A stretch of 64,000 bases of DNA. It comes from Candidatus Woesearchaeota archaeon (GTDB taxonomy: Archaea; Nanobdellota; Nanobdellia; Woesearchaeales; GW2011-AR4). The position numbers and the translations under genes were made by a program. Of the stretch, positions 1 through 64,000 are shown in pieces. How positions within the stretch are numbered: the stretch's first letter is position 1; each line of letters starts with the position of its first letter. The notes under the pieces were generated by a model. It was not told the DNA's origin. It did not search any database and saw nothing but the letters and a program-made list of their open reading frames with translations. Location of the stretch: NCBI GenBank assembly GCA_016185945.1, contig JACPMR010000012.1, positions 62,001-126,000 of the forward strand. Direction: 5' to 3'.

Positions 1-402
1 CAGGCATTGCTTAAAAGGGGCAGAGTAAGGCCTACGCAGGAAAGCATATGGACTTACTACACAAGAGCCCCAAATACTCTGCACAACTCAAAATGGCACT
101 TGCTGCAGGCGGTGATTGACTTGTACTGGGCAGTTATTGATGCGGCGCATGCCGCCTTGATGAAGATTGGTGAAATACCTCCAACGCCAGAGCATGTTGC
201 TGATTTAATGGAGCAAAAGCTTGTAAAGAAGAAGATGCTTGAACATAAGTATGTCATTGTGATGAGGAACTTTTATAGATTGATGAAGATGGTAACTCAT
301 AGGGAAATTGTAGAGATTAAAGGCGCTGAATTCGATCATTACTACAAGATTGCAGAGGACTTCGTGCAGAGAATGAGAAGATTTATAGAGCACGGGAAGT
401 AA
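1..402 (+). CDS. HEPN-like hypothetical protein, 5'-truncated by window edge
   Basis: The reading frame is open from base 1, so the true start is probably upstream and the track start at 7 is only an internal TTG. The visible ~133 residues are alpha-helical, with a segment of the form DLYWAVIDAAHAAL followed by a lysine-rich helix and a C-terminal RMRRFIEHG helix. This resembles the small HEPN-type helical-bundle proteins common in archaea, but the Rx4-6H RNase motif cannot be assigned with confidence. The gene converges on the next gene with a gap of only 2 nt. No function beyond a possible HEPN fold is proposed. Confidence 0.7.
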   Translation, partial: QALLKRGRVRPTQESIWTYYTRAPNTLHNSKWHLLQAVIDLYWAVIDAAHAALMKIGEIPPTPEHVADLMEQKLVKKKMLEHKYVIVMRNFYRLMKMVTHREIVEIKGAEFDHYYKIAEDFVQRMRRFIEHGK

Positions 403-404
403 GA

Positions 405-2774
405 TTATTTTGTAATTTTTGGTTTGCTGCAATCATTTACTTTTATTTCAGATGTTTTTGTATCCCTTAGCCTTCCATCGTCAGAATAAACATTAGCTGT
501 CATCGGGTAAGTGCCCTTTTTCACATTATTATCGATCTTTAGCTTTATCGAATCTAAGAATGTATTGTCTTCATCGCCAGATTCTATTGAAATGTTTTTT
601 ATTGTATGTGTAAAGTTTAACTCATTGCTTTTTATTTCCAAAATGATATTTTCCTCATCCTCTTGTCCAATATTTATTACCTCATAAGTTATTGTAACAA
701 TTCTGTTGCAATTAATTGTTGGAGGTTTTAAATCAAAACCCAAAAATCTTAGGCCATGCTTTTCCTTTTCTACTTCTAGCTTCACTTCGAAATGGCTTCT
801 GTGCAAAGTGCCATTTTCATCTTCCCCTTCTGCTTCAATCAAAACATCAAAAGTATCTTCGTCAATATCAAGCGGAACATTAAACTTGAATGTGATTTTT
901 TTGTCATCCTGCGCGCCTAAATCAAATTCTTTGGCTTCTAATTCCAAATCATCCCCGTCATCCATTTCCTCAATTGTAACCCTTAAATCAGTATCTTCTA
1001 TGCTTAAATCATCTTCATCTGAAAAATCGTTTTTTATCTTAACCTTGAACTCAACATTTGAGCCAGGCATAGCTTTTTTTCTAATTCTTGTATTATTATC
1101 AACATTAACTCTTTTATTTCTGATTTTTGCATCCAAATCAATAATCTTAAGTTTACTTCCCGGATTTACAGTTATGTTGGATGACTGGTTTGTTATTGCT
1201 ATAAAATCTGAAGCACTTACATTAACAACGAAAAATCCTATAGATTGTGGAGTGAATATTATCAATCCTCTTGAACTGTCTATCGACATTCCGCTTGCAT
1301 TTGTTTTTATGGAGAAATTCAATACGTCATTATCGGCATCGCTGGCGTCAACGTCATAGGTATGTTCCTCATTAACTGTAGCAGTTAATTTCGGAACAGA
1401 GGTTATTGTTGGTGGAGTATTGTTTGTTATATTTACTAAAATAATCGCCAATTTAGAACCAATCAGCAATCCATCGCTTACAGTAAAATTAATTGTATTT
1501 TTTCCTAAATCTCTGTTTGTTGGTTTCCAAGAAATTGCCGCAGCTGAATTGTTGATTTTTGATATTAAAATATCAGAGTGATTCGCTGAAAATATCAATG
1601 CGTCATTATCCAAATCGTTTGCAGTAATGTCAAAGCTCGAATTTATGTTTTTTGAAAATGTTTTGTCTGGTATTGCATCTAAAATTGGAGCTCTATTGAA
1701 ATTAGTTACTATAACCGCCCATTTCATTGAAACTTGGTTTGATGCAGGGTCATTTATTGTCGCATTTACTGAATGGGTTCCATTGGCATTAAAATCCGGC
1801 GAGTAGGAGAAATTGGCAATATTTGTGCCATTCAATTTTCCATCTATGAGCCAAGTAAAATCCAGCTTTGTGTCGTCTGGGTCAGTGGCATTAACACTAA
1901 ACTTTAAAGTTGAATTTTCAGTTATTGTTTGGGTTAAACTTGGTGGAGAGAACGAAACAATGTAAGGGCTGTTGTTTACAAATATGTTAAATAAACTATC
2001 AAAGTTAGATTTTCCGTAGCTGTCATTGAAGAATATAGTTATATTGTATAATTTTTGCGCATTACTGCCCGTATTCCACAGGAAATACCAGACATCACCA
2101 TTTTTTGCCATTGAGAAATTGGTGCCGTTGAAATTTATTATAGAGGTATTAACTTGCGCAGTATCGTCGGTTATATTAACCGTTATATTGGTTAATGCGC
2201 TTATATTTGTATTATTTTTCGACGGATTAGCCCATTTGTTCAATGTCGGCGCTTTGTTGTCGTTTTTTGCGCCAGGGGTTAAAGTGGAAAGGTTAAAAAT
2301 GCTTGAACTGCCATCAGGGTATCTGCCGATTGAGATGTTCTCAAATGTTTTGCCTGATCGCTGCACATACGCCATCAAGTCGACTAATATTCCTGATGAA
2401 TTATAAAGGCGGACTTCACCGCTTGTGTCTGCCAAATTGAAATTGGATATTGTTATGTTAATTATTCTTATTCCGCTTTGATTTACATTCGGGTATGTTG
2501 AATTGAAAGTGCTGAAATCTACTGCCAAAATAATAAAAGATTTTGATTGAATTGTTGTGTTTAATGTAAAATTACTGCTTAATGTTTCTGAAATCTTCCA
2601 GTTAGTTAAATTAATATCGGAAGTGCCGTTATTGTACAACTCAGCCCACTCATGTTCGGGGTCGCTTAATCCATTGGCAAGGATTTCATTGATTAAGACT
2701 GCAGAATAAGAATTGGAAGATAACACTATTATGAGTGTTATAGAGAATACAATAAAACCCGCTTTTTTTAAAAT
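405..2774 (-). CDS. Secreted surface protein: lamin-tail, Ig-like and CARDB-like domains
   Basis: This is a large secreted protein. An N-terminal lamin-tail domain (INEILANG ... HEWAELYNNG) comes first, then three cadherin/Ig-like domains (about 250-520) with NATDPDD and TANDLDNDA motifs. A C-terminal ~240-residue region is homologous to the product of the next gene upstream. The track starts at a GTG (2726), inside a hydrophobic stretch. Reading further upstream in frame gives ILKKAGFIVFSITLIIVLSS, a good signal peptide. No ATG, GTG or TTG precedes it before the stop, and a TATA box centred near 2815 puts transcription start near 2789. The likely start is therefore ATT at 2774, behind a GGGGGT sequence. 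The function is probably cell-surface adhesion or an envelope role, inferred from the domains. Confidence 0.8.
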   Translation of the reverse strand: MLKKAGFIVFSITLIIVLSSNSYSAVLINEILANGLSDPEHEWAELYNNGTSDINLTNWKISETLSSNFTLNTTIQSKSFIILAVDFSTFNSTYPNVNQSGIRIINITISNFNLADTSGEVRLYNSSGILVDLMAYVQRSGKTFENISIGRYPDGSSSIFNLSTLTPGAKNDNKAPTLNKWANPSKNNTNISALTNITVNITDDTAQVNTSIINFNGTNFSMAKNGDVWYFLWNTGSNAQKLYNITIFFNDSYGKSNFDSLFNIFVNNSPYIVSFSPPSLTQTITENSTLKFSVNATDPDDTKLDFTWLIDGKLNGTNIANFSYSPDFNANGTHSVNATINDPASNQVSMKWAVIVTNFNRAPILDAIPDKTFSKNINSSFDITANDLDNDALIFSANHSDILISKINNSAAAISWKPTNRDLGKNTINFTVSDGLLIGSKLAIILVNITNNTPPTITSVPKLTATVNEEHTYDVDASDADNDVLNFSIKTNASGMSIDSSRGLIIFTPQSIGFFVVNVSASDFIAITNQSSNITVNPGSKLKIIDLDAKIRNKRVNVDNNTRIRKKAMPGSNVEFKVKIKNDFSDEDDLSIEDTDLRVTIEEMDDGDDLELEAKEFDLGAQDDKKITFKFNVPLDIDEDTFDVLIEAEGEDENGTLHRSHFEVKLEVEKEKHGLRFLGFDLKPPTINCNRIVTITYEVINIGQEDEENIILEIKSNELNFTHTIKNISIESGDEDNTFLDSIKLKIDNNVKKGTYPMTANVYSDDGRLRDTKTSEIKVNDCSKPKITK

Positions 2775-2818
2775 CGTAACCCCCGAATTATAAGAGGTTT
2801 GTACTGATTATTTAAATT

Positions 2819-3922
2819 TTATTGAGTTTGACTTCTTCTCAAATATCCGACAACAACCAAAACCGCAAGCACTATAATAACAAATCCCCCCAATATCATG
2901 AAAATAAACACAGGAGAGTTCAAAACAGAAACTTCTGTTGTTGCAGTTGTTATTTCCTCTTTGCCAGTTTCCTTTGTTTTTTCTTCTGGCTTTATTACAG
3001 TTACCTGCTCTTTTGTTTCCTTCTCTGGCTCCTGTTTGGGCTGTTCAGGTTTTGTCTCTGTTTTACTAGCTCCGCCACAATCCTTCACAACCAAATCTGC
3101 AGTTTTCTGATCAAACAGAACAAAATTCTTCCAGTAAAGATTCACAAAAATAGGATAAGTTCCTGACTTGAGGAATGAAGGCACTTCGAAATTCAGAGCT
3201 TTTGTATGTTTTTTCTCATCTTCGCTGGCATCTTCAGACGACTCCAAAAATATGTCTTTGTCAAATGAGTTAATGCCAAGATTGCTTGACTTGAACTCAA
3301 CAGCTACTTGATTTTCTGGGTTAGAGCCGGCGTTTGTTATCTCGGCAGTCAGCTTTGTTTTTCTATCACAATCCACAAAGCTTGGGTTGAGCAGAATATT
3401 TGTTATCCTTATGTCATGGCTTTGCTTTTTAACCTCAAACTTTAAGCTCAGTTTTGTTGAGAAGGAAGTGCCGTTTCTGTCCTCGCCTTCTGCCTCTAAG
3501 ACAGTATTGTAAGTGCCCGCATCAACATCGAGCGGAATTGCAAATTTGACATCAAACCTGTAATCGTCGCCTGGCTCCAAATCGAAGTCAAGGCTTTCCT
3601 CTTCCAAATCAGCGCCGTCATCTACATCCTCTATAGTTACCCTAGTAAATACGCCTTTTATTTCAGGCTCCTCACCCTGAAACGTGTTCTCAACCCTGAC
3701 TGTAAAAGTTACGTTAGAGCCGGGAAGAACATCAACATCAATCTTGGAGTTATTGGAAACCGAAACTCCGGCAGAATTTTTCCTATCGGTGCTTTCTACC
3801 CTGTAGACATAAGCTTCATCGTAATCCGCATTTACATCTATTTCAGTTATCTCTAGCCCCTTAGCTAAAGAACTCGTGGCCAACAATACAATAAACAGCA
3901 GCCCTAAAGTTATTATTCTCAT
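2819..3922 (-). CDS. Membrane-anchored surface protein with CARDB-like domains
   Basis: The 367-residue protein has an N-terminal signal peptide (MRIITLGLLFIVLLATSSLA). Two beta-rich domains follow that match the C-terminal part of the neighbouring 405-2774 product (shared DVDDGADLEEESLDFDL/EMDDGDDLELEAKEFDL-type and IPLDVDAGTYN/PLDIDEDTFD segments). Then comes a Lys/Glu/Thr-rich linker (about 280-325) and one C-terminal transmembrane helix with an RR-containing cytoplasmic tail. The two genes are tandem on the minus strand and look like a duplicated pair. A TATA box (TATATATAAA) centred near 3950 lies 26-27 nt from the ATG, so the mRNA is probably leaderless. The role is likely extracellular; no ligand can be named. 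Confidence 0.82.
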   Translation of the reverse strand: MRIITLGLLFIVLLATSSLAKGLEITEIDVNADYDEAYVYRVESTDRKNSAGVSVSNNSKIDVDVLPGSNVTFTVRVENTFQGEEPEIKGVFTRVTIEDVDDGADLEEESLDFDLEPGDDYRFDVKFAIPLDVDAGTYNTVLEAEGEDRNGTSFSTKLSLKFEVKKQSHDIRITNILLNPSFVDCDRKTKLTAEITNAGSNPENQVAVEFKSSNLGINSFDKDIFLESSEDASEDEKKHTKALNFEVPSFLKSGTYPIFVNLYWKNFVLFDQKTADLVVKDCGGASKTETKPEQPKQEPEKETKEQVTVIKPEEKTKETGKEEITTATTEVSVLNSPVFIFMILGGFVIIVLAVLVVVGYLRRSQTQ

Positions 3923-3962
3923 TTGTAATTATTCTATAGTAGTTATTTTATATATATAAAGG

Positions 3963-4439
3963 TTATGGTTTTTCGCAGAAGAAAATCAAGTCTTTTTCTT
4001 CTTCAACAATCTCAGTTATTTTGAAATTTTTTCTAATAGAGTTTTTGGCGGAACCCAATTTTCTTGATTTTTTAAGAATACTGAACACAAAATCCCTTTT
4101 TCCAACCCTTTTCATTTCATCGATTGCTTTTTTTATGCTTTTGAAATTATGGATTGCAGTGACTGAAATCACATAATCAAATGAATTGCTTTTAAAAGGA
4201 AGACATTCCGCAATTCCAAGAACTTTGGTTTTATTGTTTTGTTTTATTAAGCCAATTGACGAGTCAATGCCGATAACTTTACAATTGAACTGGGAAGAGA
4301 TGCCTGTGCCGCAGCCAACATCAAGCAATTTGCTGTTTTTGTTGACTTTAATGCTGTTTTTTATTATAGACAGCTTTTTTAGCTGCTCTTCTTTGTAAAG
4401 CTCGTCATATCCTCTTGAAATTTTGCCATAGTATGCCAT
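3963..4439 (-). CDS. Class I SAM-dependent methyltransferase
   Basis: The 158-residue protein has the Rossmann motif I LLDVGCGTGIS near residue 38, motif II VIGIDSSIGLI, and a DYVISVTAIHNF segment typical of UbiE/Methyltransf_11-type enzymes. It is short for the family, keeping the core but with a minimal cap. The substrate cannot be told from sequence. A GTTTAAATAT box centred 26 nt upstream of the ATG suggests a leaderless transcript. It lies between the surface-protein pair and a divergent lipoprotein gene with no obvious link to either. Confidence 0.85.
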   Translation of the reverse strand: MAYYGKISRGYDELYKEEQLKKLSIIKNSIKVNKNSKLLDVGCGTGISSQFNCKVIGIDSSIGLIKQNNKTKVLGIAECLPFKSNSFDYVISVTAIHNFKSIKKAIDEMKRVGKRDFVFSILKKSRKLGSAKNSIRKNFKITEIVEEEKDLIFFCEKP

Positions 4440-4536
4440 GATTAAAGAATATTTTTAATGTTTAAATATCTTTCATAGGCATCCGAAAAGCATAAATATC
4501 TGTTATTAACCATCAATTGGCTTTAAACAGGTGATT

Positions 4537-5211
4537 ATGTTGAAAAAAACATTATTGATACTCTTGGCGCTTTTAATTTTCGGATGCGTGCAAGCAAAAA
4601 ACTTCGATTATGGAATTGAGCAGGTTAATGTGCTGAATTCTAAGTACAATACAAGCATGGAAACTTACCCAAAAACCATAGAGCAGGTAAACTCAATGCT
4701 TAATGACTACAATGAGCTTAAAAATCTCCAACTGGAGAGCGGCAAAGAGCCATTTAATTATGTTGTGGATTACCGGATTTTGAACCTCGAGGCTGAAAAG
4801 TTGTTTATGGAAGACGATAAGTATGGCAGCACTGGCTCGACAAGAGAAGGATTTGGGTGCAAATCAAGGCCATTGATTATAGGGTCTGTGCAATTAAGAA
4901 ACAAGTCTGCATTGAAAGGCTTCGAGACAGTAGAGTTAGTAAGAGATTTTGTTGAAAAATATCCGGAAGAGGCAAAAACTGCAGGATTGTCGGAGAAAAA
5001 CGCTTTATTTTTGAATGCGACATTCTATGAAATATCAAGAGAGGCAAGAAGGGATAGCAATATAATTAATCAATTTTGCCCTGCAAATGTTACGCTGGAA
5101 TTGTATCAAGAAGAATTCAGGAAAAAAACTAACTTAAGCAAGGATTTCATTGACAATTTGACTTATGAAGATGCAGTTCCCATATGGAAGGAAATAAGAG
5201 GTATAAGTTAA
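4537..5211 (+). CDS. Putative lipoprotein
   Basis: The N-terminus is MLKKTLLILLALLIFGC, a hydrophobic signal ending in a lipobox-like LIFGC cysteine, so the mature protein is probably lipid-anchored. I chose the ATG at 4537 rather than the GTG at 4531 because it gives the compact signal peptide; a GGTGA sequence lies just upstream. The remaining ~205 residues are mostly helical and charged, with two Cys (GFGCKSRPL, NQFCPANV), and match no family I recognise. The stop codon abuts the ATG of the following zinc-ribbon gene (TAAATG), so the two are probably co-transcribed. Confidence 0.75.
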   Translation: MLKKTLLILLALLIFGCVQAKNFDYGIEQVNVLNSKYNTSMETYPKTIEQVNSMLNDYNELKNLQLESGKEPFNYVVDYRILNLEAEKLFMEDDKYGSTGSTREGFGCKSRPLIIGSVQLRNKSALKGFETVELVRDFVEKYPEEAKTAGLSEKNALFLNATFYEISREARRDSNIINQFCPANVTLELYQEEFRKKTNLSKDFIDNLTYEDAVPIWKEIRGIS

Positions 5212-5634
5212 ATGGTTTTTAAAAAACCTACAAGCATGGAAGAGTGCGTGTACTTTACCAGCAGAACTATGGGTTCCGGGAGGGCGATGTCATGGGTTTT
5301 CAGAAAGGAATGCCCGAAATGCAAAAAAGGAATTATGGAAAAGCCGTTAAAGAAAGGAGGCAAAATTGACAAGAAATCAGAGTATTATGTTTGCAATTCA
5401 TGTGGCTGTCAGGAAAGCAACGAGCAGGTTGAAAATGGGTTAGTCCTTAATGTCGAATACAAATGCCCTTATTGTGGCAATGAAGGCGAAACAACAACAG
5501 AATACAAAAGAAAAACATTTGAGGGTGTTCCATCCTATGTTTTTGAGTGCCAGAAATGCCATAAGAAAATTGGATTGACGAAGAAGATGAAAGATACGAA
5601 GAAAAAAGGTAATGAAGATTTGGGTAAGGAATAG
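5212..5634 (+). CDS. Double zinc-ribbon protein
   Basis: The 140-residue protein carries two treble-clef/zinc-ribbon units: CPKCKKG...CNSCGC (about 31-65) and CPYCGNEG...CQKCHKK (about 83-120), followed by a lysine-rich tail. It starts directly at the stop codon of the lipoprotein gene. Proteins of this layout are usually nucleic-acid binding, but no specific role can be assigned. The C-terminal segment TTEYKRKTF...FECQKC is reminiscent of ribosomal-protein-like or topoisomerase-type ribbons. Confidence 0.72.
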   Translation: MVFKKPTSMEECVYFTSRTMGSGRAMSWVFRKECPKCKKGIMEKPLKKGGKIDKKSEYYVCNSCGCQESNEQVENGLVLNVEYKCPYCGNEGETTTEYKRKTFEGVPSYVFECQKCHKKIGLTKKMKDTKKKGNEDLGKE

Positions 5635-5659
5635 AAATTTAATCTTACATAATTATTTT

Positions 5660-5807
5660 TTAACAATCAGGCGACCCAAATAATGTTTTACTATCATGGG
5701 TGCCCCGCAGTGATTGCTGCACTATAAACCAATGCTTGAGAGTGCCTCATCAAAAGCGGTTTACTTTAATTATGCTATGAGTCCAAAAGTCGCTCTATGT
5801 TTGTTAA
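5660..5807 (+). repeat. Modular intergenic hairpin element, type B, copy 1
   Basis: The ends are TTAACAA (5660-5666) and TTGTTAA (5801-5807), a perfect inverted repeat, followed inward by GCGAC pairing with GTCGC. Inside lie GGGTGCCCCGC, a hairpin GCACT...AGTGC around ATAAACC, and the type B signature AAAAGCGG-TTT-ACTTT...AAAGT-CGCTCT. The copy sits between convergent genes and slightly overlaps the 3' end of the 72-residue ORF. It lacks the central GCTCGG module seen in longer copies. Confidence 0.8.
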
Positions 5808-6022
5808 ATTTTTTGTTGTTCTTCAACTTTTCCTCCCATTATAATGATAAAATTATCCCAGAAGTAACGTGCTGCTTCGAGGTATGTGTTTCCAATTTGT
5901 GAATCCCCCTTATTTCCAAATTCCATTCCCTTCATTCTTAGTGTACCATAAATTACCAATCTCTCCGGCAATGTCAACTTGTCAATTACGATTATATGTG
6001 CTTCTATTGCCTCTTGAGTCAT
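5804..6022 (-). CDS. Small hypothetical protein, translationally coupled
   Basis: The 72-residue ORF has no recognised domain (segments EAHIIVIDKLTLPERLVIYG and YLEAARYFWDNF). Its ATG overlaps the TGA of the upstream 46-codon ORF as ATGA, consistent with coupling. Alternatively the two could be one ~118-residue gene broken by a frameshift. The end overlaps the terminal repeat of the element at 5660-5807. Confidence 0.5.
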   Translation of the reverse strand: MTQEAIEAHIIVIDKLTLPERLVIYGTLRMKGMEFGNKGDSQIGNTYLEAARYFWDNFIIIMGGKVEEQQKI

Positions 6023-6159
6023 CCATGAATGACATTACTGGTTGAATATAAATTTACAACATGGTCCGCAAGACTACTTGTATTTAAACTGTCAGTAACT
6101 GTTTGTGGTATCCTGTCTAAGATTTGTGTAACCCTTCTTTCTAAAGGTTCATTAACCAT
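6019..6159 (-). CDS. 46-residue hypothetical ORF upstream of the 72-residue ORF
   Basis: This ORF is too short for the supplied track. It begins MVNEPLERRVTQILDRIPQT and ends ...YSTSNVIHG with a TGA that overlaps the next ATG. It is amphipathic and helical in its first half. It is either a genuine small coupled protein or the N-terminal part of a frameshifted gene continued by 5804-6022; the sequence alone does not decide. Confidence 0.45.
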   Translation of the reverse strand: MVNEPLERRVTQILDRIPQTVTDSLNTSSLADHVVNLYSTSNVIHG

Positions 6160-6189
6160 ATTTTAAAAATAAGAACAAACAATAAAAAT

Positions 6190-6303
6190 TTATCTCTTTG
6201 CTTTCTTAAACAATTCCTCAACCTTTTTCCAATTGACACTAGCACTGGACAAAAAACCACTGGACATCTTCACGTGATATTTATAAAGGACTAATTCTAC
6301 CAT
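6190..6303 (-). CDS. Very small hypothetical ORF
   Basis: The ATG at 6303 gives a 37-residue product ending VNWKKVEELFKKAKR. The longer track version (to 6414) would start inside the tRNA-like gene and is unlikely. A TTTATATATAAG box near 6385 on the minus strand could drive it with a ~55-nt leader. There is no homology I recognise, and it could be a chance ORF. Confidence 0.25.
   Translation of the reverse strand: MVELVLYKYHVKMSSGFLSSASVNWKKVEELFKKAKR
6256..6290 (+). promoter_or_regulatory. Promoter-like direct repeat, copy 1 (ACCACTGGACATC + TATA)
   Basis: ACCACTGGACATC at 6256-6268 recurs exactly at 7537-7549. In both places it is followed about 10 nt later by a TATA-like box (ATTTATAAAG here). 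A start about 26 nt downstream would be near 6309 and would run into the tRNA-like gene. The second copy drives the intact homing endonuclease. Confidence 0.5.
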
Positions 6304-6325
6304 AATATTACTAAAAGAAAAAAGC

Positions 6326-6366
6326 CGCTCAAAGCGGCGGAACAGGAGACTGAGACCCTCAAGAAA
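6326..6366 (+). pseudogene. Degenerate duplicate of tRNA D-arm/anticodon-arm
   Basis: Aligned without gaps, GCTCAA...GGAACAGGAGAC-TGAGACCCTC matches the D-arm to anticodon-arm part of the tRNA-like gene (GCTCAA...GGAGCGGGAGCT-TGAGACCCTC) at about 26 of 34 positions. The D-loop differs, and no acceptor or T-arm follows. It looks like a partial tandem duplication left by rearrangement at this locus. Confidence 0.45.
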
Positions 6367-6399
6367 GTATGAATAATACTTATATATAAACCTTTGTAT

Positions 6400-6555
6400 G
6401 CCGCGGTCGCTCAACTTGGTGGAGCGGGAGCTTGAGACCCTCCTGCCAGCAATGGCTGTGACATGCGAGTGAGCTCGTTGCGAACTCGCTCACAAGTCAC
6501 TGGGTTCAAATCCGAAAGGATATGGGCCTCTTGGGTGAAAATCCCAGCCGCGGCG
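6400..6555 (+). tRNA. Interrupted tRNA-like gene, probably tRNA-Leu(GAG), with two insertions
   Basis: The acceptor strands GCCGCGG (6400-6406) and CCGCGGC (6548-6554) pair perfectly. The D-arm is GCTC-loop with GGTG-GAGC. The anticodon arm GGAGC-TTGAGAC-CCTCC reads GAG (Leu) with one C-C mismatch; the discriminator is G, so Ser(UGA) is an alternative. A variable arm GCCA-GCAA-TGGC follows. A ~42-nt hairpin (GTGAC...GTCAC) then separates it from the T-arm. The T-arm CTGGG-TTCAAAT-CC is itself split from its CAG by 31 nt bounded by AAATCC repeats. Removing both inserts leaves a normal class II cloverleaf. Bulge-helix-bulge splice motifs were not clearly resolved. Confidence 0.6.
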
Positions 6556-6558
6556 CAT

Positions 6559-6642
6559 AATTTAAAAGAAGAAAAAATACCTTATGTCGAAAAATGGTTA
6601 AACAATGGAAAACAGAGATATGATTATTTTGCATTCTCATAA
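6559..6642 (+). pseudogene. C-terminal relic of a LAGLIDADG homing endonuclease
   Basis: The frame starting just after the tRNA-like gene encodes NLKEEKIPYVEKWLNNGK and then a short tail and stop. This closely matches the C-terminus of the intact endonuclease at 7725-8549 (IKLKEKKIKYVYNWLNNGK). No start codon or upstream coding remains. It shows that an endonuclease gene once lay at or near this tRNA. Confidence 0.65.
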
Positions 6643-6686
6643 TTTTTATTAACTTGCTTCCAATTTACCACATTCCACCATGTTTT

Positions 6687-7472
6687 TTAAGTTTGACTAT
6701 TTTCAATAGACTTTGGGATATAATAACCTTGGGACATCATTTGGAGTATTCTCTCTTTATTTTGTGGAATGATAAGATTATCGTATTTTTCAATCATCTC
6801 TTTGATAAGTTTTTGGCAACCACGTGCATTATATACTTGATTATTAATGGCACTGTTAGCAATAATTGCATTAATATGTTCTTCACTAAATGGCTTCAAA
6901 GATAATAATAATTCAAAATGTTTTTCTGCATCTCTAAATGTCCAAGCGTTTTCGAGACTTGTAATTAAACAATCCCTTATATTTTCTTTAAACTCAGGTC
7001 TTTCAGCAAGGAATTCTATTATCTTAAATATTTCTTCATGACAATAAATTTCTTCTTTATTAGTAGTGTAATTTTTAGATACCGTATATTTAAAATTTCT
7101 AAATGCTTGAAATTTTTCCATAAATCCATAAGGTAGTGTTTCATCAATTGATACAGGAACAATAAATTTTGAGAATGATATTGCTAAACCAGTTTCTTGA
7201 TCAGTCCATTTAGATGTATGAAAATTTGAAGATAAAAGGACTATGAAAATATCTGATGATTTCAAGTTTTTTATAATTTCATTAGGCCAATCTTCTCCCG
7301 GAGGAATGTCATCATGAGCTAAAAAAACTTGGATACCATAGTGATTTAGTGCCTCTTTTATCCCACTAGCAATATTCTTATCTCTATCAGAATAACTAAT
7401 AAACGTCCTAAGTGTCTTGGGAGTGAATATATTTGATTTTACTTTAAAAAAATCTTTAGTTTCAATAAACAT
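6687..7472 (-). CDS. TIR-domain protein
   Basis: The 261-residue protein has an N-terminal TIR domain (about residues 20-135): TFISYSDRDKNIASGIKEAL, QVFLAHDDIPPGEDW, SDIFIVLLSSNF, then SKWTDQETGLA. The glutamate in the W-xx-QE segment sits where TIR NADases keep their catalytic Glu. The C-terminal half (about 150-261) is helical and unassigned. Stand-alone TIR proteins in prokaryotes are often NAD+-degrading effectors of anti-phage defence; that role is inferred from family and island context. It lies inside an accessory island between two copies of a 13-bp promoter repeat and next to homing-endonuclease sequences. No obvious partner gene is adjacent. Confidence 0.82.
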   Translation of the reverse strand: MFIETKDFFKVKSNIFTPKTLRTFISYSDRDKNIASGIKEALNHYGIQVFLAHDDIPPGEDWPNEIIKNLKSSDIFIVLLSSNFHTSKWTDQETGLAISFSKFIVPVSIDETLPYGFMEKFQAFRNFKYTVSKNYTTNKEEIYCHEEIFKIIEFLAERPEFKENIRDCLITSLENAWTFRDAEKHFELLLSLKPFSEEHINAIIANSAINNQVYNARGCQKLIKEMIEKYDNLIIPQNKERILQMMSQGYYIPKSIENSQT

Positions 7473-7536
7473 TTTTTATTCAATTATATTAGAAAGTTTA
7501 TTATTATATAAATCTATAGAGTTGATTATAACTACG

Positions 7537-7570
7537 ACCACTGGACATCCTTGCCTAAAATATATAAACC
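7537..7570 (+). promoter_or_regulatory. Promoter of the homing endonuclease (repeat copy 2)
   Basis: ACCACTGGACATC (7537-7549) is followed by AAATATATAAAC, centred near 7563. The expected start 26 nt downstream, about 7589, is exactly where the structured leader begins. Confidence 0.55.
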
Positions 7571-7588
7571 CATTCTCTATCTAAAATT

Positions 7589-7724
7589 AAAAAAGAGAAC
7601 ACGCAAAACTGCTAAATTAAGTTTTTCGGCTTTCAGCACGAAAATCTTTTACGCAGTTCCGCTTAACATTCTCTTTTTCCTGAACTCCAAAGTTTTGTGG
7701 AAAAATAAAAAACTTTGGAGGTTG
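7589..7724 (+). promoter_or_regulatory. Structured 5' leader of the homing endonuclease gene
   Basis: AAAAAGAGAA (7590-7599) pairs perfectly with TTCTCTTTTT (7669-7678). Nested inside are AACTGC/GCAGTT and TTTTCG/CGAAAA. A second hairpin, AACTCCAAAGTTTT (7683-7696) with AAAACTTTGGAGGTT (up to 7723), buries the ribosome-binding GGAGG next to the ATG at 7725. The leader probably controls translation by hiding the Shine-Dalgarno sequence. Confidence 0.6.
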
Positions 7725-8549
7725 ATGAAAATGAATATTAAGACAAAACATGAATTGAGAACAGAAGCTTACGAACTACTTAATAAACTCAAGCAAAGTG
7801 GCATTCCTAAGAAAGAGGTCATAAGTAAAGTTAGCAACCAATTTGGGATACCTTATGGTACATTATATGGGTGGTATCAGTATAATCTTTCTCCTTTTGG
7901 TAAAAGAAAAATTCAATATAATAAAGAGATATTTTATGTTTTAGGCGCTCTTTTAGGTGATGGATGTCCTTACTATTGGAAAAAAGGACAACAGCAAATG
8001 GTTATAATTGCAGGAGAAGAAGATTTTATTAATAAATTTTCTGAAAAACTTTCAAAGTGTATTGACAGGAGAATAAAGGGGTATCTAAATAGAAGTAATA
8101 GCACATGGCATCTTAGAACATACAACATCGAGTTATATCAATTATTCATAAAAGTGCGAAAGGATTTAGATTTTCTATCGTCCCTTCTTAAATACGGCAA
8201 TTATCATGAGAATTCCTTAGAGATTATAGAAGGCTTTTTCGATGCGGAAGGTTGTATTAAAATTATAAAAGAAAAAGTAAGAAGAAAAACTCCTAAAATA
8301 TGTCCTGATATTTGCTGCACAAATTATGAAATTTTAGAGTTGATAAGGAAACTTTTGCAAGAGCAACTCAATATCGAAGCTAGATATTCAATACAGAAAG
8401 CAGACAACATTAAAAATAAGAAAATCGCTTATCATCTTAGAATTTATAAAAAGGAATTTGTAAGAAGATTTTTTGAGAATATAAATACTATAAAGTTAAA
8501 AGAAAAGAAAATTAAATACGTATATAATTGGCTTAATAATGGTAAATAA
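7725..8549 (+). CDS. LAGLIDADG homing endonuclease
   Basis: The product is 274 residues from the ATG at 7725, which follows GGAGG. The upstream part of the track ORF covers a structured leader and is not protein. The two LAGLIDADG helices are YVLGALLGDG and IIEGFFDAEG, giving a monomeric two-motif enzyme with both acidic metal ligands. The N-terminal ~60 residues (GIPKKEVISKVSNQFGIPYGTLYGWY) look like a helix-turn-helix. It is free-standing, not in an intein or visible intron, and abuts the SOD gene 3' end. Homing endonucleases cut long asymmetric sites to spread their host intron or intein. Its target here is unknown, but the relic by the tRNA-like gene makes that locus a candidate. Confidence 0.88.
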   Translation: MKMNIKTKHELRTEAYELLNKLKQSGIPKKEVISKVSNQFGIPYGTLYGWYQYNLSPFGKRKIQYNKEIFYVLGALLGDGCPYYWKKGQQQMVIIAGEEDFINKFSEKLSKCIDRRIKGYLNRSNSTWHLRTYNIELYQLFIKVRKDLDFLSSLLKYGNYHENSLEIIEGFFDAEGCIKIIKEKVRRKTPKICPDICCTNYEILELIRKLLQEQLNIEARYSIQKADNIKNKKIAYHLRIYKKEFVRRFFENINTIKLKEKKIKYVYNWLNNGK

Positions 8550-9158
8550 TTACTTTTTTAGACCCTTATTGTAGTTTACTTCTACCTGTTCCCAGTTAAC
8601 TACATTCCACCAGTTTTTGATATATTCTGCCCTCTGCCATTTATATAGGATGTAATATGAATGTTCCCACACATCAACTCCCAATATTGGAGTTTTCCCT
8701 TCCATCAATGGACTATCTTGATTTGCAGTGCTGTAAACTTCCAATTTGCCATTATTTACTACAAGCCATGCCCATCCTGAGCCAAATCTGTTCAAGCCAG
8801 CATTCGTGAACTCTTCCTTGAATTTGTCAAAACTATCGAAAGTTTGCTTGATTTCATCTGCGACATTTCCCTGCGGCTCGCCGCCTGCATTTTGCACCAT
8901 TATCTGCCAGAAAAAGGAATGATTGCTATGCCCGCCGCCATGGTTTCTTACAACAGTTCTTATATTTTCAGGCACGTCATTTATATTTTTCAGAATCTCG
9001 TCAACATTCATTTTTTCAAACTTTGTGCCTTTTACTGCACCGTTCAACTTGTCAATATAGGCTTGATGGTGCTTTGTGTGATGAATTGTCATAGTCAATT
9101 CATCGATATATGGTTCAAGCGCATTATAAGCGTATGGCAATTTTGGCAATTCGTGCAT
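8550..9158 (-). CDS. sod: Fe/Mn superoxide dismutase
   Basis: The product is 202 residues from the ATG at 9158, preceded by a strong GGAGGTGG ribosome site; the track start five codons earlier is less likely. Metal ligands are visible: the first His in [11 protein letters not shown], the second in [10 protein letters not shown], and Asp/His in DVWEHSYY. The DVWEHxYY signature is complete. It dismutates superoxide in the cytoplasm. It lies downstream of the sulfur-relay genes on the minus strand, consistent with protecting Fe-S assembly. Fe versus Mn preference cannot be read safely. Confidence 0.95.
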
Positions 9159-9234
9159 TAAAACCACCTCCAAACGAATTTCGCATTTATTTAGATGAAA
9201 TTAGGATATTTAGATAGTATAAATAGTTTTTGAT

Positions 9235-10155
9235 TTATTTGAGTTCTACCACTTTCTTCAACTTCTCCAAATAAACACAAGCATTGCAGACATCATTTGC
9301 GCTTGGCTCACTGCATTTTGCGCATACTTTTATTGCTTCGTCTTTGAACTGCTGCTTTAGAAATGGTAACATTTGGAGAAATGAATTTACTATAGAATAT
9401 TTTGTGCCAGGAAATTTTTGCTCCAAACTATTCAAAGTATCTCTTACCTGTGCCCTGAATGATTGTGAAACATTTGGACATTCTGTAAAATTATCTAGCA
9501 ATCCGTTCAAGAAAGCATAAGTTGTCACTTCTTTTTCAGGGCATAAGTATAATGGCTTTATTCTCTGAACAAATTTGTCATCTTGCATTAAACCAACTTT
9601 CGGGCCAAGACGGGCAGATGCCTGTATATTGTTTTTTAATTGATTCATTAAGATTGATTGGGCTTCATCATCCAAGTTGTGTCCAGTTACAAGTTTGGTT
9701 AATTTTAATTCCCTTGATTTTTTATTCAGCAAGTATCTCCTGAAAATGCCGCATATAGTGCATGGCTTTACATCAAGGATTTTAAGCATTTCATCCAAAG
9801 TCAAGCCAAACTCTTCTTTGTAGGAGAAAATATGTAATTCTATACTGTTTTTGCTGCAATATTCTTTTGCTGTTTCAAACGTTTTATCCCTGTAGCCAGC
9901 AATGCCTTCATCAATTGCAATAGCACTTATTCTTATTTTTGGATTTTGCCGTGATAATTTATTTAGAATGTGAAGAACAGTCAACGAATCTTTTCCTCCT
10001 GACAAGGCTATTCCAAGATTTTCTTCCTTTCCAATCAACTCAAACTGCCTTATGGTTTTGAATACTTTATTTTCAAAATATTCTATGAAATGATTTTTGC
10101 AAAGCTTTTCTCCTGAAGGCAGTCCTATAATCGGCTTTTCGCTGCAGCAGTTCAT
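9235..10155 (-). CDS. tRNA 2-thiolation enzyme, NcsA/TtuA/CTU1 family
   Basis: The 306-residue PP-loop ATPase has the P-loop motif ALSGGKDSLTVLHIL. The N-terminal zinc site includes MNCC and KLCKNH, a central CTICG and a GHNLDDEAQ motif are present, and a C-terminal ribbon CAKCSEP...CNACVYLE ends the protein. These are the marks of the archaeal TtuA/NcsA enzymes that adenylate and thiolate U34 or U54 of tRNA using sulfur from a ubiquitin-like protein thiocarboxylate. The carrier (10643-10855), an E1-like enzyme (20279-21262) and a rhodanese lie nearby, supporting this. Whether it modifies U34 or U54 is not decided here. Confidence 0.88.
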   Translation of the reverse strand: MNCCSEKPIIGLPSGEKLCKNHFIEYFENKVFKTIRQFELIGKEENLGIALSGGKDSLTVLHILNKLSRQNPKIRISAIAIDEGIAGYRDKTFETAKEYCSKNSIELHIFSYKEEFGLTLDEMLKILDVKPCTICGIFRRYLLNKKSRELKLTKLVTGHNLDDEAQSILMNQLKNNIQASARLGPKVGLMQDDKFVQRIKPLYLCPEKEVTTYAFLNGLLDNFTECPNVSQSFRAQVRDTLNSLEQKFPGTKYSIVNSFLQMLPFLKQQFKDEAIKVCAKCSEPSANDVCNACVYLEKLKKVVELK

Positions 10156-10172
10156 TTTTAATAGGTTAATAA

Positions 10173-10397
10173 TTAAATTAGTTTTAAAAATTCTTCTCTT
10201 GTTAAGCCTGATTGCCTTATGATTTCTAGCAAAGTGCCTTTGTCAACCTCTTTATGATTTGGAACAACAACTGCTTTTTTGCCTTGTTCTGTTTCTTTAG
10301 CTAAGATTACGTGGCTCCCTTTTTGCCTTTTTTCTTCGAAACCAACTTTCTTCAGAATTTTGATAACTTCACGGCCTGAGAGAACCGGCAATTTCAT
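10173..10397 (-). CDS. hicA: HicA-family mRNA interferase toxin
   Basis: The 74-residue protein has the HicA double-stranded RNA-binding fold. LSGREVIKILKKVGFE leads into QKGSHVIL, where the His is the catalytic residue of the family, and VVPNHKEVDKGTLLEIIRQSGL follows. It overlaps the upstream HicB-like gene by one base, the usual antitoxin-first order here. The pair probably forms a type II toxin-antitoxin module cleaving mRNA. It sits inside the sulfur-metabolism block between the thiolation enzyme and the sulfur carrier. Confidence 0.88.
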   Translation of the reverse strand: MKLPVLSGREVIKILKKVGFEEKRQKGSHVILAKETEQGKKAVVVPNHKEVDKGTLLEIIRQSGLTREEFLKLI

Positions 10398-10603
10398 TAT
10401 TTGCTAACCTCAAAACTAGCTATGATTGTCTCTTTAGAATCAGCACCTTCTGGCACACCCATTTCTTCAATGTACAACTCTACAGCTTCTTTTAAGTTAC
10501 TAAGAGCTTCGTCTATTGTGTATCCTTGGCTAACTACATCAAGTTCTGGGCATAATGCAACAAATTGCTTTTCTCCTTTCTTTATGATTGCTCTAAATTC
10601 CAT
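10397..10603 (-). CDS. hicB: HicB-family antitoxin
   Basis: The 68-residue product has the typical HicB partial RNase H fold: FRAIIKKGEKQFVALCPELDVVSQG then TIDEALSNLKEAVELYIEE. It lacks a C-terminal DNA-binding extension, so it is the short form. It is immediately upstream of and overlaps hicA. It likely neutralises the toxin by direct binding. Confidence 0.85.
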   Translation of the reverse strand: MEFRAIIKKGEKQFVALCPELDVVSQGYTIDEALSNLKEAVELYIEEMGVPEGADSKETIIASFEVSK

Positions 10604-10642
10604 GTTTGGAATCTTTGTTTTGGGTGTTTATAAATTTATCTT

Positions 10643-10855
10643 TTATCCACCCGAAATAACCGACAAAACCTTTATTTCATCATTATCATTAAGTTTTTCA
10701 TCTTCCAGAATCAATTCGTTGTTTCTTGAGACAATGACGGTCACTGGATTTATTTTTAATTGATTTAACAAATCGGATACAACTGAGCCATTATTTAGTT
10801 CAAGTTTTGCTTTTTTGTTTTCCCTGTCTATGAAAACGTTGATTTTAATTGGCAT
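10643..10855 (-). CDS. MoaD/ThiS/SAMP-like ubiquitin-fold sulfur carrier
   Basis: The 70-residue beta-grasp protein ends in VISGG. The terminal Gly-Gly is the residue pair adenylated by E1-like enzymes and converted to a thiocarboxylate. The sequence GSVVSDLLNQLKINPVTVIVSRNNELI matches the MoaD/ThiS core. With UbaA at 20279 and the thiolase at 9235 it probably delivers sulfur for tRNA thiolation and may also modify proteins, as archaeal SAMPs do. No molybdopterin genes are in this window. Confidence 0.88.
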   Translation of the reverse strand: MPIKINVFIDRENKKAKLELNNGSVVSDLLNQLKINPVTVIVSRNNELILEDEKLNDNDEIKVLSVISGG

Positions 10856-10889
10856 AATAAATAGAATTGGTTATTAATTAATAAATATT

Positions 10890-11019
10890 ATTGAAAATTC
10901 AAGGTTTAATACCTCATGCTTTAGCTTGAATTTTCAATCCCGACAACTCGCCTATTTTGGCGAAGGGCGTAATACTGCATCCCTTTAGGGTGCAGTTAGC
11001 CCTGAGCGGCGAGTTGTCG
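10890..11019 (+). repeat. Compound hairpin element (variant C)
   Basis: ATTGAAAATTCAAG (10890-10903) and CTTGAATTTTCAAT (10925-10938) form a perfect 14-bp inverted repeat. The second arm leads directly into CGACAACTCGCC (10941-10952), which pairs with GGCGAGTTGTCG (11008-11019). Nested inside are GGGC/GCCC and CTGCA-CCC/GGG-TGCAG closing a TTTA loop. It shares the TTTTCAATCC lead-in of the modular family but has none of its other conserved modules. It fills the gap between the iscA-like gene and the sulfur-carrier gene. Confidence 0.65.
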
Positions 11020-11031
11020 TTATCTAAAAAT

Positions 11032-11376
11032 TTATCCAACAGAATGCCCGCAGCCGCAAGTTGTCTTTACATTGGGGTTGATTATCTTGAAGCCGGCATT
11101 TTGCAAAGTGTCCATATAATCAATTGTAGAGCCTTTCATGAACGTTATGCTCGTCGGATTCATAAATATCTTAACACCTTTTTCCTCAATTACAATATCA
11201 TTGTCTTTTGGTGCTTTCTCAAGGGCTATTTCATACATGTAGCTCGAGCAGCCGCCTGGAACTACGCCAACCCTTAAACCACAATCTGGCTTGTTTTCTT
11301 TTTGAAGCAATGCTTTTACTTTATTGGCTGCCTTTTCCGTCAACGTAACAATTATCTCTCTTGTTTGCTGTTGCAT
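11032..11376 (-). CDS. IscA/ErpA (HesB) A-type Fe-S carrier
   Basis: The product is 114 residues from the ATG at 11376. Conserved cysteines are in VPGGCSSYMYEI and the C-terminal TTCGCGHS, giving the three-Cys C...CGC pattern of A-type carriers. It receives Fe-S clusters from the SUF scaffold and passes them to apoproteins. It is the last gene of the Fe-S block, separated from the rhodanese gene by a type A element. ORFs on the other strand here are shadows. Confidence 0.93.
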   Translation of the reverse strand: MQQQTREIIVTLTEKAANKVKALLQKENKPDCGLRVGVVPGGCSSYMYEIALEKAPKDNDIVIEEKGVKIFMNPTSITFMKGSTIDYMDTLQNAGFKIINPNVKTTCGCGHSVG

Positions 11377-11410
11377 TTTTATCAATTTGGTTTTTATTAA
11401 ACTTTGTTAT

Positions 11411-11578
11411 TTTCAATCCGCCTGCGGCGCATTTTACTGCGCGTCGGCATTCGGATGTGGAGGTTGCATTTTTTGTGCTCCTCCTCCGCGCCAATTTATT
11501 TGCCACAGTCGGGCAAACAGTCCTGAGCTGGGCTCCCATTTCACCTTTATAGATGTTGGGAAGCGACGATTTTTGAAT
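11411..11578 (+). repeat. Modular intergenic hairpin element, type A, copy 2
   Basis: It begins TTTCAATCC and ends ATTTTTGAA. The 5' hairpin is CGCC-TGC-GGCG. The central module is GCGCG-TCGGCATTC...GGAGG-TT-GCA...TGC-T-CCTCC...CGCGC. The type A end is GGGC...GTCCTGAGCTGGGCTCCCA...TTGGGAAGCGACG. It lies between the rhodanese and iscA-like genes, all co-directional on the minus strand. Confidence 0.85.
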
Positions 11579-11602
11579 TATTTTTATATTTTATTAATCT
11601 TG

Positions 11603-11965
11603 TTATTTCTCAACAGGATGCCCATGTTTCTTCCATTCGTCAAAGCCGCCAACCATTTCCATCACTTTATAGCCTTTTTTTGCAAGCTTCAAAGCGACTT
11701 TTGGGGCCGCATAACAAACTACATGGTAACAGTAAGTTATTAATGTTTTGTTTTTAGGCAATTTTTTGATATACTTATCAACTTCATAAGCAGGCACATT
11801 AATAGATGTTGGCACATGTCCTGCTTTATATGAATCTTTGTCTCTAACATCAACAACAAGGTATTCTTTGTCTTTTGAATCAACTATTTTCCTTACACTA
11901 TATGGGTCAATTTCATACTTTAACTTTTCGTCAAAAAATTTTACAGTGCCTTTGTTTGCTGGCAT
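11603..11965 (-). CDS. Rhodanese-domain sulfurtransferase
   Basis: The 120-residue single-domain rhodanese has DVRDKDSYKAGHVPTSINVP, the active-site loop YCYHVVCYA and the C-terminal GGFDEWKKHGHPVE. The first Cys of the CYHVVC loop is the expected persulfide carrier. It lies 14 nt downstream of sufC and upstream of the A-type carrier. It probably supplies or shuttles sulfane sulfur for Fe-S assembly or tRNA thiolation. Confidence 0.9.
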   Translation of the reverse strand: MPANKGTVKFFDEKLKYEIDPYSVRKIVDSKDKEYLVVDVRDKDSYKAGHVPTSINVPAYEVDKYIKKLPKNKTLITYCYHVVCYAAPKVALKLAKKGYKVMEMVGGFDEWKKHGHPVEK

Positions 11966-11979
11966 TTAAATCACCTCGT

Positions 11980-12735
11980 TTAAACAGATATTTCAGCTTC
12001 TTTTATTATTTCATCATATCCCTTTGCTTCAAGCTCATGGGCAAGCTCCTTTCCGCCGCTTTTCACTATCCTTCCCTTTACCATGATGTGTATGGAATCA
12101 GGCTTTACATAGTTTAAAATCCTCTGGTAATGGGTTATTATCAACACGCCAATATTTGGGCCAAGCAGAGTATTGACTCCATGGGCAACTGTCTTTAATG
12201 AGTCAATGTCCAAGCCAGAATCCGTTTCATCCAAAATTGCCATTTCCGGCTGCAAGACAGCAAGCTGCAATATCTCTGTCCTTTTCTTTTCACCGCCTGA
12301 AAAGCCCTCATTTAGGTAACGCCTTGCAAATGAGTCGTCAATTTTCAGCAATTTCATCTTGTCTTTCAACAATTTAACAAAATCAGGCACGGTGATTTGA
12401 TTTGGCTTGACAGAATTGTAGGCAGTTCTCAAAAAGTTTGATACGCTTACACCGGGAATTTCCTGCGGATACTGGAATGACAAGAACAAGCCGAGTTTTG
12501 CCCTTTCATCAGGAGCTAATTCAAGAATATTCTTTCCCTTGTACCATGCTTCGCCCTTGTCGATTGTATATTTAGGATGCCCCATTAAAGTATATGCCAA
12601 AGTTGACTTGCCACTTCCGTTTGGGCCCATTAATGCACAAACCTGCCCTTTCCTTACAATTAAGTCTACACCGTTTAATATCTTCTGCCCTTCAACGCTA
12701 ACGTGCAAGTCCTTGATGATAAGTTCATCTGTCAT
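11980..12735 (-). CDS. sufC: SufC, Fe-S assembly ATPase
   Basis: The 251-residue ABC ATPase has Walker A GPNGSGKST, signature FSGGEKKR, Walker B MAILDETDSGLD and the SufC-specific ETDSGLDIDSLK. It powers the SufBCD scaffold. In this cluster it lies downstream of an unrelated 235-residue gene and upstream of the rhodanese, so sufC is separated from sufB and sufD by several genes. Confidence 0.96.
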   Translation of the reverse strand: MTDELIIKDLHVSVEGQKILNGVDLIVRKGQVCALMGPNGSGKSTLAYTLMGHPKYTIDKGEAWYKGKNILELAPDERAKLGLFLSFQYPQEIPGVSVSNFLRTAYNSVKPNQITVPDFVKLLKDKMKLLKIDDSFARRYLNEGFSGGEKKRTEILQLAVLQPEMAILDETDSGLDIDSLKTVAHGVNTLLGPNIGVLIITHYQRILNYVKPDSIHIMVKGRIVKSGGKELAHELEAKGYDEIIKEAEISV

Positions 12736-12746
12736 TTTTGAGTCTC

Positions 12747-13454
12747 CTACTTGATTGCACCTTCTAAACTTTCAACATGTCTATTTGGATTTGAAACTAA
12801 AATCAGACCTGATGGAGTTCTATGATAAGAGTAAAATGTTTGTCCAGGTAGCTCTTTAAAAGGTTGCTCAAATAAATTTGGATTTCGTCTTGTGTAGTCA
12901 AATCTCGGATCAACGACACTTTCTCTAAATATGCTGATAGTAAATCTTTGTCCATTTTGAAGTAATTCATTAAAAACTGTTTTAGTTACTTTGTCAATTG
13001 GCAATATTGTTAAATATTCTGCATTGATTGGTGCAGTTTGTACAAAATGTTTATCTCCAAGGTTTGCTTCATACCCTAATACAAAAAATAATGCACTTTG
13101 GTACCGGCAACATCCAGCTTTTTGTTGCAAGGCATGACTCAAAGGATGATTTTCATCAACAATTTCTTTTAATCTTGCAATTTCTGCAGAATTATCTTGC
13201 CCCATTATAATAGTTTGAGTGGTACTCCCTCTATTCAAAAGTTCATATTTTTCCACCCTAGTTCGAGGTTGATGCATACCTTCATAAGCATTCACCATAG
13301 CTTCTAGAACAAGTCTTTTAACTGCTTCCAATCTTTCTGGGAAAGGTAAACTCCTTAATTCTTTTGCTCTTTCTACTAATGCTCTAAGTTCTGGAGAGTC
13401 ATTTACTAATACTGTAAAAGGTTCTATTCCTATGTAAGTGCCTAATATTTGCAT
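12747..13454 (-). CDS. Hypothetical protein within the SUF cluster, transglutaminase-like Cys motif
   Basis: The 235-residue protein belongs to no family I can name firmly. The segment KAGCCRYQSALFFVLGYEA resembles the Cys-containing helix of transglutaminase-like enzymes (G-x-C-R-x-x-A). Histidines follow at DKHFVQT and NPNRHVE, but the full catalytic triad is not certain. It sits 11 nt from sufC and 1 nt from the IscU gene, so it is surely co-transcribed. It may be a lineage-specific insertion in the operon or an accessory factor. Confidence 0.7.
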   Translation of the reverse strand: MQILGTYIGIEPFTVLVNDSPELRALVERAKELRSLPFPERLEAVKRLVLEAMVNAYEGMHQPRTRVEKYELLNRGSTTQTIIMGQDNSAEIARLKEIVDENHPLSHALQQKAGCCRYQSALFFVLGYEANLGDKHFVQTAPINAEYLTILPIDKVTKTVFNELLQNGQRFTISIFRESVVDPRFDYTRRNPNLFEQPFKELPGQTFYSYHRTPSGLILVSNPNRHVESLEGAIK

Positions 13455-13455
13455 T

Positions 13456-13851
13456 TTATTTCCTCACATACTTCTCAAATATCAATATGCTGTTTTTTAA
13501 TGTATCTAATGACAATAAAGCGCATTTCAGCCTTACAGGGCTTATTGGAATGCCGAGCATCTCCAAAATATCTTCTTTTGTCATATTTTTTAATTCATCC
13601 AGAGTTTTTCCTTTTATTTGTTCTGTCAGCATTGAGGCGCTTGCCAGCGATATTGCACAGCCTCTGCCATAAAATTTTACATCAATGACTTTTTTGTTTT
13701 CATCAATAACCAAATATAATTCAATCTCATCTCCGCATAATGGATTATATTCATGATGATGCACAGTGGCATTCCCTATTCTCCCAAAATTCCTTGGGCT
13801 CTTGTAATGGTCCAAAATGTTCTCCTGATACATCATTTCGATTGTGTCCAT
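13456..13851 (-). CDS. IscU/SufU Fe-S scaffold
   Basis: The 131-residue protein keeps all three ligand cysteines: NPLCGDEIEL, YGRGCAISLASAS and LKCALLSLDT. The Asp next to the first Cys and the GCAIS motif are diagnostic. The LPPVK chaperone motif of IscU is absent, and ISPVRLKCALL is closer to SufU. It accepts sulfur from the adjacent cysteine desulfurase. A type A element separates it from sufS. Confidence 0.94.
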   Translation of the reverse strand: MDTIEMMYQENILDHYKSPRNFGRIGNATVHHHEYNPLCGDEIELYLVIDENKKVIDVKFYGRGCAISLASASMLTEQIKGKTLDELKNMTKEDILEMLGIPISPVRLKCALLSLDTLKNSILIFEKYVRK

Positions 13852-13887
13852 TTTATTGTAAATTTTTTCTTTATGATATTTTTATCC

Positions 13888-14062
13888 TTTCAATCCGTCG
13901 CCTTCGGCGACATTGGTTACGCGCCTCGGCATTCAGATGTGGAGGCAGCATTCCTTTGTGCTACTCCTCGGCGCAAAATTCATTGTAACTGCCAGCGATA
14001 CGTTCCTGAGCTGGGTTCCCATATTGCCTATGCAGTGACTGGGAAGCGACGTTGATTGAAAA
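13888..14062 (+). repeat. Modular intergenic hairpin element, type A, copy 3
   Basis: The terminal inverted repeat is TTTCAATC...GATTGAAA. The 5' hairpin GTCGCC-TTC-GGCGAC can alternatively pair through CGTCGC with the 3' GCGACG. The central GCGCCTCGGCATTCAGATGTGG...CTCCTCGGCGC module is present, and the type A end is TTCCTGAGCTGGGTTCCCA...CTGGGAAGCGACG. It lies between sufS and the scaffold gene. Confidence 0.88.
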
Positions 14063-14092
14063 TTATTTTAATTCAATGCATTTAATATAATC

Positions 14093-15328
14093 TTATACCC
14101 CAAACACTTTCTTTACTTTATGGATTGCATTAATGAAAGTGTCAATTTCCTGCTCCGTATTGTACAAATAAAAGCTTGCCCTTGCGGTTGCTGCAACACC
14201 AAGCACAGACATCAAAGGCATGCAGCAATGGTGCCCTGCCCTTATTGCAACACCTTCGCTGTCAAGCACTTGCGAAACATCATGCGCATGGATGCCGTGA
14301 ACATTGAACGAAGCAACTGCTCCTCTTTCTTTTGGCCCATAAATTGCAACTCCTTTTATTTCCTTTAACCTTTCCATTGCATATTCAACAAGCTCTTTGT
14401 CTCTTTCATGTACCTGCTTCATTCCAGCTTCATTCAGGTAATCAATTGCAACTCCCAAGCCAATCCCTTCAATTATGTTTGGAGTTCCAGCTTCAAATTT
14501 CCACGGCAGTTCATTGAACTTTGTGTCTTCAAACCTTACTTCCCTTATCATCTCACCGCCATATAAAAACGGTTGCATACTTTCAAGCAATTCTTTTTTG
14601 CCGTACAGAACACCAACCCCTGTTGGGCCAAGCATTTTATGCCCTGAAAAAGCATAAAAGTCAGCATCAAGCTTTTTTACATCAATTGGCATGTGGGGGG
14701 CTGCCTGAGCGCCGTCAACAACCATAAAGGCATTATTTTCATGTGCTATCTTTGTGATTTCTTCAATAGGGTTTATTGTCCCTAAAACATTTGAAACCTG
14801 GGTTATTGAAACTATTTTTGTATTTTTTGTTATGTTTTCCTTAATGCTTTCTTCGTCAAGCTTGCCTTCTTCGTCAATTTTGATGAACTTTAACTTTAAT
14901 CCTCTTTGCTTTGCTAACTGCTGCCATGGAACAAAATTGCTGTGATGCTCCATTTGTGAAATTACAATCTCATCTCCTTTCTTCAATCCCGCAGTCAAGG
15001 AGTAAGCAACCAAGTTCAATGACTCTGTTGTATTCTTTGTAAGCACAATGTTTTGGTACGAATCAGCATTTATGAAATCTGCTATCTTTTGATGAGCTTC
15101 CTCAAACTTTGCAGTTGCCTCCTCGCCAAGCTGGTGGATGCTCCTGTGGACATTGGCATTATAGTTTTTGTAGTAGAAATCAATCGCTTCAATCACTTGC
15201 CCTGGCTTTTGCGATGTTGCTGCATTGTCTAAGTAAACTAGTGGCTTATTATGTACTTTCCTCTGCAAAATAGGAAAATCCTTTCTTATTGATTCAACGT
15301 CCAATGATTTTGTTTGGGTGTGGAGCAT
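14093..15328 (-). CDS. sufS: SufS cysteine desulfurase
   Basis: The 411-residue group II PLP-dependent desulfurase has YLDNAATSQKP at the N-terminus, FSGHKMLGPTGVGVLYG with the PLP lysine, and IRAGHHCCMPLM with the catalytic cysteine near residue 360. It releases sulfur from cysteine for the SUF scaffold. Its length and motifs are normal. It is followed 22 nt upstream by a 157-residue hypothetical gene and downstream by a type A element and the scaffold gene. Confidence 0.96.
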   Translation of the reverse strand: MLHTQTKSLDVESIRKDFPILQRKVHNKPLVYLDNAATSQKPGQVIEAIDFYYKNYNANVHRSIHQLGEEATAKFEEAHQKIADFINADSYQNIVLTKNTTESLNLVAYSLTAGLKKGDEIVISQMEHHSNFVPWQQLAKQRGLKLKFIKIDEEGKLDEESIKENITKNTKIVSITQVSNVLGTINPIEEITKIAHENNAFMVVDGAQAAPHMPIDVKKLDADFYAFSGHKMLGPTGVGVLYGKKELLESMQPFLYGGEMIREVRFEDTKFNELPWKFEAGTPNIIEGIGLGVAIDYLNEAGMKQVHERDKELVEYAMERLKEIKGVAIYGPKERGAVASFNVHGIHAHDVSQVLDSEGVAIRAGHHCCMPLMSVLGVAATARASFYLYNTEQEIDTFINAIHKVKKVFGV

Positions 15329-15349
15329 TTTATTGTTTCAATACTTGAA

Positions 15350-15823
15350 TCATACTCTTTCATTTTTAGGAAGCGTAAAATCTCTTCCATCAGGGTGGTC
15401 TCTTATAGTATGGAGGGTACTCTTTAGTTTGGCTGAATATAAGCCATGCACATATCTTATTGCCAGCCCATAGTTATCCAATTCCATCATTGCGATGCCC
15501 ACTTCTCCTTGAAGTAATTTTTCCATTGCTTTCCTGAATTCTTTTAACAAGTCCCTTACGGTAACTAAATAACAAAGCTCCCCAGTTCCTCCAAGAGTAT
15601 CAAAAGAAACTCTTGAATAAAAAGCATCCAATCTCACTAAAATGCCATCTGCTTGTTCCTTTGCTTTTGGATTCTTTGAAAGTTGCGGTGCTAGTTGCAA
15701 TATTTTGCTTATATCACTATTAAGGGTGGGATAATAATATTTGTTCATTACTAGTGCCTTCCTCATAAGTGCTGCTAATTTTGTATCATTGGTTGTTACA
15801 AGTTGTTCTAATTCTTGTTCCAT
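15350..15823 (-). CDS. Hypothetical helical protein within the SUF cluster
   Basis: The 157-residue, mostly alpha-helical protein contains segments such as LAALMRKALVMNKYYYP and VRDLLKEFRKAMEKLLQGE. I do not recognise the family. It is placed 1 nt from sufD and 21 nt from sufS, so it is part of the same transcript. A single Cys (GELCYLV) is not a convincing metal site. It could be a lineage-specific SUF accessory protein or a passenger gene. Confidence 0.65.
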   Translation of the reverse strand: MEQELEQLVTTNDTKLAALMRKALVMNKYYYPTLNSDISKILQLAPQLSKNPKAKEQADGILVRLDAFYSRVSFDTLGGTGELCYLVTVRDLLKEFRKAMEKLLQGEVGIAMMELDNYGLAIRYVHGLYSAKLKSTLHTIRDHPDGRDFTLPKNERV

Positions 15824-15824
15824 T

Positions 15825-17021
15825 TTACCCCCCCACCATCTCCCTTATCCTTTCCCTCAACTCTTCCGATGGTATTTTTTGTATTATCGGCTCGAAAAAT
15901 CCCTCAATAATCAATCTTTCTGCTTCTTGTCTTGGCAAGCCGCGCGCCATCAAATAAAACAGATGCTCTTCATCTATCTGCCCGACTGTTGCGCCATGGG
16001 ATGCTCTTACATCATTAGCATCAATCTTCAAACTTGGAATACTATTCGCTAAAGTTTTTTCTCCTAGTTTCAATATGTGATTTGCAAGGTAAGAGTTTGT
16101 TTTCTGCGCCTGTTTTTCAATCCTTATTAAACCCCTGTATACAGATGAGGATTCATCTCTTAAAATCCCATCAATCAAAACATCATTTGTTGTGTTTTCA
16201 ACATTATGGTACATGTTTGTTGTGAAGTCAATATGCTCTTTTCCTTTGCCTAAAAAAATGCCTATATTGTTGCACTGTGCGCCCTGCCCATTGAAATTTG
16301 TATCAATCCTTAACCTGTTCAGTTTGCCTCCAAAGCAACTTGAAATCCAATTGACTGAAGAATCTCTTTGCAAATCTCCTACAATGTTTGTGAAATTATA
16401 GGCATTTTTTGCCCAGTTATTTAGATGGTAAAAATTGATTTTTGAATTGTCATTTGCAAAAACTTCTGTAATGCAGGCATTAAGCTGCCCGTTATTTGTT
16501 TCATTGCTTGAATACTCCTCGATAAAATCAATCTTGCTGTTTGGCTCAATAACAATAATGTTATGAAGCACGCTTGCTTTTCCGTCAAAATCAAAGTTTA
16601 CTTTTATTGGCTCTTCAAACTCGATATTTTTTGGAACATAAAGGAAAGCTCCATTAGTGAAGTAAGCAGCGCTTAATGCAACAAACTTATCCTTATCTGC
16701 TTTTGCAGATTTGAAAAAATATTTCTGCGCAATTGGATATTTTTCCAGTGCCGTATTTATATCGGTCAATATAACCCCTTTCTCAACCAAATCCTCGCTT
16801 AATGCAGTTGCAAATATCTTTGTTTTTGCATCATTGAAATCAAAATTTTCAAGTTTTAGTTTTTCAATCCCGAAGTTATATCTCCAATCCTCATCTCTTT
16901 CTTTTGGCATTGGAATAGCATTAAATCTGTCCAAAGATTGTTTTTTCTTTTCAGCTACAAATTTACTTTCAACCTGATTCAATTCCTGCATAGCGTTTTT
17001 TGTAACCAAGTTTTGCTTCAT
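15825..17021 (-). CDS. sufD: SufD-like SufBD-family protein
   Basis: The product is about 398 residues from the ATG at 17021, which follows a GGTGG site; the track start five codons earlier uses a TTG. The N-terminal DEDWRYNFGIEKLKL is a SufD mark, and the C-terminal half has the SufBD beta-helix motifs SSVYRGLIRIEKQAQKTNSY and DVRASHGATVGQIDEEHLFYLMARG. It partners SufB and SufC in the scaffold. The gene follows sufB by 24 nt. Confidence 0.93.
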   Translation of the reverse strand: MKQNLVTKNAMQELNQVESKFVAEKKKQSLDRFNAIPMPKERDEDWRYNFGIEKLKLENFDFNDAKTKIFATALSEDLVEKGVILTDINTALEKYPIAQKYFFKSAKADKDKFVALSAAYFTNGAFLYVPKNIEFEEPIKVNFDFDGKASVLHNIIVIEPNSKIDFIEEYSSNETNNGQLNACITEVFANDNSKINFYHLNNWAKNAYNFTNIVGDLQRDSSVNWISSCFGGKLNRLRIDTNFNGQGAQCNNIGIFLGKGKEHIDFTTNMYHNVENTTNDVLIDGILRDESSSVYRGLIRIEKQAQKTNSYLANHILKLGEKTLANSIPSLKIDANDVRASHGATVGQIDEEHLFYLMARGLPRQEAERLIIEGFFEPIIQKIPSEELRERIREMVGG

Positions 17022-17045
17022 ATTAAAAACCACCAAAAAATCTTT

Positions 17046-19575
17046 TTAGCCGACAGAACCTTCCATATTCAATGCAATCAACCTGTTCAGCTCAATAGCA
17101 TACTCAAGAGGGAGCTCTTTTGTGAACGGCTCCATAAACCCAGAGACTATCATTGTTTTAGCTTGGTCGTCACTCAAGCCGCGGCTCATCAAGTAAAAAA
17201 GCTGCTCTTCTCCAATCTTGCCGACAGTTGCCTCGTGCTCTATGTTGACATCCTTTTCATTGATTTCCATATATGGAACAGTATCAGATGCAGAATGCTC
17301 GTCCAAAATCAAGGCATCGCATGTTACATGGCTTTTGACATTTTTGCAGCCCTCTGCGACATGCAGCAATCCCCTGTAGGTCGTCCTGCCGCCATCCTTG
17401 CTTACAGATTTTGAAGTAATCCTTGACGATGTATTTGGTGCAAAGTGCAATACCTTTCCACCTGCATCTTGGTGCTGCCCTTTGCCTGCAAAAGCAACGC
17501 TTAAAATTTCTGCCCTTGCACGTTCTCCTAAAAGGTATATTGAAGGATACTTCATAGTGATTTTGCTGCCTAAATTCCCGTCAACCCAGAAAACTGTTGC
17601 ATTCTCATGGGCAAATGCCCTTTTTGTGACGAGATTGTAAACGTTGCTGCTCCAGTTTTGGATTGTTGTGTACTGGACTCTGGAGCCCGGCAGAGCAATG
17701 ATTTCAACAACTGCGCTGTGCAATGAATCTGAAGAGTAAACCGGGGCTGTGCAATTATGGACTATCATTCCATGACTCACGTAAGACTCATCTTCAACAA
17801 CGCTAAAATTATAGACCTCTACATCTTGTACAAACTCTTTTTTGATATCTTTTACTGGAACAAAAGCATAATTTTCTGTAATGTGAGCATAAGAAATAAG
17901 TTCTTGTTCTAAAAGCAAACTTCCCCCATCAACAAGATTAATGCTATGACTTACAACTTTTGAGAAAAGCTCTAGGTTAGAGCCGCCTATATAAACAACA
18001 TATGCAGTAATTCTTGGCGTTTTTCTCTTCCAAACATTTATTGAAGCAAAAATATTTAATCTCAGCAAAATGTCTCTTGTTTGTTCTGCAAGGACTTCAG
18101 AGACAGTATTTATTCTAAACATTCTTTTTCTGCCCCACGAGTATTTCTTATTCATGAAACTGCCATCGCCTCTCCAGTAACCTTTTATAAATTCTGCTTG
18201 TTTTTCAGGCGCTTCAAACATAAACCATTTAGGCAATGCCTTGTTTTTTGTTCCCTTACCGAATTCGTTCTTAAAAAATCTTGAGGCTCACTCCGTTTTT
18301 ATATTCTTTATGCTCAATAGGGTTTTTTCCGAAGAATTTTTCTAAAAGTTCTTTTACATCATCAATGTACTTTCTTTCACTTTTATTGAATGTAAATGTC
18401 AAGTAGTGTTCTCCCATGACACTGCCTTCAGCCATATAATAACCGACAAGCCTGAAGAAATCCTTATCTGTGTCTATTTTAAATTGTATAGCTTTTGCTG
18501 GATGCCTTCCTCGACCTATTTTAATTGAAAAAAATCTCTCTTCCTTTGAGATAACGGTTCTTTCAATAGGGATGGCAACGTAATCATATTTTTCTAAATT
18601 TGCTGCTTCAATCCATTTAGGGTTCCAATCAGTGTTTTTAGATTCAATTTTTTGCCTTTTAACAGCGAGTACAGGATGCCCGCCTGTTATTTTTATTTCT
18701 TGTCTTGTGTCACCATAATATTTAGTAGTACACAATACTCCATTATGCTTCCTTTTTTGAGTTTTATAGACTTTTTTGTAAGAGCCCGTATGTGTAAGTA
18801 CAATATCTCCTTCTTTAACTTCCTCTATTTTCTTCGTACCATCAAGCGTTTTAATTGGTGCGCCTTTAGTAAAACATCCTTCAATGTAATGCACTGAGCT
18901 ATTTGGCTCTGCTATGATTAAAGTCCTTTCAAACTGCCCCATGTTCTTTGCATTAATCCTGAAGTATGCCTGCAATGGCAAATCTACCTTTACTCCGGCA
19001 GGAACATAGACAAAAGAGCCGCCTGACCATACTGCTGTGTTCAATGAAGCAAACTTGTTGTCATTGTAAGGAATGACTGTGCCAAAGTATTTCTTTACAA
19101 TTTCTGGATATTCTCTTAAGCCGCCGTCCATGTCCAAGAAAACAACACCCTGCTTTTCCAGATCTTCCTTTATTTTATGGTAGACAACCTCGCTTTCGTA
19201 TTGGGCACCCACACCACCAAGAAACTTCTGCTCTGCCTCTGGGATTCCCAGCCTGTCAAAGGTCTTTTTGATGTATTCAGGGACATCTTCCCAAGTATCG
19301 CCTTGCCTTTCAGTCGGCTTTATGTAATAATAAATTTCATCAAAGTTAATTGTGTTTAAGTTAGCACCCCATTGAGGCATTGGCTTTTTCCAGAACTCTT
19401 CCAATGATTTTAATCTTATTTTTAGCATCCATTCCGGCTCTTTTTTCATCTTGGAAATCTGTTCAACTATCTCTTTTGTCAGTCCTTTCTCTGCCTTGAA
19501 AACATAGTCTTCCTTGTCATGAAATCCATACTTGCTGTAGTCCTTGTCAAAGATTTGTTCTGTTACTGGTGCCAT
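17046..19575 (-). CDS. sufB: SufB with in-frame intein broken by one frameshift
   Basis: The N-extein runs from the ATG at 19575 (MAPVTEQIF) to VHYIEG. The C-extein starts [16 protein letters not shown] and carries [14 protein letters not shown] and [20 protein letters not shown], typical of SufB. The intein sits at the conserved EG/C site and its Cys+1 is the extein C. The track splits the gene into two ORFs because of one extra T in a T6 run near 18274. Removing it joins SLKIF to [12 protein letters not shown] and restores one product of ~843 residues, ~469 after splicing. The track start at 19611 (TTG) lies inside a repeat element and is not used. Confidence 0.92.
17754..18876 (-). other. 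SufB intein with LAGLIDADG endonuclease, frameshifted
   Basis: Block A begins [13 protein letters not shown]; block B is [10 protein letters not shown] with TxxH. The endonuclease helices are [10 protein letters not shown] and [11 protein letters not shown]. Block F is [18 protein letters not shown], ending VHN before Cys+1. All splicing residues are present. The length is 1123 nt, that is 374 codons plus one base, matching a single +1 frameshift at ATTTTTTAAG. At that site UUU is followed by UAA, which would suit +1 slippage like that in bacterial prfB; a homopolymer sequencing error is the simpler explanation. Confidence 0.88.
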
Positions 19576-19604
19576 TTTAATTGATAATTTTTTAATGTAA
19601 TTGT

Positions 19605-19756
19605 TTTTCAATCCGTTCGGGCTTCGCCCTCACAATATCTTCTGCTCGGCAAAAATTGTCTGCCACTAATTTTTGCCTCGCCAATTTATTACATTAAATC
19701 ATTAAAAGCGGTTTACTTTTATCACGCTGTGAATCTAAAAGTCGCTCTCGTTTTTG
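19605..19756 (+). repeat. Modular intergenic hairpin element, type B, copy 4
   Basis: It begins TTTTTCAATCC. The 5' hairpin is GGGC-TTC-GCCC. The central module GCTC-GGCAAAAATT...CTGCCACT-AATTTTTGCC-TCGCC has a perfect 10-bp stem. It ends with AAAAGCGG-TTT-ACTTTT...AAAAGT-CGCTCTCG. It lies between the HTH regulator and sufB. Confidence 0.85.
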
Positions 19757-19781
19757 ATTTATTTTTATTTTTTGTTATTAT

Positions 19782-20180
19782 TCAATTTGTTTTGACTGTC
19801 AAAAACCCTTCATCAAAACAGACATTACAATTTTCCAATTCTTTTGATTGCGCTCTGTGCAAGTCGCACAAAATATGCCTTACTGTTGTTAAGTTGCTTA
19901 TCCTGTACATCTCTGCAATTAATCGCTGCTTGTTTATTTTGTCTGCCAGAATCTTATCAGCAGATTTTCTTATTTCATCAACCACTGCTTCGCTAAAGAC
20001 AACTTCTTTGGCTCTTTTAGAGTGCTGATATTGTGATATTGCTGCTTCTGTAAGCCCAAGTATCTGTGCTGTTTCTTTCTGGGTTTGCTTGTGCTCTTCT
20101 ATTAGTACTCTAGCCAGTTCCCTTCTTATGGCAGGCAGAATGTACCTAACTTCTATCTCCTGAGGCATAGTTTCTTGCAT
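19782..20180 (-). CDS. HTH transcriptional regulator with C-terminal Cys/His cluster, heads SUF operon
   Basis: The product is about 132 residues from the ATG at 20180 (the track start is a TTG 12 nt upstream). The HTH is KETAQILGLTEAAISQYQHS (about 35-55), as in archaeal XRE-like regulators. The C-terminal part CDLHRAQSKELENCNVC has three Cys and a His, suitable for binding a metal or Fe-S cluster. A perfect palindrome TTAACAATTGTTAA lies between the TATA box and start codon. The gene is the first of the minus-strand SUF series. I infer that it is a metal/Fe-S or redox sensor controlling itself and suf expression. Confidence 0.82.
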   Translation of the reverse strand: MQETMPQEIEVRYILPAIRRELARVLIEEHKQTQKETAQILGLTEAAISQYQHSKRAKEVVFSEAVVDEIRKSADKILADKINKQRLIAEMYRISNLTTVRHILCDLHRAQSKELENCNVCFDEGFLTVKTN

Positions 20181-20186
20181 AGTAGT

Positions 20187-20220
20187 TAACAATTGTTAAG
20201 TTCAAGTATTTAAAGGTTGC
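20187..20220 (-). promoter_or_regulatory. Promoter and palindromic operator of the SUF-operon regulator
   Basis: On the minus strand, CCGCAACCTTTAAATA (BRE plus TATA, centred near 20210) is followed by the perfect 14-bp palindrome TTAACAATTGTTAA (20187-20200), which overlaps the expected start region. This is the classic arrangement for autorepression. Confidence 0.65.
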
Positions 20221-20278
20221 GGTGGATGGTAATACCTGTATGGTTATTTTTAAATAAACAATAAAAAATCCATACCAT

Positions 20279-21262
20279 ATGCGCTACATTCGTCAGGAAA
20301 TCTTCAAGGAAATAGGCAAGAAAGGGCAGGAAAAGCTTGGGAAAAGCACTATTGCAATAGTTGGATTAGGGGCTTTAGGCAGCAATTCTGCTGAATTGTT
20401 GGCAAGGGCTGGAATTGGAAAGCTTGTTTTGATTGACAGAGACATTGTTGAATTGTCAAACTTACAAAGGCAAAGATTATTTAATGAAAACGATATTGGA
20501 AAGCCGAAGGCATTGGCAGCAAAAGAGCATTTAAATAAAATTAATTCTAATGTTGAAATTGATTTCTTTATCGATGATTTGAACTTTGAAAATATAAATA
20601 AAATTTTAAATAAAAAAATTGATTTAATACTGGATTGCACAGATAATTTGGAAACAAGATTTTTAATTAATGATTTCTGCATTAAAAATAAAACAAAATT
20701 CGTCTATTCCTCTGCAGTCGGAAGCAAAGGATATGTTTTTAATATTATACCAACCAGAACAGCATGTCTAAGGTGCTTTCTTAAAGAAGCAGCACAATTG
20801 GATACTTGCGAAACTGTTGGAGTTTTGAATACAATAACAAACGTTATATCATCAATACAAGTCAATGAAGCAATTAAAATTTTATTAAATAAAAATGACA
20901 TTGAAAAAAATCTTCTGTTTTTTGATGTTTGGATGAATGAATTAACAAAAATGAAAGTCAATAAAGGCAATAATTGTATTTGCTGCATAAAAAGAGATTT
21001 TGAATATCTAAATGGAAAAAAACAATTAAGAATAGTTAAATTATGCGGTGACAATGTTTATCAAATAAAAACAAAATCCATAGACAAAAATCAATTTAAT
21101 GAGCTAAAAACTAAATTTAAAAAAATTGGAAAAATTATCGATTTTGATTACTGCATTAGTTTCAACAATAAAATCACCCTATTCAATGACGGAAGAGCAT
21201 TGATAAAGGCAAAAGACGAGAAAGAGGCAAAGTCCTTGTATTCAAAATTCGTAGGGAATTAA
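20279..21262 (+). CDS. ubaA: E1-like UbaA/MoeB/ThiF adenylyltransferase
   Basis: The 327-residue protein has the ATP-binding AIVGLGALGSNSAELLARAG, the Arg/Asp pair in SNLQRQRLF and LILDCTDNLETR, and the likely catalytic Cys in QLDTCETVGVLNT. Zinc ligands are in CLRCF and NCICCIK. It adenylates the C-terminal Gly-Gly of ubiquitin-like sulfur carriers such as the 10643-10855 product. The C-terminal ~75 residues lack a rhodanese domain and form an unassigned extension. A TTTTTAAATA box centred 26-27 nt upstream of the ATG implies a leaderless mRNA. It is divergent from the SUF regulator. Confidence 0.9.
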   Translation: MRYIRQEIFKEIGKKGQEKLGKSTIAIVGLGALGSNSAELLARAGIGKLVLIDRDIVELSNLQRQRLFNENDIGKPKALAAKEHLNKINSNVEIDFFIDDLNFENINKILNKKIDLILDCTDNLETRFLINDFCIKNKTKFVYSSAVGSKGYVFNIIPTRTACLRCFLKEAAQLDTCETVGVLNTITNVISSIQVNEAIKILLNKNDIEKNLLFFDVWMNELTKMKVNKGNNCICCIKRDFEYLNGKKQLRIVKLCGDNVYQIKTKSIDKNQFNELKTKFKKIGKIIDFDYCISFNNKITLFNDGRALIKAKDEKEAKSLYSKFVGN

Positions 21263-21696
21263 AGCTCAGCCTGATTTACAGGAATATGTATCAATTCAAT
21301 CCCCAATCTTTTTGCAACGTCAAAAATCCTCTCATCCCTGTAGAACTCGCCGTAATAGATTTTTTTAATTCCAGTATTTGCGAGCATCTTGAAGCAGTTC
21401 CAGCAAGGAGATGAGGTGATATAAACTTCAGCGCCTTCTATCCTTACGCCATTCTTGGCTGCCTGCAGGATTGCATTTGCCTCTGCATGAATTGTTGCAA
21501 CGCAATGACTGTTTTCCATCAAATGCCCGACTTCATCGCAATGCGGCATTCCCCGAATGCTGCCGTTGTAGCCAGTTGAAAGTATTGTCTTGTCCCTGAC
21601 AATTACCGCTCCCACATGCTTTCTGTCGCAGGTGCTTCTAGTTGCAGATTCCTTTGCAATGTTCATAAAGTATTGTTCCCAGCTTACTCTTGCCAT
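21259..21696 (-). CDS. dCMP deaminase family protein
   Basis: The 145-residue zinc deaminase has the catalytic motif TIHAEANAIL and the zinc-binding TSSPCWNCFKML; CDEVGHLMENSHCVATIHAE is the extended dCMP-deaminase form. It converts dCMP to dUMP, feeding dTMP synthesis. It is the third gene of a minus-strand set with a nucleotide kinase-like gene and NrdR. Its 3' end overlaps ubaA by 4 nt on the opposite strand. Confidence 0.93.
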   Translation of the reverse strand: MARVSWEQYFMNIAKESATRSTCDRKHVGAVIVRDKTILSTGYNGSIRGMPHCDEVGHLMENSHCVATIHAEANAILQAAKNGVRIEGAEVYITSSPCWNCFKMLANTGIKKIYYGEFYRDERIFDVAKRLGIELIHIPVNQAEL

Positions 21697-21724
21697 TTTA
21701 TCGTTTGTTAATTTTTATTTTAAA

Positions 21725-21880
21725 TTTTCAATCCGTTGCTTCGCAACATATTCTTGTGCTCGGCGTTGCTGTCCTGCCACATCGCAACGCCTCGCCAATT
21801 TATTGCCACAGTCAGGCACACTTTCCTGAGCAGGGTTCCCACATCACTTTTGCTGATAGTGGGAAGCGACGTTTTTGTTG
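21725..21880 (+). repeat. Modular intergenic hairpin element, type A, copy 5
   Basis: It begins TTTTCAATCC. The 5' hairpin is GTTGC-TTC-GCAAC. The central stem GGCGTTGC...GCAACGCC lies between GCTC and TCGCC around a CCTGCCA loop. The type A end is TTTCCTGAGCAGGGTTCCCAC...GTGGGAAGCGACG. The 5' CGTTGCTT can also pair with the 3' AAGCGACG with one U-G pair. It lies between the kinase and deaminase genes. Confidence 0.87.
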
Positions 21881-21923
21881 ATTTTATTTTTTAAGGTGTT
21901 TATTAATTAAAATGTTTTAATAA

Positions 21924-22484
21924 TTATTTTAATTGAATCAACAAATCATCAACTTTTTTATGCAACTCCCCCAATGAACCCTCATTCACAATGATTTTTC
22001 CAGCCATTGCAAATGTTGCATCAAGCTGTTGGTTGGTGTCGCCTTTTAAATTTTCCCTTTGCTCTTGCTGCTTGAATTCTTCTAATGTTCTTGCATCTCC
22101 AACCCTATTTCTTTCAAGCAGTCTTTTGAACCTCAATTCAATCGTGGCATCTACTCCAATTAAACTAAACTCCTTGTTTTTCATCAACTCTTTTGCTTCA
22201 TGAGGGCTTCTTATACTATCTACAACAAAATTTTGATTTTTGTTGTTTTTTAATTGCCTTTTAATTTTTTTATTTACTTCTTTTGCCAAATATGAAGCTC
22301 CATGTTTTTTTCTTAATTCATTCCCCAAATTAATCAATTTTTCCCTTGAATGCTCAAGCCCTCTTTTTGTTGCTTCTTCCCTTAAGACATCAGAGAGAGA
22401 ATAATAAATGAATCCTTTTGTTTTGAGATAAGCAGCAACTTCGCCCTTGCCTGCTGCGTTTTTGCCGGTTAAGCCTATAATCAT
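21924..22484 (-). CDS. P-loop nucleotide kinase, adenylate/dephospho-CoA kinase-like
   Basis: The 186-residue protein has the P-loop GLTGKNAAGKGEV, a DSIRSPHEAKEL segment and RNRVGDARTLEEFKQQ. This pattern is shared by dephospho-CoA kinase-like and AAA_18 kinases that occur with, or fused to, dCMP deaminases. It overlaps nrdR by 4 nt (ATGA) and precedes the deaminase gene. A role in deoxynucleotide supply is inferred from context; the substrate is not read from the sequence. Confidence 0.8.
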   Translation of the reverse strand: MIIGLTGKNAAGKGEVAAYLKTKGFIYYSLSDVLREEATKRGLEHSREKLINLGNELRKKHGASYLAKEVNKKIKRQLKNNKNQNFVVDSIRSPHEAKELMKNKEFSLIGVDATIELRFKRLLERNRVGDARTLEEFKQQEQRENLKGDTNQQLDATFAMAGKIIVNEGSLGELHKKVDDLLIQLK

Positions 22485-22933
22485 TTTTTCTGCAACTTTT
22501 CCAATTCCTCCTCAAATTTCTCCAAATCCTCAAATTCCTTGTAGACAGAAGCAAACCTTATATAAGCGATTTTGTCAAGTGACTTTATTTTTTTCATCAC
22601 AAGCTCTCCGATAACCTTGCTTTCCACTTCGACAGAATCCCTTTTTCTCAAGTCAGATTCCAAATCATCAACGAGTTTTTCTATTTTTTCCAGCGGTATA
22701 GACCTTTTTTCACATGCTTTCAGGATTCCATTAAGGACTTTCTGCCTTTCAAAGCGCTCCCTTTTCCCATCTTTTTTTACAACAATTATTTCTGCCTCTT
22801 CAACCCTTTCATATGTTGTAAACCTTTTGTTGCACTTCAGGCACTCCCTTCTTCTCCTAGTTGCTTCAAGGTTTTCAGTTTCCCTTGTATCAATAACCTG
22901 TGTTTCCTCATAATTGCAGTAAGGACATTTCAT
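22481..22933 (-). CDS. nrdR: NrdR, ribonucleotide reductase regulator
   Basis: The 150-residue protein has an N-terminal zinc ribbon MKCPYCNYEETQVIDTRE...RRECLKCNKRFTTYERVE and an ATP-cone domain (about 50-135) with VVKKDGKRERFERQKV. This is the canonical NrdR layout: it represses ribonucleotide reductase genes in response to bound ATP/dATP. A CCGCAACCTTTATATG promoter centred 26-27 nt upstream of the ATG suggests a leaderless mRNA. It heads the kinase-deaminase set. Confidence 0.95.
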   Translation of the reverse strand: MKCPYCNYEETQVIDTRETENLEATRRRRECLKCNKRFTTYERVEEAEIIVVKKDGKRERFERQKVLNGILKACEKRSIPLEKIEKLVDDLESDLRKRDSVEVESKVIGELVMKKIKSLDKIAYIRFASVYKEFEDLEKFEEELEKLQKK

Positions 22934-23013
22934 ATTAAAAGCAAATTAAAGATGGCATATAAAGGTTGCGGAAATCAATAACTATTTAAAATGCCTCAAA
23001 AGTCAAAATGCAA

Positions 23014-23928
23014 ATGCCATACAAAAAAATCAATGTTGGAGGGCAGGCAGTTATAGAAGGTGTGATGATTAGGGGACAAAATAATTATGTTGTTGCAGTC
23101 AGAAAACACAAACAAATTATAACAAAAAAAGGCAGAATTTCAAAGAGAAAAAACAATTTCTTGAAATGGGTTTTTGTCAGAGGTTTTGTGAATCTTGTTG
23201 AGATGCTTGCTATCGGCATTAAATCATTGATGTGGTCCGCAGAACAAGCAGCACCTAGAGAAGAAAAAATAGGAAAAAATGATTTTTTGTTCGCTATCTT
23301 GATTTCAGTTGCATTCACAATATTATTTTTTATTGCATTGCCGTATTTTTTGACAAATCTAATAGGGTTTTATGAAGAAAAACAACCCCTATTATTCAAT
23401 TTAGTTGATGGTGTTATAAGGACTATGATTTTCCTGATTTATATCATTACAATCTCATTTATGAAAGATGTAAAAATATTGTTTCAGTACCATGGAGCAG
23501 AGCACAAGGCAATACATTGTTATGAAAAGGGAAAAGAATTAAGTATTAATAATGTTAAAAAATTCGCTACATTGCATCCAAGATGCGGGACATCATTTTT
23601 GTTGATCGTTTTAATTGTAAGCATTCTTGTTTTTTCTTTGTTGCCTTCAATAATTTTTGTTTATTTTCCAAACTTTTTAAATTTAAATCCTTGGGTAAGA
23701 AGAAGCATATTAGTTCCAATCAGGATTTTGTTGATACCAATCATTGCAGGCATTTCATACGAGATTTTGAAAATCAGCGATAAGCATCAAAAAAACTTTT
23801 TGTTCAGGTTAATTTCAATGCCCGGCTTATGGCTTCAGAAAATAACAACAAAAGAGCCGAATAAGAAGCAAATTGAAGTGGCTATAGCTTCTTTGAGGAG
23901 ATTATTAATAATAGAAAAACAAAAATAA
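23014..23928 (+). CDS. DUF1385 (YqhQ-like) membrane protein
   Basis: The product is about 304 residues from the ATG at 23014; the promoter spacing suits this start, while the track uses 23008. The motif VGGQAVIEGVMIRG and the later FQYHGAEHKAIHCYEKG and LHPRCGTSFL are diagnostic of DUF1385. There are about four to five transmembrane helices between residues 85 and 260. The function is unknown in general; the conserved His/Cys residues suggest a metal site at the membrane. It is divergent from nrdR. Confidence 0.9.
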   Translation: MPYKKINVGGQAVIEGVMIRGQNNYVVAVRKHKQIITKKGRISKRKNNFLKWVFVRGFVNLVEMLAIGIKSLMWSAEQAAPREEKIGKNDFLFAILISVAFTILFFIALPYFLTNLIGFYEEKQPLLFNLVDGVIRTMIFLIYIITISFMKDVKILFQYHGAEHKAIHCYEKGKELSINNVKKFATLHPRCGTSFLLIVLIVSILVFSLLPSIIFVYFPNFLNLNPWVRRSILVPIRILLIPIIAGISYEILKISDKHQKNFLFRLISMPGLWLQKITTKEPNKKQIEVAIASLRRLLIIEKQK

Positions 23929-23946
23929 AAAAAATAAAGAATCGAT

Positions 23947-24195
23947 CTATCTTCTTCTTTTCTTTCTTCCGCCGCGAGCCATTTTGGCGCAAGACACGTC
24001 TCCGTGCTTGTCGATGAAGTACAAATGTCCTGATTTTTTCTTAACACCGACTTTGGCGACAACTTCAACTTTTGCTCTGCCTTTCTTCCTGCCGCCTCTT
24101 GACATCTTGGCTCTGGCTACATTTCCCCTCTTGTCCACGAAGTAAAGGTAGCCCGCTTGCTTCTTCACACCTACTTTTGCTACTTTTTCAGCCAT
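23947..24195 (-). CDS. Small basic protein of two tandem 40-residue repeats
   Basis: The 82-residue protein consists of two near-identical units, VAKVGVKK..G.LYF.DK.G.V..AKM.RGGRKK, with over 60% identity between them. It is highly basic and probably binds nucleic acid. The ATG follows GGAGGTTAG. The ~60-nt leader from a TATA box near 24283 includes a hairpin AAGACG...CGTCTT. The repeat unit may be characteristic of this archaeal group, but I cannot name a family. It could be a chromatin or ribosome-associated protein; this is speculative. Confidence 0.75.
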   Translation of the reverse strand: MAEKVAKVGVKKQAGYLYFVDKRGNVARAKMSRGGRKKGRAKVEVVAKVGVKKKSGHLYFIDKHGDVSCAKMARGGRKKRRR

Positions 24196-24309
24196 TTTCG
24201 ACTAACCTCCTCTGTTTTTTTGCTTTATTAAGACGATGTACACCCCACGTCTTACTCGAATGCAAAAACTGAGCAGATATATAAATATTTCGTTTCCGAC
24301 TATATTTTA

Positions 24310-24876
24310 CTAGTTTCTCCTGTGTTTTTCGACTATTCCTTTTACCCTTTCCAGTTCGTCCTGCAGCGGCTTCGGGATGTTCTCGCCAGTTTTCCAGTAT
24401 TTCTGTCCGTGATAAACAAGTACATCCTTTGTTTTGACAGGGTAAAGCTCGATAACTTCCCCTACAAAAGTTGTGTGGTCGCCAAGCTTTATTTTCTTGA
24501 AAAGCCTGCATTCAGCATTCATTGCAGCGCCTTCAACCATCATGGCACCGATTTTTTTTGCCTTGAAGAATTTGAAGCCAAGCTCCTTTAATGCCTCAAT
24601 CTTGTTGTAAATTTTGCCGGAATAGCCGCCTGAAATGCTTGAAAGAACATTCTGGTCAGAAGCACACAAATTAACGCCAAATTCTTTTGTCTTGGCTATA
24701 TTTGTGTGGGTTGCATCTCCGAAATTGACGCAGACCGCAATCAATCCCGGCCTGTAAGACACTTGGTGAGTCCACTCGCACGCCATTATGTCGCATCCGT
24801 ACGGGCCGTTGCTAGTAATCAATCCAACATTTGTGACAAACTGCTTTGTCCTTTCCTCTCCCCACGGCAAGTCCAT
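24310..24876 (-). CDS. FMN-binding flavin reductase-like protein
   Basis: The 188-residue protein of the flavin reductase split-barrel family has NVGLITSNGPYGCDIMACEW, followed by RPGLIAVCVNF and TKEFGVNLCASDQ, the usual FMN-binding segments. The C-terminal part holds VYHGQKYWKTGE. It likely reduces or binds FMN; partners are not evident. It has no close operon neighbour. The 107-residue track ORF on the same strand is a shadow. Confidence 0.85.
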   Translation of the reverse strand: MDLPWGEERTKQFVTNVGLITSNGPYGCDIMACEWTHQVSYRPGLIAVCVNFGDATHTNIAKTKEFGVNLCASDQNVLSSISGGYSGKIYNKIEALKELGFKFFKAKKIGAMMVEGAAMNAECRLFKKIKLGDHTTFVGEVIELYPVKTKDVLVYHGQKYWKTGENIPKPLQDELERVKGIVEKHRRN

Positions 24877-24909
24877 AGAAAAAGATAGGCCGGATTAATA
24901 TTTAAATCT

Positions 24910-25377
24910 TTATAATTCATCAATTCTCTTCAAGTAGTCCTTAATCCTTGAGCTGATGCTTGGAAGCAGAATCTTTTCTATTTTATCCTCGAAAACTTCG
25001 ATTAGATTGCTGTTTTCAGCGATTCTATAAGCGTTTAATCTTTTCTCCACCAAAAGCGAGTCCTTCAATCTTTTCAGCTGCCTTCTTATGTTGGAAGACG
25101 CGATTCCCAGCATCGGCAATTTAAGGTTTCTCCTGTCTTCAATTACAAGGCTGCATACTTCGTCGCTGGTTAACTGCCTTTGCCCTTTCCTTGACTTTAT
25201 CAATACATTAAGGACATCTACAACAACGTCCCTTGAGTCGCCTGGCTGCAACAAGCCAATTGAGAGGCAAAGCTTCCTGACAAGCTCCCTCTCACTCAAG
25301 TTTGCGGGCTTTTCGTATCTTCTCAAAGTGATTTCTGCAAGAGGAATGTCTTTAGAAATTGTTTTCTGTTTTGCCAT
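24910..25377 (-). CDS. Putative winged-helix regulator
   Basis: The 155-residue protein has an N-terminal segment ITLRRYEKPANLSERELVRKLCLSIGLLQPGDSRDVVVDVLNVLI and a central helix-rich region IASSNIRRQLKRLKDSLLVEKRLNAYRIAE that reads like a winged helix with its recognition helix and wing. I recognise it only as an archaeal conserved HTH-type protein. It is a single gene, so the target is unknown. Confidence 0.65.
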   Translation of the reverse strand: MAKQKTISKDIPLAEITLRRYEKPANLSERELVRKLCLSIGLLQPGDSRDVVVDVLNVLIKSRKGQRQLTSDEVCSLVIEDRRNLKLPMLGIASSNIRRQLKRLKDSLLVEKRLNAYRIAENSNLIEVFEDKIEKILLPSISSRIKDYLKRIDEL

Positions 25378-25449
25378 TAAAAGTTTTAAGAAATAATGGG
25401 TATATATAAGTTTTGATTGAATAAAATAAAAAATTATAAAACAAAAAAT

Positions 25450-25929
25450 TTAGCTGTAAGCCCCGAATCCAGCTGGCTTAACTAAAACTTCTGGACCGTG
25501 GAAACCGCCACATGGGTCATTGTAGATGCTTTCTATCTCGCAGTACGCTCCCCATAAAGGAACGCCGCCGATTGCAACACAATTTGCTTGGCTTGGCATA
25601 TAAACTATTTTGACAAACCATTCCCAGTTGCAGATTTTTTCATCCTGCATATACTCTCCCCTCATATGGTTTGTGATCCAGCCTGTGCTTATGCCTGAGC
25701 AAACTCCGGTTTTCCTATCGCAGCCCCTCTGCTTTTCAGGGTTAAGCCAATCATAACTCCACTTCATGCTTAAATGCACGTCGCAGAAAGCTCCTCCAAG
25801 AACCCTATCAAAATCGCAGTATCTGCCATTAAATGTCTGCGCTTGGTAATTGTAACCGAATTCGTCAAAACCCGCAAACGCTGATGTGCTTAAAGCCACA
25901 AAAATAACTAGCAATATTGCTTTTTTCAT
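25450..25929 (-). CDS. Secreted cysteine-rich hypothetical protein
   Basis: The 159-residue protein has a clear signal peptide MKKAILLVIFVALSTSAFA and eight or more cysteines in the mature part (NGRYCDFD, GAFCDVH, RGCDRKTGVCSG, KICNWEW, ANCVAIG, GAYCEIE, DPCGGF), probably forming disulfides outside the cell. The ATG follows a very strong AAAGGAGGTGAA ribosome site, so it may be highly expressed. It is 12 nt downstream of the THUMP gene but functionally unrelated as far as can be seen. Confidence 0.8.
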   Translation of the reverse strand: MKKAILLVIFVALSTSAFAGFDEFGYNYQAQTFNGRYCDFDRVLGGAFCDVHLSMKWSYDWLNPEKQRGCDRKTGVCSGISTGWITNHMRGEYMQDEKICNWEWFVKIVYMPSQANCVAIGGVPLWGAYCEIESIYNDPCGGFHGPEVLVKPAGFGAYS

Positions 25930-25941
25930 TTTTCACCTCCT

Positions 25942-26442
25942 TTATAATTTCAAAATCTCATCCTTCTTCAGCAAAGCCAATCCTGCTTTTTTGCCGATAA
26001 TCTGAACTTCAATTATTTTTTGAGGGTTTTCCAAGTCAACCTTTGGCTTGTCGACAACTTCTGTGAGATTCATTATCAGCTCTGTCGAATGCATCTGCCC
26101 GAAATGCCTCTTTTGCAGGTCCATTTTCCATTTCTCGGTTTTTTTGATTCCCTTTTGCAGTTTTTTTATCTCTTTCTGCATTGCTTTTACATTTGCCGCT
26201 ATCCACTTGTCTATAGGAACCCAGTGGAATGTATGCTCGAACATCCCTTTCTTGCTTTTCAGCTTAGCCAATTTCTTGACTATGTTTCTGGCATTTCCAA
26301 CTCTCAGCTTGAAAACCCCCTCATTTTCGGATTTCAGAAACTTCGCCTTTTGCTTGACAGCCTTCATTAGCTTCTCAACCTCTTCCTTCGCGCTTCCGGC
26401 ACGGGAAGGGTCATGCGTTACAAGAAGATTTGCGTCTGGCAT
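25942..26442 (-). CDS. THUMP-domain RNA-binding protein
   Basis: The product is about 166 residues from the ATG at 26442, which follows GGGTGATG; the track start at 26496 adds an unsupported extension. It begins ANLLVTHDPSRAGSAKEEVEKLM, and HSTELIMNLTEVVDKPKVDL is the THUMP RNA-binding core. It resembles Tan1-like THUMP proteins that help acetylate C12 of tRNA-Leu and tRNA-Ser. It has no catalytic domain of its own. Confidence 0.82.
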   Translation of the reverse strand: MPDANLLVTHDPSRAGSAKEEVEKLMKAVKQKAKFLKSENEGVFKLRVGNARNIVKKLAKLKSKKGMFEHTFHWVPIDKWIAANVKAMQKEIKKLQKGIKKTEKWKMDLQKRHFGQMHSTELIMNLTEVVDKPKVDLENPQKIIEVQIIGKKAGLALLKKDEILKL

Positions 26443-26523
26443 AACATCACCCAGTAGATTAGAATTTTGGAGGTATAAATAGTTTTCGATAAACAAGTTT
26501 GTCTGGATTACTAAGAATTAAAA

Positions 26524-27117
26524 TTATTCTACCTTATATCTTTGTTTCACGTGATTAATTACTTGAGACCATATCACTCTTGGCACTGAATTTTGTGCTG
26601 TAGCCAAAGCTTCATGGTCAAGTTTAGCAACTATCCCTTCTGCAGCCACCTGCCTAGCCCTTTCCCTTTCTCCTATGGCTTCTAACAAATAGGAAGCTTC
26701 TAATAAATCATTATATCTTACCCTTTGATTACTGACATTTGTACCATTTACTCTAGGAGGGGTGCTTCTAGCACGTTCAATAAGATTAGAAACTCTTGTC
26801 ATATATACATCTTTAATTTCCTCTTCACTAAATCCTCCTTGTCGTAAGAGACCCTTAAGATTATCATCTACTCTTGGATGAAATGGATACGTCCACAACT
26901 GAGAAAAAGTGCTAGCTACCTGCCTATATGCATCTCTTTCAGAATAACCAAATACTCGAGTATATAATCGAGCTGCACTTGTAAAATCCCTATCAGTAAC
27001 ATGATGTTGAATTGTTTTTAGTACTGCTTCCTGCTTTTTTGTTGCTACACCAAGTAAATCCCTATGTTTTTGAAGCTCTGCTTCTAATAAACCAAATCCT
27101 TGACCCAAAATATCCAC
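26524..27117 (-). CDS. Hypothetical helical protein
   Basis: The 197-residue protein is predicted all-helical, with motifs suggesting repeated helical hairpins (AARLYTRVFGYSERDAYRQVAS, LEASYLLEAIGERERARQVAAEG). The second resembles a TPR-like or ankyrin-free helical repeat. There is no recognised family and it is probably lineage-specific. The neighbour 27214-27750 is a TPR protein in the same orientation. Confidence 0.6.
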   Translation of the reverse strand: MDILGQGFGLLEAELQKHRDLLGVATKKQEAVLKTIQHHVTDRDFTSAARLYTRVFGYSERDAYRQVASTFSQLWTYPFHPRVDDNLKGLLRQGGFSEEEIKDVYMTRVSNLIERARSTPPRVNGTNVSNQRVRYNDLLEASYLLEAIGERERARQVAAEGIVAKLDHEALATAQNSVPRVIWSQVINHVKQRYKVE

Positions 27118-27213
27118 CTTATTTTATGTTTTGAGTTAAAGTATTTAAATTTTTCGAATCGTTATCACTTTATAATGCTGTCAAAGTCTCTCCCGAACTT
27201 ATAAATTTTTTGT

Positions 27214-27750
27214 TTATCGGTCATTTTCATTATCCAATAATCCTTGTTTAATAGCTTCCTGTCTTACCATTTCATTAAAAGCATCCCTGAAAGCTTGCCC
27301 TTTAAGTGCTATAGTTTCCAATTCTGGATGTTTGTCATACGCAATAGCTGCCTCGTGGTATCTTCCCTGCTGATGCAATAAATCGCCCAATAAGAGATAC
27401 ACCTTTCCTATTTCAGGTTTGAAAGAAACAAATCCTTTCAGTCTTTCTTCTGGTTCCTTAGTAGTCCTTTCTAACCAGTTGATAGCTTCATCAACAAGAT
27501 CAGATTTAGCATACGCCCTACCGAGATAGAACATTTCTTGTATCCCTGTTGGGTTCAATTCAACGGCTCTCTTAAAGTAATATATTGCCGCACCAATATT
27601 TCCATCTCTCTCCAATCGCAATCCCTCTCCAATATTCCAAGCAGCCCATTGAGATAGTTCTTCTGGTATTTGGTTTACAACTTCTTTTAGGGTATAATCA
27701 AAACTCCTTTGTTTGCGCCATATTCTTAAAATTTCAACAAGATTTACCAT
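27214..27750 (-). CDS. TPR-repeat protein
   Basis: The 178-residue protein has at least three tetratricopeptide-like units: GNIGAAIYYFKRAVELNPTG, YLGRAYAKSDLVDEAINWLE and LLGDLLHQQGRYHEAAIAYDKHPE. It is a protein-interaction scaffold with no catalytic domain. It lies between the helical protein gene and ileS. Confidence 0.8.
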   Translation of the reverse strand: MVNLVEILRIWRKQRSFDYTLKEVVNQIPEELSQWAAWNIGEGLRLERDGNIGAAIYYFKRAVELNPTGIQEMFYLGRAYAKSDLVDEAINWLERTTKEPEERLKGFVSFKPEIGKVYLLLGDLLHQQGRYHEAAIAYDKHPELETIALKGQAFRDAFNEMVRQEAIKQGLLDNENDR

Positions 27751-27811
27751 ACTAAATTTGGGTAGAATAATTCGGTTTTAAAATTTTTCTCTTTTTATTA
27801 CTATGAAATAC

Positions 27812-30800
27812 TCAAACCCTCTCCAAATGTATCTCAAACTCCTTGTTCTTAACCTTTTCCCTGCTTACATGCTCGTGCTTCCTGCTCGGCTCAAGCTCTG
27901 AAATCCTGAACTGAGATGCGCCGACCTTTTCCTTTATCACCAAATTCCATTCTTTTAGCATCTCTTTCAATTCATTATCAGTTTTTATAAATAACGATAT
28001 ATTATCGGACTTCTGCAGTCCGGCTTTTTTCCTCAACGCCTGCACCCTTCTCATCATTTCCCTTGCAAAGCCCTCTGCCTCAAGCTCGTCAGTCATTTCC
28101 CTGTTAATGTAAACAAATCCCTGCTTGAATGTTCCCTCTACATAAGGCAAAGGCACTTCTCTTGTCACTATCAAATGCTCTTTCACTATGTTGAAAACTT
28201 CACCATCTATCTTCATAGAGTATTTTCCTTTTTCTTGGATGTGCTTCAACACAGTTTCCGGGCTGTCGATTGTAAGCTGCGCAATTATTTTTGCGGCTTT
28301 GTCGCCGAAATCAGGACCCATCTGTGAGTAATCTGCCTTTAGCCTTACCTTAACATTAGGTAATGATTCAACAACGCTAACATCTTTTACATTTACTTGT
28401 TTCTTTATGACATCCTTCAATTTTTCAACAGCACCCATTATATTATTGTCTTTAACAGCAACAACAAGCTCTTTTAAAGGCCATCTTACTCCCATTTGTA
28501 TTTTTTCCCTTATGGCAAGGGCGCTCTGCACAATGTCAGAAATTACAAGCATTGAATCTTCAAGCTCTTTCTCAATTGCTTCTTCGTCATACTTTGGCCA
28601 GCTAAACAAGTGAATGCTCTCTTCTTTAATCTTGAATTCGTGCCTTAGATTTTGGTATATTCTTTCTGTTACAAAAGGCGCAATGGGCGCGAACAATTTT
28701 AAAGTTCCAAGCAAGACATTATAAATCGTATAAAGCACCACCCTTTTTTCCTCTTCGCTTCCCATTGATGCCTTGTCTCGTGTCAATTGTATATAGGTTC
28801 TGCTCAGCTCTAAAAATAACTCTTCAACAGCCCAAGAAATCTCGTTTAATCTGTACCCCTCAAACATTTCGGTTACTTTTCTGATTGTTGAATTCACTTT
28901 TGATAGTATATAGCGTTCCTCAATATCATTTTCATATTTTTCCAAGCTTAGTTCGTCTGGATTTACATTTAAATTTGTAGCCATCTCTATAACGTATTTG
29001 TGCAGATTCCACAGCACCATCAAGTTCCTGTGCTTTACCTTCATGTCGTCAAAATTGTAGTTGATGTCAACTCCCGGAGATGTGCCTCCTATCATGTAAT
29101 ACCTCAAAGTGTCTGCTCCGTACTCCATTATTACTTCCTGCGGCAAAATGTAGTTTCCAAGAGACTTGCTCATTTTTCTTCCCTGTGCATCATTAATGAA
29201 ACCATGCATGTAAACTGCCCTGAAAGACTCGTTGTTCATTGCTATCATTGAAGCGACAAAAAGAAGATTGAACCAGCCCCTAATCTGGTCTATGCCCTCA
29301 AGTATGAAATCAGCAGGATACAACTTGTCAAACAAGTCATTTCTTTTTGGGAAATCCAGGCAGTTCCATGATGCAGAGCCTGCATCTAGCCATACATCCA
29401 ATATGTCAGGAATCCTTTCTTTTAACCCATTGCACTTGCATTTTATTTTTACCTCATCAATCCACGGCTTGTGCAAGTCATCAGGAATCCTGCCTGCAAG
29501 CTTTTTCAATTCATCGATTGAACCGACAACAACAAAATCGTCGCATCGACTGCATTTCCATATCGGCAATGGAGTGCCCCAGTATCTTTGCCTTGTTATT
29601 CCGTTATCCCTCAGATTTGCAAGCCAGTTGTCAAAGCTTTTTGAGCCGGCAAAATCAGGCACCCATTTTATGCTTCTGTTAATCTCCCTCATCCTGTCCT
29701 TCAAGTCCTCTATCCTGAAGAACCATTGAGTTGTTGTCCTGTAAATGACAGGGTTTTTGCATCTCCAGCAATGCGCATAGTCGTGCTCGAGTTTTGTTTC
29801 TGCAACAAGAAATCCCTTTTCCCTTATCTTTTCAGTAATCTGCTTGTCGTCCTTTTTAGCAGCCAATCCTGCAAATACGCTGCTTGTCTCGTCAAATACG
29901 CCCCTTTCCGTCAATGTGTTAAAGGGAGGGATTCCGTTTCTGTGGCCTATTTCATAATCCTCTGGGCCGCAGCCAGGAGCCATGTGCACCAAGCCACTTC
30001 CTTGACTAACATCAACATATTCCTCGCTCAGTACAACTGTATGGACTTTAGGATGCTTTTTCTTCATCCCCTTGAATTGGTGAATTTCATTCTCAAATGG
30101 ATGAACGTATTCCAAGCCGAGAAGCTTATTTCCTTTAAATTCCTCCAATATCTTGAACTCCTTATTTGCGATGCCCCTTATGAAGCTTTCTGCAAGCTCT
30201 TTTGCAACAATCCACACTTCATCTTCAACTTTTGCCTTTGCATAGTCGATGTTTGGATGGGCCATTACGCCAAGATTAAAGGGGATTGTCCATGGGGTTG
30301 TCGTCCATATTATAAGGAACTCATTTTCCCTGCCTTTGACTGGAAATTTTACATAAATTGAAGGGTCGGTTACCTGCTCATACTCAAGTTCATGCTTTGC
30401 CAATGACGTTGAGCAGCTTGCGCACCAGTGCATTGTCTTTTCGCCTTCATACAATCTTTTGTTTTCATATGCCTTTTTTATCAGCCACCATTCTCCTTCC
30501 ATAAATGTATTTTGAATTGATTGGTATGCATTGTCAAAATCCATCCAAACCCCAATCTTTCTGAAATCATTGTTCATTGCAATCATGTTTGCTATCGCAA
30601 ATTCCCTGCACTCATTGACAAAATTGGCTATGCCAAATACCGGGATTTCATCCTTGTGCTTCAAGCCAAGCTTTTTTTCAACAGCCTGCTCTGTCGGCAT
30701 GCCGTGCATGTCATATCCTGCTCTGTCCCAGACATCAAACCCCCTCATTCTCTTGTATCTCAGCACGCTGTCTTTCAACGCCTTATTCCATGCAGTGCCA

Positions 30801-30955
30801 AGATGGACTCTTCCTGAAGTATATGGCGGTCCGTCTAAGAAGTAGAACTTCTGCTTGCCCTTGTTTTTTTCCTTTGCCTTCTCATAAATTCTGTTTCTCT
30901 TCCAGAACTCAAGCACTTCCGGCTCAAGTTTTGTGGCTTCGTAGTTTGGCATCAT
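27812..30955 (-). CDS. ileS: Isoleucyl-tRNA synthetase
   Basis: The product is about 1047 residues from the ATG at 30955. The class I signature is PPYTSGRVHLGTAWNK, an HLGT form of HIGH; the second signature is GRKMSKSLGNY. The editing domain lies between (about 190-400) with TTTPWTIPFNLGVMAHP, and the anticodon-binding and C-terminal domains follow. The length is normal for archaeal/eukaryotic-type IleRS. It charges tRNA-Ile. A type B element lies directly upstream of the start. Confidence 0.96.
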   Translation of the reverse strand: MMPNYEATKLEPEVLEFWKRNRIYEKAKEKNKGKQKFYFLDGPPYTSGRVHLGTAWNKALKDSVLRYKRMRGFDVWDRAGYDMHGMPTEQAVEKKLGLKHKDEIPVFGIANFVNECREFAIANMIAMNNDFRKIGVWMDFDNAYQSIQNTFMEGEWWLIKKAYENKRLYEGEKTMHWCASCSTSLAKHELEYEQVTDPSIYVKFPVKGRENEFLIIWTTTPWTIPFNLGVMAHPNIDYAKAKVEDEVWIVAKELAESFIRGIANKEFKILEEFKGNKLLGLEYVHPFENEIHQFKGMKKKHPKVHTVVLSEEYVDVSQGSGLVHMAPGCGPEDYEIGHRNGIPPFNTLTERGVFDETSSVFAGLAAKKDDKQITEKIREKGFLVAETKLEHDYAHCWRCKNPVIYRTTTQWFFRIEDLKDRMREINRSIKWVPDFAGSKSFDNWLANLRDNGITRQRYWGTPLPIWKCSRCDDFVVVGSIDELKKLAGRIPDDLHKPWIDEVKIKCKCNGLKERIPDILDVWLDAGSASWNCLDFPKRNDLFDKLYPADFILEGIDQIRGWFNLLFVASMIAMNNESFRAVYMHGFINDAQGRKMSKSLGNYILPQEVIMEYGADTLRYYMIGGTSPGVDINYNFDDMKVKHRNLMVLWNLHKYVIEMATNLNVNPDELSLEKYENDIEERYILSKVNSTIRKVTEMFEGYRLNEISWAVEELFLELSRTYIQLTRDKASMGSEEEKRVVLYTIYNVLLGTLKLFAPIAPFVTERIYQNLRHEFKIKEESIHLFSWPKYDEEAIEKELEDSMLVISDIVQSALAIREKIQMGVRWPLKELVVAVKDNNIMGAVEKLKDVIKKQVNVKDVSVVESLPNVKVRLKADYSQMGPDFGDKAAKIIAQLTIDSPETVLKHIQEKGKYSMKIDGEVFNIVKEHLIVTREVPLPYVEGTFKQGFVYINREMTDELEAEGFAREMMRRVQALRKKAGLQKSDNISLFIKTDNELKEMLKEWNLVIKEKVGASQFRISELEPSRKHEHVSREKVKNKEFEIHLERV

Positions 30956-30983
30956 TTTCAATGAATTTCTTAATTTTTAAAAG

Positions 30984-31149
30984 TTTCAATCCGTCGTGCT
31001 TCGCACGACACTATCTTGGCGCCTCGGCATTCAGATGTGGAGGTTGCATTCCTTCGTGCTCCTCCTCGGCGCAAATTTATCGTATTAAACATTAAAAGCG
31101 GATTACTTTCTTAACCTTGTGAAATCACAAAGTCGCTCTCGGGATTGAA
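30984..31149 (+). repeat. Modular intergenic hairpin element, type B, copy 6
   Basis: The terminal inverted repeat is TTCAATCC...GGATTGAA. The 5' hairpin is GTCGTGC-TTC-GCACGAC. The central module GCGCCTCGGCATTCAGATGTGGAGG...CCTCCTCGGCGC is shared with type A copies. The type B end is AAAGCGG-ATT-ACTTT...AAAGT-CGCTCTCGGG. This copy shows that the 5' half of one type can join the 3' half of the other. It lies just upstream of ileS. Confidence 0.88.
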
Positions 31150-31231
31150 GTATTTTTATCAATGTTTTTGTTTGAAATATTTTTATTGTTGATTTTTGAT
31201 TTAATATATTATCCAAATTTATAACAAGAAT

Positions 31232-31834
31232 CTAACTTTTGTTTTTAAATTTTTGTAGATTTTTAATATGCTTTTTGGTTGTTTTTAAAAATAACCTTGC
31301 CAACGATATAAAGGCATTTTTCTGCCTTTGATGGGCCGAATGCAGCTTTTCAATGTGCTTGCTGTACTTTTCCTCGATTTCCAGCTTGATGTCCAATCCT
31401 TTTGGAGATAATTTTGAATGATATGTTTTAAATTCCTCCAGCTTTGCCTTGAAGTCATTCAATTCGCCCACCATGATGCTGATATCGGTTTCATCGCTGT
31501 ACAAGAATACATTAAGCGCAGCTTTAACAGCAGAAACATCAGCTGCATTTTTTAAAATATTCAAATTGAAGTGAAGCGTATGTAGCCTGTCATTTATGCG
31601 CTTCTTGTGATTTATCTGCGAGGCAAGATTCCTCATACGCATCAACAAGCCCAAATCATGGATTTGCTCAAGATGCTCCTTGCTTACGTGCCTTGCCTCT
31701 TTTTCAAAATCATCAAAAATGTGCGAGGATTTGCTTAAGTCGAGCAGTTCTTCCCTTATTGAATACAAATCCAATTCTTTCTCTTCTTTGACTTTTAATC
31801 CGTCAATATAATTTTTAACATCATTTCCTACCAT
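31232..31834 (-). CDS. Helical/coiled-coil hypothetical protein
   Basis: The 200-residue all-helical protein has heptad-like stretches (KVKEEKELDLYSIREELLDL, ELNDFKAKLEEFKTYHSKL) and a lysine-rich C-terminus. No family is recognised. Its ATG lies inside the 3' end of the upstream AbrB-like gene in another frame, so the two are coupled. It may be a partner of that DNA-binding protein. Confidence 0.65.
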   Translation of the reverse strand: MVGNDVKNYIDGLKVKEEKELDLYSIREELLDLSKSSHIFDDFEKEARHVSKEHLEQIHDLGLLMRMRNLASQINHKKRINDRLHTLHFNLNILKNAADVSAVKAALNVFLYSDETDISIMVGELNDFKAKLEEFKTYHSKLSPKGLDIKLEIEEKYSKHIEKLHSAHQRQKNAFISLARLFLKTTKKHIKNLQKFKNKS

Positions 31835-31976
31835 CTTTTTTTGCCTTTTCTATTGTGACCCTGACTATCTCGTTTTCTTTCAGGTTGAGAATTTTAATCA
31901 CTTCAAGGGGTATGTTTACCCCCAAGCTGGTGCCTGTTTTCCTTATGTACCTTACAAATTCTTCCTTTCTATCCAT
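31821..31976 (-). CDS. Small AbrB/SpoVT-domain protein
   Basis: The 51-residue ORF is too short for the track. It begins MDRKEEFVRYIRKTGTSLGV and continues NIPLEVIKILNLKENEIVRV, a typical swapped-hairpin AbrB DNA-binding domain. A CCGCAACCTTTATATA promoter lies ~34 nt upstream, and two copies of AAGATTAAAT sit between promoter and start as possible operator sites. The gene overlaps the start of the coiled-coil gene by 14 nt. It is probably a transcription regulator or an antitoxin-like protein. Confidence 0.78.
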   Translation of the reverse strand: MDRKEEFVRYIRKTGTSLGVNIPLEVIKILNLKENEIVRVTIEKAKKDGRK

Positions 31977-32072
31977 AAGATTAAATAAGATTAAATAATA
32001 TAGGAGTATATAAAGGTTGCGGTTTTAATGAGGACTAATTTAAGAGTTTACACGAATGATTGGACTTAAAAT

Positions 32073-32867
32073 TCAAAATTCCTTAGCAAGTTTTATTCTT
32101 TCGGAAGCAGGGTTTACAATGGAGTAAGCGGCAAGAATACTGTCATAAACATGCCTTAACGCTTCTTTTAGTTCCCGCCTAACAGCCATTTGAAATGCAG
32201 TAGTTAAATGTATGTGAGCCCTCATCGGCTGGCGATTAAATAAATAAAATATTCCAAGCTTGACGCCTTTGTCCAAACTGTCGGGACGTTTTTCTAGCTG
32301 GGTTATGCCATCTTCGCTTAAAGGTTTGTGTAGTAGTTCTGTAGTTAAGTACCAATAATGAGATAGCACGGCTTTGAGTGCATTAGATATATGGACAAAT
32401 CCTTTGTTGTTTTCCTCAATCCACTGCATTAAAAATCCGTAAGGATTTTGTTTTGCTTCTACCAATAATTCAAGTTCCCTTTTTACTGCGGTTGCTACTC
32501 TAATGTACCTGCTCAACGATTCATCATAAATGCCTCTAGCAGGGGATTCGTCATCTTCTGCTTTTTTTTGGGATAAAATATTGTCTCTTTTTGTAAGACC
32601 ACTATACCTGCCTTTAGCCTTGAAAGTATTTGCTTCACTGGTGCCAGAAATTCCTTGAAGTCCGTCTAGGTACCCATTGTAGAAATCTAAATAAGAAGTT
32701 AATCTGCTGTCGCTTGGCAAAGAAGCGACTAAGCCTTCAATCTCAGTAGACGCCCTTACTACTGGTTGTAATCTACCAAAATCACCGCTATCTATTCTAT
32801 CAGTAATTTTTAAGCTAAACAATAAAGTTTCTAGATTACCCATTATTTTTTGAAGAACATATATCAT
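32073..32867 (-). CDS. Hypothetical helical protein
   Basis: The 264-residue protein is mostly helical, with KRELELLVEAKQNPYGFLMQW and REIK-free segments such as AIFLLF-type helices near the C-terminus (LGIFYLFNRQPMRAHIHLTTAFQMAVRREL is helical and amphipathic). I recognise no domain. It is probably lineage-specific. It precedes polB-strand genes but has its own spacing (40 nt downstream of polB). Confidence 0.55.
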   Translation of the reverse strand: MIYVLQKIMGNLETLLFSLKITDRIDSGDFGRLQPVVRASTEIEGLVASLPSDSRLTSYLDFYNGYLDGLQGISGTSEANTFKAKGRYSGLTKRDNILSQKKAEDDESPARGIYDESLSRYIRVATAVKRELELLVEAKQNPYGFLMQWIEENNKGFVHISNALKAVLSHYWYLTTELLHKPLSEDGITQLEKRPDSLDKGVKLGIFYLFNRQPMRAHIHLTTAFQMAVRRELKEALRHVYDSILAAYSIVNPASERIKLAKEF

Positions 32868-32907
32868 ATTTTAAATCTTTCTTTTTTAATCACTTAATAG
32901 TAACTAT

Positions 32908-35367
32908 CTAGAAAAACCCTTCCAGCTTTGTCTGCTCCTTTATCTCGAGCAAATCCTCTTTTGTGTAGCCGAGAACATTAAATATCCTTTCAACTGCTGG
33001 CACCACTTGGTTGTTTATGTAGTAGTCAGCGTCGTACTCCCCTTCCTTGATTTCTTCAGGCAGCTTGGAGCGGTTCCTTATTATGTCATTCCCTTGAGTT
33101 ACTACATACTTTATGATCGAGCCTGGGCCAATCGGCTTGCCCTTGTTTATCAATCGCTGGGCAACAGCAACATGAGGGCCTTTTGCAGCATAGTCGAGTA
33201 TCTCTTTCTGGAGCTGTGTGTGTATCACTACCTTCTCCATTGGTATCCTCTTGTTTTTCAAGTCATTGATGACACTCTTTACATATTCCAGTGCCTTTTT
33301 CGTGTCATGCTCCCTTAAAACTATGTCCAAAACCTCTTCTTGGGCATCCTTTGCAATCAAAGACCAGTTTCTTCTTACTGTTTCAAAGCCCCTTATTTTC
33401 AATGTTCCAAGCTCTGACAGCATAGCATATTTTTTCTTCGCTCCTGCAGGGCTCATCTTTGCGGAAACAAAAATTCCTGCAGGATAAAACCCTTCATACT
33501 CGAGCTCCATTAAGCCGGGCAGCTCGCTGTTTACCGATTCAGCGAATTCTACCGCGCTTTTCTTGGACTTGCCGTCAAGCGTCAAAAAAACAGAATCTGT
33601 GTCGCTATACAGAACAAAAAACCCTTCTTTTTGAGCTTTGTCTATCACTTTGTGGATGTAATGTCTTCCCCATGCTGTTATGCTTCTTGCGCATTCAATC
33701 GAGTACCACCTTGCTCCAAAAAATCCCAAATAGCCATAGTAGGAATTTGCCAGCAGCTTCAGGCTGTTCTGCCTTGCGTCAAGGAATGCAAATTTCTCAT
33801 CTTGTTCTTCCTTTATTATCTCCTTTATTCGCATTCTTCTGGTGATTATGTCTTCCAGCAATATGGGAATGAAGCCCTTCCTTTTCGTGCAGAACCAGTG
33901 CCTTTCATTTTCATCTATTGGAGTGATTTTTGCAATGTTTTCACAGCATGCGCAATTTATGGTGTCAGGCCCTATGTTGTGCGAGCTTAATATCGTGGGG
34001 TACAAGCTCCTGAAGTCAAAAACAGCAATATCCTTGTATAAGCCGGGCTTCGGCTCGTAGACAAAAGCTCCTTGGTATGTGCTTGCTCTTCTCTGCTGCA
34101 CTTCATCATGGCTTGGCTTGTTTGGCGCAATCTCATTGAATTGGGGAGCCTGCCTTATCATGTACCACTCCACAAGCTGGGAGAAGCCCATCCTGTTGAC
34201 ATCGTAGATTGGAATGCCGACTATCTTTACCATCTCTATCAATGTGGGGAGCATCTTGACAGACAAGTTATATGTCAGGATTGAGTCATTCAGGTTGTAT
34301 TCGCAATACTTTTCAAGATTGTCATGGCTGTTGTCCCATATGTCCGGCAGCTCTGCCAAAGAGACATCGTGCTTTTTCTCGTCAAGAAGCTCTGAGGCAA
34401 CTGCATTCAGGTCATAAGAATATGTCTCCAAAGTGCCGCCGATGACCTTCTTGATGAATTTGAAGATGTCAAGATGTGTTATGCCATTTACTGAAACAGC
34501 AGATTCCCTTGCGCTCTTTACCTTAATTTCAGAATAATCCCAGCCAATGTCGAGCTTGATATTGTGCTTGTCAGCCCTTGTCTTTATGTAGGGCAGGTCA
34601 AAGCCGTCGGAGAAGTATCCAGTCAGAATGTCGGGCTTGTAGCTTTCGATTGTTTCCTTGAATTTTTCAATCAGTTCAGATTCGTTTTCTACAAACTCTA
34701 TGTAGTCTAGATTTGTGCTGAATTTTTTCCATACAAAAACCTTTTTGAAATTCTCCCCATAGAAGGAAAGCATTATGATTGGGTTTTTCTCAGCGTCAAT
34801 CGAGAAGTCAAACGGGCTGTACGTCTCGATGTCGAATGCAAGCACTCTTGGATTGTGAAGCGTGTCGGTACTAACCTGCCCTATGTTTTCTGCCTTGAGA
34901 ACAGGCACTCTTGACTTCTGGCTTGCAAACTCGCCTATGGCTTGATGCAGAACAAGGGGGGTTATGCCTCTGTCAATCAAGTACCGCCTGACAAAAGGTA
35001 TGTCATACTCATGTGTTGAGTTTACAATGCCCCAGTCCTTTACAATTTCCCTTATTTTTGGCACGCTGCTTGGAAGGTTTGTATAAACCTTTATGGCAAA
35101 AACCTCTTTTCCCAAGAATTTCTTTATTACGGATTCTGTTCTTATAACAAAAGAAACCTCATTTTCTTCTTCTATTCTGAGCTTTTCCAGCTTCTCGCTT
35201 ATGTTAATGCTGTCTTTTGGAATCACATAAAAATAAGGCGCAAAGCTTTCGTCAAGCACGCAAATCTGTGTGCCATCTGCTGTTTTTCCGTACAGGTTTA
35301 TTACTGCCTTTCCTCCTGCCACCTTGTAAGCAGCATCCAATGGAAAGAACTGGATTGTCTCAGCCAT
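32908..35367 (-). CDS. polB: Family B DNA polymerase
   Basis: The product is about 819 residues from the ATG at 35367 (MAETIQFFPLDAAY); the track's upstream extension lies in the promoter region shared with the next gene. The exonuclease motif I is LAFDIETYS, motif A is DFRSLYPTILSSHNIGPDT, the KxxxNSYYG-type motif B is LKLLANSYYGYLGFFGARW, and motif C is LYSDTDSVFLTL. All catalytic acids are present, so it should be an active proofreading replicative polymerase. It is divergent from a large surface-protein gene. No intein is present. Confidence 0.96.
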   Translation of the reverse strand: MAETIQFFPLDAAYKVAGGKAVINLYGKTADGTQICVLDESFAPYFYVIPKDSINISEKLEKLRIEEENEVSFVIRTESVIKKFLGKEVFAIKVYTNLPSSVPKIREIVKDWGIVNSTHEYDIPFVRRYLIDRGITPLVLHQAIGEFASQKSRVPVLKAENIGQVSTDTLHNPRVLAFDIETYSPFDFSIDAEKNPIIMLSFYGENFKKVFVWKKFSTNLDYIEFVENESELIEKFKETIESYKPDILTGYFSDGFDLPYIKTRADKHNIKLDIGWDYSEIKVKSARESAVSVNGITHLDIFKFIKKVIGGTLETYSYDLNAVASELLDEKKHDVSLAELPDIWDNSHDNLEKYCEYNLNDSILTYNLSVKMLPTLIEMVKIVGIPIYDVNRMGFSQLVEWYMIRQAPQFNEIAPNKPSHDEVQQRRASTYQGAFVYEPKPGLYKDIAVFDFRSLYPTILSSHNIGPDTINCACCENIAKITPIDENERHWFCTKRKGFIPILLEDIITRRMRIKEIIKEEQDEKFAFLDARQNSLKLLANSYYGYLGFFGARWYSIECARSITAWGRHYIHKVIDKAQKEGFFVLYSDTDSVFLTLDGKSKKSAVEFAESVNSELPGLMELEYEGFYPAGIFVSAKMSPAGAKKKYAMLSELGTLKIRGFETVRRNWSLIAKDAQEEVLDIVLREHDTKKALEYVKSVINDLKNKRIPMEKVVIHTQLQKEILDYAAKGPHVAVAQRLINKGKPIGPGSIIKYVVTQGNDIIRNRSKLPEEIKEGEYDADYYINNQVVPAVERIFNVLGYTKEDLLEIKEQTKLEGFF

Positions 35368-35460
35368 ATAGACGAGAAAAGGTTTTGCAGTATATAAAAG
35401 TGTTGGTTGCTGTCGAGATAAAGGAAAATTTTTTATAATTATGCTGATTGATTTGCATTT

Positions 35461-38085
35461 ATGCATAAAGGGGTGGTAGTTTTTTGGATTTTCATAGTTA
35501 CGATACCCCTAGCTTTTTCCATCTCAATAAAAGAACTGATATCAAGGTACACTTTTTCTACCACTACAGCACAGATGAATGTCACAAACCACACAGATTT
35601 TATGGTTGATAAGGATAATAATGAAGCTAATGACACACTTGTTTTTGAACTTACAACAAACAATACAGCAGGCACTTTTGTTTTTGTAATTAATTTGTTT
35701 GATAAGGACAGCACATCAGTCAATGAAACAAACAAAACATTAAGCTTCGGGATAAATAAAATTAACATCACTTTCAGCTCCCACCTCCTTGACCAAAACC
35801 AGTTTAACTATTCAATCAAAATCTACAATGCAAGCCGCAGCCTGAAATACCGGAAAGACAAAATTTTGACGAATTTTTACTCAAATTACGAGGAGGGCTT
35901 TAGGATACTTGCCGTCAATGACTCAAGAATAAACAAAACCTTGAGGGTAAATGTATCTGCAAATTCGCCGGATAACAAGACACATGTAACTACCTTGTTT
36001 TTATCTTATAGCAATTCAATAATTTTCTCAAAGGCAAGCAAAAAATACAAAGTCGGAATCAATTATTTAATTTTTAACTTTGACAATGAAACAATTAAAA
36101 ATACGCATTATATCGGCAATTTTAACATATCTTCAATTAAGATAGGGACAAAGACAATAAAAACAAATTTTACAACTGCATTTTACGATTTCAAGGATTT
36201 TGGTGTGACTTCTTACATTTATAATTTTACTGACAACGGAACCGACACCGATAATAATGGCAAATTTGATTTCTTGGAGATAAATACAAGCACACAGATT
36301 TTAAAAACTGATGATTATACGCTTGCAATCTCTTTGTATGACTTATTTGACAATTTGGTTGAAATAAAGAATTTATCAATTTATTTGAACGTTGGGAAAA
36401 ATATTGTGCCAGTCAAAATTAATGGCTCGAAGATATATGACAAAAAGATTAATGGCCCCTACATGTTAAAATCCGTGGAGCTTTATGACAGCATAGCACT
36501 TGTTGATGGAATAAAAAACGCTTACACGACTTCAAGCTATAATTTTAATGATTTTGACAAGCCGGATTTGCCTGACTTGAAAGTGAATATATCGGCATCC
36601 AGTTTACACCGCTACGGAATAGGAAATGTAACGATAAATATAACAATAAAAAATATAGGGTACAAGCATGCTTTTGATGTTTTTGCCGACATATTCGACA
36701 ATAAAACGCTTTCCATAAGCAACAAATCAAGCGCCCTTGCGCCAAATTCGCAAATTTTATACCAGTTTAATTTTACTGACTTTTCGGACTTTGAGATAAA
36801 TGCCATTGCTGACTTGAATGATTTTGTCGAGGAATTGAATGAAAGCAACAACGCAGAAAAAGCCTCAATCAAGTTGAATAAGCACCCCATTTTGTCATCC
36901 GTAAACAACTTGACATTAAATGAAACAGACAAGATTTCAATAAACTTATCTGCTGTTGACCCTAATGGCGACAATCTGTCTTTTTCAATAAATCTTTCCA
37001 AATTTTCCAACGAATCCAACAAATTCCAGTGGAACACGACAGTTACCGACAGCGGAAAATATTTTTTGATGGCAACTGCATCTGACGGCTATCTTAATGA
37101 CTCAAAAATTTTTATAGTGACAGTTCTTGACTTACAAGAAAAAGACACTGACAATGATGGAATAGACGATGATATTGACGAGCTTATAGGCAATGAAAGC
37201 CATGTCAATACAAGCACATTGAACCTGGGCATACTTATAGGCAATTCAAGAAACCTTTCAAAGAGGTTCAACGGCAAGATGAACGTGAGGTTTATGGATG
37301 GGAATTTTACAATAGCGGATTTTGACTTCAATTTTTCCAGATACAAGCTAAACTTAACAAACATAACTATAAACAAGCAAGGAATAAACGCTACTGGCTC
37401 TTTGTTTGCCAAAGGACTCAAAATGCCCGAGGGCGTTACGAAAACATTGTATGTTGACAAGGTTAATGCTTCAATCAACGGGCTGTGCATCAAGGAAGAG
37501 GAAATCTTGTCCATAAATGATATCAGCGACAATTGCAATTCAAACAATGAATTCAAGATAGAATGCGATGGCACAGCCCAAAATCCTTATACATGCACTT
37601 ATAATTCAACCTCCAATAAATATAAAATTGAGGGATTGAAGCATTCTGGAATTATGCAAATAAGCTATGCAAAGCCGTTGTCAGAATCAACTAGCACTAC
37701 AACATCATCTGGCACTTCAAGTTCAGGCGGCGGAGGCGGCATTTTCTGCGCTTCTGATTGGCAATGTACTCAATGGACAGGATGCGTTGATGGCTTTCAA
37801 AACAGGAAATGCTCTGATATAAGCCAATGCGCTTTTCCTGCAAACAAACCGTCAGAAACACAGCAATGTGAAATTTTTGAATCTGGGTTGGTAAATGTGA
37901 TTAAGCAGATAGAATATGCCAGAAAAACAATAAGTAGGGTAACACAAAAAACACAAACCTCTGGAATTACCGGACAGGCTATTAAAGAACAATATCAAAA
38001 AAATTCTGGAATTTTAATTGTTTTTATCGAGATTTTTGTTTTTGTCGGCTCTTATCTCTTGATAAAAAGCAAATTCTTTAAATAA
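35461..38085 (+). CDS. Large surface protein with CARDB and thrombospondin-like motifs
   Basis: The 874-residue protein has a signal peptide (MHKGVVVFWIFIVTIPLAFS). It has several beta-sandwich domains rich in Asn-X-Ser/Thr sites, and a CARDB-like domain near 375-470 (PDLKVNISASS...NVTINITIKNIG). A calcium-binding segment DTDNDGIDDDIDELIGN follows near 560. A TSP1-like Cys/Trp motif WQCTQWTGCVDGFQNRKC sits near 765, and one C-terminal transmembrane helix ends the protein. This layout is typical of DPANN envelope proteins. A TATA box centred 26 nt before the ATG suggests a leaderless mRNA. Confidence 0.85.
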   Translation: MHKGVVVFWIFIVTIPLAFSISIKELISRYTFSTTTAQMNVTNHTDFMVDKDNNEANDTLVFELTTNNTAGTFVFVINLFDKDSTSVNETNKTLSFGINKINITFSSHLLDQNQFNYSIKIYNASRSLKYRKDKILTNFYSNYEEGFRILAVNDSRINKTLRVNVSANSPDNKTHVTTLFLSYSNSIIFSKASKKYKVGINYLIFNFDNETIKNTHYIGNFNISSIKIGTKTIKTNFTTAFYDFKDFGVTSYIYNFTDNGTDTDNNGKFDFLEINTSTQILKTDDYTLAISLYDLFDNLVEIKNLSIYLNVGKNIVPVKINGSKIYDKKINGPYMLKSVELYDSIALVDGIKNAYTTSSYNFNDFDKPDLPDLKVNISASSLHRYGIGNVTINITIKNIGYKHAFDVFADIFDNKTLSISNKSSALAPNSQILYQFNFTDFSDFEINAIADLNDFVEELNESNNAEKASIKLNKHPILSSVNNLTLNETDKISINLSAVDPNGDNLSFSINLSKFSNESNKFQWNTTVTDSGKYFLMATASDGYLNDSKIFIVTVLDLQEKDTDNDGIDDDIDELIGNESHVNTSTLNLGILIGNSRNLSKRFNGKMNVRFMDGNFTIADFDFNFSRYKLNLTNITINKQGINATGSLFAKGLKMPEGVTKTLYVDKVNASINGLCIKEEEILSINDISDNCNSNNEFKIECDGTAQNPYTCTYNSTSNKYKIEGLKHSGIMQISYAKPLSESTSTTTSSGTSSSGGGGGIFCASDWQCTQWTGCVDGFQNRKCSDISQCAFPANKPSETQQCEIFESGLVNVIKQIEYARKTISRVTQKTQTSGITGQAIKEQYQKNSGILIVFIEIFVFVGSYLLIKSKFFK

Positions 38086-38108
38086 ACACTTTGTCTTATA
38101 CTTTTGTC

Positions 38109-38198
38109 GGGGCTGTGGTGTAGCTTGGTATCATTGGCCCTTGGGGCAGCTTATGCTCTGGTATGGGTCCGACCTGAGTTCGAATCTCAGCAGCCCCA
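38109..38198 (+). tRNA. tRNA-Pro(GGG) with 17-nt anticodon-loop intron
   Basis: The acceptor GGGGCTG/CAGCCCC plus A73, the D-arm GTGT...TCAT with GG, the anticodon stem GGCCC/GGGTC and the T-arm CTGAG-TTCGAAT-CTCAG are all complete. The loop reads TTGGGG and then the intron CAGCTTATGCTCTGGTA before the last loop base, placing the intron after position 37, the canonical archaeal site. CCA is not encoded. A TTTAAATAA box centred near 38081 would place transcription start within two bases of the mature 5' end. Confidence 0.92.
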
Positions 38199-38199
38199 C

Positions 38200-38652
38200 T
38201 TATAACCCTCCCATTCCTATATTCTCTTCCTTAATTGTATTAAGAATCAGCTTTGTTTCTGTCCTCTCGACAAACTCGTATGTCTGCAGTTTCTTCAAAA
38301 AATTGTCCATCTGCCTTCTTGTGGGGAATCTTGCCAGCACAACAGAGTCAAACGCGCCTGTGACATCATAAACCGCAAAAACATTTGGGTGCGAGGCAAT
38401 CTTCCTCTCAACCTCAAAAAGCTTGCCCTTTGAAATTCTGATTTCAATCATAACCTCAACATCATAGCCAACCTTTTCGTAGTCAAGCTTTGCAGTATAT
38501 TTCTTGATTAAACCTTCCTGCTCGAGCTTCTTTATGTGGTGCATTACAGTAGCAGCAGAAACATTTGCCTTCTTGGCTATCTGCCTCATTGAAAGTCTTG
38601 AGTTATCAACCAGGATATCCAATATCTTCCTATCTTTCTCTTCCAACTGCAT
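38200..38652 (-). CDS. Lrp/AsnC-family regulator
   Basis: The product is about 150 residues from the ATG at 38652. The N-terminal winged HTH is LSMRQIAKKANVSAATVMHHIKKLEQEGLI, and the C-terminal RAM/ligand domain contains EIRISKGKLFEVERKIASHPNVFAVYDVTGAFDSVVLARF. It is divergent from glnA, whose promoter contains a perfect 23-bp palindrome. It is a likely regulator of glnA in response to an amino acid such as glutamine; this is inferred from position. Confidence 0.92.
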   Translation of the reverse strand: MQLEEKDRKILDILVDNSRLSMRQIAKKANVSAATVMHHIKKLEQEGLIKKYTAKLDYEKVGYDVEVMIEIRISKGKLFEVERKIASHPNVFAVYDVTGAFDSVVLARFPTRRQMDNFLKKLQTYEFVERTETKLILNTIKEENIGMGGL

Positions 38653-38767
38653 TTTATCAATCAAAACCCCAACATTTGTTTATTTTGATATAACATAAAA
38701 CAATATTTCTAAACAAATATTTAAAATTATCGGTTTTTAATGTATTTTTGTTTAATAAAATCTGGAA

Positions 38768-38826
38768 TAAATATATAAATAGCTACAAAAACTACATAAT
38801 CCTAATTCTAAATGACATTTAGAATT
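38768..38826 (+). promoter_or_regulatory. glnA promoter with perfect palindromic operator
   Basis: A TATA box (AAATATATAAATAG, centred near 38775) predicts a start near 38801. AATTCTAAATG-A-CATTTAGAATT (38804-38826), an 11-bp perfect inverted repeat with one central base, lies immediately downstream. Binding there would block initiation or clearance. The divergent Lrp-like gene is the obvious candidate ligand. Confidence 0.72.
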
Positions 38827-38870
38827 GATAGGTAGGCGAACTAATAAAACTAAAAAAGCGGGGTGAAACC

Positions 38871-40340
38871 ATGAGCACAACAGAAATTCTGGAATTGATT
38901 AAAAAAGAGCCGTCAAGAACCGTTAAGACGGAGTTTGTTGAGAGCTTAAAGAGGGATTTGGAAAGAGTCAAATTTGTGGACTTGAAATTTACCGACATGC
39001 CGGGCTTATGGCAGCACTTTACAGTGCCGATAACAGAGCTTAATGAAAGCGCGATTTCAACTGGATTTGGATTTGACGGCAGCTCCATAAGGGGCTTCAA
39101 GGATATTCATGAAAGCGACATGCTCTTTGTGCCTGACTTGAAAACTGGCTTTACAGACCCTTTTTCTGACTCAACAGTTAGCATTATTGGCAATGTCAAA
39201 GATCCTGAAACAGGCGAATTGTTTACCAGAGACCCAAGATATATTGCGCAGAAGGCAGAGTCCTACCTTAAAGAGACAGGAATTGCGGATGTTGCCTACT
39301 ATGGGCCTGAGCTTGAGTTCTTCATATTTGACAGCATAAGGTACGACCAAAAAGAAAATTTTGGCTATTACTACATTGACTCTTCTGAAGGAAGTTGGAA
39401 TACAGGGACAGAGAATGGAAGCCCTAATCTTGGATACAAGCCAAAATTCAAGGAAGGTTATTTTCCTGTTCCACCGACAGATTCCTTGCAGAACATAAGG
39501 AACGAGATTGTCGAGACAATGATAAAATCGGGAATTGGAGTGGAGTGCCATCATCACGAAGTTGCCACAGCAGGGCAATGCGAGATCGACATGGGCTATT
39601 CCTCGCTTGTAAGAATGGCAGACCAGACTATGATGTACAAGTACATAATAAAGAATATTGCAAGAAAGCACGGCAAAACCGCAACTTTCATGCCAAAGCC
39701 TTTATTTAACGACAATGGCTCTGGAATGCATGTACATCAAAGCTTGTGGAAGCAGGGCAAAAATTTATTTTATGACAAGGATGGCTATGCTTTATTAAGC
39801 GATACAGCAAAATACTACATTGGCGGATTGCTGGAGCATGCGTCTGCATTATGTGGCTTGATTGCACCAACAACAAACTCTTACAAACGCCTTGTGCCTG
39901 GATTCGAGGCGCCTGTCAATTTAGTTTATTCAAAAAGAAACAGGAGCGCTGCAGTAAGGATTCCCATATACCACACAAGCGACAAGGCAAAAAGGATAGA
40001 GTTCAGGACTCCGGATCCAAGTAGCAATGTTTACCTTGCGTTTGCAGCGATGCTGATGGCAGGACTTGACGGCATAAAAAGAAAAGTTGATCCAGGCGAG
40101 CCATTGGACAAGGACATTTATCATCTAACCAAGGAAGAGGCAACAGCAATCAAGAGTGTGCCAAGCTCGCTGGGAGAATCTTTGAATGCACTCGAAGAGG
40201 ACCATAAGTTCTTGCTTGCAGGCAATGTATTCACTCAGGATATGATTGACACGTGGATTGACTATAAAAGAACAAAAGAAGTTGATCCTGTAAGGCTAAG
40301 GCCGCACCCGTGGGAATATCACTTGTATTTTGACATTTGA
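38871..40340 (+). CDS. glnA: Glutamine synthetase type I
   Basis: The 489-residue protein has [12 protein letters not shown] near the N-terminus, [12 protein letters not shown], the [23 protein letters not shown] metal-binding region, [20 protein letters not shown] and the [19 protein letters not shown] region with the catalytic flap. No Tyr-adenylylation loop is obvious. It makes glutamine from glutamate and ammonia. The ATG follows GGGGTGAAACC, so unlike many neighbours this mRNA has a leader with a ribosome site. Confidence 0.96.
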
Positions 40341-40364
40341 ATTTTTTATTTGTTGATTAGTTAT

Positions 40365-40540
40365 ATTTCAATCCGTCGCCTTCGGCGACATTAGTTACGC
40401 GCCTCGGCATTCAACTATAGAGGTTGCATTCCTTTGTGCTCCTCCTCGGCGCCTATCTATTTAATAATTTCAGGCAAACTTTCCTGAGCTGGGTTCCCAT
40501 ATCTTGCTTGCTGATATTGGGAAGCGACGTTGTTTGAAAT
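40365..40540 (+). repeat. Modular intergenic hairpin element, type A, copy 7
   Basis: The terminal inverted repeat is ATTTCAA...TTGAAAT. The 5' hairpin is GTCGCC-TTC-GGCGAC. The central module GCGCCTCGGCATTCAACTATAGAGG...CCTCCTCGGCGC keeps its pairing except for one end base. The type A end has CAGG...CCTGAGCTGGGTTCCCATATC...GATATTGGGAAGCGACG. It lies between two plus-strand genes, so here the plus-strand form is transcribed. Confidence 0.88.
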
Positions 40541-40620
40541 TTTTATTATTGTTTTTGAAAAATATTTTAATTGAAATTTCATACCAAATCTTTTTAAACT
40601 TCTTTTGAATACTCTGCCCT

Positions 40621-41022
40621 ATGAAAAAAGTAATGTGCGCAGGGACTTTTGACATAATCCATCCAGGGCATTTGTACTATTTATCTGAAGCAAAGAAATA
40701 TGGTGACAAGCTAATTGTTGTTGTTGCAAGAGATGATACTTCTGAAACTTTTAAGGGGAAAAAGCCAGTGCATAATGAAAAGGGAAGGTTAGAGCAGGTA
40801 AGAATGCTCAAGATTGTCGATGAAGCTGTATTAGGGCATCTAGGTAATATTTTTAATATAATTGAAGAAATAAAGCCAGATGTTATCTGTTTGGGTTATG
40901 ACCAAAATGTTCAAAAGCAGGAGTTGGAAGAAGAATTAAACAAAAGAGGCTTAAAAGCAGAGGTTATAAGAATAAACTCCTATATGCCAAATCTGTATAA
41001 AAGCTCTAAGATGAAAAAATGA
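40621..41022 (+). CDS. ribL: Cytidylyltransferase-like nucleotidyltransferase, probable FAD synthase
   Basis: The 133-residue protein has the HxGH motif GTFDIIHPGHLYYLSEAKKYG and a YNEKGRLEQVR-type region HNEKGRLEQVRMLKIVDE; the C-terminal ICLGYDQN is the RLGYD-like site. These match archaeal RibL FAD synthases, which transfer AMP or CMP to FMN; glycerol-3-phosphate cytidylyltransferase is the alternative. The TTTTTAAAC box is centred 26 nt upstream of the ATG. It overlaps the next HAD gene by 4 nt. Confidence 0.85.
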   Translation: MKKVMCAGTFDIIHPGHLYYLSEAKKYGDKLIVVVARDDTSETFKGKKPVHNEKGRLEQVRMLKIVDEAVLGHLGNIFNIIEEIKPDVICLGYDQNVQKQELEEELNKRGLKAEVIRINSYMPNLYKSSKMKK

Positions 41023-41660
41023 TTAAGGGGGTTATATTTGATATGGATGGTGTTATTGCAGATTCTCTTGGTGTTCATAATAAAGCCTTTATTCAACTAT
41101 TTAGAAAATATAAACTAAAATTAACAAAAAATGATATAAAATCCACATATGGAAAATCTACCAAAGAAAACTTGAAAAATCTTAAGAGGAAATATAATAT
41201 GAAAACCCCCCTAAATAAATTAATTAAAGAAAGGGATTCTATTTTAATGGGCATGATTTATAAAATCAAACAAATTCCAGGTGCAGTTAAGTTAATCAAA
41301 GAATTAAGCTCATTAAAAAAACTGGCAGTAGCCTCTTCTTCTCGTAGACAAATTATTAAGAAAATATTAAAAAATTTAAAGATAGAAAAATTTTTCAGTG
41401 TAGTTGTTTCTTCAGAAGATGTTGTTAAATCAAAGCCAAACCCAGACATACTTTTATTCACTAAAAGAAAACTTGGCTTAAAGAAAGATGAATTGATAGT
41501 AATTGAAGACAGTCGAAACGGTATTATAGCTGCGAAAAGAGCAAAAATTAAATGTATTGCAATTCCAAACAAATACACCAAAAACGAAGATTTTTCATCT
41601 GCCGATTATATTACAAAATCAATGATTGATGCTAAACGAATAATCAGTCATATAAAATGA
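41019..41660 (+). CDS. HAD-family phosphatase, beta-phosphoglucomutase-like
   Basis: The 213-residue protein has the HAD motif I IFDMDGVIADS, motif II AVASSSRRQ, and motif III/IV KSKPNPDILLF...VIEDSRNGIIAAKRA. The helical cap after motif I is of the beta-PGM subfamily. It hydrolyses or transfers a phosphate on a small sugar phosphate; the substrate is unknown. It overlaps ribL upstream and the VKOR gene downstream by 4 nt each, so the three are one operon. Confidence 0.9.
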   Translation: MIKGVIFDMDGVIADSLGVHNKAFIQLFRKYKLKLTKNDIKSTYGKSTKENLKNLKRKYNMKTPLNKLIKERDSILMGMIYKIKQIPGAVKLIKELSSLKKLAVASSSRRQIIKKILKNLKIEKFFSVVVSSEDVVKSKPNPDILLFTKRKLGLKKDELIVIEDSRNGIIAAKRAKIKCIAIPNKYTKNEDFSSADYITKSMIDAKRIISHIK

Positions 41661-42058
41661 AGCACATTTACTTAATAATTTTATCATTGATTGGATTTTT
41701 GGTTTCATTCTACATTTATTACTCCAAAAAATATGGCAAGCCGATGCATTGCGTAATCGGGCAGGACTGCGACGCAGTTGTCAAGAGCAAGTATGGAAAG
41801 ACATTTGGCATCGAGAATACAGTGCCTGGAATGCTGTATTATGTCTTGATATTTGTTTATGGAATTTCCATCCTTATAAATCGAAATATTTTTAAAGTAG
41901 ATATATTCTACTATCCAATAGTAATTGCGAGCATCGGCAGTGTTTTGTTTTCATTGTACTTAACTGCTGTGCAGGCATTCATTTTGAAGAAATGGTGCGA
42001 GTACTGCATTGTTTCAACGATTGCATCAGTGCTAATATTGATGATATTGATTTTATAA
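41657..42058 (+). CDS. VKOR-family membrane thiol oxidoreductase
   Basis: The 133-residue protein has four predicted transmembrane helices. The conserved cysteine pair CVIGQDCDAVV lies in the loop after helix 1 and the active-site CEYC in the last helix (KKWCEYCIVST), with a Ser-containing loop between. It reoxidises quinone-linked disulfides and, in prokaryotes, supports disulfide formation outside the membrane; this fits the many cysteine-rich secreted proteins nearby. A DoxX gene follows by 1 nt. Confidence 0.9.
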   Translation: MKHIYLIILSLIGFLVSFYIYYSKKYGKPMHCVIGQDCDAVVKSKYGKTFGIENTVPGMLYYVLIFVYGISILINRNIFKVDIFYYPIVIASIGSVLFSLYLTAVQAFILKKWCEYCIVSTIASVLILMILIL

Positions 42059-42059
42059 A

Positions 42060-42491
42060 ATGCCAAAAAACAAAAACAATTTAAGCCAATGGAGTTTATT
42101 TTTATTGAGGGTGGTTCTTGGAGTTATTTTCATTTATCACGGCTATGCAAAGCTTTTTGTGAAAGGCGCTTTGCCAGGCATTGCGCAGTTTTTTGCAGCA
42201 GTTGGAATTCCATTGGCAAATCAGGCTGCAGTTCTTGTTGCATTTGCTGAATTTGTTGGTGGATTGTTACTAATATCTGGCTTGCTGACAAGATGGACTT
42301 CTGTAGTTTTAATCATTGAAATGCTGGTTGCATTATTTAAAGTGCATCTCAAGCAGGGATTTTTTATATCACCACCAGCTTATGGATATGAGTTTGTTTT
42401 GTTGATTTTGGCTGTGTTGGTTATTCTTCTAGTTAATGGGCCTGGCGCTTTGTCGCTTGGGAAGAAATTTAAGAATAAGCAGTTACATTAA
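42060..42491 (+). CDS. DoxX-family membrane protein
   Basis: The 143-residue protein has four transmembrane helices and the DoxX hallmarks LLRVVLGVIFIYHGYAKLF and EFVGGLLLISGLLTRW. DoxX proteins occur with thiol and sulfur redox systems. Here it directly follows a VKOR gene, suggesting a shared membrane redox role. The substrate is unknown. Confidence 0.9.
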   Translation: MPKNKNNLSQWSLFLLRVVLGVIFIYHGYAKLFVKGALPGIAQFFAAVGIPLANQAAVLVAFAEFVGGLLLISGLLTRWTSVVLIIEMLVALFKVHLKQGFFISPPAYGYEFVLLILAVLVILLVNGPGALSLGKKFKNKQLH

Positions 42492-42497
42492 AAATCT

Positions 42498-43244
42498 TTA
42501 TCTCAAAAATCCTGCAAAAACGCTTTTCCTTTTAGCTCTTTTTGCCTCTCTTGCAAGCTTGTCTTCCATTCTGTACTTGTTTATTTCAACATGCCCGCAG
42601 TAATCATCTTCGTAGATTATTGACATGTCCTCTATAACTAATCTTTTAGAAAACAAAGGACAATCAGTAACTAAAGTGTCTGCATAGCCACCTTCAAATC
42701 CGATATGAAAACCATACCTTAAAGAATCTCTTTTCAATTGCGAAAAATTCTCAATTGTAATTCTCTTTCCAAGCCAATCTTTCAAGCCGTCAGATGCAAT
42801 TTGCGTTATCAAGATTTCATAACCATTCTTAAGCATTTCTTCCATTACCAAGTCATGGTCTTCACCAGCATGGCTTGCGAAAGCATCAACCTTTAATGGC
42901 ATCAATGCCTTTTGTATGCTTCTTAATTGAGTTTCCTGCAATCCAACTCCGCCAAGAACAACAGCATCAATTCTCATCTTTTTCTGGTTCTTTGCTACGA
43001 TATCCTTTACAATCTCTGCTTCTTTTTCAGGGTTTGCAACCCTGCATTTCACATAGAAATGTGGAATTCCAAGCATCTTGGCTAAATCTTTTGTCAGTTC
43101 AACGGTTGCATAGTGAAACAAAAAGCAGTCCTTTCTTGTTGGCTTTACAGAAATCAAGTACTTAATGTCCCAGCCCCTGTCTTTTGCATGCTGAACTGCA
43201 AAAGTGCTGTCCTTTCCACCAGAGTAAAGAATTGCGACATCCAT
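42498..43244 (-). CDS. dph6: Dph6-like ATP-dependent diphthine-ammonia ligase
   Basis: The 248-residue PP-loop protein has AILYSGGKDSTFAVQHA, followed by GGVGLQETQLRSIQKAL and EGGYADTLVTDCPLFSKRL, the conserved Dph6 core (normally EGGEYETLV). It carries out the last step of diphthamide synthesis on elongation factor 2, an archaeal/eukaryotic modification. It is convergent with the doxX gene and divergent from the NAD genes. Confidence 0.88.
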   Translation of the reverse strand: MDVAILYSGGKDSTFAVQHAKDRGWDIKYLISVKPTRKDCFLFHYATVELTKDLAKMLGIPHFYVKCRVANPEKEAEIVKDIVAKNQKKMRIDAVVLGGVGLQETQLRSIQKALMPLKVDAFASHAGEDHDLVMEEMLKNGYEILITQIASDGLKDWLGKRITIENFSQLKRDSLRYGFHIGFEGGYADTLVTDCPLFSKRLVIEDMSIIYEDDYCGHVEINKYRMEDKLAREAKRAKRKSVFAGFLR

Positions 43245-43318
43245 AAAAAAAGGATAATTATTTTATTTATAAAGTTTTTGTTAAAAACATTTTTAAACAG
43301 CTAAAAAATCAACATATT

Positions 43319-43976
43319 ATGAACCCAAAAAATAGTATCAATAATCAAAAAAACTAAGGCAGACCTTGTTGTTTTTCCGGAGCTTTCTGTAACCGGCTAC
43401 AGCCCGCAGGATTTGTTACTAAGAAAAAATTTCATTGAACAGAACATTATTGCATTAAAAAGAATAATAAATAATACAAAAAATAAAACTGCAATTGTCG
43501 GCTTTATAGAAAAATTCAATGAGGACATCTACAATAGTGCTGCCATTATCAGAAACCAGCAGATTGTTGAAATCCATCATAAGATATGCCTGCCTAATTA
43601 CACAATTTTTGACGAGAAAAGATGGTTTAAGGAAGGCAATGAAGCAACGGTTTTTGAGTACTCAAACAAAACAATTGGCTTGAGCATCTGTGAGGATATA
43701 TGGTTCCCAGAAACAACAAAGCAGCAAAAAAACAGAAGCGCTGATTTGATAATAAATATTTCTGCTTCCCCTTACAGGAAAGGAAAAATTGAGGCAATTG
43801 AGAACGTTCTCTGGCAAAGATGGGAAGAAAATAAAGTGCCAATAATTTATGTAAATCAAGTTGGCGGGCAAGACGGGATTGTGTTTTACGGGCACAGCAT
43901 GTACTTTAAAGATGGAAAAATTGTAAACAAATGCAGGGATTTTGATGAAGATATTTTGATTGTTGATGTAAAATGA
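43319..43976 (+). CDS. Nitrilase-type glutaminase domain of NAD synthase, 5' end damaged
   Basis: The catalytic Glu (VVFPELSVTGYSP), Lys (HHKICLPNYTIFDEKRWF) and Cys (GLSICEDIWFP) are all present, as in the amidase half of glutamine-dependent NAD synthase. The track starts at 43413, but the homologous frame begins upstream at ADLVVFPEL with no start codon. A TTTTTAAAC box points to the ATG at 43319, which is out of frame and stops after 12 codons. Removing one A from the A6 run joins MNPK to IVSIIKKTKADLVVFPEL. About 15-20 residues expected at the N-terminus are missing. It overlaps nadE by 4 nt. Confidence 0.82.
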
Positions 43977-44803
43977 ACACAAAAGAAATCTACAATGCAT
44001 TGATTCTTGGAATTAGGGATTATTTCAAAAAAAATGATTTCCAAAAGGCAGTTATTGGCTTGAGTGGGGGAATTGACAGCTCTGTTGCATGTTATTTAGT
44101 TGTAAGAGCACTTGGAAGCAGAAATGTCACTGCGCTTTTGATGCCGGATTTGGGCACGACATCAAGGCAAAGCATAGAAGATGCAAAATTAATTATTAAT
44201 AAATTGAGAATACATCACCATATTATTGCAATTAACAATGCTGTTGATTATTTCAATGCCATAAACAAACAATTAAAATTCCAAAAAAACATTTACGCAA
44301 TTGCAAACGTTAAAGCAAGAGCCAGAATGACGCTTCTTTATTATTTTGCAAATTTAAACAACGCATTAGTTATAGGCACATCAGACAAATCCGAAATAGC
44401 GCTTGGCTACACTACAAAATACGGCGACAATGCAGCAGACATTTTAGTCATTGGGGATTTATGGAAAACAGAAGTTATCGAAATGGGAACATATTTGAAA
44501 GTTCCTAAATCTATATTAAAGAAAAAACCAAGCGCAGAATTGATTATAGGGCAGACAGCAGAGAAAGAGCTTGGCGCTTCTTACGAAATTCTGGACAAAA
44601 TATTGAAAATGTACATTGAAGAAGAATTGTCTCCAGAAGAAATAATAAACAAAGGCTTTAACAAAAAAATCGTCAAAAATATTGTTGAAAGAATTAGGCT
44701 AAACGAGCACAAGAGAAGAACTGCAATGCTTATCAGAGTTTCCGAGCGCTCATTTCACGGCATGGAATGGAGAATGCCGATAACTAATAAATTTAGGGGC
44801 TGA
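43973..44803 (+). CDS. nadE: NAD synthase, ammonia-dependent domain
   Basis: The 276-residue protein has the PP-loop GLSGGIDSSVACYLVV, followed by GTSDKSEIALGYTTKYGDNAADILVIGDLWKTEV and PSAELIIGQTAEKELG, typical NadE motifs. It converts deamido-NAD to NAD. The upstream overlapping nitrilase-like gene is the separate glutaminase partner, an unfused form of bacterial-type NadE. nadM follows 47 nt later with its own promoter. Confidence 0.95.
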   Translation: MNTKEIYNALILGIRDYFKKNDFQKAVIGLSGGIDSSVACYLVVRALGSRNVTALLMPDLGTTSRQSIEDAKLIINKLRIHHHIIAINNAVDYFNAINKQLKFQKNIYAIANVKARARMTLLYYFANLNNALVIGTSDKSEIALGYTTKYGDNAADILVIGDLWKTEVIEMGTYLKVPKSILKKKPSAELIIGQTAEKELGASYEILDKILKMYIEEELSPEEIINKGFNKKIVKNIVERIRLNEHKRRTAMLIRVSERSFHGMEWRMPITNKFRG

Positions 44804-44850
44804 TTTAATATAAAATAACCTTTATATACTACTCATTAAACATTCTTTAT

Positions 44851-45360
44851 ATGCACCGTGCCCTCTTCATAGGAAGATTCCAGCCATTTCACAATGCCCA
44901 CTTAATTGACGTGCAGAAAGTTCTGAAAGAAGTTGATGAAGTTATAATTGCAATTGGCAGTTCTCGGGAAAAGGACACTCTGGAGAACCCTTTCAGCTAT
45001 AATGAAAGGAAAAAAATGATTGAGGCAGCTTTGAAAAAAGCCAAAATCAAAAAATACGAGATTTATCCGGTGCCTGACTTGTACAACGACAGGAAATGGG
45101 TAGAATACATAAAGAAAAACCTGCCAAGATACGAATTTGTTTATTCTGGCAACCTCTGGACTTTGAAGTGCTTCAAAAAATATGATTCCAAAGTCAGGAA
45201 AATCAGGCTAATTAAGGGAATCAACAGCACAAAGATAAGGGATATGATGATAAAGGGCAAAGAATGGCAGAAATTAGTGCCAAAGGAAATTGTTGATTAT
45301 ATTAGAAAAACCAAGGGTGTGGAAAGGGTTAAAAGTATTCATAAACCTATTTTTTCTTGA
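44851..45360 (+). CDS. nadM: Archaeal NMN adenylyltransferase
   Basis: The 169-residue protein has ALFIGRFQPFHNAHLIDVQKVL, with the HxxH nucleotidyltransferase site, followed by IAIGSSREKDTLENPFSYNERKKMIEAAL, YEIYPVPDLYNDRKWVEYIKKNLP and ISSTxIR-like GINSTKIRDMM. This matches NadM. It joins NMN or NaMN and ATP to make NAD or its deamido form for NadE. The TTTATATACT box is centred 26 nt from the ATG. It converges on a DUF3368 toxin gene with a 14-nt overlap. Confidence 0.95.
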   Translation: MHRALFIGRFQPFHNAHLIDVQKVLKEVDEVIIAIGSSREKDTLENPFSYNERKKMIEAALKKAKIKKYEIYPVPDLYNDRKWVEYIKKNLPRYEFVYSGNLWTLKCFKKYDSKVRKIRLIKGINSTKIRDMMIKGKEWQKLVPKEIVDYIRKTKGVERVKSIHKPIFS

Positions 45361-45868
45361 TTTTACCAAGTAAATCCCAAAATTCAAGCAGAACTTTAGT
45401 GCTAAACCTATATTTTGAATTTTCCATTTCATTTATAAAATTATTTATTTCTTCCTTGTCAATTAAACCTTCTCTGTAAGCTATTAATAACACTCTTAGA
45501 GAGCCTATAGTTTTTATCCCAAATGCCTTTGCTGCCTCTCTTGCAGCTATTTCATCTATTATAATTTCTTTCTTATTAAGCTGCAATGCTAAAGCAATAG
45601 TTTCAGCTTCACCAATGTCGATGTTATAAATCAATTGAATCCTAGAAGCCGTATCAAAGAATTTAGGCGCGAGCGTGAAAATGTTGATATTCTTATCGTC
45701 AATGTGTTCCTTGACAACGAGAGCATCCCTAAGATTTTGTTCTACGCCCTTTAATACAACTTCCCTATAAACTTCATTCGTTATTTCTATTTTTTTATAT
45801 AAATTTTTAAGAATATCTATCCTATTTAATTTGCCAAAAATAATCAACGGAGAAGCATTTACAATCAA
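45347..45868 (-). CDS. PIN-like (DUF3368) toxin
   Basis: The 173-residue protein has an N-terminal NASPLIIFGKLNRIDIL and acidic residues in GEAETIALALQ and IIIDEIAAREAAKAFG, matching DUF3368 PIN-like nucleases. It overlaps the upstream UPF0175-like gene by 4 nt (ATGA). The pair looks like a type II toxin-antitoxin system, with the nuclease as toxin. Confidence 0.85.
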   Translation of the reverse strand: MIVNASPLIIFGKLNRIDILKNLYKKIEITNEVYREVVLKGVEQNLRDALVVKEHIDDKNINIFTLAPKFFDTASRIQLIYNIDIGEAETIALALQLNKKEIIIDEIAAREAAKAFGIKTIGSLRVLLIAYREGLIDKEEINNFINEMENSKYRFSTKVLLEFWDLLGKIKKK

Positions 45869-46164
45869 ATCAATCCCTCAAAATCTTCTCTTAACTCTTT
45901 CAACCCATAATGGAAATCAATACCTTTTTGGACTAAAATATCTAGAAACTTTGATAGAGGTACATCAGCCATTCTTGCGGCTTTCCAAGCTGTTGCTTCA
46001 TTGTTCCTGAATTTTTCAAGAGCTATCTCTAATTTTTTTTCTTTTATGCCCTTTTCAAGCACTTCCCTTAATACATTAGATTTTGTTTTTTTCTCTAGCT
46101 TTGAAATTTCATTAATTTCTTTTAGCTCTTCCTTGTCTATTCTCACAGATACTGTTTCAGCCAT
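45865..46164 (-). CDS. UPF0175-like antitoxin
   Basis: The 99-residue protein has an N-terminal ribbon-helix-helix-like strand TVSVRIDKEELKEINEISK and then the UPF0175 core ALEKFRNNEATAWKAARMADVPLSKFLDIL. It is the usual partner of DUF3368 toxins. A CCGCAACCTTTATATACAAG promoter sits with its TATA centre 26-28 nt before the ATG. Confidence 0.88.
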   Translation of the reverse strand: MAETVSVRIDKEELKEINEISKLEKKTKSNVLREVLEKGIKEKKLEIALEKFRNNEATAWKAARMADVPLSKFLDILVQKGIDFHYGLKELREDFEGLI

Positions 46165-46208
46165 ATTGTATACAAATGTGGTAACTTGTATATAAAGGTT
46201 GCGGTTTT

Positions 46209-47321
46209 TTAACCAAACATCCCCTTAAACAAACCCTTCTTCCCGCCTTCCTCCTCAAAATCTTCCAATAATTGCTTCTGTTTTTTGGTCAATTTCTCCG
46301 GCACAGTTATGTAAACCTCAACATGCTCGTCCCCAGCATGATGCGAATGCAAGTCAGGGATTCCAAGCCCTTTCATCCTGAAGACAGTATTGCTTTGGGT
46401 GCCTGCTGGAATCTTCAATGTGGCTTTTCCTTTCAAGGTTGGAACTTCAATTGAACCACCAAGCGCTGCTGTTGTGAAGGGGATTGGAAATTTGGCATAA
46501 ACATCATTGCCATGCCTTTCAAAAATCTTGTGAGGCTTGACATGGATCACAATGTACAAATCTCCAGAAGGCATGCCTGCTTCTCCTGCCTCACCTTCGC
46601 CTTGAATCCTCAAATTTGTGCCGTCAACAGCGCCTTCTGGAATCTTGACTTCAATCTTTCTTGTTTTTCTCACAGCACCTCTGCCATCACATTCTCTGCA
46701 TTCATTCTTTATGTATTTACCTTGTCCTCTGCATTTCCTGCATGTTGTAGTTGTGGAGAATAATCCAAAAGGGGTTCTTTGCGTGCGAGTTGTTACACCT
46801 CTACCATGGCATTCATCACAATTTACAATATCGGATTTGCTTTCAGCGCCTGTTCCGTGGCATTTTGGGCATTCCTCATTTCTTGGAATTTCAATTGTTT
46901 TTTTCGCTCCAAAGGCAGCATCCTCAAGCTCAGTTTCCAAATCGTACCTTAAATCAGAGCCACGCTGCCTTCTTCTTGTCCTAGGGCCATAGCTTCCGCC
47001 AAAGAATGTCTCGAATATCCTGTCAAAGTCAAACCCAAACCCTCCAATGTCAGACATGAAGTCGGAATAGTCAAATCCCTCAAACCCCCCAAACTGCTCT
47101 GCAGTTTTGCCGTACCTGTCATATTGGGCTTTTTTAGCGTCGTCACTCAGGACAGCAGCAGCCTCGTTTATCTCCTTGAACTTTTCAGCGGCATCCGAAC
47201 TTTTATTTAAGTCAGGATGATACTGCTTTGCCAATTTCTTGTAAGCTGCCTTTATATCGTCCTTTGTCGAATTCTTGCTTACGCCTAAAACTTTATAGTA
47301 ATCTTTGTCTTTTGCTGGCAT
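46209..47321 (-). CDS. dnaJ: DnaJ/Hsp40 co-chaperone
   Basis: The 370-residue protein has a J domain ([20 protein letters not shown]...KQYHPDLNK with HPD), a Gly/Phe-rich region (about 78-110), four zinc motifs ([32 protein letters not shown]) and the C-terminal substrate-binding domains. It is a full-length type I DnaJ partner for DnaK/GrpE at 49.8-52.6 kb. It is followed directly by a YkgJ-like gene on the same strand. Confidence 0.96.
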
Positions 47322-47322
47322 T

Positions 47323-47853
47323 TTATTTCAAAATTCCATAATTCAATATCTTTCTTAGTTTTTCTTTATCAGGAACTAAATTTTCCAATTCTGCGCCTGG
47401 AATTACTTTGCCTCCGCTTTTGATGTAGTTTGCATACTGCCTTATGCTTTCTGCATCGTTTGTGTCAATGACATGGTTAACCATGAACCACACGCTTAAA
47501 TCCTCCCCATAGTCCTTGCATTGTATTGAAGTCTTGCACTCCAACGGCTTTACAGGATGGATTGTGCAGCCCTTTTCATCGTCGAAAAAAACGCATCTTC
47601 CATATGGCTTGCCTTGCTCCCTTATTAGTTTCGGGCGCAAAACTTTTTTGTTGAATAATTCAACCTCTTCCAAAAAATGATTTTTCAGCTCTTCTTCTTT
47701 AACTTCTAAAAATCCTGCAATGTTTTTTACATCATTACCAGCCAAAGAGCCGGAGCCGTACTTGCAGCCATGGTTGCAGGCATTGCAACGACATGGCGCT
47801 GCTAATTTCAACACTTCTTTTAATGGGGTGTTTTTATTAATCAAATTAATCAA
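47323..47853 (-). CDS. YkgJ-like CxxCxxC zinc/Fe-S cluster protein
   Basis: The product is about 176 residues with a likely TTG start near 47853; the track start (47916) lies inside a repeat element and its first residues are element sequence. The cysteines are [10 protein letters not shown] at the N-terminal end, then [28 protein letters not shown], the YkgJ family pattern. It probably binds zinc or an Fe-S cluster; the function is unknown. It is just upstream of dnaJ (1 nt). Confidence 0.82.
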
Positions 47854-47892
47854 ACTCTTTTTAACAATATTTTTGATAATTTTAATAACATA

Positions 47893-48050
47893 ATTCAATC
47901 CGTCGCTTCGCGACAATATTTACTGCTCGCTCCTCACTTCCCCGCCAATCGTTCGGAGCTCGCCTATTTATTGAAATAGTCAGGCTTACTGTCCTGAGCT
48001 GGGCTCCTTTTCCACCTTTAGAGATGCTGGGAAGCGACGTGCTTGATTAA
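47893..48050 (+). repeat. Modular intergenic hairpin element, type A, copy 8
   Basis: It begins ATTCAATCC. The 5' hairpin is GTCGC-TTC-GCGAC, with CGTCGCTT also complementary to the 3' AAGCGACG (8 bp). The central stem GCTCC...GGAGC lies between CTC and TCGCC around CCGCCA. The type A end is CTGTCCTGAGCTGGGCTCC...CTGGGAAGCGACG. It lies between the HD gene and the YkgJ-like gene. Confidence 0.85.
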
Positions 48051-48081
48051 ATTTATTGTCGGATTTTTATATTGTTGTACC

Positions 48082-48576
48082 TTAATCTATCTTTTTATCT
48101 CCCAATAATTCATATTCTATTTTTTTAGTAAATTGAACTTCGTTTTCTACATCTTCCTTTTTATACCTTTCCCTTATGTAGGAGAACCTCTCGTCAACGC
48201 TTACTATCTTATCGCCTTTTACCCTTTTGTCTGCGTAAAAAACAATCTTTTCCTCCCATGATTTGGGCTCGAACTCTTCCTTTTTGATATGAACAAGCCC
48301 ATGCTTTTTGATTATCAAGGCAACTTCCGGAAACCCAAGCGATTTGACAAGCTCGTAACCATCAAGAATATGGTCTTCAGAATTGACTTTTTTAATGTCA
48401 TGCAGCAATGCGCCTGCTGCAATCAAATCCCTATTGACATTAATGCCTCTTTTTTCAAGCAAATCGCAAACCTTCATTGAGAAGTCATGAACTGCCTTGA
48501 GATGTGCGATTACATTGTCAGGAACATTCTGCTCTTTCAGTATTTTCAGGCATTCTTCGCGAGTGGGGATTATCAT
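48082..48576 (-). CDS. HD-domain phosphohydrolase
   Basis: The 164-residue protein has His/Asp metal motifs HLKAVHDFSMKV, AAGALLHDIKKV, IKKHGLVH and DKRVKGDKIVSVDERF, the HD-superfamily pattern. Small proteins like this are phosphohydrolases acting on nucleotides or related compounds; the substrate is not known. The promoter shares an AT-rich box with the divergent candidate RNA at 48622. Confidence 0.85.
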   Translation of the reverse strand: MIIPTREECLKILKEQNVPDNVIAHLKAVHDFSMKVCDLLEKRGINVNRDLIAAGALLHDIKKVNSEDHILDGYELVKSLGFPEVALIIKKHGLVHIKKEEFEPKSWEEKIVFYADKRVKGDKIVSVDERFSYIRERYKKEDVENEVQFTKKIEYELLGDKKID

Positions 48577-48621
48577 GTTAAAAACGAAATATATTTATAT
48601 TACTTTGTTTTATACACATAT

Positions 48622-48736
48622 ATCATATCTTGATGGTGTCTTGACTAATCCCATGCTGGTGGCTCTTTTGAGCAGGAACTTGGGTGCAGGCAAGTCTTGG
48701 CCAAAGCCCCCATCAGATATGACTTAATAATTCTTT
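48622..48736 (+). ncRNA. Candidate structured ncRNA
   Basis: TCATATCTTGATGG (48623-48636) pairs with CCATCAGATATGA (48710-48722) with one bulge. Inside are GACT/AGTC, CCCA/TGGG and a GCTC-TTTT-GAGC hairpin. An AT-rich box centred near 48596 lies 26 nt before the first stem base, and a T6 tract follows at 48731-48736. The 3' arm overlaps the last codons of the opposite-strand gene. It matches no RNA class I know (not tRNA, SRP, 5S or RNase P). Confidence 0.45.
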
Positions 48737-49162
48737 TTTGCTAATTATTCTGTCAGACTTTATTTCTTTATTATGCACTTTTTTAGCAATTTCATGCGCT
48801 CTAGATTTTTTGCCTATTTCCTTAATCCTCAAATCTCTTTTGTCAAATTTAGGGTTGATTTTCCATATTAAGTTTAGCAAAATCCCTTTTACGTCATTTT
48901 CTCTGCCGCTAAATTCGTTGTCGATTGTTATTATCACATCTTCTTTTATCATATCCTTGAGTAAGTAAAATAATCCTGAACAAAATAGTTTTATTTTGAA
49001 AATTACCTTATTCTTCTGCTTCCCATATAACTCCTTGAATACTTCTCTTTTTACACTATTTGAAATTAAAATTGAATAATACTTTTCATTGCTGTATGCT
49101 AAAATTGTATCACCGTTTGTGTCATCAATTTTAATGCTTTGGTCAATTTCGATGTAGTTCAT
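48713..49162 (-). CDS. Hypothetical protein, possibly RNase H-fold
   Basis: The 149-residue protein has an IDQSIKIDDTNGDTILAYSNEKYYSILI strand pattern at the N-terminus and later VIITIDNEFSGRENDVKGIL. Spaced acidic residues on beta strands hint at an RNase H-like fold, but I cannot name the family. It overlaps the candidate ncRNA at its 3' end. Confidence 0.6.
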   Translation of the reverse strand: MNYIEIDQSIKIDDTNGDTILAYSNEKYYSILISNSVKREVFKELYGKQKNKVIFKIKLFCSGLFYLLKDMIKEDVIITIDNEFSGRENDVKGILLNLIWKINPKFDKRDLRIKEIGKKSRAHEIAKKVHNKEIKSDRIISKKELLSHI

Positions 49163-49260
49163 TGCCCAATTAGTTGCGATTAAGTTTTTAAGGGCTTTGA
49201 TTTGAGAAGAATTTTATTCTCTTCAGTTTTAATGAGGAAATGCATGTATGTTCACGTCTA

Positions 49261-49443
49261 TTATAATGTGGCATATTCAATAGCAGCTATGATACCCGCT
49301 CTTTTAACTCCATACTCCCTTTCTATTTCTTCATAGCCCATCCCGCCAACCAAGCTGCCAAGAATTACATCTACAGGCACTCTAGTACCTTTTATCACAG
49401 GCTTTCCATGCATTGTCTTTGGATTAGTTGTTATTCTTTCCAT
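49261..49443 (-). CDS. DUF433-family protein
   Basis: The product is about 60 residues from the ATG at 49443, behind AAGGTGAT. The sequence ERITTNPKTMHGKPVIKGTRVPVDVILGSL is the DUF433 signature, a helical DNA-binding fold usually encoded beside a DUF5615 PIN-like toxin. No such toxin gene is visible here, so it may be an orphan antitoxin. Confidence 0.88.
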   Translation of the reverse strand: MERITTNPKTMHGKPVIKGTRVPVDVILGSLVGGMGYEEIEREYGVKRAGIIAAIEYATL

Positions 49444-49538
49444 TTTTATCACCTTGATTCTTCATTTGATTGTTTATAAAGGTATTGGTGGGGGTTTTGA
49501 AATTATTTGACATTGGTTGTGAGTGTTGAGTATCATTA

Positions 49539-49796
49539 TCACTTATTTCCTTTTTTCATTTCTTCAATAGATTTAACAACTTTCAAAGAGCAATCTCTGC
49601 ATAAAAATGTTGTGACTTTTGTATCTTGAGATGACCAATAACTAAACTCCGCTACAAAATTTATATCCAACTCCTCCTGAATCCTACTCTTATTAAAAAA
49701 GAATTTTTTAATGCTAGTTAAGAAATTATCTTTTATTTCTGGATCCGCCATGGTTTCTCCACATATATGGCATATTCCCCATTTAATTGTAACCAT
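49539..49796 (-). CDS. Small zinc-finger hypothetical protein
   Basis: The 85-residue protein has two Cys pairs, CHICGE near the N-terminus and CRDC near residue 70, suitable for one zinc site. There is no recognised family. It lies downstream of dnaK on the same strand (44 nt), possibly in the same transcript. Confidence 0.65.
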   Translation of the reverse strand: MVTIKWGICHICGETMADPEIKDNFLTSIKKFFFNKSRIQEELDINFVAEFSYWSSQDTKVTTFLCRDCSLKVVKSIEEMKKGNK

Positions 49797-49840
49797 TTTT
49801 TATCATCCTCTTTCAACATTAACAATATCAAACAAAAAAA

Positions 49841-51733
49841 TCATTTCTTCTTCCCCTTCTTCTCCTCATCCTTCACTTCATAGTCAGCATCTACAACATT
49901 ATCATCCTTTTTTGGTTTTTTTTCTTCTGTTTCTTCACTTGTTTGCTGCCCATGTTCTTGTTTATATTGCTGCCCTGCTTTCTGGTACAATTCAGTTGAC
50001 ATTCTCTGGACAAGTTCATTCACTTCATCCATCTTCCTCTTGATTGCATCAACGTCTTTCTGCTGCGGCTTCAATAACTCCTTCAATTCAAGTATCTTGC
50101 CCTTCACTTCTTCAATTTCTTTGCCTGGGACTTTGCCTTCAAAGTCCTTGAATAATTTTTCTGTTGAATACACTACGTTATCAGCTTGGTTGATTGTTTC
50201 AATCTCTTCCTTTCTTTTCCTGTCAACATCAGCAAACTCCTCTGCCTGCTTTCTCATCTTTTCAATCTCTTCTTCACTTAATTTCTGGGAAGCAGTTATC
50301 CTTATGCTTTGTTCTTTTCCAGTTCCCAAGTCCTTTGCATTGACATGCAATATTCCGTTTGCATCAATGTCAAAAGCAACCTCAATCTGGGGGATTCCTC
50401 TAGGAGCAGGCGGTATTCCTATCAAGTCAAACTGCCCCAGCAATTTGTTGTCGGCAAACATTGGCCTTTCTCCCTGCCCTACCCTTATAGTTACTGCAGT
50501 TTGGCTGTCAGCAGCTGTGCTGAATACCTGCTGCTTCTTTGTCGGAATTGTGGTGTTTCTTTCAATCAGCTTAGTAAACACCCCTCCCAATGTTTCAATC
50601 CCAAGGCTAAGCGGTGTCACATCAAGCAGCAAGATGTCCTTTACCTCGCCTGCAAGCACTCCTGCCTGAACAGCAGCACCCATTGCAACACACTCCATTG
50701 GATCAACTCCCCTTTCAGCCGGCTTTCCTATATAGTCCTCTACAAACTTCCTTACAATAGGCATTCTTGTTGGCCCGCCTACAAGGATTATCTTGTTAAT
50801 TTGATTGACAGATAATTTAGTATCCTTGATTGCCTGCTCCAATGGATGCCTGCATCTCTTGATTATCGGCTCAATCAGCTGCTCAAGCTTTGCTCTTGTC
50901 AATTTCATTGTTAAATGCTTTGGCCCTTCGTCTGTTGCTGTTATGAAAGGCAGGTTAATGTCAGTTTCAAAGACAGTAGAAAGCTCAATCTTTGCCTTTT
51001 CAGCTGCCTCTCTTAACCTTTGCATTGCTGTCTTGTCCTTGCTTAAGTCAATGCCTTCTGTCTTCTTGAACTCGGAAGCAAGGTAATCAACCAAATTTTG
51101 GTCCATGTCAGTTCCGCCAAGCTGGGTGTCTCCAGATGTAGACAACACTTGGAAAACCCCATCGCCAAACTCCATTATTGTAACGTCCAAAGTTCCCCCG
51201 CCCAAATCAAATACAAGAATCTTAAGCTGCTTATCCTGCTTGTCTATGCCATAAGCCATTGAAGCGGATGTTGGCTCATTGACTATTCTTACAACTTCAA
51301 GTCCTGCAATCTCTCCTGCATCCTTTGTTGCCTGCCTCTGGTTGTCGTCAAAATAAGCAGGGACTGTAATCACTGCTTTGTTTATTTTCTCTCCCAAAAA
51401 TTCCTCTGAATCTTTTTTTATTTTTTGAAGAATGAATGCAGATATTTGTTGTGGTGTATACTCTTTGCCGTCAATCACGTACTTGTGCGTAGTGCCCATC
51501 TTTCGCTTTGCAGCCATTATTGTTTTTTCAGGATTGGAAACTGCCTGCCTTCTGGCCGGCTCTCCTACTAAAACTTGCCCGTCTTTTGTGAATGCAACTA
51601 CGCTTGGAAACGCCTTTCCATATGCAGTTGTGCCCTCTGCGCTGGGAATTATAGTTGGCTTTCCTGCCTGCAAAACTGCAGCTGCGCTGTTGCTTGTACC
51701 CAAATCAATTCCAATGATTTTTTCCTTTGCCAT
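49841..51733 (-). CDS. dnaK: DnaK/Hsp70 chaperone
   Basis: The 630-residue protein has [46 protein letters not shown], the [14 protein letters not shown] linker region and the substrate-binding domain, ending in a charged Lys/Glu-rich tail with DADYEVKD. It is a full-length bacterial-type Hsp70, as found in many archaea through transfer. grpE lies upstream on the same strand, separated by the longest type A element. Confidence 0.97.
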
Positions 51734-51783
51734 TTTGAGTTCCTCCTTAAATGTTAATTTTTATTTTTATAAAATTTTTAATT

Positions 51784-52040
51784 CTTCAATCCGAAAATTC
51801 GCTTTGCGAATTTTCAATAGTTACAGCTCGGCTTTCGCTTCCCTGCCAGTGACATGCGAGGCTCGCGAAGAGACTCGCTCGCCAGTCACCCGCTCAAGCC
51901 TCGCCTATTAATTCAATGAATTCAGGCGTACTTCCCTGAGCTGGGTTCCCATCAACGACAAAGTTCGTTGACACCTTGTGCAAGTGGGATTTGCAATCCC
52001 ACGGACTTTGCAGATGCTGGGAAGCGAATATTTTTTGAAA
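51784..52040 (+). repeat. Modular intergenic hairpin element, type A with extra modules, copy 9
   Basis: This is the longest copy. The 5' hairpin is GAAAATTCGC-TTT-GCGAATTTTC. Its CGCTT side can pair with a 3' end that has changed in step (AAGCGAATATT instead of AAGCGACG). The central stem GGCTT...AAGCC encloses an extra hairpin GTGACATGCGAG...CTCGC...GTCAC. Within the type A end are inserted CAACGACAAAGTTCGTTGACACC and GTGGGAT-TTGCA-ATCCCAC. It lies between grpE and dnaK. Confidence 0.88.
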
Positions 52041-52073
52041 TTTTTTATAAATTTGTTATTATTGATCTTTGTT

Positions 52074-52571
52074 TTATTTCCCGCTAATCTTTACTTTGCT
52101 GTGCCTCAAAACCTTGTCATTGAGCATATACCCTTTCTGGAATTCCTCCAGAATTGTTTCTTCGGGCTTGTCTGATTCCTCTTTCATCAAAACCTCGTGC
52201 TTGTATGGGTCGAATTTTTCTCCAGTTGCTTTTATCGGCTTCAAGCCTTCTGCCTCAAGCACAGAGTAAAGCTGCGCATAAATGATTTTGATGCCTTCAA
52301 TGAATTTTTCTTTTTCTGTTGTGTTTTTTAACGCTATTTCAAAGCTATCAAGCACAGGCAAAAGCTGTGCAATCACATCAGCATGAGCAAATTTTACAAA
52401 CTCTGTTTTTTCCTTGTCAACCCTCTTTTTGTAATTCTCAAACTCTGCCTGAAGTCTTTTCAAAGTGTCTGTCAACTCTTCGATTTTTTGATTTTTTTCT
52501 TCGAGCTGTTTTTTTAATGAATCTTTCTCGTCTGTTTTTTTCTCTTCCTTCGCTTCTTTTTTCGGTTCCAT
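52074..52571 (-). CDS. grpE: GrpE nucleotide-exchange factor
   Basis: The 165-residue protein has a long N-terminal coiled coil (about 15-65, with EELTDTLKRLQAEFENYKKRVDKEK). The GrpE head domain follows, with LLPVLDSFEIALKN, YAQLYSVLEAEGLKPI, GEKFDPYKHEVLMKEES and EEFQKGYMLNDKVLRHSKVKIS. It releases ADP from DnaK. It is 1 nt from the upstream HEYIH gene. Confidence 0.95.
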   Translation of the reverse strand: MEPKKEAKEEKKTDEKDSLKKQLEEKNQKIEELTDTLKRLQAEFENYKKRVDKEKTEFVKFAHADVIAQLLPVLDSFEIALKNTTEKEKFIEGIKIIYAQLYSVLEAEGLKPIKATGEKFDPYKHEVLMKEESDKPEETILEEFQKGYMLNDKVLRHSKVKISGK

Positions 52572-52572
52572 T

Positions 52573-53076
52573 TTAGTTTATGTAATTAATGTTCTTTTTG
52601 TCAATTCCCATAACAAAATCAATGTTTATGTCAGTCGGCGGCTGGAAGCCGGCAACCGGATAAGTCAGATTAGGCATGAATTTTTGCATATTTGTAGTTA
52701 ACTGGGTTATTGTATGCTCTTCGCCAAAGTAATGCCTGCTGATTTCATAGACAAGCTGTCTTGTCTGGGCTTCGTCAAGAGAGCCGATTGAATGGATGTA
52801 TTCATGCAATATTATATGGAAAAGATAAAAATTATACAATGAAGGGTTTGTCCGGAATAATCTTGCCAATGGCTTTTTGTTGATGATTATTGTGTTGGCA
52901 TCCAATGAATAAAACGCCCCTATAAAGCCCCTGTCATGCATGCCCAAATCCGTCAAGCCGACCATCAGCCCAGCTTGCTCCAAGCCAAGATATTCTCTGA
53001 CAATCTCTTTCACTATTTCAAATATGTCGCTGATTGTATTTGCGTTTTTGATACTTTTTTCGTGATTCATTTTCAA
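52573..53076 (-). CDS. Putative zinc metallopeptidase-like protein (HExxH)
   Basis: The 167-residue protein contains HIILHEYIHSIGSLDEAQTRQLVYEISRHYFG, with the HEYIH form of the HExxH zinc motif and a possible third ligand downstream. It lacks a signal peptide. It may be a small intracellular protease or an inactive relative; it heads the grpE-dnaK series, suggesting a proteostasis role. Confidence 0.75.
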   Translation of the reverse strand: MKMNHEKSIKNANTISDIFEIVKEIVREYLGLEQAGLMVGLTDLGMHDRGFIGAFYSLDANTIIINKKPLARLFRTNPSLYNFYLFHIILHEYIHSIGSLDEAQTRQLVYEISRHYFGEEHTITQLTTNMQKFMPNLTYPVAGFQPPTDINIDFVMGIDKKNINYIN

Positions 53077-53154
53077 AAAACCACCAAATCTCTTGTTGAG
53101 TTTAAATCAACGAAATGTAGGTAAAACCAACTAATATATAAAGTTTTCGGCAAA

Positions 53155-53187
53155 AGTTTATATATAAGGACTCTTAGAGAGTGCTTA
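53155..53187 (+). promoter_or_regulatory. Leaderless promoter with inverted repeat
   Basis: TTTATATATAAG is centred near 53161, 26 nt before the ATG at 53187. ACTCT-TAG-AGAGT lies between box and start and may be an operator for the encoded HTH protein. A second TATA-like box lies at 53129-53141. Confidence 0.55.
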
Positions 53188-53594
53188 TGGTATTCATAAG
53201 GCAGAGAATAACCATTGTGCACATAAGGAAGCCCTCAGAGCATAATGTGAATCAGGAACTGCAATGGCTGGGTTCATCTCTTGGGTTATTTAACTTAAGG
53301 GATAAGGACAAAAGCACTTTTAGGTTATTTATAGAACTATTGAAGTCAGCCAAAGCAGACAAGTCATTGACTAGCGATGAGCTTGCTGCAAGATTAGCGT
53401 TATCAAGAGGCACAATAATCCACCATATAAATAAGCTTATGGAATCTGGCTTGGTAATTCATGAAGGCAACACCTATATCTTAAGGGTCGATAATCTTAA
53501 AGCGCTGATTGATGAGGTTGAGAAAGATATCAAAAGAGCATGCGAGGACTTAAAAGAAGTTGCAAAGGAGATTGACAGTAGGTTGGGGTTGTGA
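53187..53594 (+). CDS. Winged-helix (ArsR-like) transcription regulator
   Basis: The product is about 135 residues from the ATG at 53187, favoured by promoter spacing. The winged HTH is KSLTSDELAARLALSRGTIIHHINKLMESGLVIHEGNTYILR (about 65-110), followed by a helical dimerisation tail (EVEKDIKRACEDLKEVAKEID). It is divergent from the grpE-dnaK group. By analogy with archaeal heat-shock repressors it may control those genes, but that is inference from position. Confidence 0.85.
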   Translation: MVFIRQRITIVHIRKPSEHNVNQELQWLGSSLGLFNLRDKDKSTFRLFIELLKSAKADKSLTSDELAARLALSRGTIIHHINKLMESGLVIHEGNTYILRVDNLKALIDEVEKDIKRACEDLKEVAKEIDSRLGL

Positions 53595-53599
53595 TTAAA

Positions 53600-54655
53600 C
53601 TACGCAGATTGTTTATATGGCACACTATAAGTCGGATCATTATAACGAATTCTCAATGCCCTAATGATTCTTGGTACTAATTTGTCAATGTTTTCAATAG
53701 CAACTTGAACCAGATTTAATGTTGTACTAACCTTTTGTGCTATGCTATCTATGCCTTTGTACCCTTTACCAATTGCTTTGTAAACACGACTTGCTAATGA
53801 TAAAGTCAATGATGTTCCTTTCAAACTAGTACTCCTTTTTATACTGACTCCTCTTTCTTTCGCATAAGAGCAAAGTACATAGGGAGGAATATCTGCAAAA
53901 TATGCTGCATCGGGAATGCTCATGCCTAATCTATATATTTTTAGTCCAATTTTTTTCTGTTCCGTTGAAAACTTATGTACAACTCTGCTTCCAGATGGGG
54001 GTTCAAGTCCGACGGATTTAAGTATGTATCCAACCACTGTTGCACTCATGCCTAAAGGTTTGCCTAATTCTGCCAACGACATTTTTACTCCCTTATTTTT
54101 CGCAGTTTCATATCTTTGGAATAATATAATGCAATCCCTTATTGAATACCTCACAAATTTTTGTGTCCTCGCATATTGAACTGCTTTCTGAACAGCCCAT
54201 TCTTTGCTGTCTGCCAATTTCATAAGTTCGGCTTCAAGAGGGCTTATTTGTCTTTGAGCATTTCTTAATTCAATCCTTTGTTGCCTCTCTGCCGCTTTGC
54301 GCTCTGCACTTTTCTTAAGCCAAAGCCCATACTTATCACTTGCAATCATATATTGACGTGCTCTTGCTCGAGTAACATTCCCTGCTTTGGCTATCTCCTC
54401 TTGAGTTGCGCCTTCTCGTATTTTGGCATTCATTCCAGGATATCCGACAGACAAATCACGAGGCAATTCTATTCCTTCTTCATTACAAACCCTTTCCAGT
54501 ATTCCTGGCTTTAATTGATTGTCCATGTAAAAAGCCGCGAAATAATCTACACCCTTAGCAAATGCCTTACGAATCTCTTTGACTATTGCTTTAATTTCCA
54601 TATCTGTTAATCTTTTGCCATGATATGAACCAACTATAATTTCTAGTATAGACAT
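53600..54655 (-). CDS. Multi-HTH DNA-binding protein, lineage-specific
   Basis: The 351-residue basic protein has at least three helix-turn-helix-like segments: GATQEEIAKAGNVTRARARQYM (about 80), KMSLAELGKPLGMSATVVGYIL (about 190) and MSIPDAAYFADIPPYVLCSY (about 245). Such layouts occur in sigma-like or replication/partition proteins. No catalytic domain is visible. Its promoter carries a TATA near 54690. It converges on the regulator gene with a 5-nt gap. Confidence 0.65.
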   Translation of the reverse strand: MSILEIIVGSYHGKRLTDMEIKAIVKEIRKAFAKGVDYFAAFYMDNQLKPGILERVCNEEGIELPRDLSVGYPGMNAKIREGATQEEIAKAGNVTRARARQYMIASDKYGLWLKKSAERKAAERQQRIELRNAQRQISPLEAELMKLADSKEWAVQKAVQYARTQKFVRYSIRDCIILFQRYETAKNKGVKMSLAELGKPLGMSATVVGYILKSVGLEPPSGSRVVHKFSTEQKKIGLKIYRLGMSIPDAAYFADIPPYVLCSYAKERGVSIKRSTSLKGTSLTLSLASRVYKAIGKGYKGIDSIAQKVSTTLNLVQVAIENIDKLVPRIIRALRIRYNDPTYSVPYKQSA

Positions 54656-54781
54656 ATCTTGTGCCTATACGTCCTCTTTTATAAATATTACCATTATAAA
54701 GTGGTATATGTACGTAAATTCTAAATTTTAAAAGTAAGAATAGTAGTAAATTATAAATACCAGTATTCAAAGTTTTAAGCC

Positions 54782-56260
54782 ATGAAAAAAGGCGCTTTGA
54801 TTCTGGCGTTTTTGTTAATAATGCCAATTGCTCTTGCAGACATTACAATAATAACCGACCAAAACATATATAATCTTGGCAATAAAATCAAAGCATCCGC
54901 TTCTATTATACAAAGCGAAAATTTCGAAGGATTGTTCAAATTGACGATTTCCTGCGACAATTACAATCTGCAGTATTTCCTAACTCCTATTAGTTTGGAG
55001 CCGAATTTCAGGACAGCAGTCAATGTGCCTGAATTAGTGGCATCCTCTTCAATGCTTGGAAACTGCACAATTATTGGGGAATTGCTGACAAATGACAATC
55101 TACTGGTTGAGAATAGGCAGTCAAATGCTTTCAGCATTACAAGACAACTTGCAGTTCTGCCTGTGAAAAGCAAAATCACTGCCTTGCCAGACGAGACATT
55201 GCAGATTAATGGCGTGGTCAACGAGGCATTCGGCAACAATGTGCTAAAAACAGCGATGAAAATCGCCATGGACAATAACACATACACAACAGACGCAATC
55301 AATGGAAAGTTCAACATGACTCTGGGGCTGCAAGCAAACATAAAGTCAGGAAGGCACACATTGGAGATAAGCGCTTATGACACCAAAAACAATTTTGGCT
55401 CTGCTTTAATTGAATTGGAAATAACAGCAATTCCGACATACATAAAGATAGATATAAGCGGAGCCCAATTGCAGCCAGGCTACAAAGTTGAGATTGTTTC
55501 TTCCCTATACGATCAGGCAGATGACTTGATAAATGCTTCTTTGGATCTTGAATTAACTTCACCAAGCAAAAGCAAGGTATTCCTAAAGGCGGTGCAGAGC
55601 GATGAACAGATTGGGTATGAGTTCAGCCAGTATGCTGAACCAGGGCTTTATACCCTAATCAGCTCTTACAAAAACCTTCTGGCACAATCAACAATAAACA
55701 TATCAACTATAAGGGGGGTAAAAATAAGATATGACAATGAAGTTGTCTTGGTTGAAAACATAGGCAATGTGATTTTTGAAGATGAGCTGACTTTTATTCT
55801 GGAAAGTGAATCAAAAAAATACCCGATAACAAAGAAAGTCAAGGTTGAACCAGGCAAGGCAATAAGCATTGACTTGTCAAAGGAAGTGCCTTTCGGCATT
55901 TACGACGTCGTGCTCCCGGTAAAAGAAGGCTTGGAGCCATTAAAGGAAGAGATAGATGAAAAAATCAAAAATCTCACAGAGTCTGCCATTCAAAAGCTGG
56001 CAGCTGAAAAAGAAAAATTACTGGCAAAAGACGTCACGATACATGATGACAGGCCTCTTTATAAAAAATTCGCAAGCAGCTTTTCTTCAATCAGTAGCGG
56101 TTTAATAGGTTCTGATGGCATACTTACAAAGAATCCCTTGATTGCGCCGATAATCCTGGTTGTTATATTGCTGGCGGTAGTATTCCGCTATGGAAGAAGG
56201 CCGATAATGAGGTTGATAAAAGGCAAAAAAGACGATGAGAATAAGGAAAATGAGGCTTAG
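54782..56260 (+). CDS. Membrane-anchored Ig-like surface protein
   Basis: The 492-residue protein has a signal peptide (MKKGALILAFLLIMPIALA). Four or so beta-sandwich repeats follow, with macroglobulin/Ig-like phrases (TIITDQNIYNLGNKIKASASI, YIKIDISGAQLQPGYKVEIV), then a helical stalk (about 380-425), and one transmembrane helix near 455 with a basic, acidic-tailed cytoplasmic end. It probably belongs to the cell envelope. Its stop overlaps the end of the zinc-ribbon gene on the other strand. Confidence 0.8.
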   Translation: MKKGALILAFLLIMPIALADITIITDQNIYNLGNKIKASASIIQSENFEGLFKLTISCDNYNLQYFLTPISLEPNFRTAVNVPELVASSSMLGNCTIIGELLTNDNLLVENRQSNAFSITRQLAVLPVKSKITALPDETLQINGVVNEAFGNNVLKTAMKIAMDNNTYTTDAINGKFNMTLGLQANIKSGRHTLEISAYDTKNNFGSALIELEITAIPTYIKIDISGAQLQPGYKVEIVSSLYDQADDLINASLDLELTSPSKSKVFLKAVQSDEQIGYEFSQYAEPGLYTLISSYKNLLAQSTINISTIRGVKIRYDNEVVLVENIGNVIFEDELTFILESESKKYPITKKVKVEPGKAISIDLSKEVPFGIYDVVLPVKEGLEPLKEEIDEKIKNLTESAIQKLAAEKEKLLAKDVTIHDDRPLYKKFASSFSSISSGLIGSDGILTKNPLIAPIILVVILLAVVFRYGRRPIMRLIKGKKDDENKENEA

Positions 56261-56436
56261 CTTCTTCTTTTTCTTTCTTCATCCATTGCTCCAAATTCAC
56301 CAAAGGTTTCATTAAGAAAGTCCTGCGCTGTTTTCAGCAAGCCGACAGAACCCTCTTTCGAGCAATAAGGGCACCTAGGCGGGATTTTTTCTTTTCTGAA
56401 CTTGAATCCGCAACTGCGACATTCCAAATCAATCAT
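56257..56436 (-). CDS. Small zinc-ribbon protein
   Basis: The 59-residue ORF is just below the track cutoff. MIDLECRSCGFKF and PPRCPYCSKEGSVGLL give a CxxC...CxxC ribbon, and the C-terminus is charged. A ribbon of this form resembles FmdB or rubredoxin-like regulatory proteins. It overlaps the 3' end of the surface-protein gene by 4 nt. A type B element lies upstream of it. Confidence 0.78.
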   Translation of the reverse strand: MIDLECRSCGFKFRKEKIPPRCPYCSKEGSVGLLKTAQDFLNETFGEFGAMDEERKRRS

Positions 56437-56550
56437 AACACTACCTTGTAGTAAGAAGTATATAAATTTTGTGGGAAAATCAGTCAGAAAATCTAAAAAA
56501 CAATAAAATTATTTTCCAATAACGAGGCTTCCTAAAAACAATAAATTAAT

Positions 56551-56740
56551 TTTTTCAATCACGTGGGCTTCCCACAACGGCAAAGTCCGTTGACACCTTG
56601 TGGGTTTCGCTTCGCTCAAGCCCACATGAGGGAGCCACAGCCTCTTCTGTCTGCACTTGATTGTTGAAGTTTATAGTGCCTTAATAAAAAGCGGTTCACT
56701 TTCTGCACGTATACGGCAAAAAGTCGCTCTCGGGATTGAA
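56551..56740 (+). repeat. Modular intergenic hairpin element, type B, copy 10
   Basis: The terminal repeat is TTCAATC...GGATTGAA. The 5' hairpin is GTGGG-CTT-CCCAC. Inside is CAACGGCAAAGTCCGTTGACACCTTGTG, matching the insert of copy 9 with a compensatory change. A hairpin GCACT...AGTGC and the type B end AAAAGCGG-TTC-ACTTT...AAAGT-CGCTCTCGGG follow. It lies between the zinc-ribbon and L15e genes. Confidence 0.87.
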
Positions 56741-56793
56741 TTAGCTTATAACTATTTCTTTGTTTAAATTTAATTTTGTCAATTTTTAAAAAC

Positions 56794-57366
56794 TTAATTT
56801 CCCTTTCTATTATGTGCCCTTAAGCTAGGCCTTATCTTTTCCGCGCCTTTGCCTTTGTGCAATAATCCCCTTGCTCTTTTGCCTGCGCTTGTCAGTCCTC
56901 TTTCAGACCTTCCCTTGTGGTTTAGAATCCAATTTATATTAGAATCCGCAAGTATTGAAGGGTTGGTTCTATCAACTAAAATAACTTCATACCAATAATG
57001 CAAGCCGTCTTCTGCAACATAATAGCTGCTGAGAACTTCGCAGTTTGGATATTTGTCTGCTGCCCTGTTTTCGGCAACTGCTTGGTAATTCATAGTCAAG
57101 TCTTTTCTTCTGCCCATTGCCTTTGGCCTTCGGGGATGCCTTATTTGTGGGCGTTGCCTGCCCCCCCTTGTTACTCTCTGCCTTACTATTACGAAGCCAG
57201 GCTTTGCTTTATAACCTAAAGAACGAGCCCTGTCAAGCCGTGTCGGTCTTTCAATCCTTATAGTTGCCGGCTCCCTGCGCCACTTGATGATGCGCTGCTG
57301 CCACAAGTCTTCTAGAGTTTCAGTTGGTTTTCTCCAAGCTTCCCTAATATATTGATACATTCCCAT
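56794..57366 (-). CDS. rpl15e: Ribosomal protein L15e
   Basis: The product is about 190 residues from the ATG at 57366 behind [19 protein letters not shown] and the [29 protein letters not shown] core are diagnostic of L15e, which is found only in archaea and eukaryotes. The C-terminal region is basic. The track extension to 57423 includes the leader. Confidence 0.96.
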
Positions 57367-57430
57367 TTTAGCCTCCATTGTTTGAATTTTAATTAATTTA
57401 AGTTCAGGTAAGCTACTACCCACATCCTCG

Positions 57431-57494
57431 CTAACTAGTTATTTTAAGCAATTTATAAATATATTGGAAATCTTTTTATACAATCACTAGTTAG
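57431..57494. promoter_or_regulatory. Divergent promoter region with flanking inverted repeat
   Basis: CTAACTAGT (57431-57439) and ACTAGTTAG (57486-57494) are a perfect 9-bp inverted repeat, 46 bp apart, enclosing the TATA boxes of rpl15e and the sugar isomerase gene. A dimeric regulator or looping protein could use both sites. Confidence 0.45.
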
Positions 57495-57505
57495 TAAGTT
57501 CTAAA

Positions 57506-58474
57506 ATGCCAATCGACAACTCCAATATGCTAAAAGTTATTGAGGATTTTCCTCAGCAATGCAAAACCGCTTTGGAACTGCCAAAAGGAATGTCTGTTTC
57601 TGGAAAGGTTGACAAAATTGTTGTCTGCGGAATGGGCGGCTCTGCTGTTGGCGGAGATTTATTGAAAATCTGCATGCACGATTCAAAAATTCCTGTTTTT
57701 GTTGTTCGGGATTACAAAGTGCCTGATTTTGTGGATGAAAACACCTTGGTTTTTGCTGTTTCTTATTCTGGCAATACGGAGGAAACTCTTGCAGCATATG
57801 AAGATGCTTTGAAGAAAAAAGCAAGAATTGTTGCTGTCACAAGCGGCGGGCAGCTCGGTTCAATGGCGAAAAGGGTTGTCAAGATTCCAGCCGGGCTGCA
57901 GCCGAGGGCAGCGCTTGGCTACTTGTTTTTTCCTGTCTTGGGGGTTTTAGTTAATTCAGGAATTGCGGATGTCAAAGGAAAGGAAGTTGAGGAGATGCTT
58001 GACATTCTGTCAAAAACTGACGAATTCAAAGCAGTCGGAGAAAGAATCGCAAAAAAAATTGGGCAGAGAACTCCTATAGTTTATGCTTCTGAAATGCTTG
58101 CGCCAGTTGCTTACCGCTGGAAAACGCAATTTAATGAAAACAGCAAGGTCGCATCATTCTGTCATACGTTTTCAGAAATGAACCACAATGAGATTGCCGG
58201 ATTCCAGACAATGAACAGAAGCGATTTCATCGCGATTTTTATCCGGGACAAGCACGACAATGAAAGGATAAAGAAAAGGATGGACATAACAAAAGAGATA
58301 ATCTCAACAAGAGTTGATGTCGAGGAGGTTTTCACAAAAGGAGAGCATCTATTGTCAAGAATTTTCTCGGGGATTTACTATGGTGATTTTGCTTCTTATT
58401 ATCTTGCGATTGCAAACAGGGTTGACCCAACGCCTGTAACTGTTATTGAGACTTTGAAGAAGAAGTTGAGGTAA
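57506..58474 (+). CDS. Bifunctional phosphoglucose/phosphomannose isomerase
   Basis: The 322-residue SIS-domain protein has VVCGMGGSAVGGDLL, AVSYSGNTEETLAAYEDA and VAVTSGGQLG in the N-terminal SIS domain, and ENSKVASFCHTFSEMNHNEIAGF with the conserved His and Glu in the C-terminal domain, typical of the archaeal PGI/PMI family. It interconverts glucose-6-P, mannose-6-P and fructose-6-P. A CTTTTTATAC box sits ~29 nt upstream. Confidence 0.93.
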   Translation: MPIDNSNMLKVIEDFPQQCKTALELPKGMSVSGKVDKIVVCGMGGSAVGGDLLKICMHDSKIPVFVVRDYKVPDFVDENTLVFAVSYSGNTEETLAAYEDALKKKARIVAVTSGGQLGSMAKRVVKIPAGLQPRAALGYLFFPVLGVLVNSGIADVKGKEVEEMLDILSKTDEFKAVGERIAKKIGQRTPIVYASEMLAPVAYRWKTQFNENSKVASFCHTFSEMNHNEIAGFQTMNRSDFIAIFIRDKHDNERIKKRMDITKEIISTRVDVEEVFTKGEHLLSRIFSGIYYGDFASYYLAIANRVDPTPVTVIETLKKKLR

Positions 58475-58547
58475 AGATATAAATTTTAATTGTTTAAACT
58501 TTAAAATAACAACAACTTTTATATAATTTCAAGCATTAACTTGTGTT

Positions 58548-60614
58548 ATGCTCCTCAAATCAATAAAACTTCACAACATAAGAAGCTATGAAGACGAAGA
58601 GATAAATTTTCCTATCGGCTCTGTTCTTCTTGCAGGCGACATCGGCTCTGGCAAATCAACCATACTTCTTGCAATAGAGTTTGCTATATTCGGCGCAAAG
58701 AAAGGAGAGCTTCCAGCTTACACTCTATTAAAGCACGGAAAAAAAGAGGGTTATGTAGAATTAAAAATGCAGATTGATGGCAAGGAAATACTGATAAAAA
58801 GAACACTAAAAAGAAGCAATGAAGATATAAAGCAGGAAACTGGGTATGTTATTGTCAACGGACTGAAAAAAGAAGCCACATCGGAGGAATTAAGGGCAAT
58901 AACGCTTGACTTGCTTGGCTATCCGAAAGAATTAATCAAGAAAGGGAAGGATTTGATTTATCGCTATACGGTCTATACCCCCCAAGAGGAGATGAAGCAG
59001 ATTCTATACGACACAAAAGAAAACCGCCTTGAAACTTTGAGAAAAGTGTTTAACATCGACAAATACAAAAGAGTGAGGGAAAACTCAAAAATTATAACAA
59101 CTTCTTTGCGGGAGAAAAAAAAGCACCTGGAAGGATTCATTCTTGATTTAGATTACAAAAAGAAAGAACTTGAAGAAAGAAAAGAGGAAATTTTGGAGAT
59201 AGACAATAGAATAAACAATATGCTCCCTAAGATTGAAGAAGTCAGAAATATCCTCACTGAAAAAAAGAACTCTCTTGATAGCATTGAAAGTGAAATCAAA
59301 GAATTAAATATTCTGAAAAAGGAATTGGGCATTGCAGAAGCAAATCTCAGCCACAAGATAGAACAAAACAACAGGCTGAATGATGAAATAAAATTATTGG
59401 AAAAACAAATCGGGCAACTTGGGGAAGAGCTAAAGGATAAAAAATTGGACGAGCTGGACAACATAATCAAAAAAATAGAAGAAAAAGAGAATGAAATAAA
59501 TCAGGCAGAAAAAAATTACAATGGCACTATAAGGGGACTAAGGGAAATAGAAGTCAGGATAGAGAATTGCAATGAAACTATTAGAAAAATAGAGTCTCTT
59601 GAGATATGTCCGCTCTGCGAGCAGAAAGTTGACGAAAGCCACAAGCACGAAATACACTCGAGGGAGAACAAAAAATATGAGGAACTGCTCGAACAGGTAA
59701 AAAATCACAAGCAAGAAGAAGCAAACCTGGAAAAAATAAGGATGGGCCTGAAAAAGGAAAGAGATTTCTTGGTTAAGGAACAAAGTCATTTCAATGTTAT
59801 AAGATACAAGTTTGACAGCTTAAATGAAAAAACCAGCTTGAGAGAAGAGAAATCAAATTTAAAGGAGAAGATAAGGAAAGAAATAGGATTGCTGAATGCA
59901 AAAAAAATCGAATTAAGTGAGAAAATTGGTAACTTTTCTGAAGTAGATGAAAGATACAAAATTGCAAAAAAGGAAATCGACGAGATAGCACAACAGGAGA
60001 AATTTCTTGAATTGGAGAAAAGGGATTATGAGTCAAAAAAATCAACAACAAAAATGTTTATTTCCAGAATAGAAAAAGAGATTGCCGAAAAGGAAAAGGC
60101 AAAGGGAAAGCTTGCCTATATCTCCCAATTAAGCAACTGGATTGATGAGATGTTTGTGAACCTGATGTCAACAATGGAGAAGCATGTTATGGTTAACATC
60201 CACTCTCAGTTTAATGAGTTGTTCAGGAGCTGGTTTGATACTTTACTGGAAGACGAATCAATCAATATAAGGGTTGATGAAGAATTTACACCGATAATTG
60301 AGCAGGACGGCTATGAAACATATATAGAAAATTTAAGCGGCGGTGAAAAAACTTCTGTTGCATTGTCTTATAGATTAGCTTTGAACAAGGTAATCAACGA
60401 TATTGTTGCAGGCATTAAAACTAAAGAAATAATAATGTTGGATGAGCCGACTGACGGGTTCAGCGGGGAGCAGCTCGATAAAGTCAGGGATGTTTTGAAT
60501 CAGCTTAATATGAAACAGATTATTATAGTCTCTCACGAAAGCAAAATTGAAAGTTTTGTTGATAATGTGATAAGGGTGGAGAAAAAGGATAATGTAAGTG
60601 TTGTAAGCACGTAG
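58548..60614 (+). CDS. rad50: Rad50/SMC-like repair ATPase with zinc hook
   Basis: The 688-residue protein has Walker A GDIGSGKSTILLAIEFA at the N-terminus, long coiled coils (about 180-350 and 390-560) joined by a zinc hook CPLCEQKV near 360, and the C-terminal signature NLSGGEKTSVALSYRLAL with Walker B IIMLDEPTDGFS. It is short for Rad50 because of compact coiled coils, but all ATPase parts are present. It tethers and processes DNA ends with Mre11, which is not in the window. The TATA box is centred 26 nt before the ATG. Confidence 0.9.
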   Translation: MLLKSIKLHNIRSYEDEEINFPIGSVLLAGDIGSGKSTILLAIEFAIFGAKKGELPAYTLLKHGKKEGYVELKMQIDGKEILIKRTLKRSNEDIKQETGYVIVNGLKKEATSEELRAITLDLLGYPKELIKKGKDLIYRYTVYTPQEEMKQILYDTKENRLETLRKVFNIDKYKRVRENSKIITTSLREKKKHLEGFILDLDYKKKELEERKEEILEIDNRINNMLPKIEEVRNILTEKKNSLDSIESEIKELNILKKELGIAEANLSHKIEQNNRLNDEIKLLEKQIGQLGEELKDKKLDELDNIIKKIEEKENEINQAEKNYNGTIRGLREIEVRIENCNETIRKIESLEICPLCEQKVDESHKHEIHSRENKKYEELLEQVKNHKQEEANLEKIRMGLKKERDFLVKEQSHFNVIRYKFDSLNEKTSLREEKSNLKEKIRKEIGLLNAKKIELSEKIGNFSEVDERYKIAKKEIDEIAQQEKFLELEKRDYESKKSTTKMFISRIEKEIAEKEKAKGKLAYISQLSNWIDEMFVNLMSTMEKHVMVNIHSQFNELFRSWFDTLLEDESINIRVDEEFTPIIEQDGYETYIENLSGGEKTSVALSYRLALNKVINDIVAGIKTKEIIMLDEPTDGFSGEQLDKVRDVLNQLNMKQIIIVSHESKIESFVDNVIRVEKKDNVSVVST

Positions 60615-60764
60615 GTTCTACTGCCTTTTATTGTTTATATCAAGTAGTAATCTATTTTTGGGAATTCATTTGACTATCTTGAACTACATGCGTCTCCATT
60701 TTAATTTTATTTAATATTATTGATTAGAAATATCTGTTTTAAACCGAAACCATTGACAAATCGC

Positions 60765-60801
60765 ATTTTTCGGGCTTTGCTCTGCTTTGCAAAGCGAAAC
60801 C
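60765..60801 (+). repeat. Isolated hairpin upstream of the small zinc ribbon
   Basis: TTTCG-GG-CTTTGC...GCAAAGCGAAA forms an 11-bp stem with a two-base bulge around TCTGCTTT. It resembles the 5' hairpin arms of the modular elements but has no other module. It sits just upstream of the TATA box of the next gene. Confidence 0.4.
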
Positions 60802-60833
60802 TTTAAAAAGCCAATACCACACGAATTATCCAT

Positions 60834-60980
60834 ATGGCGTACGTTGGGGGAAATGTTAGGAGTCTTGAAACTGTTAAGAGAGAAGATCTTAATAGAGAGT
60901 GCCCTGACTGCGGAAGCAAGGACATAGAATACGCCAATGAGGAGTTCTATTGCAAGAAATGCGGCTTAGTGCTGGATTAG
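60834..60980 (+). CDS. Small TFIIB-like zinc-ribbon protein
   Basis: The 48-residue ORF is not in the track. It contains ECPDCGSKDIEYANEEFYCKKCGLVLD, which closely resembles the N-terminal zinc ribbon of transcription factor B, without its core domain. CTTTAAAAAG centred about 27 nt before the ATG suggests a leaderless mRNA. It may bind RNA polymerase or a promoter complex; it could also be the stand-alone remnant of a TFB gene. Confidence 0.78.
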   Translation: MAYVGGNVRSLETVKREDLNRECPDCGSKDIEYANEEFYCKKCGLVLD

Positions 60981-61003
60981 GGGGTTGAACATCCATATTC
61001 CCG

Positions 61004-61876
61004 TTATTTAATCACGTCGTGGGAAAATACACCACTCACATCAATCTTGCTTACTTTGCTTGGTATGGTGTTTGTGGAAACAACCTTTATTCCCGCATTT
61101 TTTAATTTGCTTAATGCGTTGTCCACAAAAATCCCATGAACGCAAAGGCAATGAACATTTTTGGCGCCCAATTTTCGTAATACTTTGGCAGTCTCCAAAA
61201 TTGTATGTCCTGTGCTCACGATGTCGTCAACAATAACCGCATCCCTACCCCCCAAACCAATCTTTTTATTCAGCTTTACCTCAACATGATAAGAGGAATA
61301 CCTTTTTTTCTTTAAAATTCTCGATTCGACTCCAAGCATTTCAGCAACATTTTTCGCCCATTTATAGCTCTCCTCGTCAGGGCCCATTATCACTGGATTT
61401 TTAATGTGTTTTTTAATATAATCCGCGATAAGATTGTTAGCCGTTAATTTTACCGCTCTTATTTTGAAAATATTTCCCAATATGTTTTTTCTGTGCAAAT
61501 GAGGGTCCATTGCATAAACAGCGTCAAAATACTTGTCAATCAACCCTCCGATTATTCTCTGGCTTACTGCCTCGCCTTTATGAAATCTCTTGTCCTGCCT
61601 CATGTAGGGAAAGTAAGGCGCTACCAACACAACTTTTTTTGCGCCTAATTCTTTTGCTGTTTTTGAAGCTAAGATAACCTCGATAATGCAATCGCTGATA
61701 TTTTTATAGAAGGATTGAACCAAAAAGACATTTCTATTTTTAAAATTGAAATCAAATCTTACTCTAATCTCATCGTCGGGAAATTTATCAACAATCAGGT
61801 TGGAATGGGGCATTCTTAGTTTTTTGGCTATTAACCTGCCCAAGTGCCTTCCGTGCGAGCAGCTTACAATCAACAT
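61004..61876 (-). CDS. prs: Ribose-phosphate pyrophosphokinase
   Basis: The 290-residue protein has LVAPYFPYMRQDKRFHKGEAVSQRI, DPHLHRKN and the PRPP-binding loop AVIVDDIVSTGHTILETA. It makes PRPP from ribose-5-phosphate and ATP, needed for the NAD and nucleotide genes elsewhere in the window. The FPDDEI-type N-terminal motif is present (DKFPDDEIRVRF). It lies 8 nt downstream of an HTH gene, probably one operon. Confidence 0.94.
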   Translation of the reverse strand: MLIVSCSHGRHLGRLIAKKLRMPHSNLIVDKFPDDEIRVRFDFNFKNRNVFLVQSFYKNISDCIIEVILASKTAKELGAKKVVLVAPYFPYMRQDKRFHKGEAVSQRIIGGLIDKYFDAVYAMDPHLHRKNILGNIFKIRAVKLTANNLIADYIKKHIKNPVIMGPDEESYKWAKNVAEMLGVESRILKKKRYSSYHVEVKLNKKIGLGGRDAVIVDDIVSTGHTILETAKVLRKLGAKNVHCLCVHGIFVDNALSKLKNAGIKVVSTNTIPSKVSKIDVSGVFSHDVIK

Positions 61877-61884
61877 TTCGCTCC

Positions 61885-62460
61885 TTAAACATCATTCGTA
61901 AACTTTTTTAATGTGTCGTTCAATTCAATAGCAACCGCCAAGACACCATTTTCAGCAGTTCTTTTATCGTTTGAAAATGCAACAAGCAGCACATCATTGT
62001 CTTTAAGCTCGAAATGCTTTTCTAACTCTTTGTAGTCCTGCTTATGATCAAAATCTGGCACATAAAGCCTGCCTTTGAATTTGAGTATTAAAACGCCTTC
62101 TGCGCTGTTTTTGACAGCAACGTCCCTGAGCTTGTACGCCTCTTTTAAATTTACCACATTTCTAACCAAAACAGCAGCTTTCTTAAATTCTGGGTAAACT
62201 CCGTCATAAGCGACAATCTTTGGCAAGCTTACGCTTTCACAAATTTGGCTTAGCATTTCGCTTCCTTTTCTGCTTAAAAAATGCCCTTTTTTTGTAGAAT
62301 CAAGAAATTTTTTTGACTTTAATATTCCAAGAATCGTCCTTGTAGTCCCTTCTCCAAGCCCAAGCTCTTTGGCAATCTCTTGCCTCCCAATATTCTTGCC
62401 AAACTTAAGAAAGCATCTCAAGATGTCAATCTTAGTGAAATTAGGAATGTTGCCAACCAT
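61885..62460 (-). CDS. HTH protein of DUF4443 type, probable regulator
   Basis: The 191-residue protein has an N-terminal winged HTH IGRQEIAKELGLGEGTTRTILGILKSKKFL (about 25-55). A C-terminal domain with AVLVRNVVNLKEAYKLRDVAVKNSAEGVLILKF follows, which matches what I recall of archaeal DUF4443 proteins. It is co-directional with prs and probably regulates nucleotide metabolism. DUF4443 assignment is from memory and not checked. Confidence 0.78.
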   Translation of the reverse strand: MVGNIPNFTKIDILRCFLKFGKNIGRQEIAKELGLGEGTTRTILGILKSKKFLDSTKKGHFLSRKGSEMLSQICESVSLPKIVAYDGVYPEFKKAAVLVRNVVNLKEAYKLRDVAVKNSAEGVLILKFKGRLYVPDFDHKQDYKELEKHFELKDNDVLLVAFSNDKRTAENGVLAVAIELNDTLKKFTNDV

Positions 62461-62545
62461 AAAAAAATTTGTTTTGAATAAGATTTATAAACTTTCTGTT
62501 AAAGCCAAGTAAAATATCCAAAATTGAAAATTAAAATTTACAAAA

Positions 62546-62700
62546 AATTCAATCAAAAAGAGCGTCCTTTAGTGGTAATGGTGATAAAGGAGACCGGCTT
62601 TTGCAGAGGCACTTTTAAGTTGTGGTTTATAGTGTAATAATTATGGCGGGGTACCCTTATCACTTGTGCAGAAAAAGTGTCGCTTGTTTGTTATTGAAAA
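62546..62700 (-). repeat. Modular intergenic hairpin element, type B, copy 11 (inverted)
   Basis: Read on the minus strand it begins TTTTTCAATAACAAACAAGCGAC, passes GGGTACCCCGC and CACTATAAACC...AGTG, and ends AAAAGCCGG-TCT-CCTTT...AAAGG-ACGCTC...ATTGAA. Its stem is CCTTT/AAAGG where other copies have ACTTT/AAAGT, a compensatory change. It is the only copy in the opposite orientation and lies between divergent genes. Confidence 0.85.
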
Positions 62701-62727
62701 ATAGAAATCATATCTGTCTTATAGTAG

Positions 62728-63486
62728 TTGATTTTTATGGAAATAACAAGCTTAATTTTGTTGTTGATTATAAGTTTTGTAACCTCCATTATAGGCACTT
62801 TGATAGGCACTGCAATGCTTATAATGCCGCCTGCAATGATATTTCTTGGAGTGCCGGTGCATACGGCAATTGCAACTGCAAGGTTTTCAATGCTCGGCAT
62901 TGGCATAGGCAATATAACGAAGTTTTCATTGCAAGACAGGATTAATCTCAAGTATGCACTGCCCTTTGCAATAGCCGGAATTTTTGGAGCGTTGTTTGGT
63001 GCATCCCTCTTAGCAAAAATTGAAGAGAATGTTCTCAAGATTATAATCGGTATTTTAATGATATCCATCTCGCTGCTTGTTCTTTTTGAGGACAGGATAA
63101 AGCCGAGCAGCAAAAGAAAGCAAATAAGATTAGGGCATTATGCCTTAAGTATTATAGCTGGATTATTTATAGGCGCATACATAGGTGTTATAGGCGGAGG
63201 AGGCGCAACAATCATCATCTTTCTCTTGGTGCTGATTTACGGGCTTAATTTCAAGGATGCTGTTGCAAACCAGAAAGCAGTCACCTTGCCTATGACAATT
63301 ACAGCCACTATTATTTTCGTATACCAAGGGCTTATTGACTACAAGCTCGGAGTCCCATTGCTGTTAACTAATTTACTAGGCGGCTGGGTTGGAGCTGGAT
63401 TATTGCTGAACTTCAAGAATAAATGGCTTAAAATTATCTTGATTCCAATAATGGTAATAATGGCTGTAAAGCTGATATTTTTCTAA
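62728..63486 (+). CDS. TauE/SafE-family membrane transporter
   Basis: The 252-residue protein has about seven to eight transmembrane helices. ISFVTSIIGTLIGTAMLIMPPAMIFLGVPVHTAIATARF and YIGVIGGGGATIIIFLLVLIYGLNFKDAVANQKAV are the duplicated TauE half motifs. It probably exports sulfur-containing or related anions; given the sulfur genes in the window, a sulfite/sulfonate role is plausible but not shown. Confidence 0.9.
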   Translation: MIFMEITSLILLLIISFVTSIIGTLIGTAMLIMPPAMIFLGVPVHTAIATARFSMLGIGIGNITKFSLQDRINLKYALPFAIAGIFGALFGASLLAKIEENVLKIIIGILMISISLLVLFEDRIKPSSKRKQIRLGHYALSIIAGLFIGAYIGVIGGGGATIIIFLLVLIYGLNFKDAVANQKAVTLPMTITATIIFVYQGLIDYKLGVPLLLTNLLGGWVGAGLLLNFKNKWLKIILIPIMVIMAVKLIFF

Positions 63487-63550
63487 TATTATAACTAAAT
63501 AGTGACAAAAATTAGAAAAATTTATAAATATTGTAAACTTAGTAAAAAAC

Positions 63551-64000
63551 ATGGCAGTAGAAGATGCGTTAAAGAAAGCACTAAGTGACGCTAGTGTACT
63601 GAATTCTGTCCGAACTATTTTCAAAGACATAGACTCAAAAGGTTTTTTGATACATGTAGCTAATGATGGTACTGTAACGTATGGTTCTCCAATACACTAT
63701 GAACCTTCTCGAATAGCTTCTAGATATCACAGCTTGGTATATGAAGCAATGCGTGGTATGTTTGCTAATCCTGAAAAAGAATTGACTTCTAATCCAGAGT
63801 TAAGGCTATTAGCACTTCTTGCTGAAAAGATAAGACCTGATACTTTTTTCGAATTTTGTAAATATTTGTGGGCTTATGAATCTGGCAATAACAAAAGAGT
63901 TGACAAATCAGGAACATTATTTTTATCAAAATGGTTGCCTCCCCTAGTAACTGAAGTTTTGGTAGAGTATGTAACGGAATTTTTTGGCGGGAAACCAGTT
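63551..64000 (+). CDS. Hypothetical protein, 3'-truncated by window edge
   Basis: The frame is open from ATG 63551 to the end of the window (150 codons) and is absent from the track because it has no stop here. It begins MAVEDALKKALSDASVLNSV. It is rich in helices and has no recognised domain. TTTATAAATA centred 26 nt before the ATG fits the leaderless promoters elsewhere in the window. Confidence 0.75.
   Translation, partial: MAVEDALKKALSDASVLNSVRTIFKDIDSKGFLIHVANDGTVTYGSPIHYEPSRIASRYHSLVYEAMRGMFANPEKELTSNPELRLLALLAEKIRPDTFFEFCKYLWAYESGNNKRVDKSGTLFLSKWLPPLVTEVLVEYVTEFFGGKPV

Follow-up and report, generated by a model that had tools for sequence, protein, structure and literature searches.

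In the 64,000-nucleotide stretch of Candidatus Woesearchaeota DNA that we analysed (hereafter the window), a LAGLIDADG homing endonuclease gene occupies positions 7725 to 8549 of the + strand, with an alternative ATG at 7731. Its product carries the motifs LLGDG and FFDAEG, including the acidic motif residues, and matches PF14528 at 43.4 bits against a cut-off of 22.5. A superoxide dismutase (SOD)-like gene, named from its sequence, abuts the endonuclease gene in convergent orientation (8550 to 9173, - strand) and is found in the same place in congeners; it is probably the host gene of the insertion. Among 59 relatives the endonuclease protein had one close homologue (genome G018, 65%), and comparison of the two genes gave a dN/dS of 0.16, indicative of purifying selection. 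All six endonuclease pairs that we compared fell between 0.13 and 0.19, again indicating purifying selection.

Upstream of the endonuclease gene, on the same strand, a promoter box (CACTGGACAT, 7539 to 7548) and a TATA box (TATATAAA, 7561 to 7568) precede a leader with two structured parts. The first, stem 1 (7590 to 7680), is a conserved structured RNA of ~90 nt that scores 105 bits with our model R1 and is built from nested pairings (AAAAAGAGAA/TTCTCTTTTT, AACTGC/GCAGTT, and TTTTCG/CGAAAA). Within it lies a core hairpin (7606 to 7659; model R2), whose internal loop keeps AAAT..A in its 5' strand and TTA in its 3' strand. The second, recognized from sequence and folding, is a hairpin in which CTCCAAAGTTTT (7685 to 7696), the anti-Shine-Dalgarno (anti-SD) arm, pairs with AAAACTTTGGAG (7709 to 7720) and so masks the Shine-Dalgarno (SD) sequence GGAGG at 7717 to 7721, just 5' of the ATG. 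A preliminary description of this DNA had proposed a nested stem followed by an SD hairpin, and both are present, with conservation and covariation far above chance. It had also given the second hairpin as 14 bp; GGAGG is indeed buried, but in a perfect helix of 12 bp. The 147-nt leader (7589 to 7735) had a minimum free energy of -41.2 kcal/mol (z = -5.7), and none of 200 shuffled sequences folded as well; in the longer context of 7540 to 7800, the z score dropped to -2.9 and stem 1 was partly re-paired. Placed from TATATAAA, transcription is predicted to start near 7590, at the foot of stem 1, in agreement with the start suggested earlier. This spacing is kept in relatives: a TATA-like box was present in 81 of 94, starting a median of 29 nt (interquartile range, 27 to 29) 5' of stem 1, compared to 9% in shuffles.

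The leader belongs to a multi-copy structured RNA family. Model searches placed it in 79 of 352 genomes of the order, representing 45 of 220 genera, and in a phylum-wide draw all of the matches listed were in the same order. Among public records, the motif occurs under the label Candidatus Woesearchaeota, apart from one Nanoarchaeia and one short Micrarchaeota-labelled contig. Matches to the leader region occurred in the genomes of 31 of the 59 relatives, often several per genome, some of the shorter ones being the promoter box alone. Full leader copies sit a few bases 5' of the ATG of very different proteins. When 55 copies were aligned with MAFFT, using a structure that we assigned ourselves, 89.4% of cells were paired and double changes occurred at 18 of 30 pairs, compared to 8.6 in shuffled and 3 to 8 in slid controls. 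Across 94 copies from many families, in an alignment fitted to the model and therefore biased in its favour, 91.3% of cells were paired and double changes occurred at 26 of 30 pairs (shuffles, 14.7; slid controls, 10 to 14), with 265 double-change cells in all (shuffled, 69; slid, 33 to 57). A search for the leader 5' of other LAGLIDADG genes, as the preliminary description had proposed, thus returned homologues that keep the pairing. The core internal loop stands out as near-invariant and unpaired, with AAAT and A on its 5' side and TTA on its 3' side.

The whole window gave no match to Rfam 15 at the gathering cut-off, and permissive thresholds returned nothing relevant in the leader region or in relatives, so we rejected a known Rfam element. 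The core model matched the source genome in only two places, both before endonuclease-like genes, and found no host RNA with the same core there; on these grounds we also rejected mimicry of a host RNA, in which the core would have been copied from rRNA or a ribosomal-protein leader. A viral origin was set aside after an exact DNA pattern found no match in viral contigs. No such RNA was reported in the literature searched, where most subscription journals were absent. We conclude that the leader represents an RNA family of Woesearchaeota-type archaea not catalogued before, with a conserved core besides its SD hairpin, carried by unrelated selfish genes across a large order of uncultured archaea.

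The open reading frames (ORFs) behind the leader are nearly all mobile nucleases. Pfam assigned LAGLIDADG_3 to 42, LAGLIDADG_2 to 4, LAGLIDADG_1 to 2, and HNH_repeat to 4 of a first set of 57 downstream ORFs, and LAGLIDADG_3 to 38, LAGLIDADG_2 to 5, WhiA LAGLIDADG to 5, HNH_repeat to 2, the IS200 transposase domain (Y1_Tnp) to 3, and 23S_rRNA_IVP to 1 of a more distant set of 61, where in both sets one protein may match several families. Several ORFs had no Pfam match, some of these bearing GDG-type motifs. By hand count in eight genomes, about 17 of 26 free-standing LAGLIDADG_3 ORFs carry the leader and none of the long, intein-like frames does. The leaders of the three IS200-type transposase genes (L124, L182, and L184) resemble the family at 35 to 42 bits with model R1, chiefly in its outer part, and the start region of each gene is covered by a hairpin; they are probably, although not certainly, members. 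A leader-like RNA also lies 5' of the gene for the 23S rRNA intervening-sequence protein, a four-helix bundle (L181, genome G193).

Within the genus, leaders standing before unrelated endonucleases in different genomes shared a mean identity of 74.2%, compared to 75.2% for those before homologous ones, and the most similar pair (98.6%) stands before unrelated endonucleases in a single genome (G016). Mean column identity among the endonuclease proteins is only 12%. Co-inheritance of the leader with one endonuclease lineage was rejected, given that leader identity is equal for unrelated and related genes. Since leader identity is independent of endonuclease relatedness, the leader moves between endonucleases or is swapped among them, and on these comparisons it behaves as an exchangeable module. 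A community of unrelated selfish genes seems to share one built-in translation control that appears to hide their ribosome-binding sites, a concrete case of one control module common to unrelated mobile nucleases. Several leader-endonuclease units abut or overlap tRNA genes for Ala, Lys, Asn, or His (L017, L024, L029, L037, L049, L052, and L062), and L062 includes leader remnants without an ORF, one of which adjoins a tRNA-Asn gene.

The leaders come in three architectures, all of which keep the core and a masked SD. In type 1, to which the locus belongs (7589 to 7724), the promoter is followed by stem 1 with its core and then by a separate SD hairpin. In type 2, the promoter is followed by an anti-SD (e.g., AATCACC), the core, and the SD (e.g., GGTGATT). 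In type 3, anti-SD and SD flank a core that holds the CACTGGACAT/TATA promoter in its apical loop, a layout observed at L313-L320, L322, L323, L332, and L119. The core covaries across types 1 and 2, as well as within types 2 and 3. Among type-1 leaders, the SD was at least 60% paired in 69 of 88, compared to 115 of 260 other genes (p = 1.8e-8), a rough control in that 44% of ordinary genes likewise fold over their SD; the masking arms have many different sequences. In types 2 and 3, pairing of SD and anti-SD across the core was within the 5% level of shuffles at 21 of 30 loci. The predicted start of type 3 lies 0 to 5 nt past the core at 12 of 12 loci, so that an mRNA made from the gene's own promoter should carry an exposed SD, with folding left to read-through RNA alone.

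The promoter box is common to replication/repair-type genes of the source genome. Searching that genome for CACTGGACA followed by a TATA-like element gave 24 matches (several overlapping), compared to 0 in a reversed-pattern control, and the combined pattern is also frequent in three congeners. Genes behind the box in the source genome (G000, loci L185-L235) include those for two methyladenine glycosylases, MCM, RadC, a Cas4/PDDEXK nuclease, an RNase H-like exonuclease, and a phage-type integrase. In congeners the box again stands before similar genes for MCM, integrase, and exonuclease, and also before genes for a ribonucleotide-reductase-like protein, DNA methylases, and endonucleases, as read from their sequences. 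A TBP gene proved to be a wrong assignment for one of these sites, where the gene downstream is MCM. The box looks like the mark of a candidate replication/repair regulon in Woesearchaeota that selfish genes have joined, and such a regulon might be induced by DNA damage. The shared, gene-independent family, the further architectures, and this association of the promoter box all go beyond the preliminary description. A second box with a TATA element lies at 6258 to 6285 of the window, within a region (6240 to 6620) where it is followed by a tRNA-like, possibly degenerate sequence, which neither ARAGORN nor Rfam called as a tRNA, and by a short ORF that ends in KWLNNGK, similar to the C-terminus of the endonuclease. 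At another locus (L046, genome G005), stem 1 stands directly against the CACTGGACAT box and the TATA region is absent.

Given these features, we think that the leader is probably a cis-acting translational silencer with a sensor core, which keeps the homing endonuclease untranslated. The family, its paired core, the SD complementarity in three layouts, and the independence from the endonuclease are computational results. In the course of events that we infer, from transcript start through actual repression to the opening signal, transcription from the CACTGGACAT/TATA promoter would begin at the foot of stem 1, and the 90-nt stem-1 RNA would fold first. The hairpin after stem 1 (in type 2, the anti-SD before the core) would then pair with the SD, and translation would need an opening event, in the simplest case a host factor or ligand that binds the core at its conserved internal loop. 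In type 3, read-through RNA alone would be silenced, the gene's own mRNA beginning just past the core with its SD free. The leader would spread together with the unrelated homing endonucleases among which it is exchanged. That the core loop is so conserved before unrelated genes suggests a shared binding partner and points to an RNA-binding factor or ligand. Counting against a silencer, the promoters of types 1 and 2 lie upstream of the structure, so silencing would extend to the mRNA of the gene itself. The preliminary description had offered a riboregulator or thermosensor of a selfish gene, or a part of its mobile unit; the riboregulator and the mobile-unit part are both supported, since the leader recurs before dozens of other homing endonucleases and shows compensatory changes in stem 1 and a conserved masked SD, whereas the thermosensor is not supported, on grounds given below. 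With a silencer of this kind, how homing endonucleases keep from damaging the host could be tested in archaea, its three natural layouts serving as built-in experiments.

More speculatively, the leader may be one host-coupled RNA switch common to unrelated selfish nucleases, comprising several endonuclease families and IS200 transposases. Its core would read a single cellular signal or factor and, together with a promoter of the replication/repair type, would restrict homing to times when recombinational repair is at hand; the module, traded between elements, would itself be a unit of selection. We offer this wider reading as a tentative possibility.

If pairing in the mRNA is what selection maintains, G.U combinations should be commoner than A.C. 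Pairs near the SD follow this expectation (30 G.U, 9 A.C), whereas stem 1 shows the opposite (84 A.C, 37 G.U), as does the core of types 2 and 3 (28 A.C, 10 G.U); these counts ignore shared ancestry, and a one-sided sequence constraint could explain the A.C excess. The stem could instead be selected mainly as DNA or as an antisense transcript, that is, as a hairpin or palindrome for recombination, insertion, or bidirectional termination of the mobile unit, with SD masking being secondary. Such selection would fit the A.C excess, the slightly better fold of the leader's reverse strand (z = -6.4), the A5/T5 found at both ends of stem 1, and the type-3 promoter, which splits the core and leaves the gene's own mRNA without the structure. 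We nevertheless consider it unlikely, because complementarity between SD and anti-SD is kept in three layouts, G.U exceeds A.C beside the SD, and the box and TATA element stand on the sense strand at a fixed distance from stem 1.

A lariat-capping ribozyme sits upstream of some endonuclease mRNAs, and the leader could in a comparable way be a processing or self-cleaving element, being compact, near-invariant at unpaired nucleotides, and located at the extreme 5' end of the mRNA. Cleavage within the core would then determine mRNA stability or release the SD. However, no Rfam ribozyme matched, and a cut in the type-1 core would leave the SD hairpin intact, making this explanation improbable. A hairpin over the SD is also the usual device of RNA thermometers, in which heat melts the hairpin and the SD becomes accessible over the physiological range. 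Here, folding calculations between 5 and 75 C leave the SD masked throughout, its GG remaining paired (probability unpaired, <0.02); a hairpin of 12 perfect base pairs is improbable as a thermometer, and the additional conserved core would be superfluous in one. We therefore rejected the thermosensor as very improbable, and on the same calculation the opening signal of a type-1 leader is not temperature. AT-rich sequence folds easily and the promoter box alone is common in the genome, but a chance structure, or a merely shared promoter sequence with no RNA function, is contradicted by conservation and covariation far above all controls and is extremely improbable.

Comparable arrangements are found in other mobile elements. 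In T-even phages, hairpins mask the ribosome-binding sites of the homing endonuclease genes I-TevI, I-TevII, I-TevIII, segB, and mobE, and internal-promoter transcripts that lack the 5' part escape this masking (PMC2988022). As in the phages, the endonuclease SD at our locus is buried in a hairpin, and a similar escape is predicted for type 3, in which the gene's own transcript should be free of inhibitory structure at all 12 loci; for type 1, transcription is instead predicted to begin at the base of stem 1, ahead of the SD hairpin. The phage hairpins were described gene by gene, with no shared conserved RNA (PMC2988022), whereas on the archaeal chromosomes a single covarying family stands before unrelated endonucleases and has, in addition to the SD hairpin, a conserved core. 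By analogy, the best explanation is that the leader resembles the T4 endonuclease hairpins in action, but as a new, shared RNA family. The tnpA gene of IS200 in enteric bacteria (5'tnpA, art200) is another mobile-element gene with a highly structured 5' RNA; its translation is prevented in several ways, mRNA structure among them, and an antisense RNA exists (PMC12594629, citing Ellis et al. 2015). The leaders of the three Woesearchaeota IS200 transposases match model R1 at low score. HEARO/OMEGA RNAs of IscB, IsrB, and TnpB elements are conserved RNAs that also adjoin a mobile nuclease gene, and there the RNA guides the nuclease. In contrast, the partners of the leader are LAGLIDADG and HNH_repeat proteins (Pfam domains LAGLIDADG_1/2/3, WhiA LAGLIDADG, HNH_repeat, Y1_Tnp, and 23S_rRNA_IVP) rather than nucleases of IscB, IsrB, or TnpB type, and the RNA overlaps the promoter-to-SD region and has no Rfam match. 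Riboswitches and leaders that mimic ribosomal-protein binding sites have a conserved core 5' of a masked SD, and the leader shares this plan, with a conserved, covarying, aptamer-like domain (the core) 5' of an expression platform (the SD stem). Unlike in those systems, the downstream genes suggest no ligand, and no host RNA with this core was found in the same genome.

The locus also carries traces of its insertion history. The slot between a gene pair at 4531 to 5634 and the convergent SOD-like gene varies among congeners, and in the source genome it contains a TIR-domain gene and the leader with its endonuclease. The 3' end of the SOD gene also occurs there in two displaced copies, both upstream of the endonuclease on the - strand (copy A, 6160 to 6238, SVNWKKVEELFKKAKR and stop; copy B, 6623 to 6690, TWWNVVNWKQVNKNYENAK and stop). 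This layout is consistent with repeated insertions that struck the SOD 3' end and replaced it, a history that we consider likely by analogy. In fungal mitochondria, mobile ORFs carry a replacement C-terminus for the host gene, whose displaced native 3' end stays nearby (PMC3630166). The SOD locus is similar in placing an endonuclease ORF beside a host gene and its displaced 3' end, but it lies on an archaeal chromosome, and its unit comes with a promoter and an RNA leader of its own. Duplicated ends are not enriched at the other loci tested: over 60 loci there was no clear excess, self matches being about as frequent as cross matches, and we rejected duplicated target 3' ends as a general rule, the pattern being clear at the SOD locus only. 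The TIR-domain gene of the variable slot (6687 to 7472, - strand) has a Thoeris-like score. Elsewhere in the window, ARAGORN called a tRNA at 38109 to 38199 whose identity is ambiguous, its anticodon being read as two bases, and a SufB-type protein with a LAGLIDADG intein-like domain is encoded at 17046 to 18236.

Follow-up and report, generated by a model that had tools for sequence, protein, structure and literature searches.

Terminal hairpin modules appear to be exchanged among short intergenic elements of a Woesearchaeota genome

The Woesearchaeota (DPANN) genome G000 (1.5 Mb, 24 contigs) and its genus contain short intergenic elements, which in G000 are built from five terminal hairpin modules. 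Exchange of these modules among elements is well supported, because one insert recurs in different elements, the modules occur in several pairings, the two modules of an element are unlinked in their divergence, and a sister genome carries different right ends. We regard the elements as probably non-autonomous and MITE/PATE-like, composed of interchangeable hairpins, with ends that are exchanged in place and with one end type, L, lying next to promoters. This reading rests on the anatomy of the elements, their pairing rules, stem covariation, unlinked modules, presence and absence between species, differing ends at orthologous sites and the spacing from L to start codons. From these data we infer transposition by a trans-acting enzyme, a mechanism of exchange and a promoter function.

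The window, the whole stretch of 64,000 nucleotides in which the elements were noticed, is C8:62001-126000 of G000. Alignment of the window copies yielded two 3' modules, R1 (type A) and R2 (type B), and models of these modules gave about 55 and about 80 strong matches in G000, respectively. The G000 DNA analysed comprised the stretches around module matches, contig C3 and the window; part of it was thus chosen because of module matches, and the 127 elements found are a lower bound for the genome. Inspection of all copies on contig C3 showed that the elements are two-ended. They measure 120-170 bp (the 127 elements mostly 120-190 bp), and their termini (TTCAATC/GATTGAA) are inverted, strong in L and D and weaker in A, B and C.

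Genome-wide clustering of the hairpins with module profiles, which the first-pass annotation had proposed as a check, resolved the 127 elements into five terminal modules (L, A, B, C and D) and seven pairings: L-A (40), L-B (28), C-B (17), D-B (16), A-B (15), C-D (8) and C-A (3). Pairs of identical ends (L-L, C-C, A-A, B-B, D-D) were absent among these 127 elements, with about 30 expected at random pairing. The left end is usually L, which consists of TTCAATCCG, a small hairpin and then a second hairpin (GCGCCTCGGC...GGCGC or GCTCGGC...GCCTCGC). Elements may also begin with C (GGCGACCCA...TGGGTGCCCCGC) or with A or D in reverse complement; at the right end stands A, B or D. Read as right ends on C3, modules A, B, C and D have one plan, in which 4 bulged nucleotides on the 5' side set off the main stem from a short foot stem. 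D is a relative of A, with a homologous hairpin. A central hairpin is often present between the two terminal modules. At six places in G000 (C3:35973, 56510, 74735, 110622, 177507 and C9:187562), a second, shorter L hairpin and a conserved AT-rich spacer (AAAAATTTTGATATTAACTTATTA) precede the full L; this arrangement may have been left by an older element, or it may be L in an extended form.

The window contains the following elements and nested features:

5666-5798, plus strand: C-B element, with hairpin C on the left and B on the right, from profile matches
11411-11577, plus strand: L-A element
13888-14060, plus strand: L-A element upstream of a NifU-like gene, containing GCGCCTCGGCATTCAGATGTGG at 13921
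19606-19756, plus strand: L-B element
21726-21876, plus strand: L-A element
30984-31147, plus strand: L-B element containing GCGCCTCGGCATTCAGATGTGG at 31019; a class I aminoacyl-tRNA synthetase gene lies downstream
40366-40538, plus strand: L-A element
47894-48046, plus strand: L-A element in the spacer ahead of the gene that comes before dnaJ
51785-52038, plus strand: L-A element in the grpE-dnaK spacer; its A loop carries insert I and its L module hairpin E
51847-51884, plus strand: nested hairpin E (CAGTGACATGCGAG..) within the L module
51953-52012, plus strand: insert I, carried in the A apical loop
56554-56738, plus strand: D-B element, its left end a reverse-complemented D whose loop holds insert I
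56575-56607, plus strand: shorter form of insert I, carried in the D apical loop
62558-62674, minus strand: A-B element, weaker

The window also holds a tRNA with an unresolved anticodon (38109-38199, ARAGORN), possibly an intron-bearing or odd tRNA. Elsewhere, tRNA-like genes beside elements (L246 in G005; C3:56780-56900 and C9:187700-187850 in G000) have apparent introns or extra internal sequence that differ between these two species. At 53600-54655 on the minus strand, a 351-aa protein gives a weak match to sigma70 region 4 (helix-turn-helix), with no family above cut-off.

It had been claimed from the sequence of the window that elements of types A and B share hairpin segments and appear to evolve by swapping them. 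Our results support this, and both segments lie, to within a few bases, at the places given. The segments CAACGACAAAGTTCGTTGACACCTTGTG at 51953-51980 and CAACGGCAAAGTCCGTTGACACCTTGTG at 56575-56602 are the sole matches at three mismatches or fewer, with 0 expected from 100 shuffles, and the central module GCGCCTCGGCATTCAGATGTGG, common to both types, is found exactly at 13921 (type A) and 31019 (type B), again with 0 expected; a further copy with 2 mismatches lies at 11439. The shared segments are not unique coincidences. The 28-mer is the left part of insert I, which is present at 11 places in the genome: six times in the A loop, once inverted in the A loop, twice in D loops (including the one at 56575), once in the B loop and once elsewhere. 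Likewise, the GCGCCTCGGC hairpin, which is the second hairpin of long L, has A as its partner 32 times and B five times.

The compensatory change from A-T to G-C that had been reported in the insert stem is confirmed across the genome, the sixth pair being A-T in 6 and G-C in 5 of the 11 copies. The first pair is C-G in ten copies and T-A in the remaining one, and no pair is broken. The description of the second carrier as a type B copy at 56551 needs correction in one half: the right half is module B as in type B copies, but the left end is the reverse complement of D. The shared insert therefore occupies the apical loops of two homologous hairpins, A and D. Nesting is not confined to insert I. 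Palindrome E was found in L, in C, in B and within itself. Further nested palindromes of the form CGAAAATC...GATTTTCG occur in G000 at C1:154216-154614, C5:76970-77214 and C8:54921-55108, in B loops or within elements, and sometimes contain E, making palindromes within palindromes.

The main stems are almost completely paired. Watson-Crick pairs make up 377/386 of the main-stem cells in A, 488/495 in B and 248/252 in L (97-99%), and both sides have changed in 25, 76 and 17 cells, respectively. In slid controls at most 228/386 (A), 274/495 (B) and 135/252 (L) cells were paired, with three double changes or fewer, and shuffled controls never attained the observed values. G-T and A-C mispairs, which could distinguish RNA from DNA folding, are too few in the stems to favour RNA, single-stranded DNA or a cruciform as the selected form. 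The loops are not conserved.

In L-A, L-B, D-B, A-B and C-B elements, how far one module has diverged is not correlated with the divergence of its partner (r -0.25 to 0.11, all p > 0.13), while odd and even alignment columns of the same module, used as a within-module control in the Mantel comparison, are correlated (r 0.33 to 0.79, p < 0.03). Subtypes are not wholly shuffled: with A we counted 32 long and 8 short L, and with B 5 long and 23 short L.

We then compared sites with relatives, of which G005 is the nearest to G000 on the DnaK tree, with modest support. Between grpE and dnaK, the L-A element with I and E of G000 corresponds to L-C in G005, and upstream of dnaJ, L-A in G000 corresponds to L-B in G005, as also in G009 and G018. 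Further differences are L-A versus L-B at C3:110622, L-A versus C-B at C3:56510, long L-A with I versus short L-A at C3:209433, and B-A versus L-B at C11:61758 (G000 named first). At C9:187390 and C11:61758 the two genomes differ in orientation or in both modules. Other shared sites have kept their type, L-B at five and C-B at one; as the G005 regions were picked through B-module matches, these comparisons do not yield a frequency of exchange. Where the same L end is joined to another right end at orthologous sites, hairpins appear to have been replaced in place.

Presence also varies between species. The aminoacyl-tRNA synthetase site (window 30984) is filled in G000 only; no element is present there in G001, G005, G010, G016 and G017, the relatives whose spacer is comparably short. 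At the pdhA-pdhB junction, G000 has no element (stop-AAA-ATG, C3:208327-208335), whereas in G005 a stretch of about 240 bp at this place contains a B-L element, which splits the operon (L259:1160-1404). The same junction holds A+I-L in G003, B-L in G001, a B element with E in G013 and L-L in G018, and is as short as in G000 in G004, G012 and G014. Carriers and empty sites are scattered on the DnaK tree, which is weakly supported. The DNA around compared sites is about 70-84% identical, and at pdhA-pdhB the insertion extends past the termini into AT-rich flanks; with flanks this diverged, exact insertion boundaries and target duplications cannot be set from empty sites. Of 9 G005 elements on contiguous G000 DNA, 7 lie at junctions where G000 also has an element or module, compared to about 12% of junctions overall (p ~1e-5), a base rate that treats junctions as equivalent and so flatters the test.

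The modules have different distributions in the genus. With the A model we counted 69 matches in G000, 16 in G003 and no more than four in any other member of the genus, and module B is present in 17 of 20 genomes with 2 to 82 copies. Among named genomes, all exact matches to the type A 3' module are in Woesearchaeota. Viral contigs gave no exact match to it, and viral carriers were set aside.

Element orientation follows the genes, 29 versus 3 in tandem-gene spacers (p 2.6e-6), and the downstream genes are unrelated to each other. For 46 of 66 L ends an ATG-started frame lies within 110 nt, and more than half of these 46 are at 29-40 nt; the A, B, C and D ends show no clustering of start-codon distance. 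In genes free of elements, positions -36 to -33 relative to the start codon are A-rich and positions -31 to -22 form a T-then-A box; we read these as the BRE and TATA of leaderless promoters. Read in the direction of the downstream gene, the L end finishes in GGATTGAA; a TAAA-rich box follows closely, and the start codon is about 35 bp away. Together with its conserved A-WWW-TAAA, this end reproduces the geometry of element-free promoters. The L end may thus be considered promoter-proximal, and this geometry suggests promoter activity.

These data favour the following scheme. Two different terminal hairpin modules face outward, each with a TTCAATC-like terminus, and smaller palindromes (I, E and others) can nest in their loops. 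New copies would insert at gene junctions, and single hairpins would later be replaced by hairpins of other copies, such that a site with L-A in one species has L-B or L-C in the sister species. Dispersed copies might exchange hairpins by recombining or by template switching; alternatively, one element might insert into another and the old half then be lost. With the L end promoter-proximal, an insertion would part the genes yet leave or bring a core promoter for the downstream gene. A bolder version, which we find possible though doubtful, takes the elements as a mobile promoter-boundary system of DPANN made of selfish single hairpins, in which end type A would spread by converting resident ends, by way of an undescribed enzyme or a recombination route, while operons are split and promoters re-set.

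Whole elements might instead insert independently at favoured junctions, without exchange inside existing elements. The interspersion of carriers with empty sites on the DnaK tree would fit such turnover, as would the limits that promoters set on possible positions and the sites C9:187390 and C11:61758, where orientation or both modules differ. It is nevertheless unlikely, since the two modules of an element have no shared history, most module combinations exist, and at dnaK, dnaJ and C3:110622 the place and orientation of L are kept and the right end differs. Replication template switching in palindromes could also produce stem compensation and module sharing as by-products, without any present transposition. 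The scarcity of mispaired intermediates despite two-sided changes and the nesting of palindromes in loops point in this direction, but spread to well over 100 sites, a genus-wide module inventory and the expansion of A in one species are left unexplained, and we give this explanation very little credence.

It seems improbable to us that the elements are REP/REPINs or IS200/IS605-derived PATEs that a Y1 HUH transposase mobilises through their single-stranded hairpins. The near-terminal palindromes, conserved terminal oligonucleotide and nested small repeats do match Haloquadratum PATEs and SMR-A, and the foot stem with its 4-nt 5' bulge is common to A, B, C and D. However, the termini are inverted, unlike IS605 ends. 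Our search for mobilisers covered Y1 and TnpB. No Y1 was found in G000, nor in G005, G009, G010 and G013, these five genomes holding 25-82 B copies; Y1 is present in 8 of 20 genus genomes without tracking copy number, and TnpB exceeds the family cut-off in 2 of 20. Around the Y1 and TnpB genes examined, module profiles gave nothing above chance, and neither is supported as a mobiliser. A replication-strand bias, as in IS608-type single-stranded DNA transposition, was rejected: there are seeming orientation domains, but GC skew follows the gene strand and the elements follow genes. Fixed orientation to genes, a constant start-codon distance and strong covariation would also be found in functionally conserved cis-acting RNAs (5' leaders, attenuators or terminators) with fast-diverging hairpins. 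We hold this to be very improbable, as Rfam covariance models gave no match above gathering score in the window, so that a known RNA family was discarded, presence varies at one gene between related species, the downstream genes are unrelated and the loops are not conserved. Moreover, L ends lie upstream of the promoter-like box, which places the element outside the leaderless transcript of the downstream gene.

We therefore return to MITE/PATE-like elements with exchangeable hairpins, which can be set beside known systems. As MITEs are, they are short, high-copy, non-coding, intergenic and folded, with terminal inverted repeats. With the PATEs and SMR-A of Haloquadratum walsbyi, which relate to IS605-type ends and have no terminal inverted repeats (PMC3119063), they share an archaeal host, small size, the lack of a transposase gene, near-terminal palindromes, a conserved terminal oligonucleotide, nested small mobile repeats and heterogeneous copies. 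They differ from PATEs in their short inverted-repeat termini, a genome in which no IS605 enzyme was found, ends drawn from a hairpin set with pairing rules, and L beside promoters. Correia and other promoter-bearing MITEs (PMC10969869) are likewise short, non-autonomous and upstream of genes and can supply promoters, a role that we only infer in G000; however, they have uniform inverted-repeat ends and bacterial sigma70 promoters, and the G000 elements have modular ends and a BRE/TATA-like archaeal context at one end type only. REPs with GTAG or CGTC tags and REPINs (PMC3733652, PMC8049555) are also many-copy short palindromes, sometimes hetero- or hybrid dimers, but their units measure 20-40 bp and bear a 4-base tag, with a RAYT accompanying the GTAG types. 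The G000 elements are multi-hairpin, 120-170 bp long and end in the 7-base TTCAATC, with no RAYT in the genome; CGTC stands beside some L and A hairpins and not regularly beside B, C or D.

Modular repeats are already known from the BOX elements of Streptococcus (boxA, boxB and boxC, with boxD, boxE and boxF in S. suis), in which mainly the number of internal boxB units varies between fixed end pairs (PMC3049150). Compared by modular plan, BOX elements are likewise intergenic, MITE-like, modular and folded. In G000 the end modules themselves appear to recombine, and it is terminal-hairpin exchange with pairing rules that sets these elements apart. The literature searched contained no account of elements like these in Woesearchaeota, and no paper on MITEs in Woesearchaeota or on REPs in DPANN. 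The differing ends at orthologous sites of sister species offer a way to study how non-autonomous elements gain new ends, and the link of one end type to promoter starts suggests a possible route by which streamlined archaeal genomes may break operons and rewire expression.
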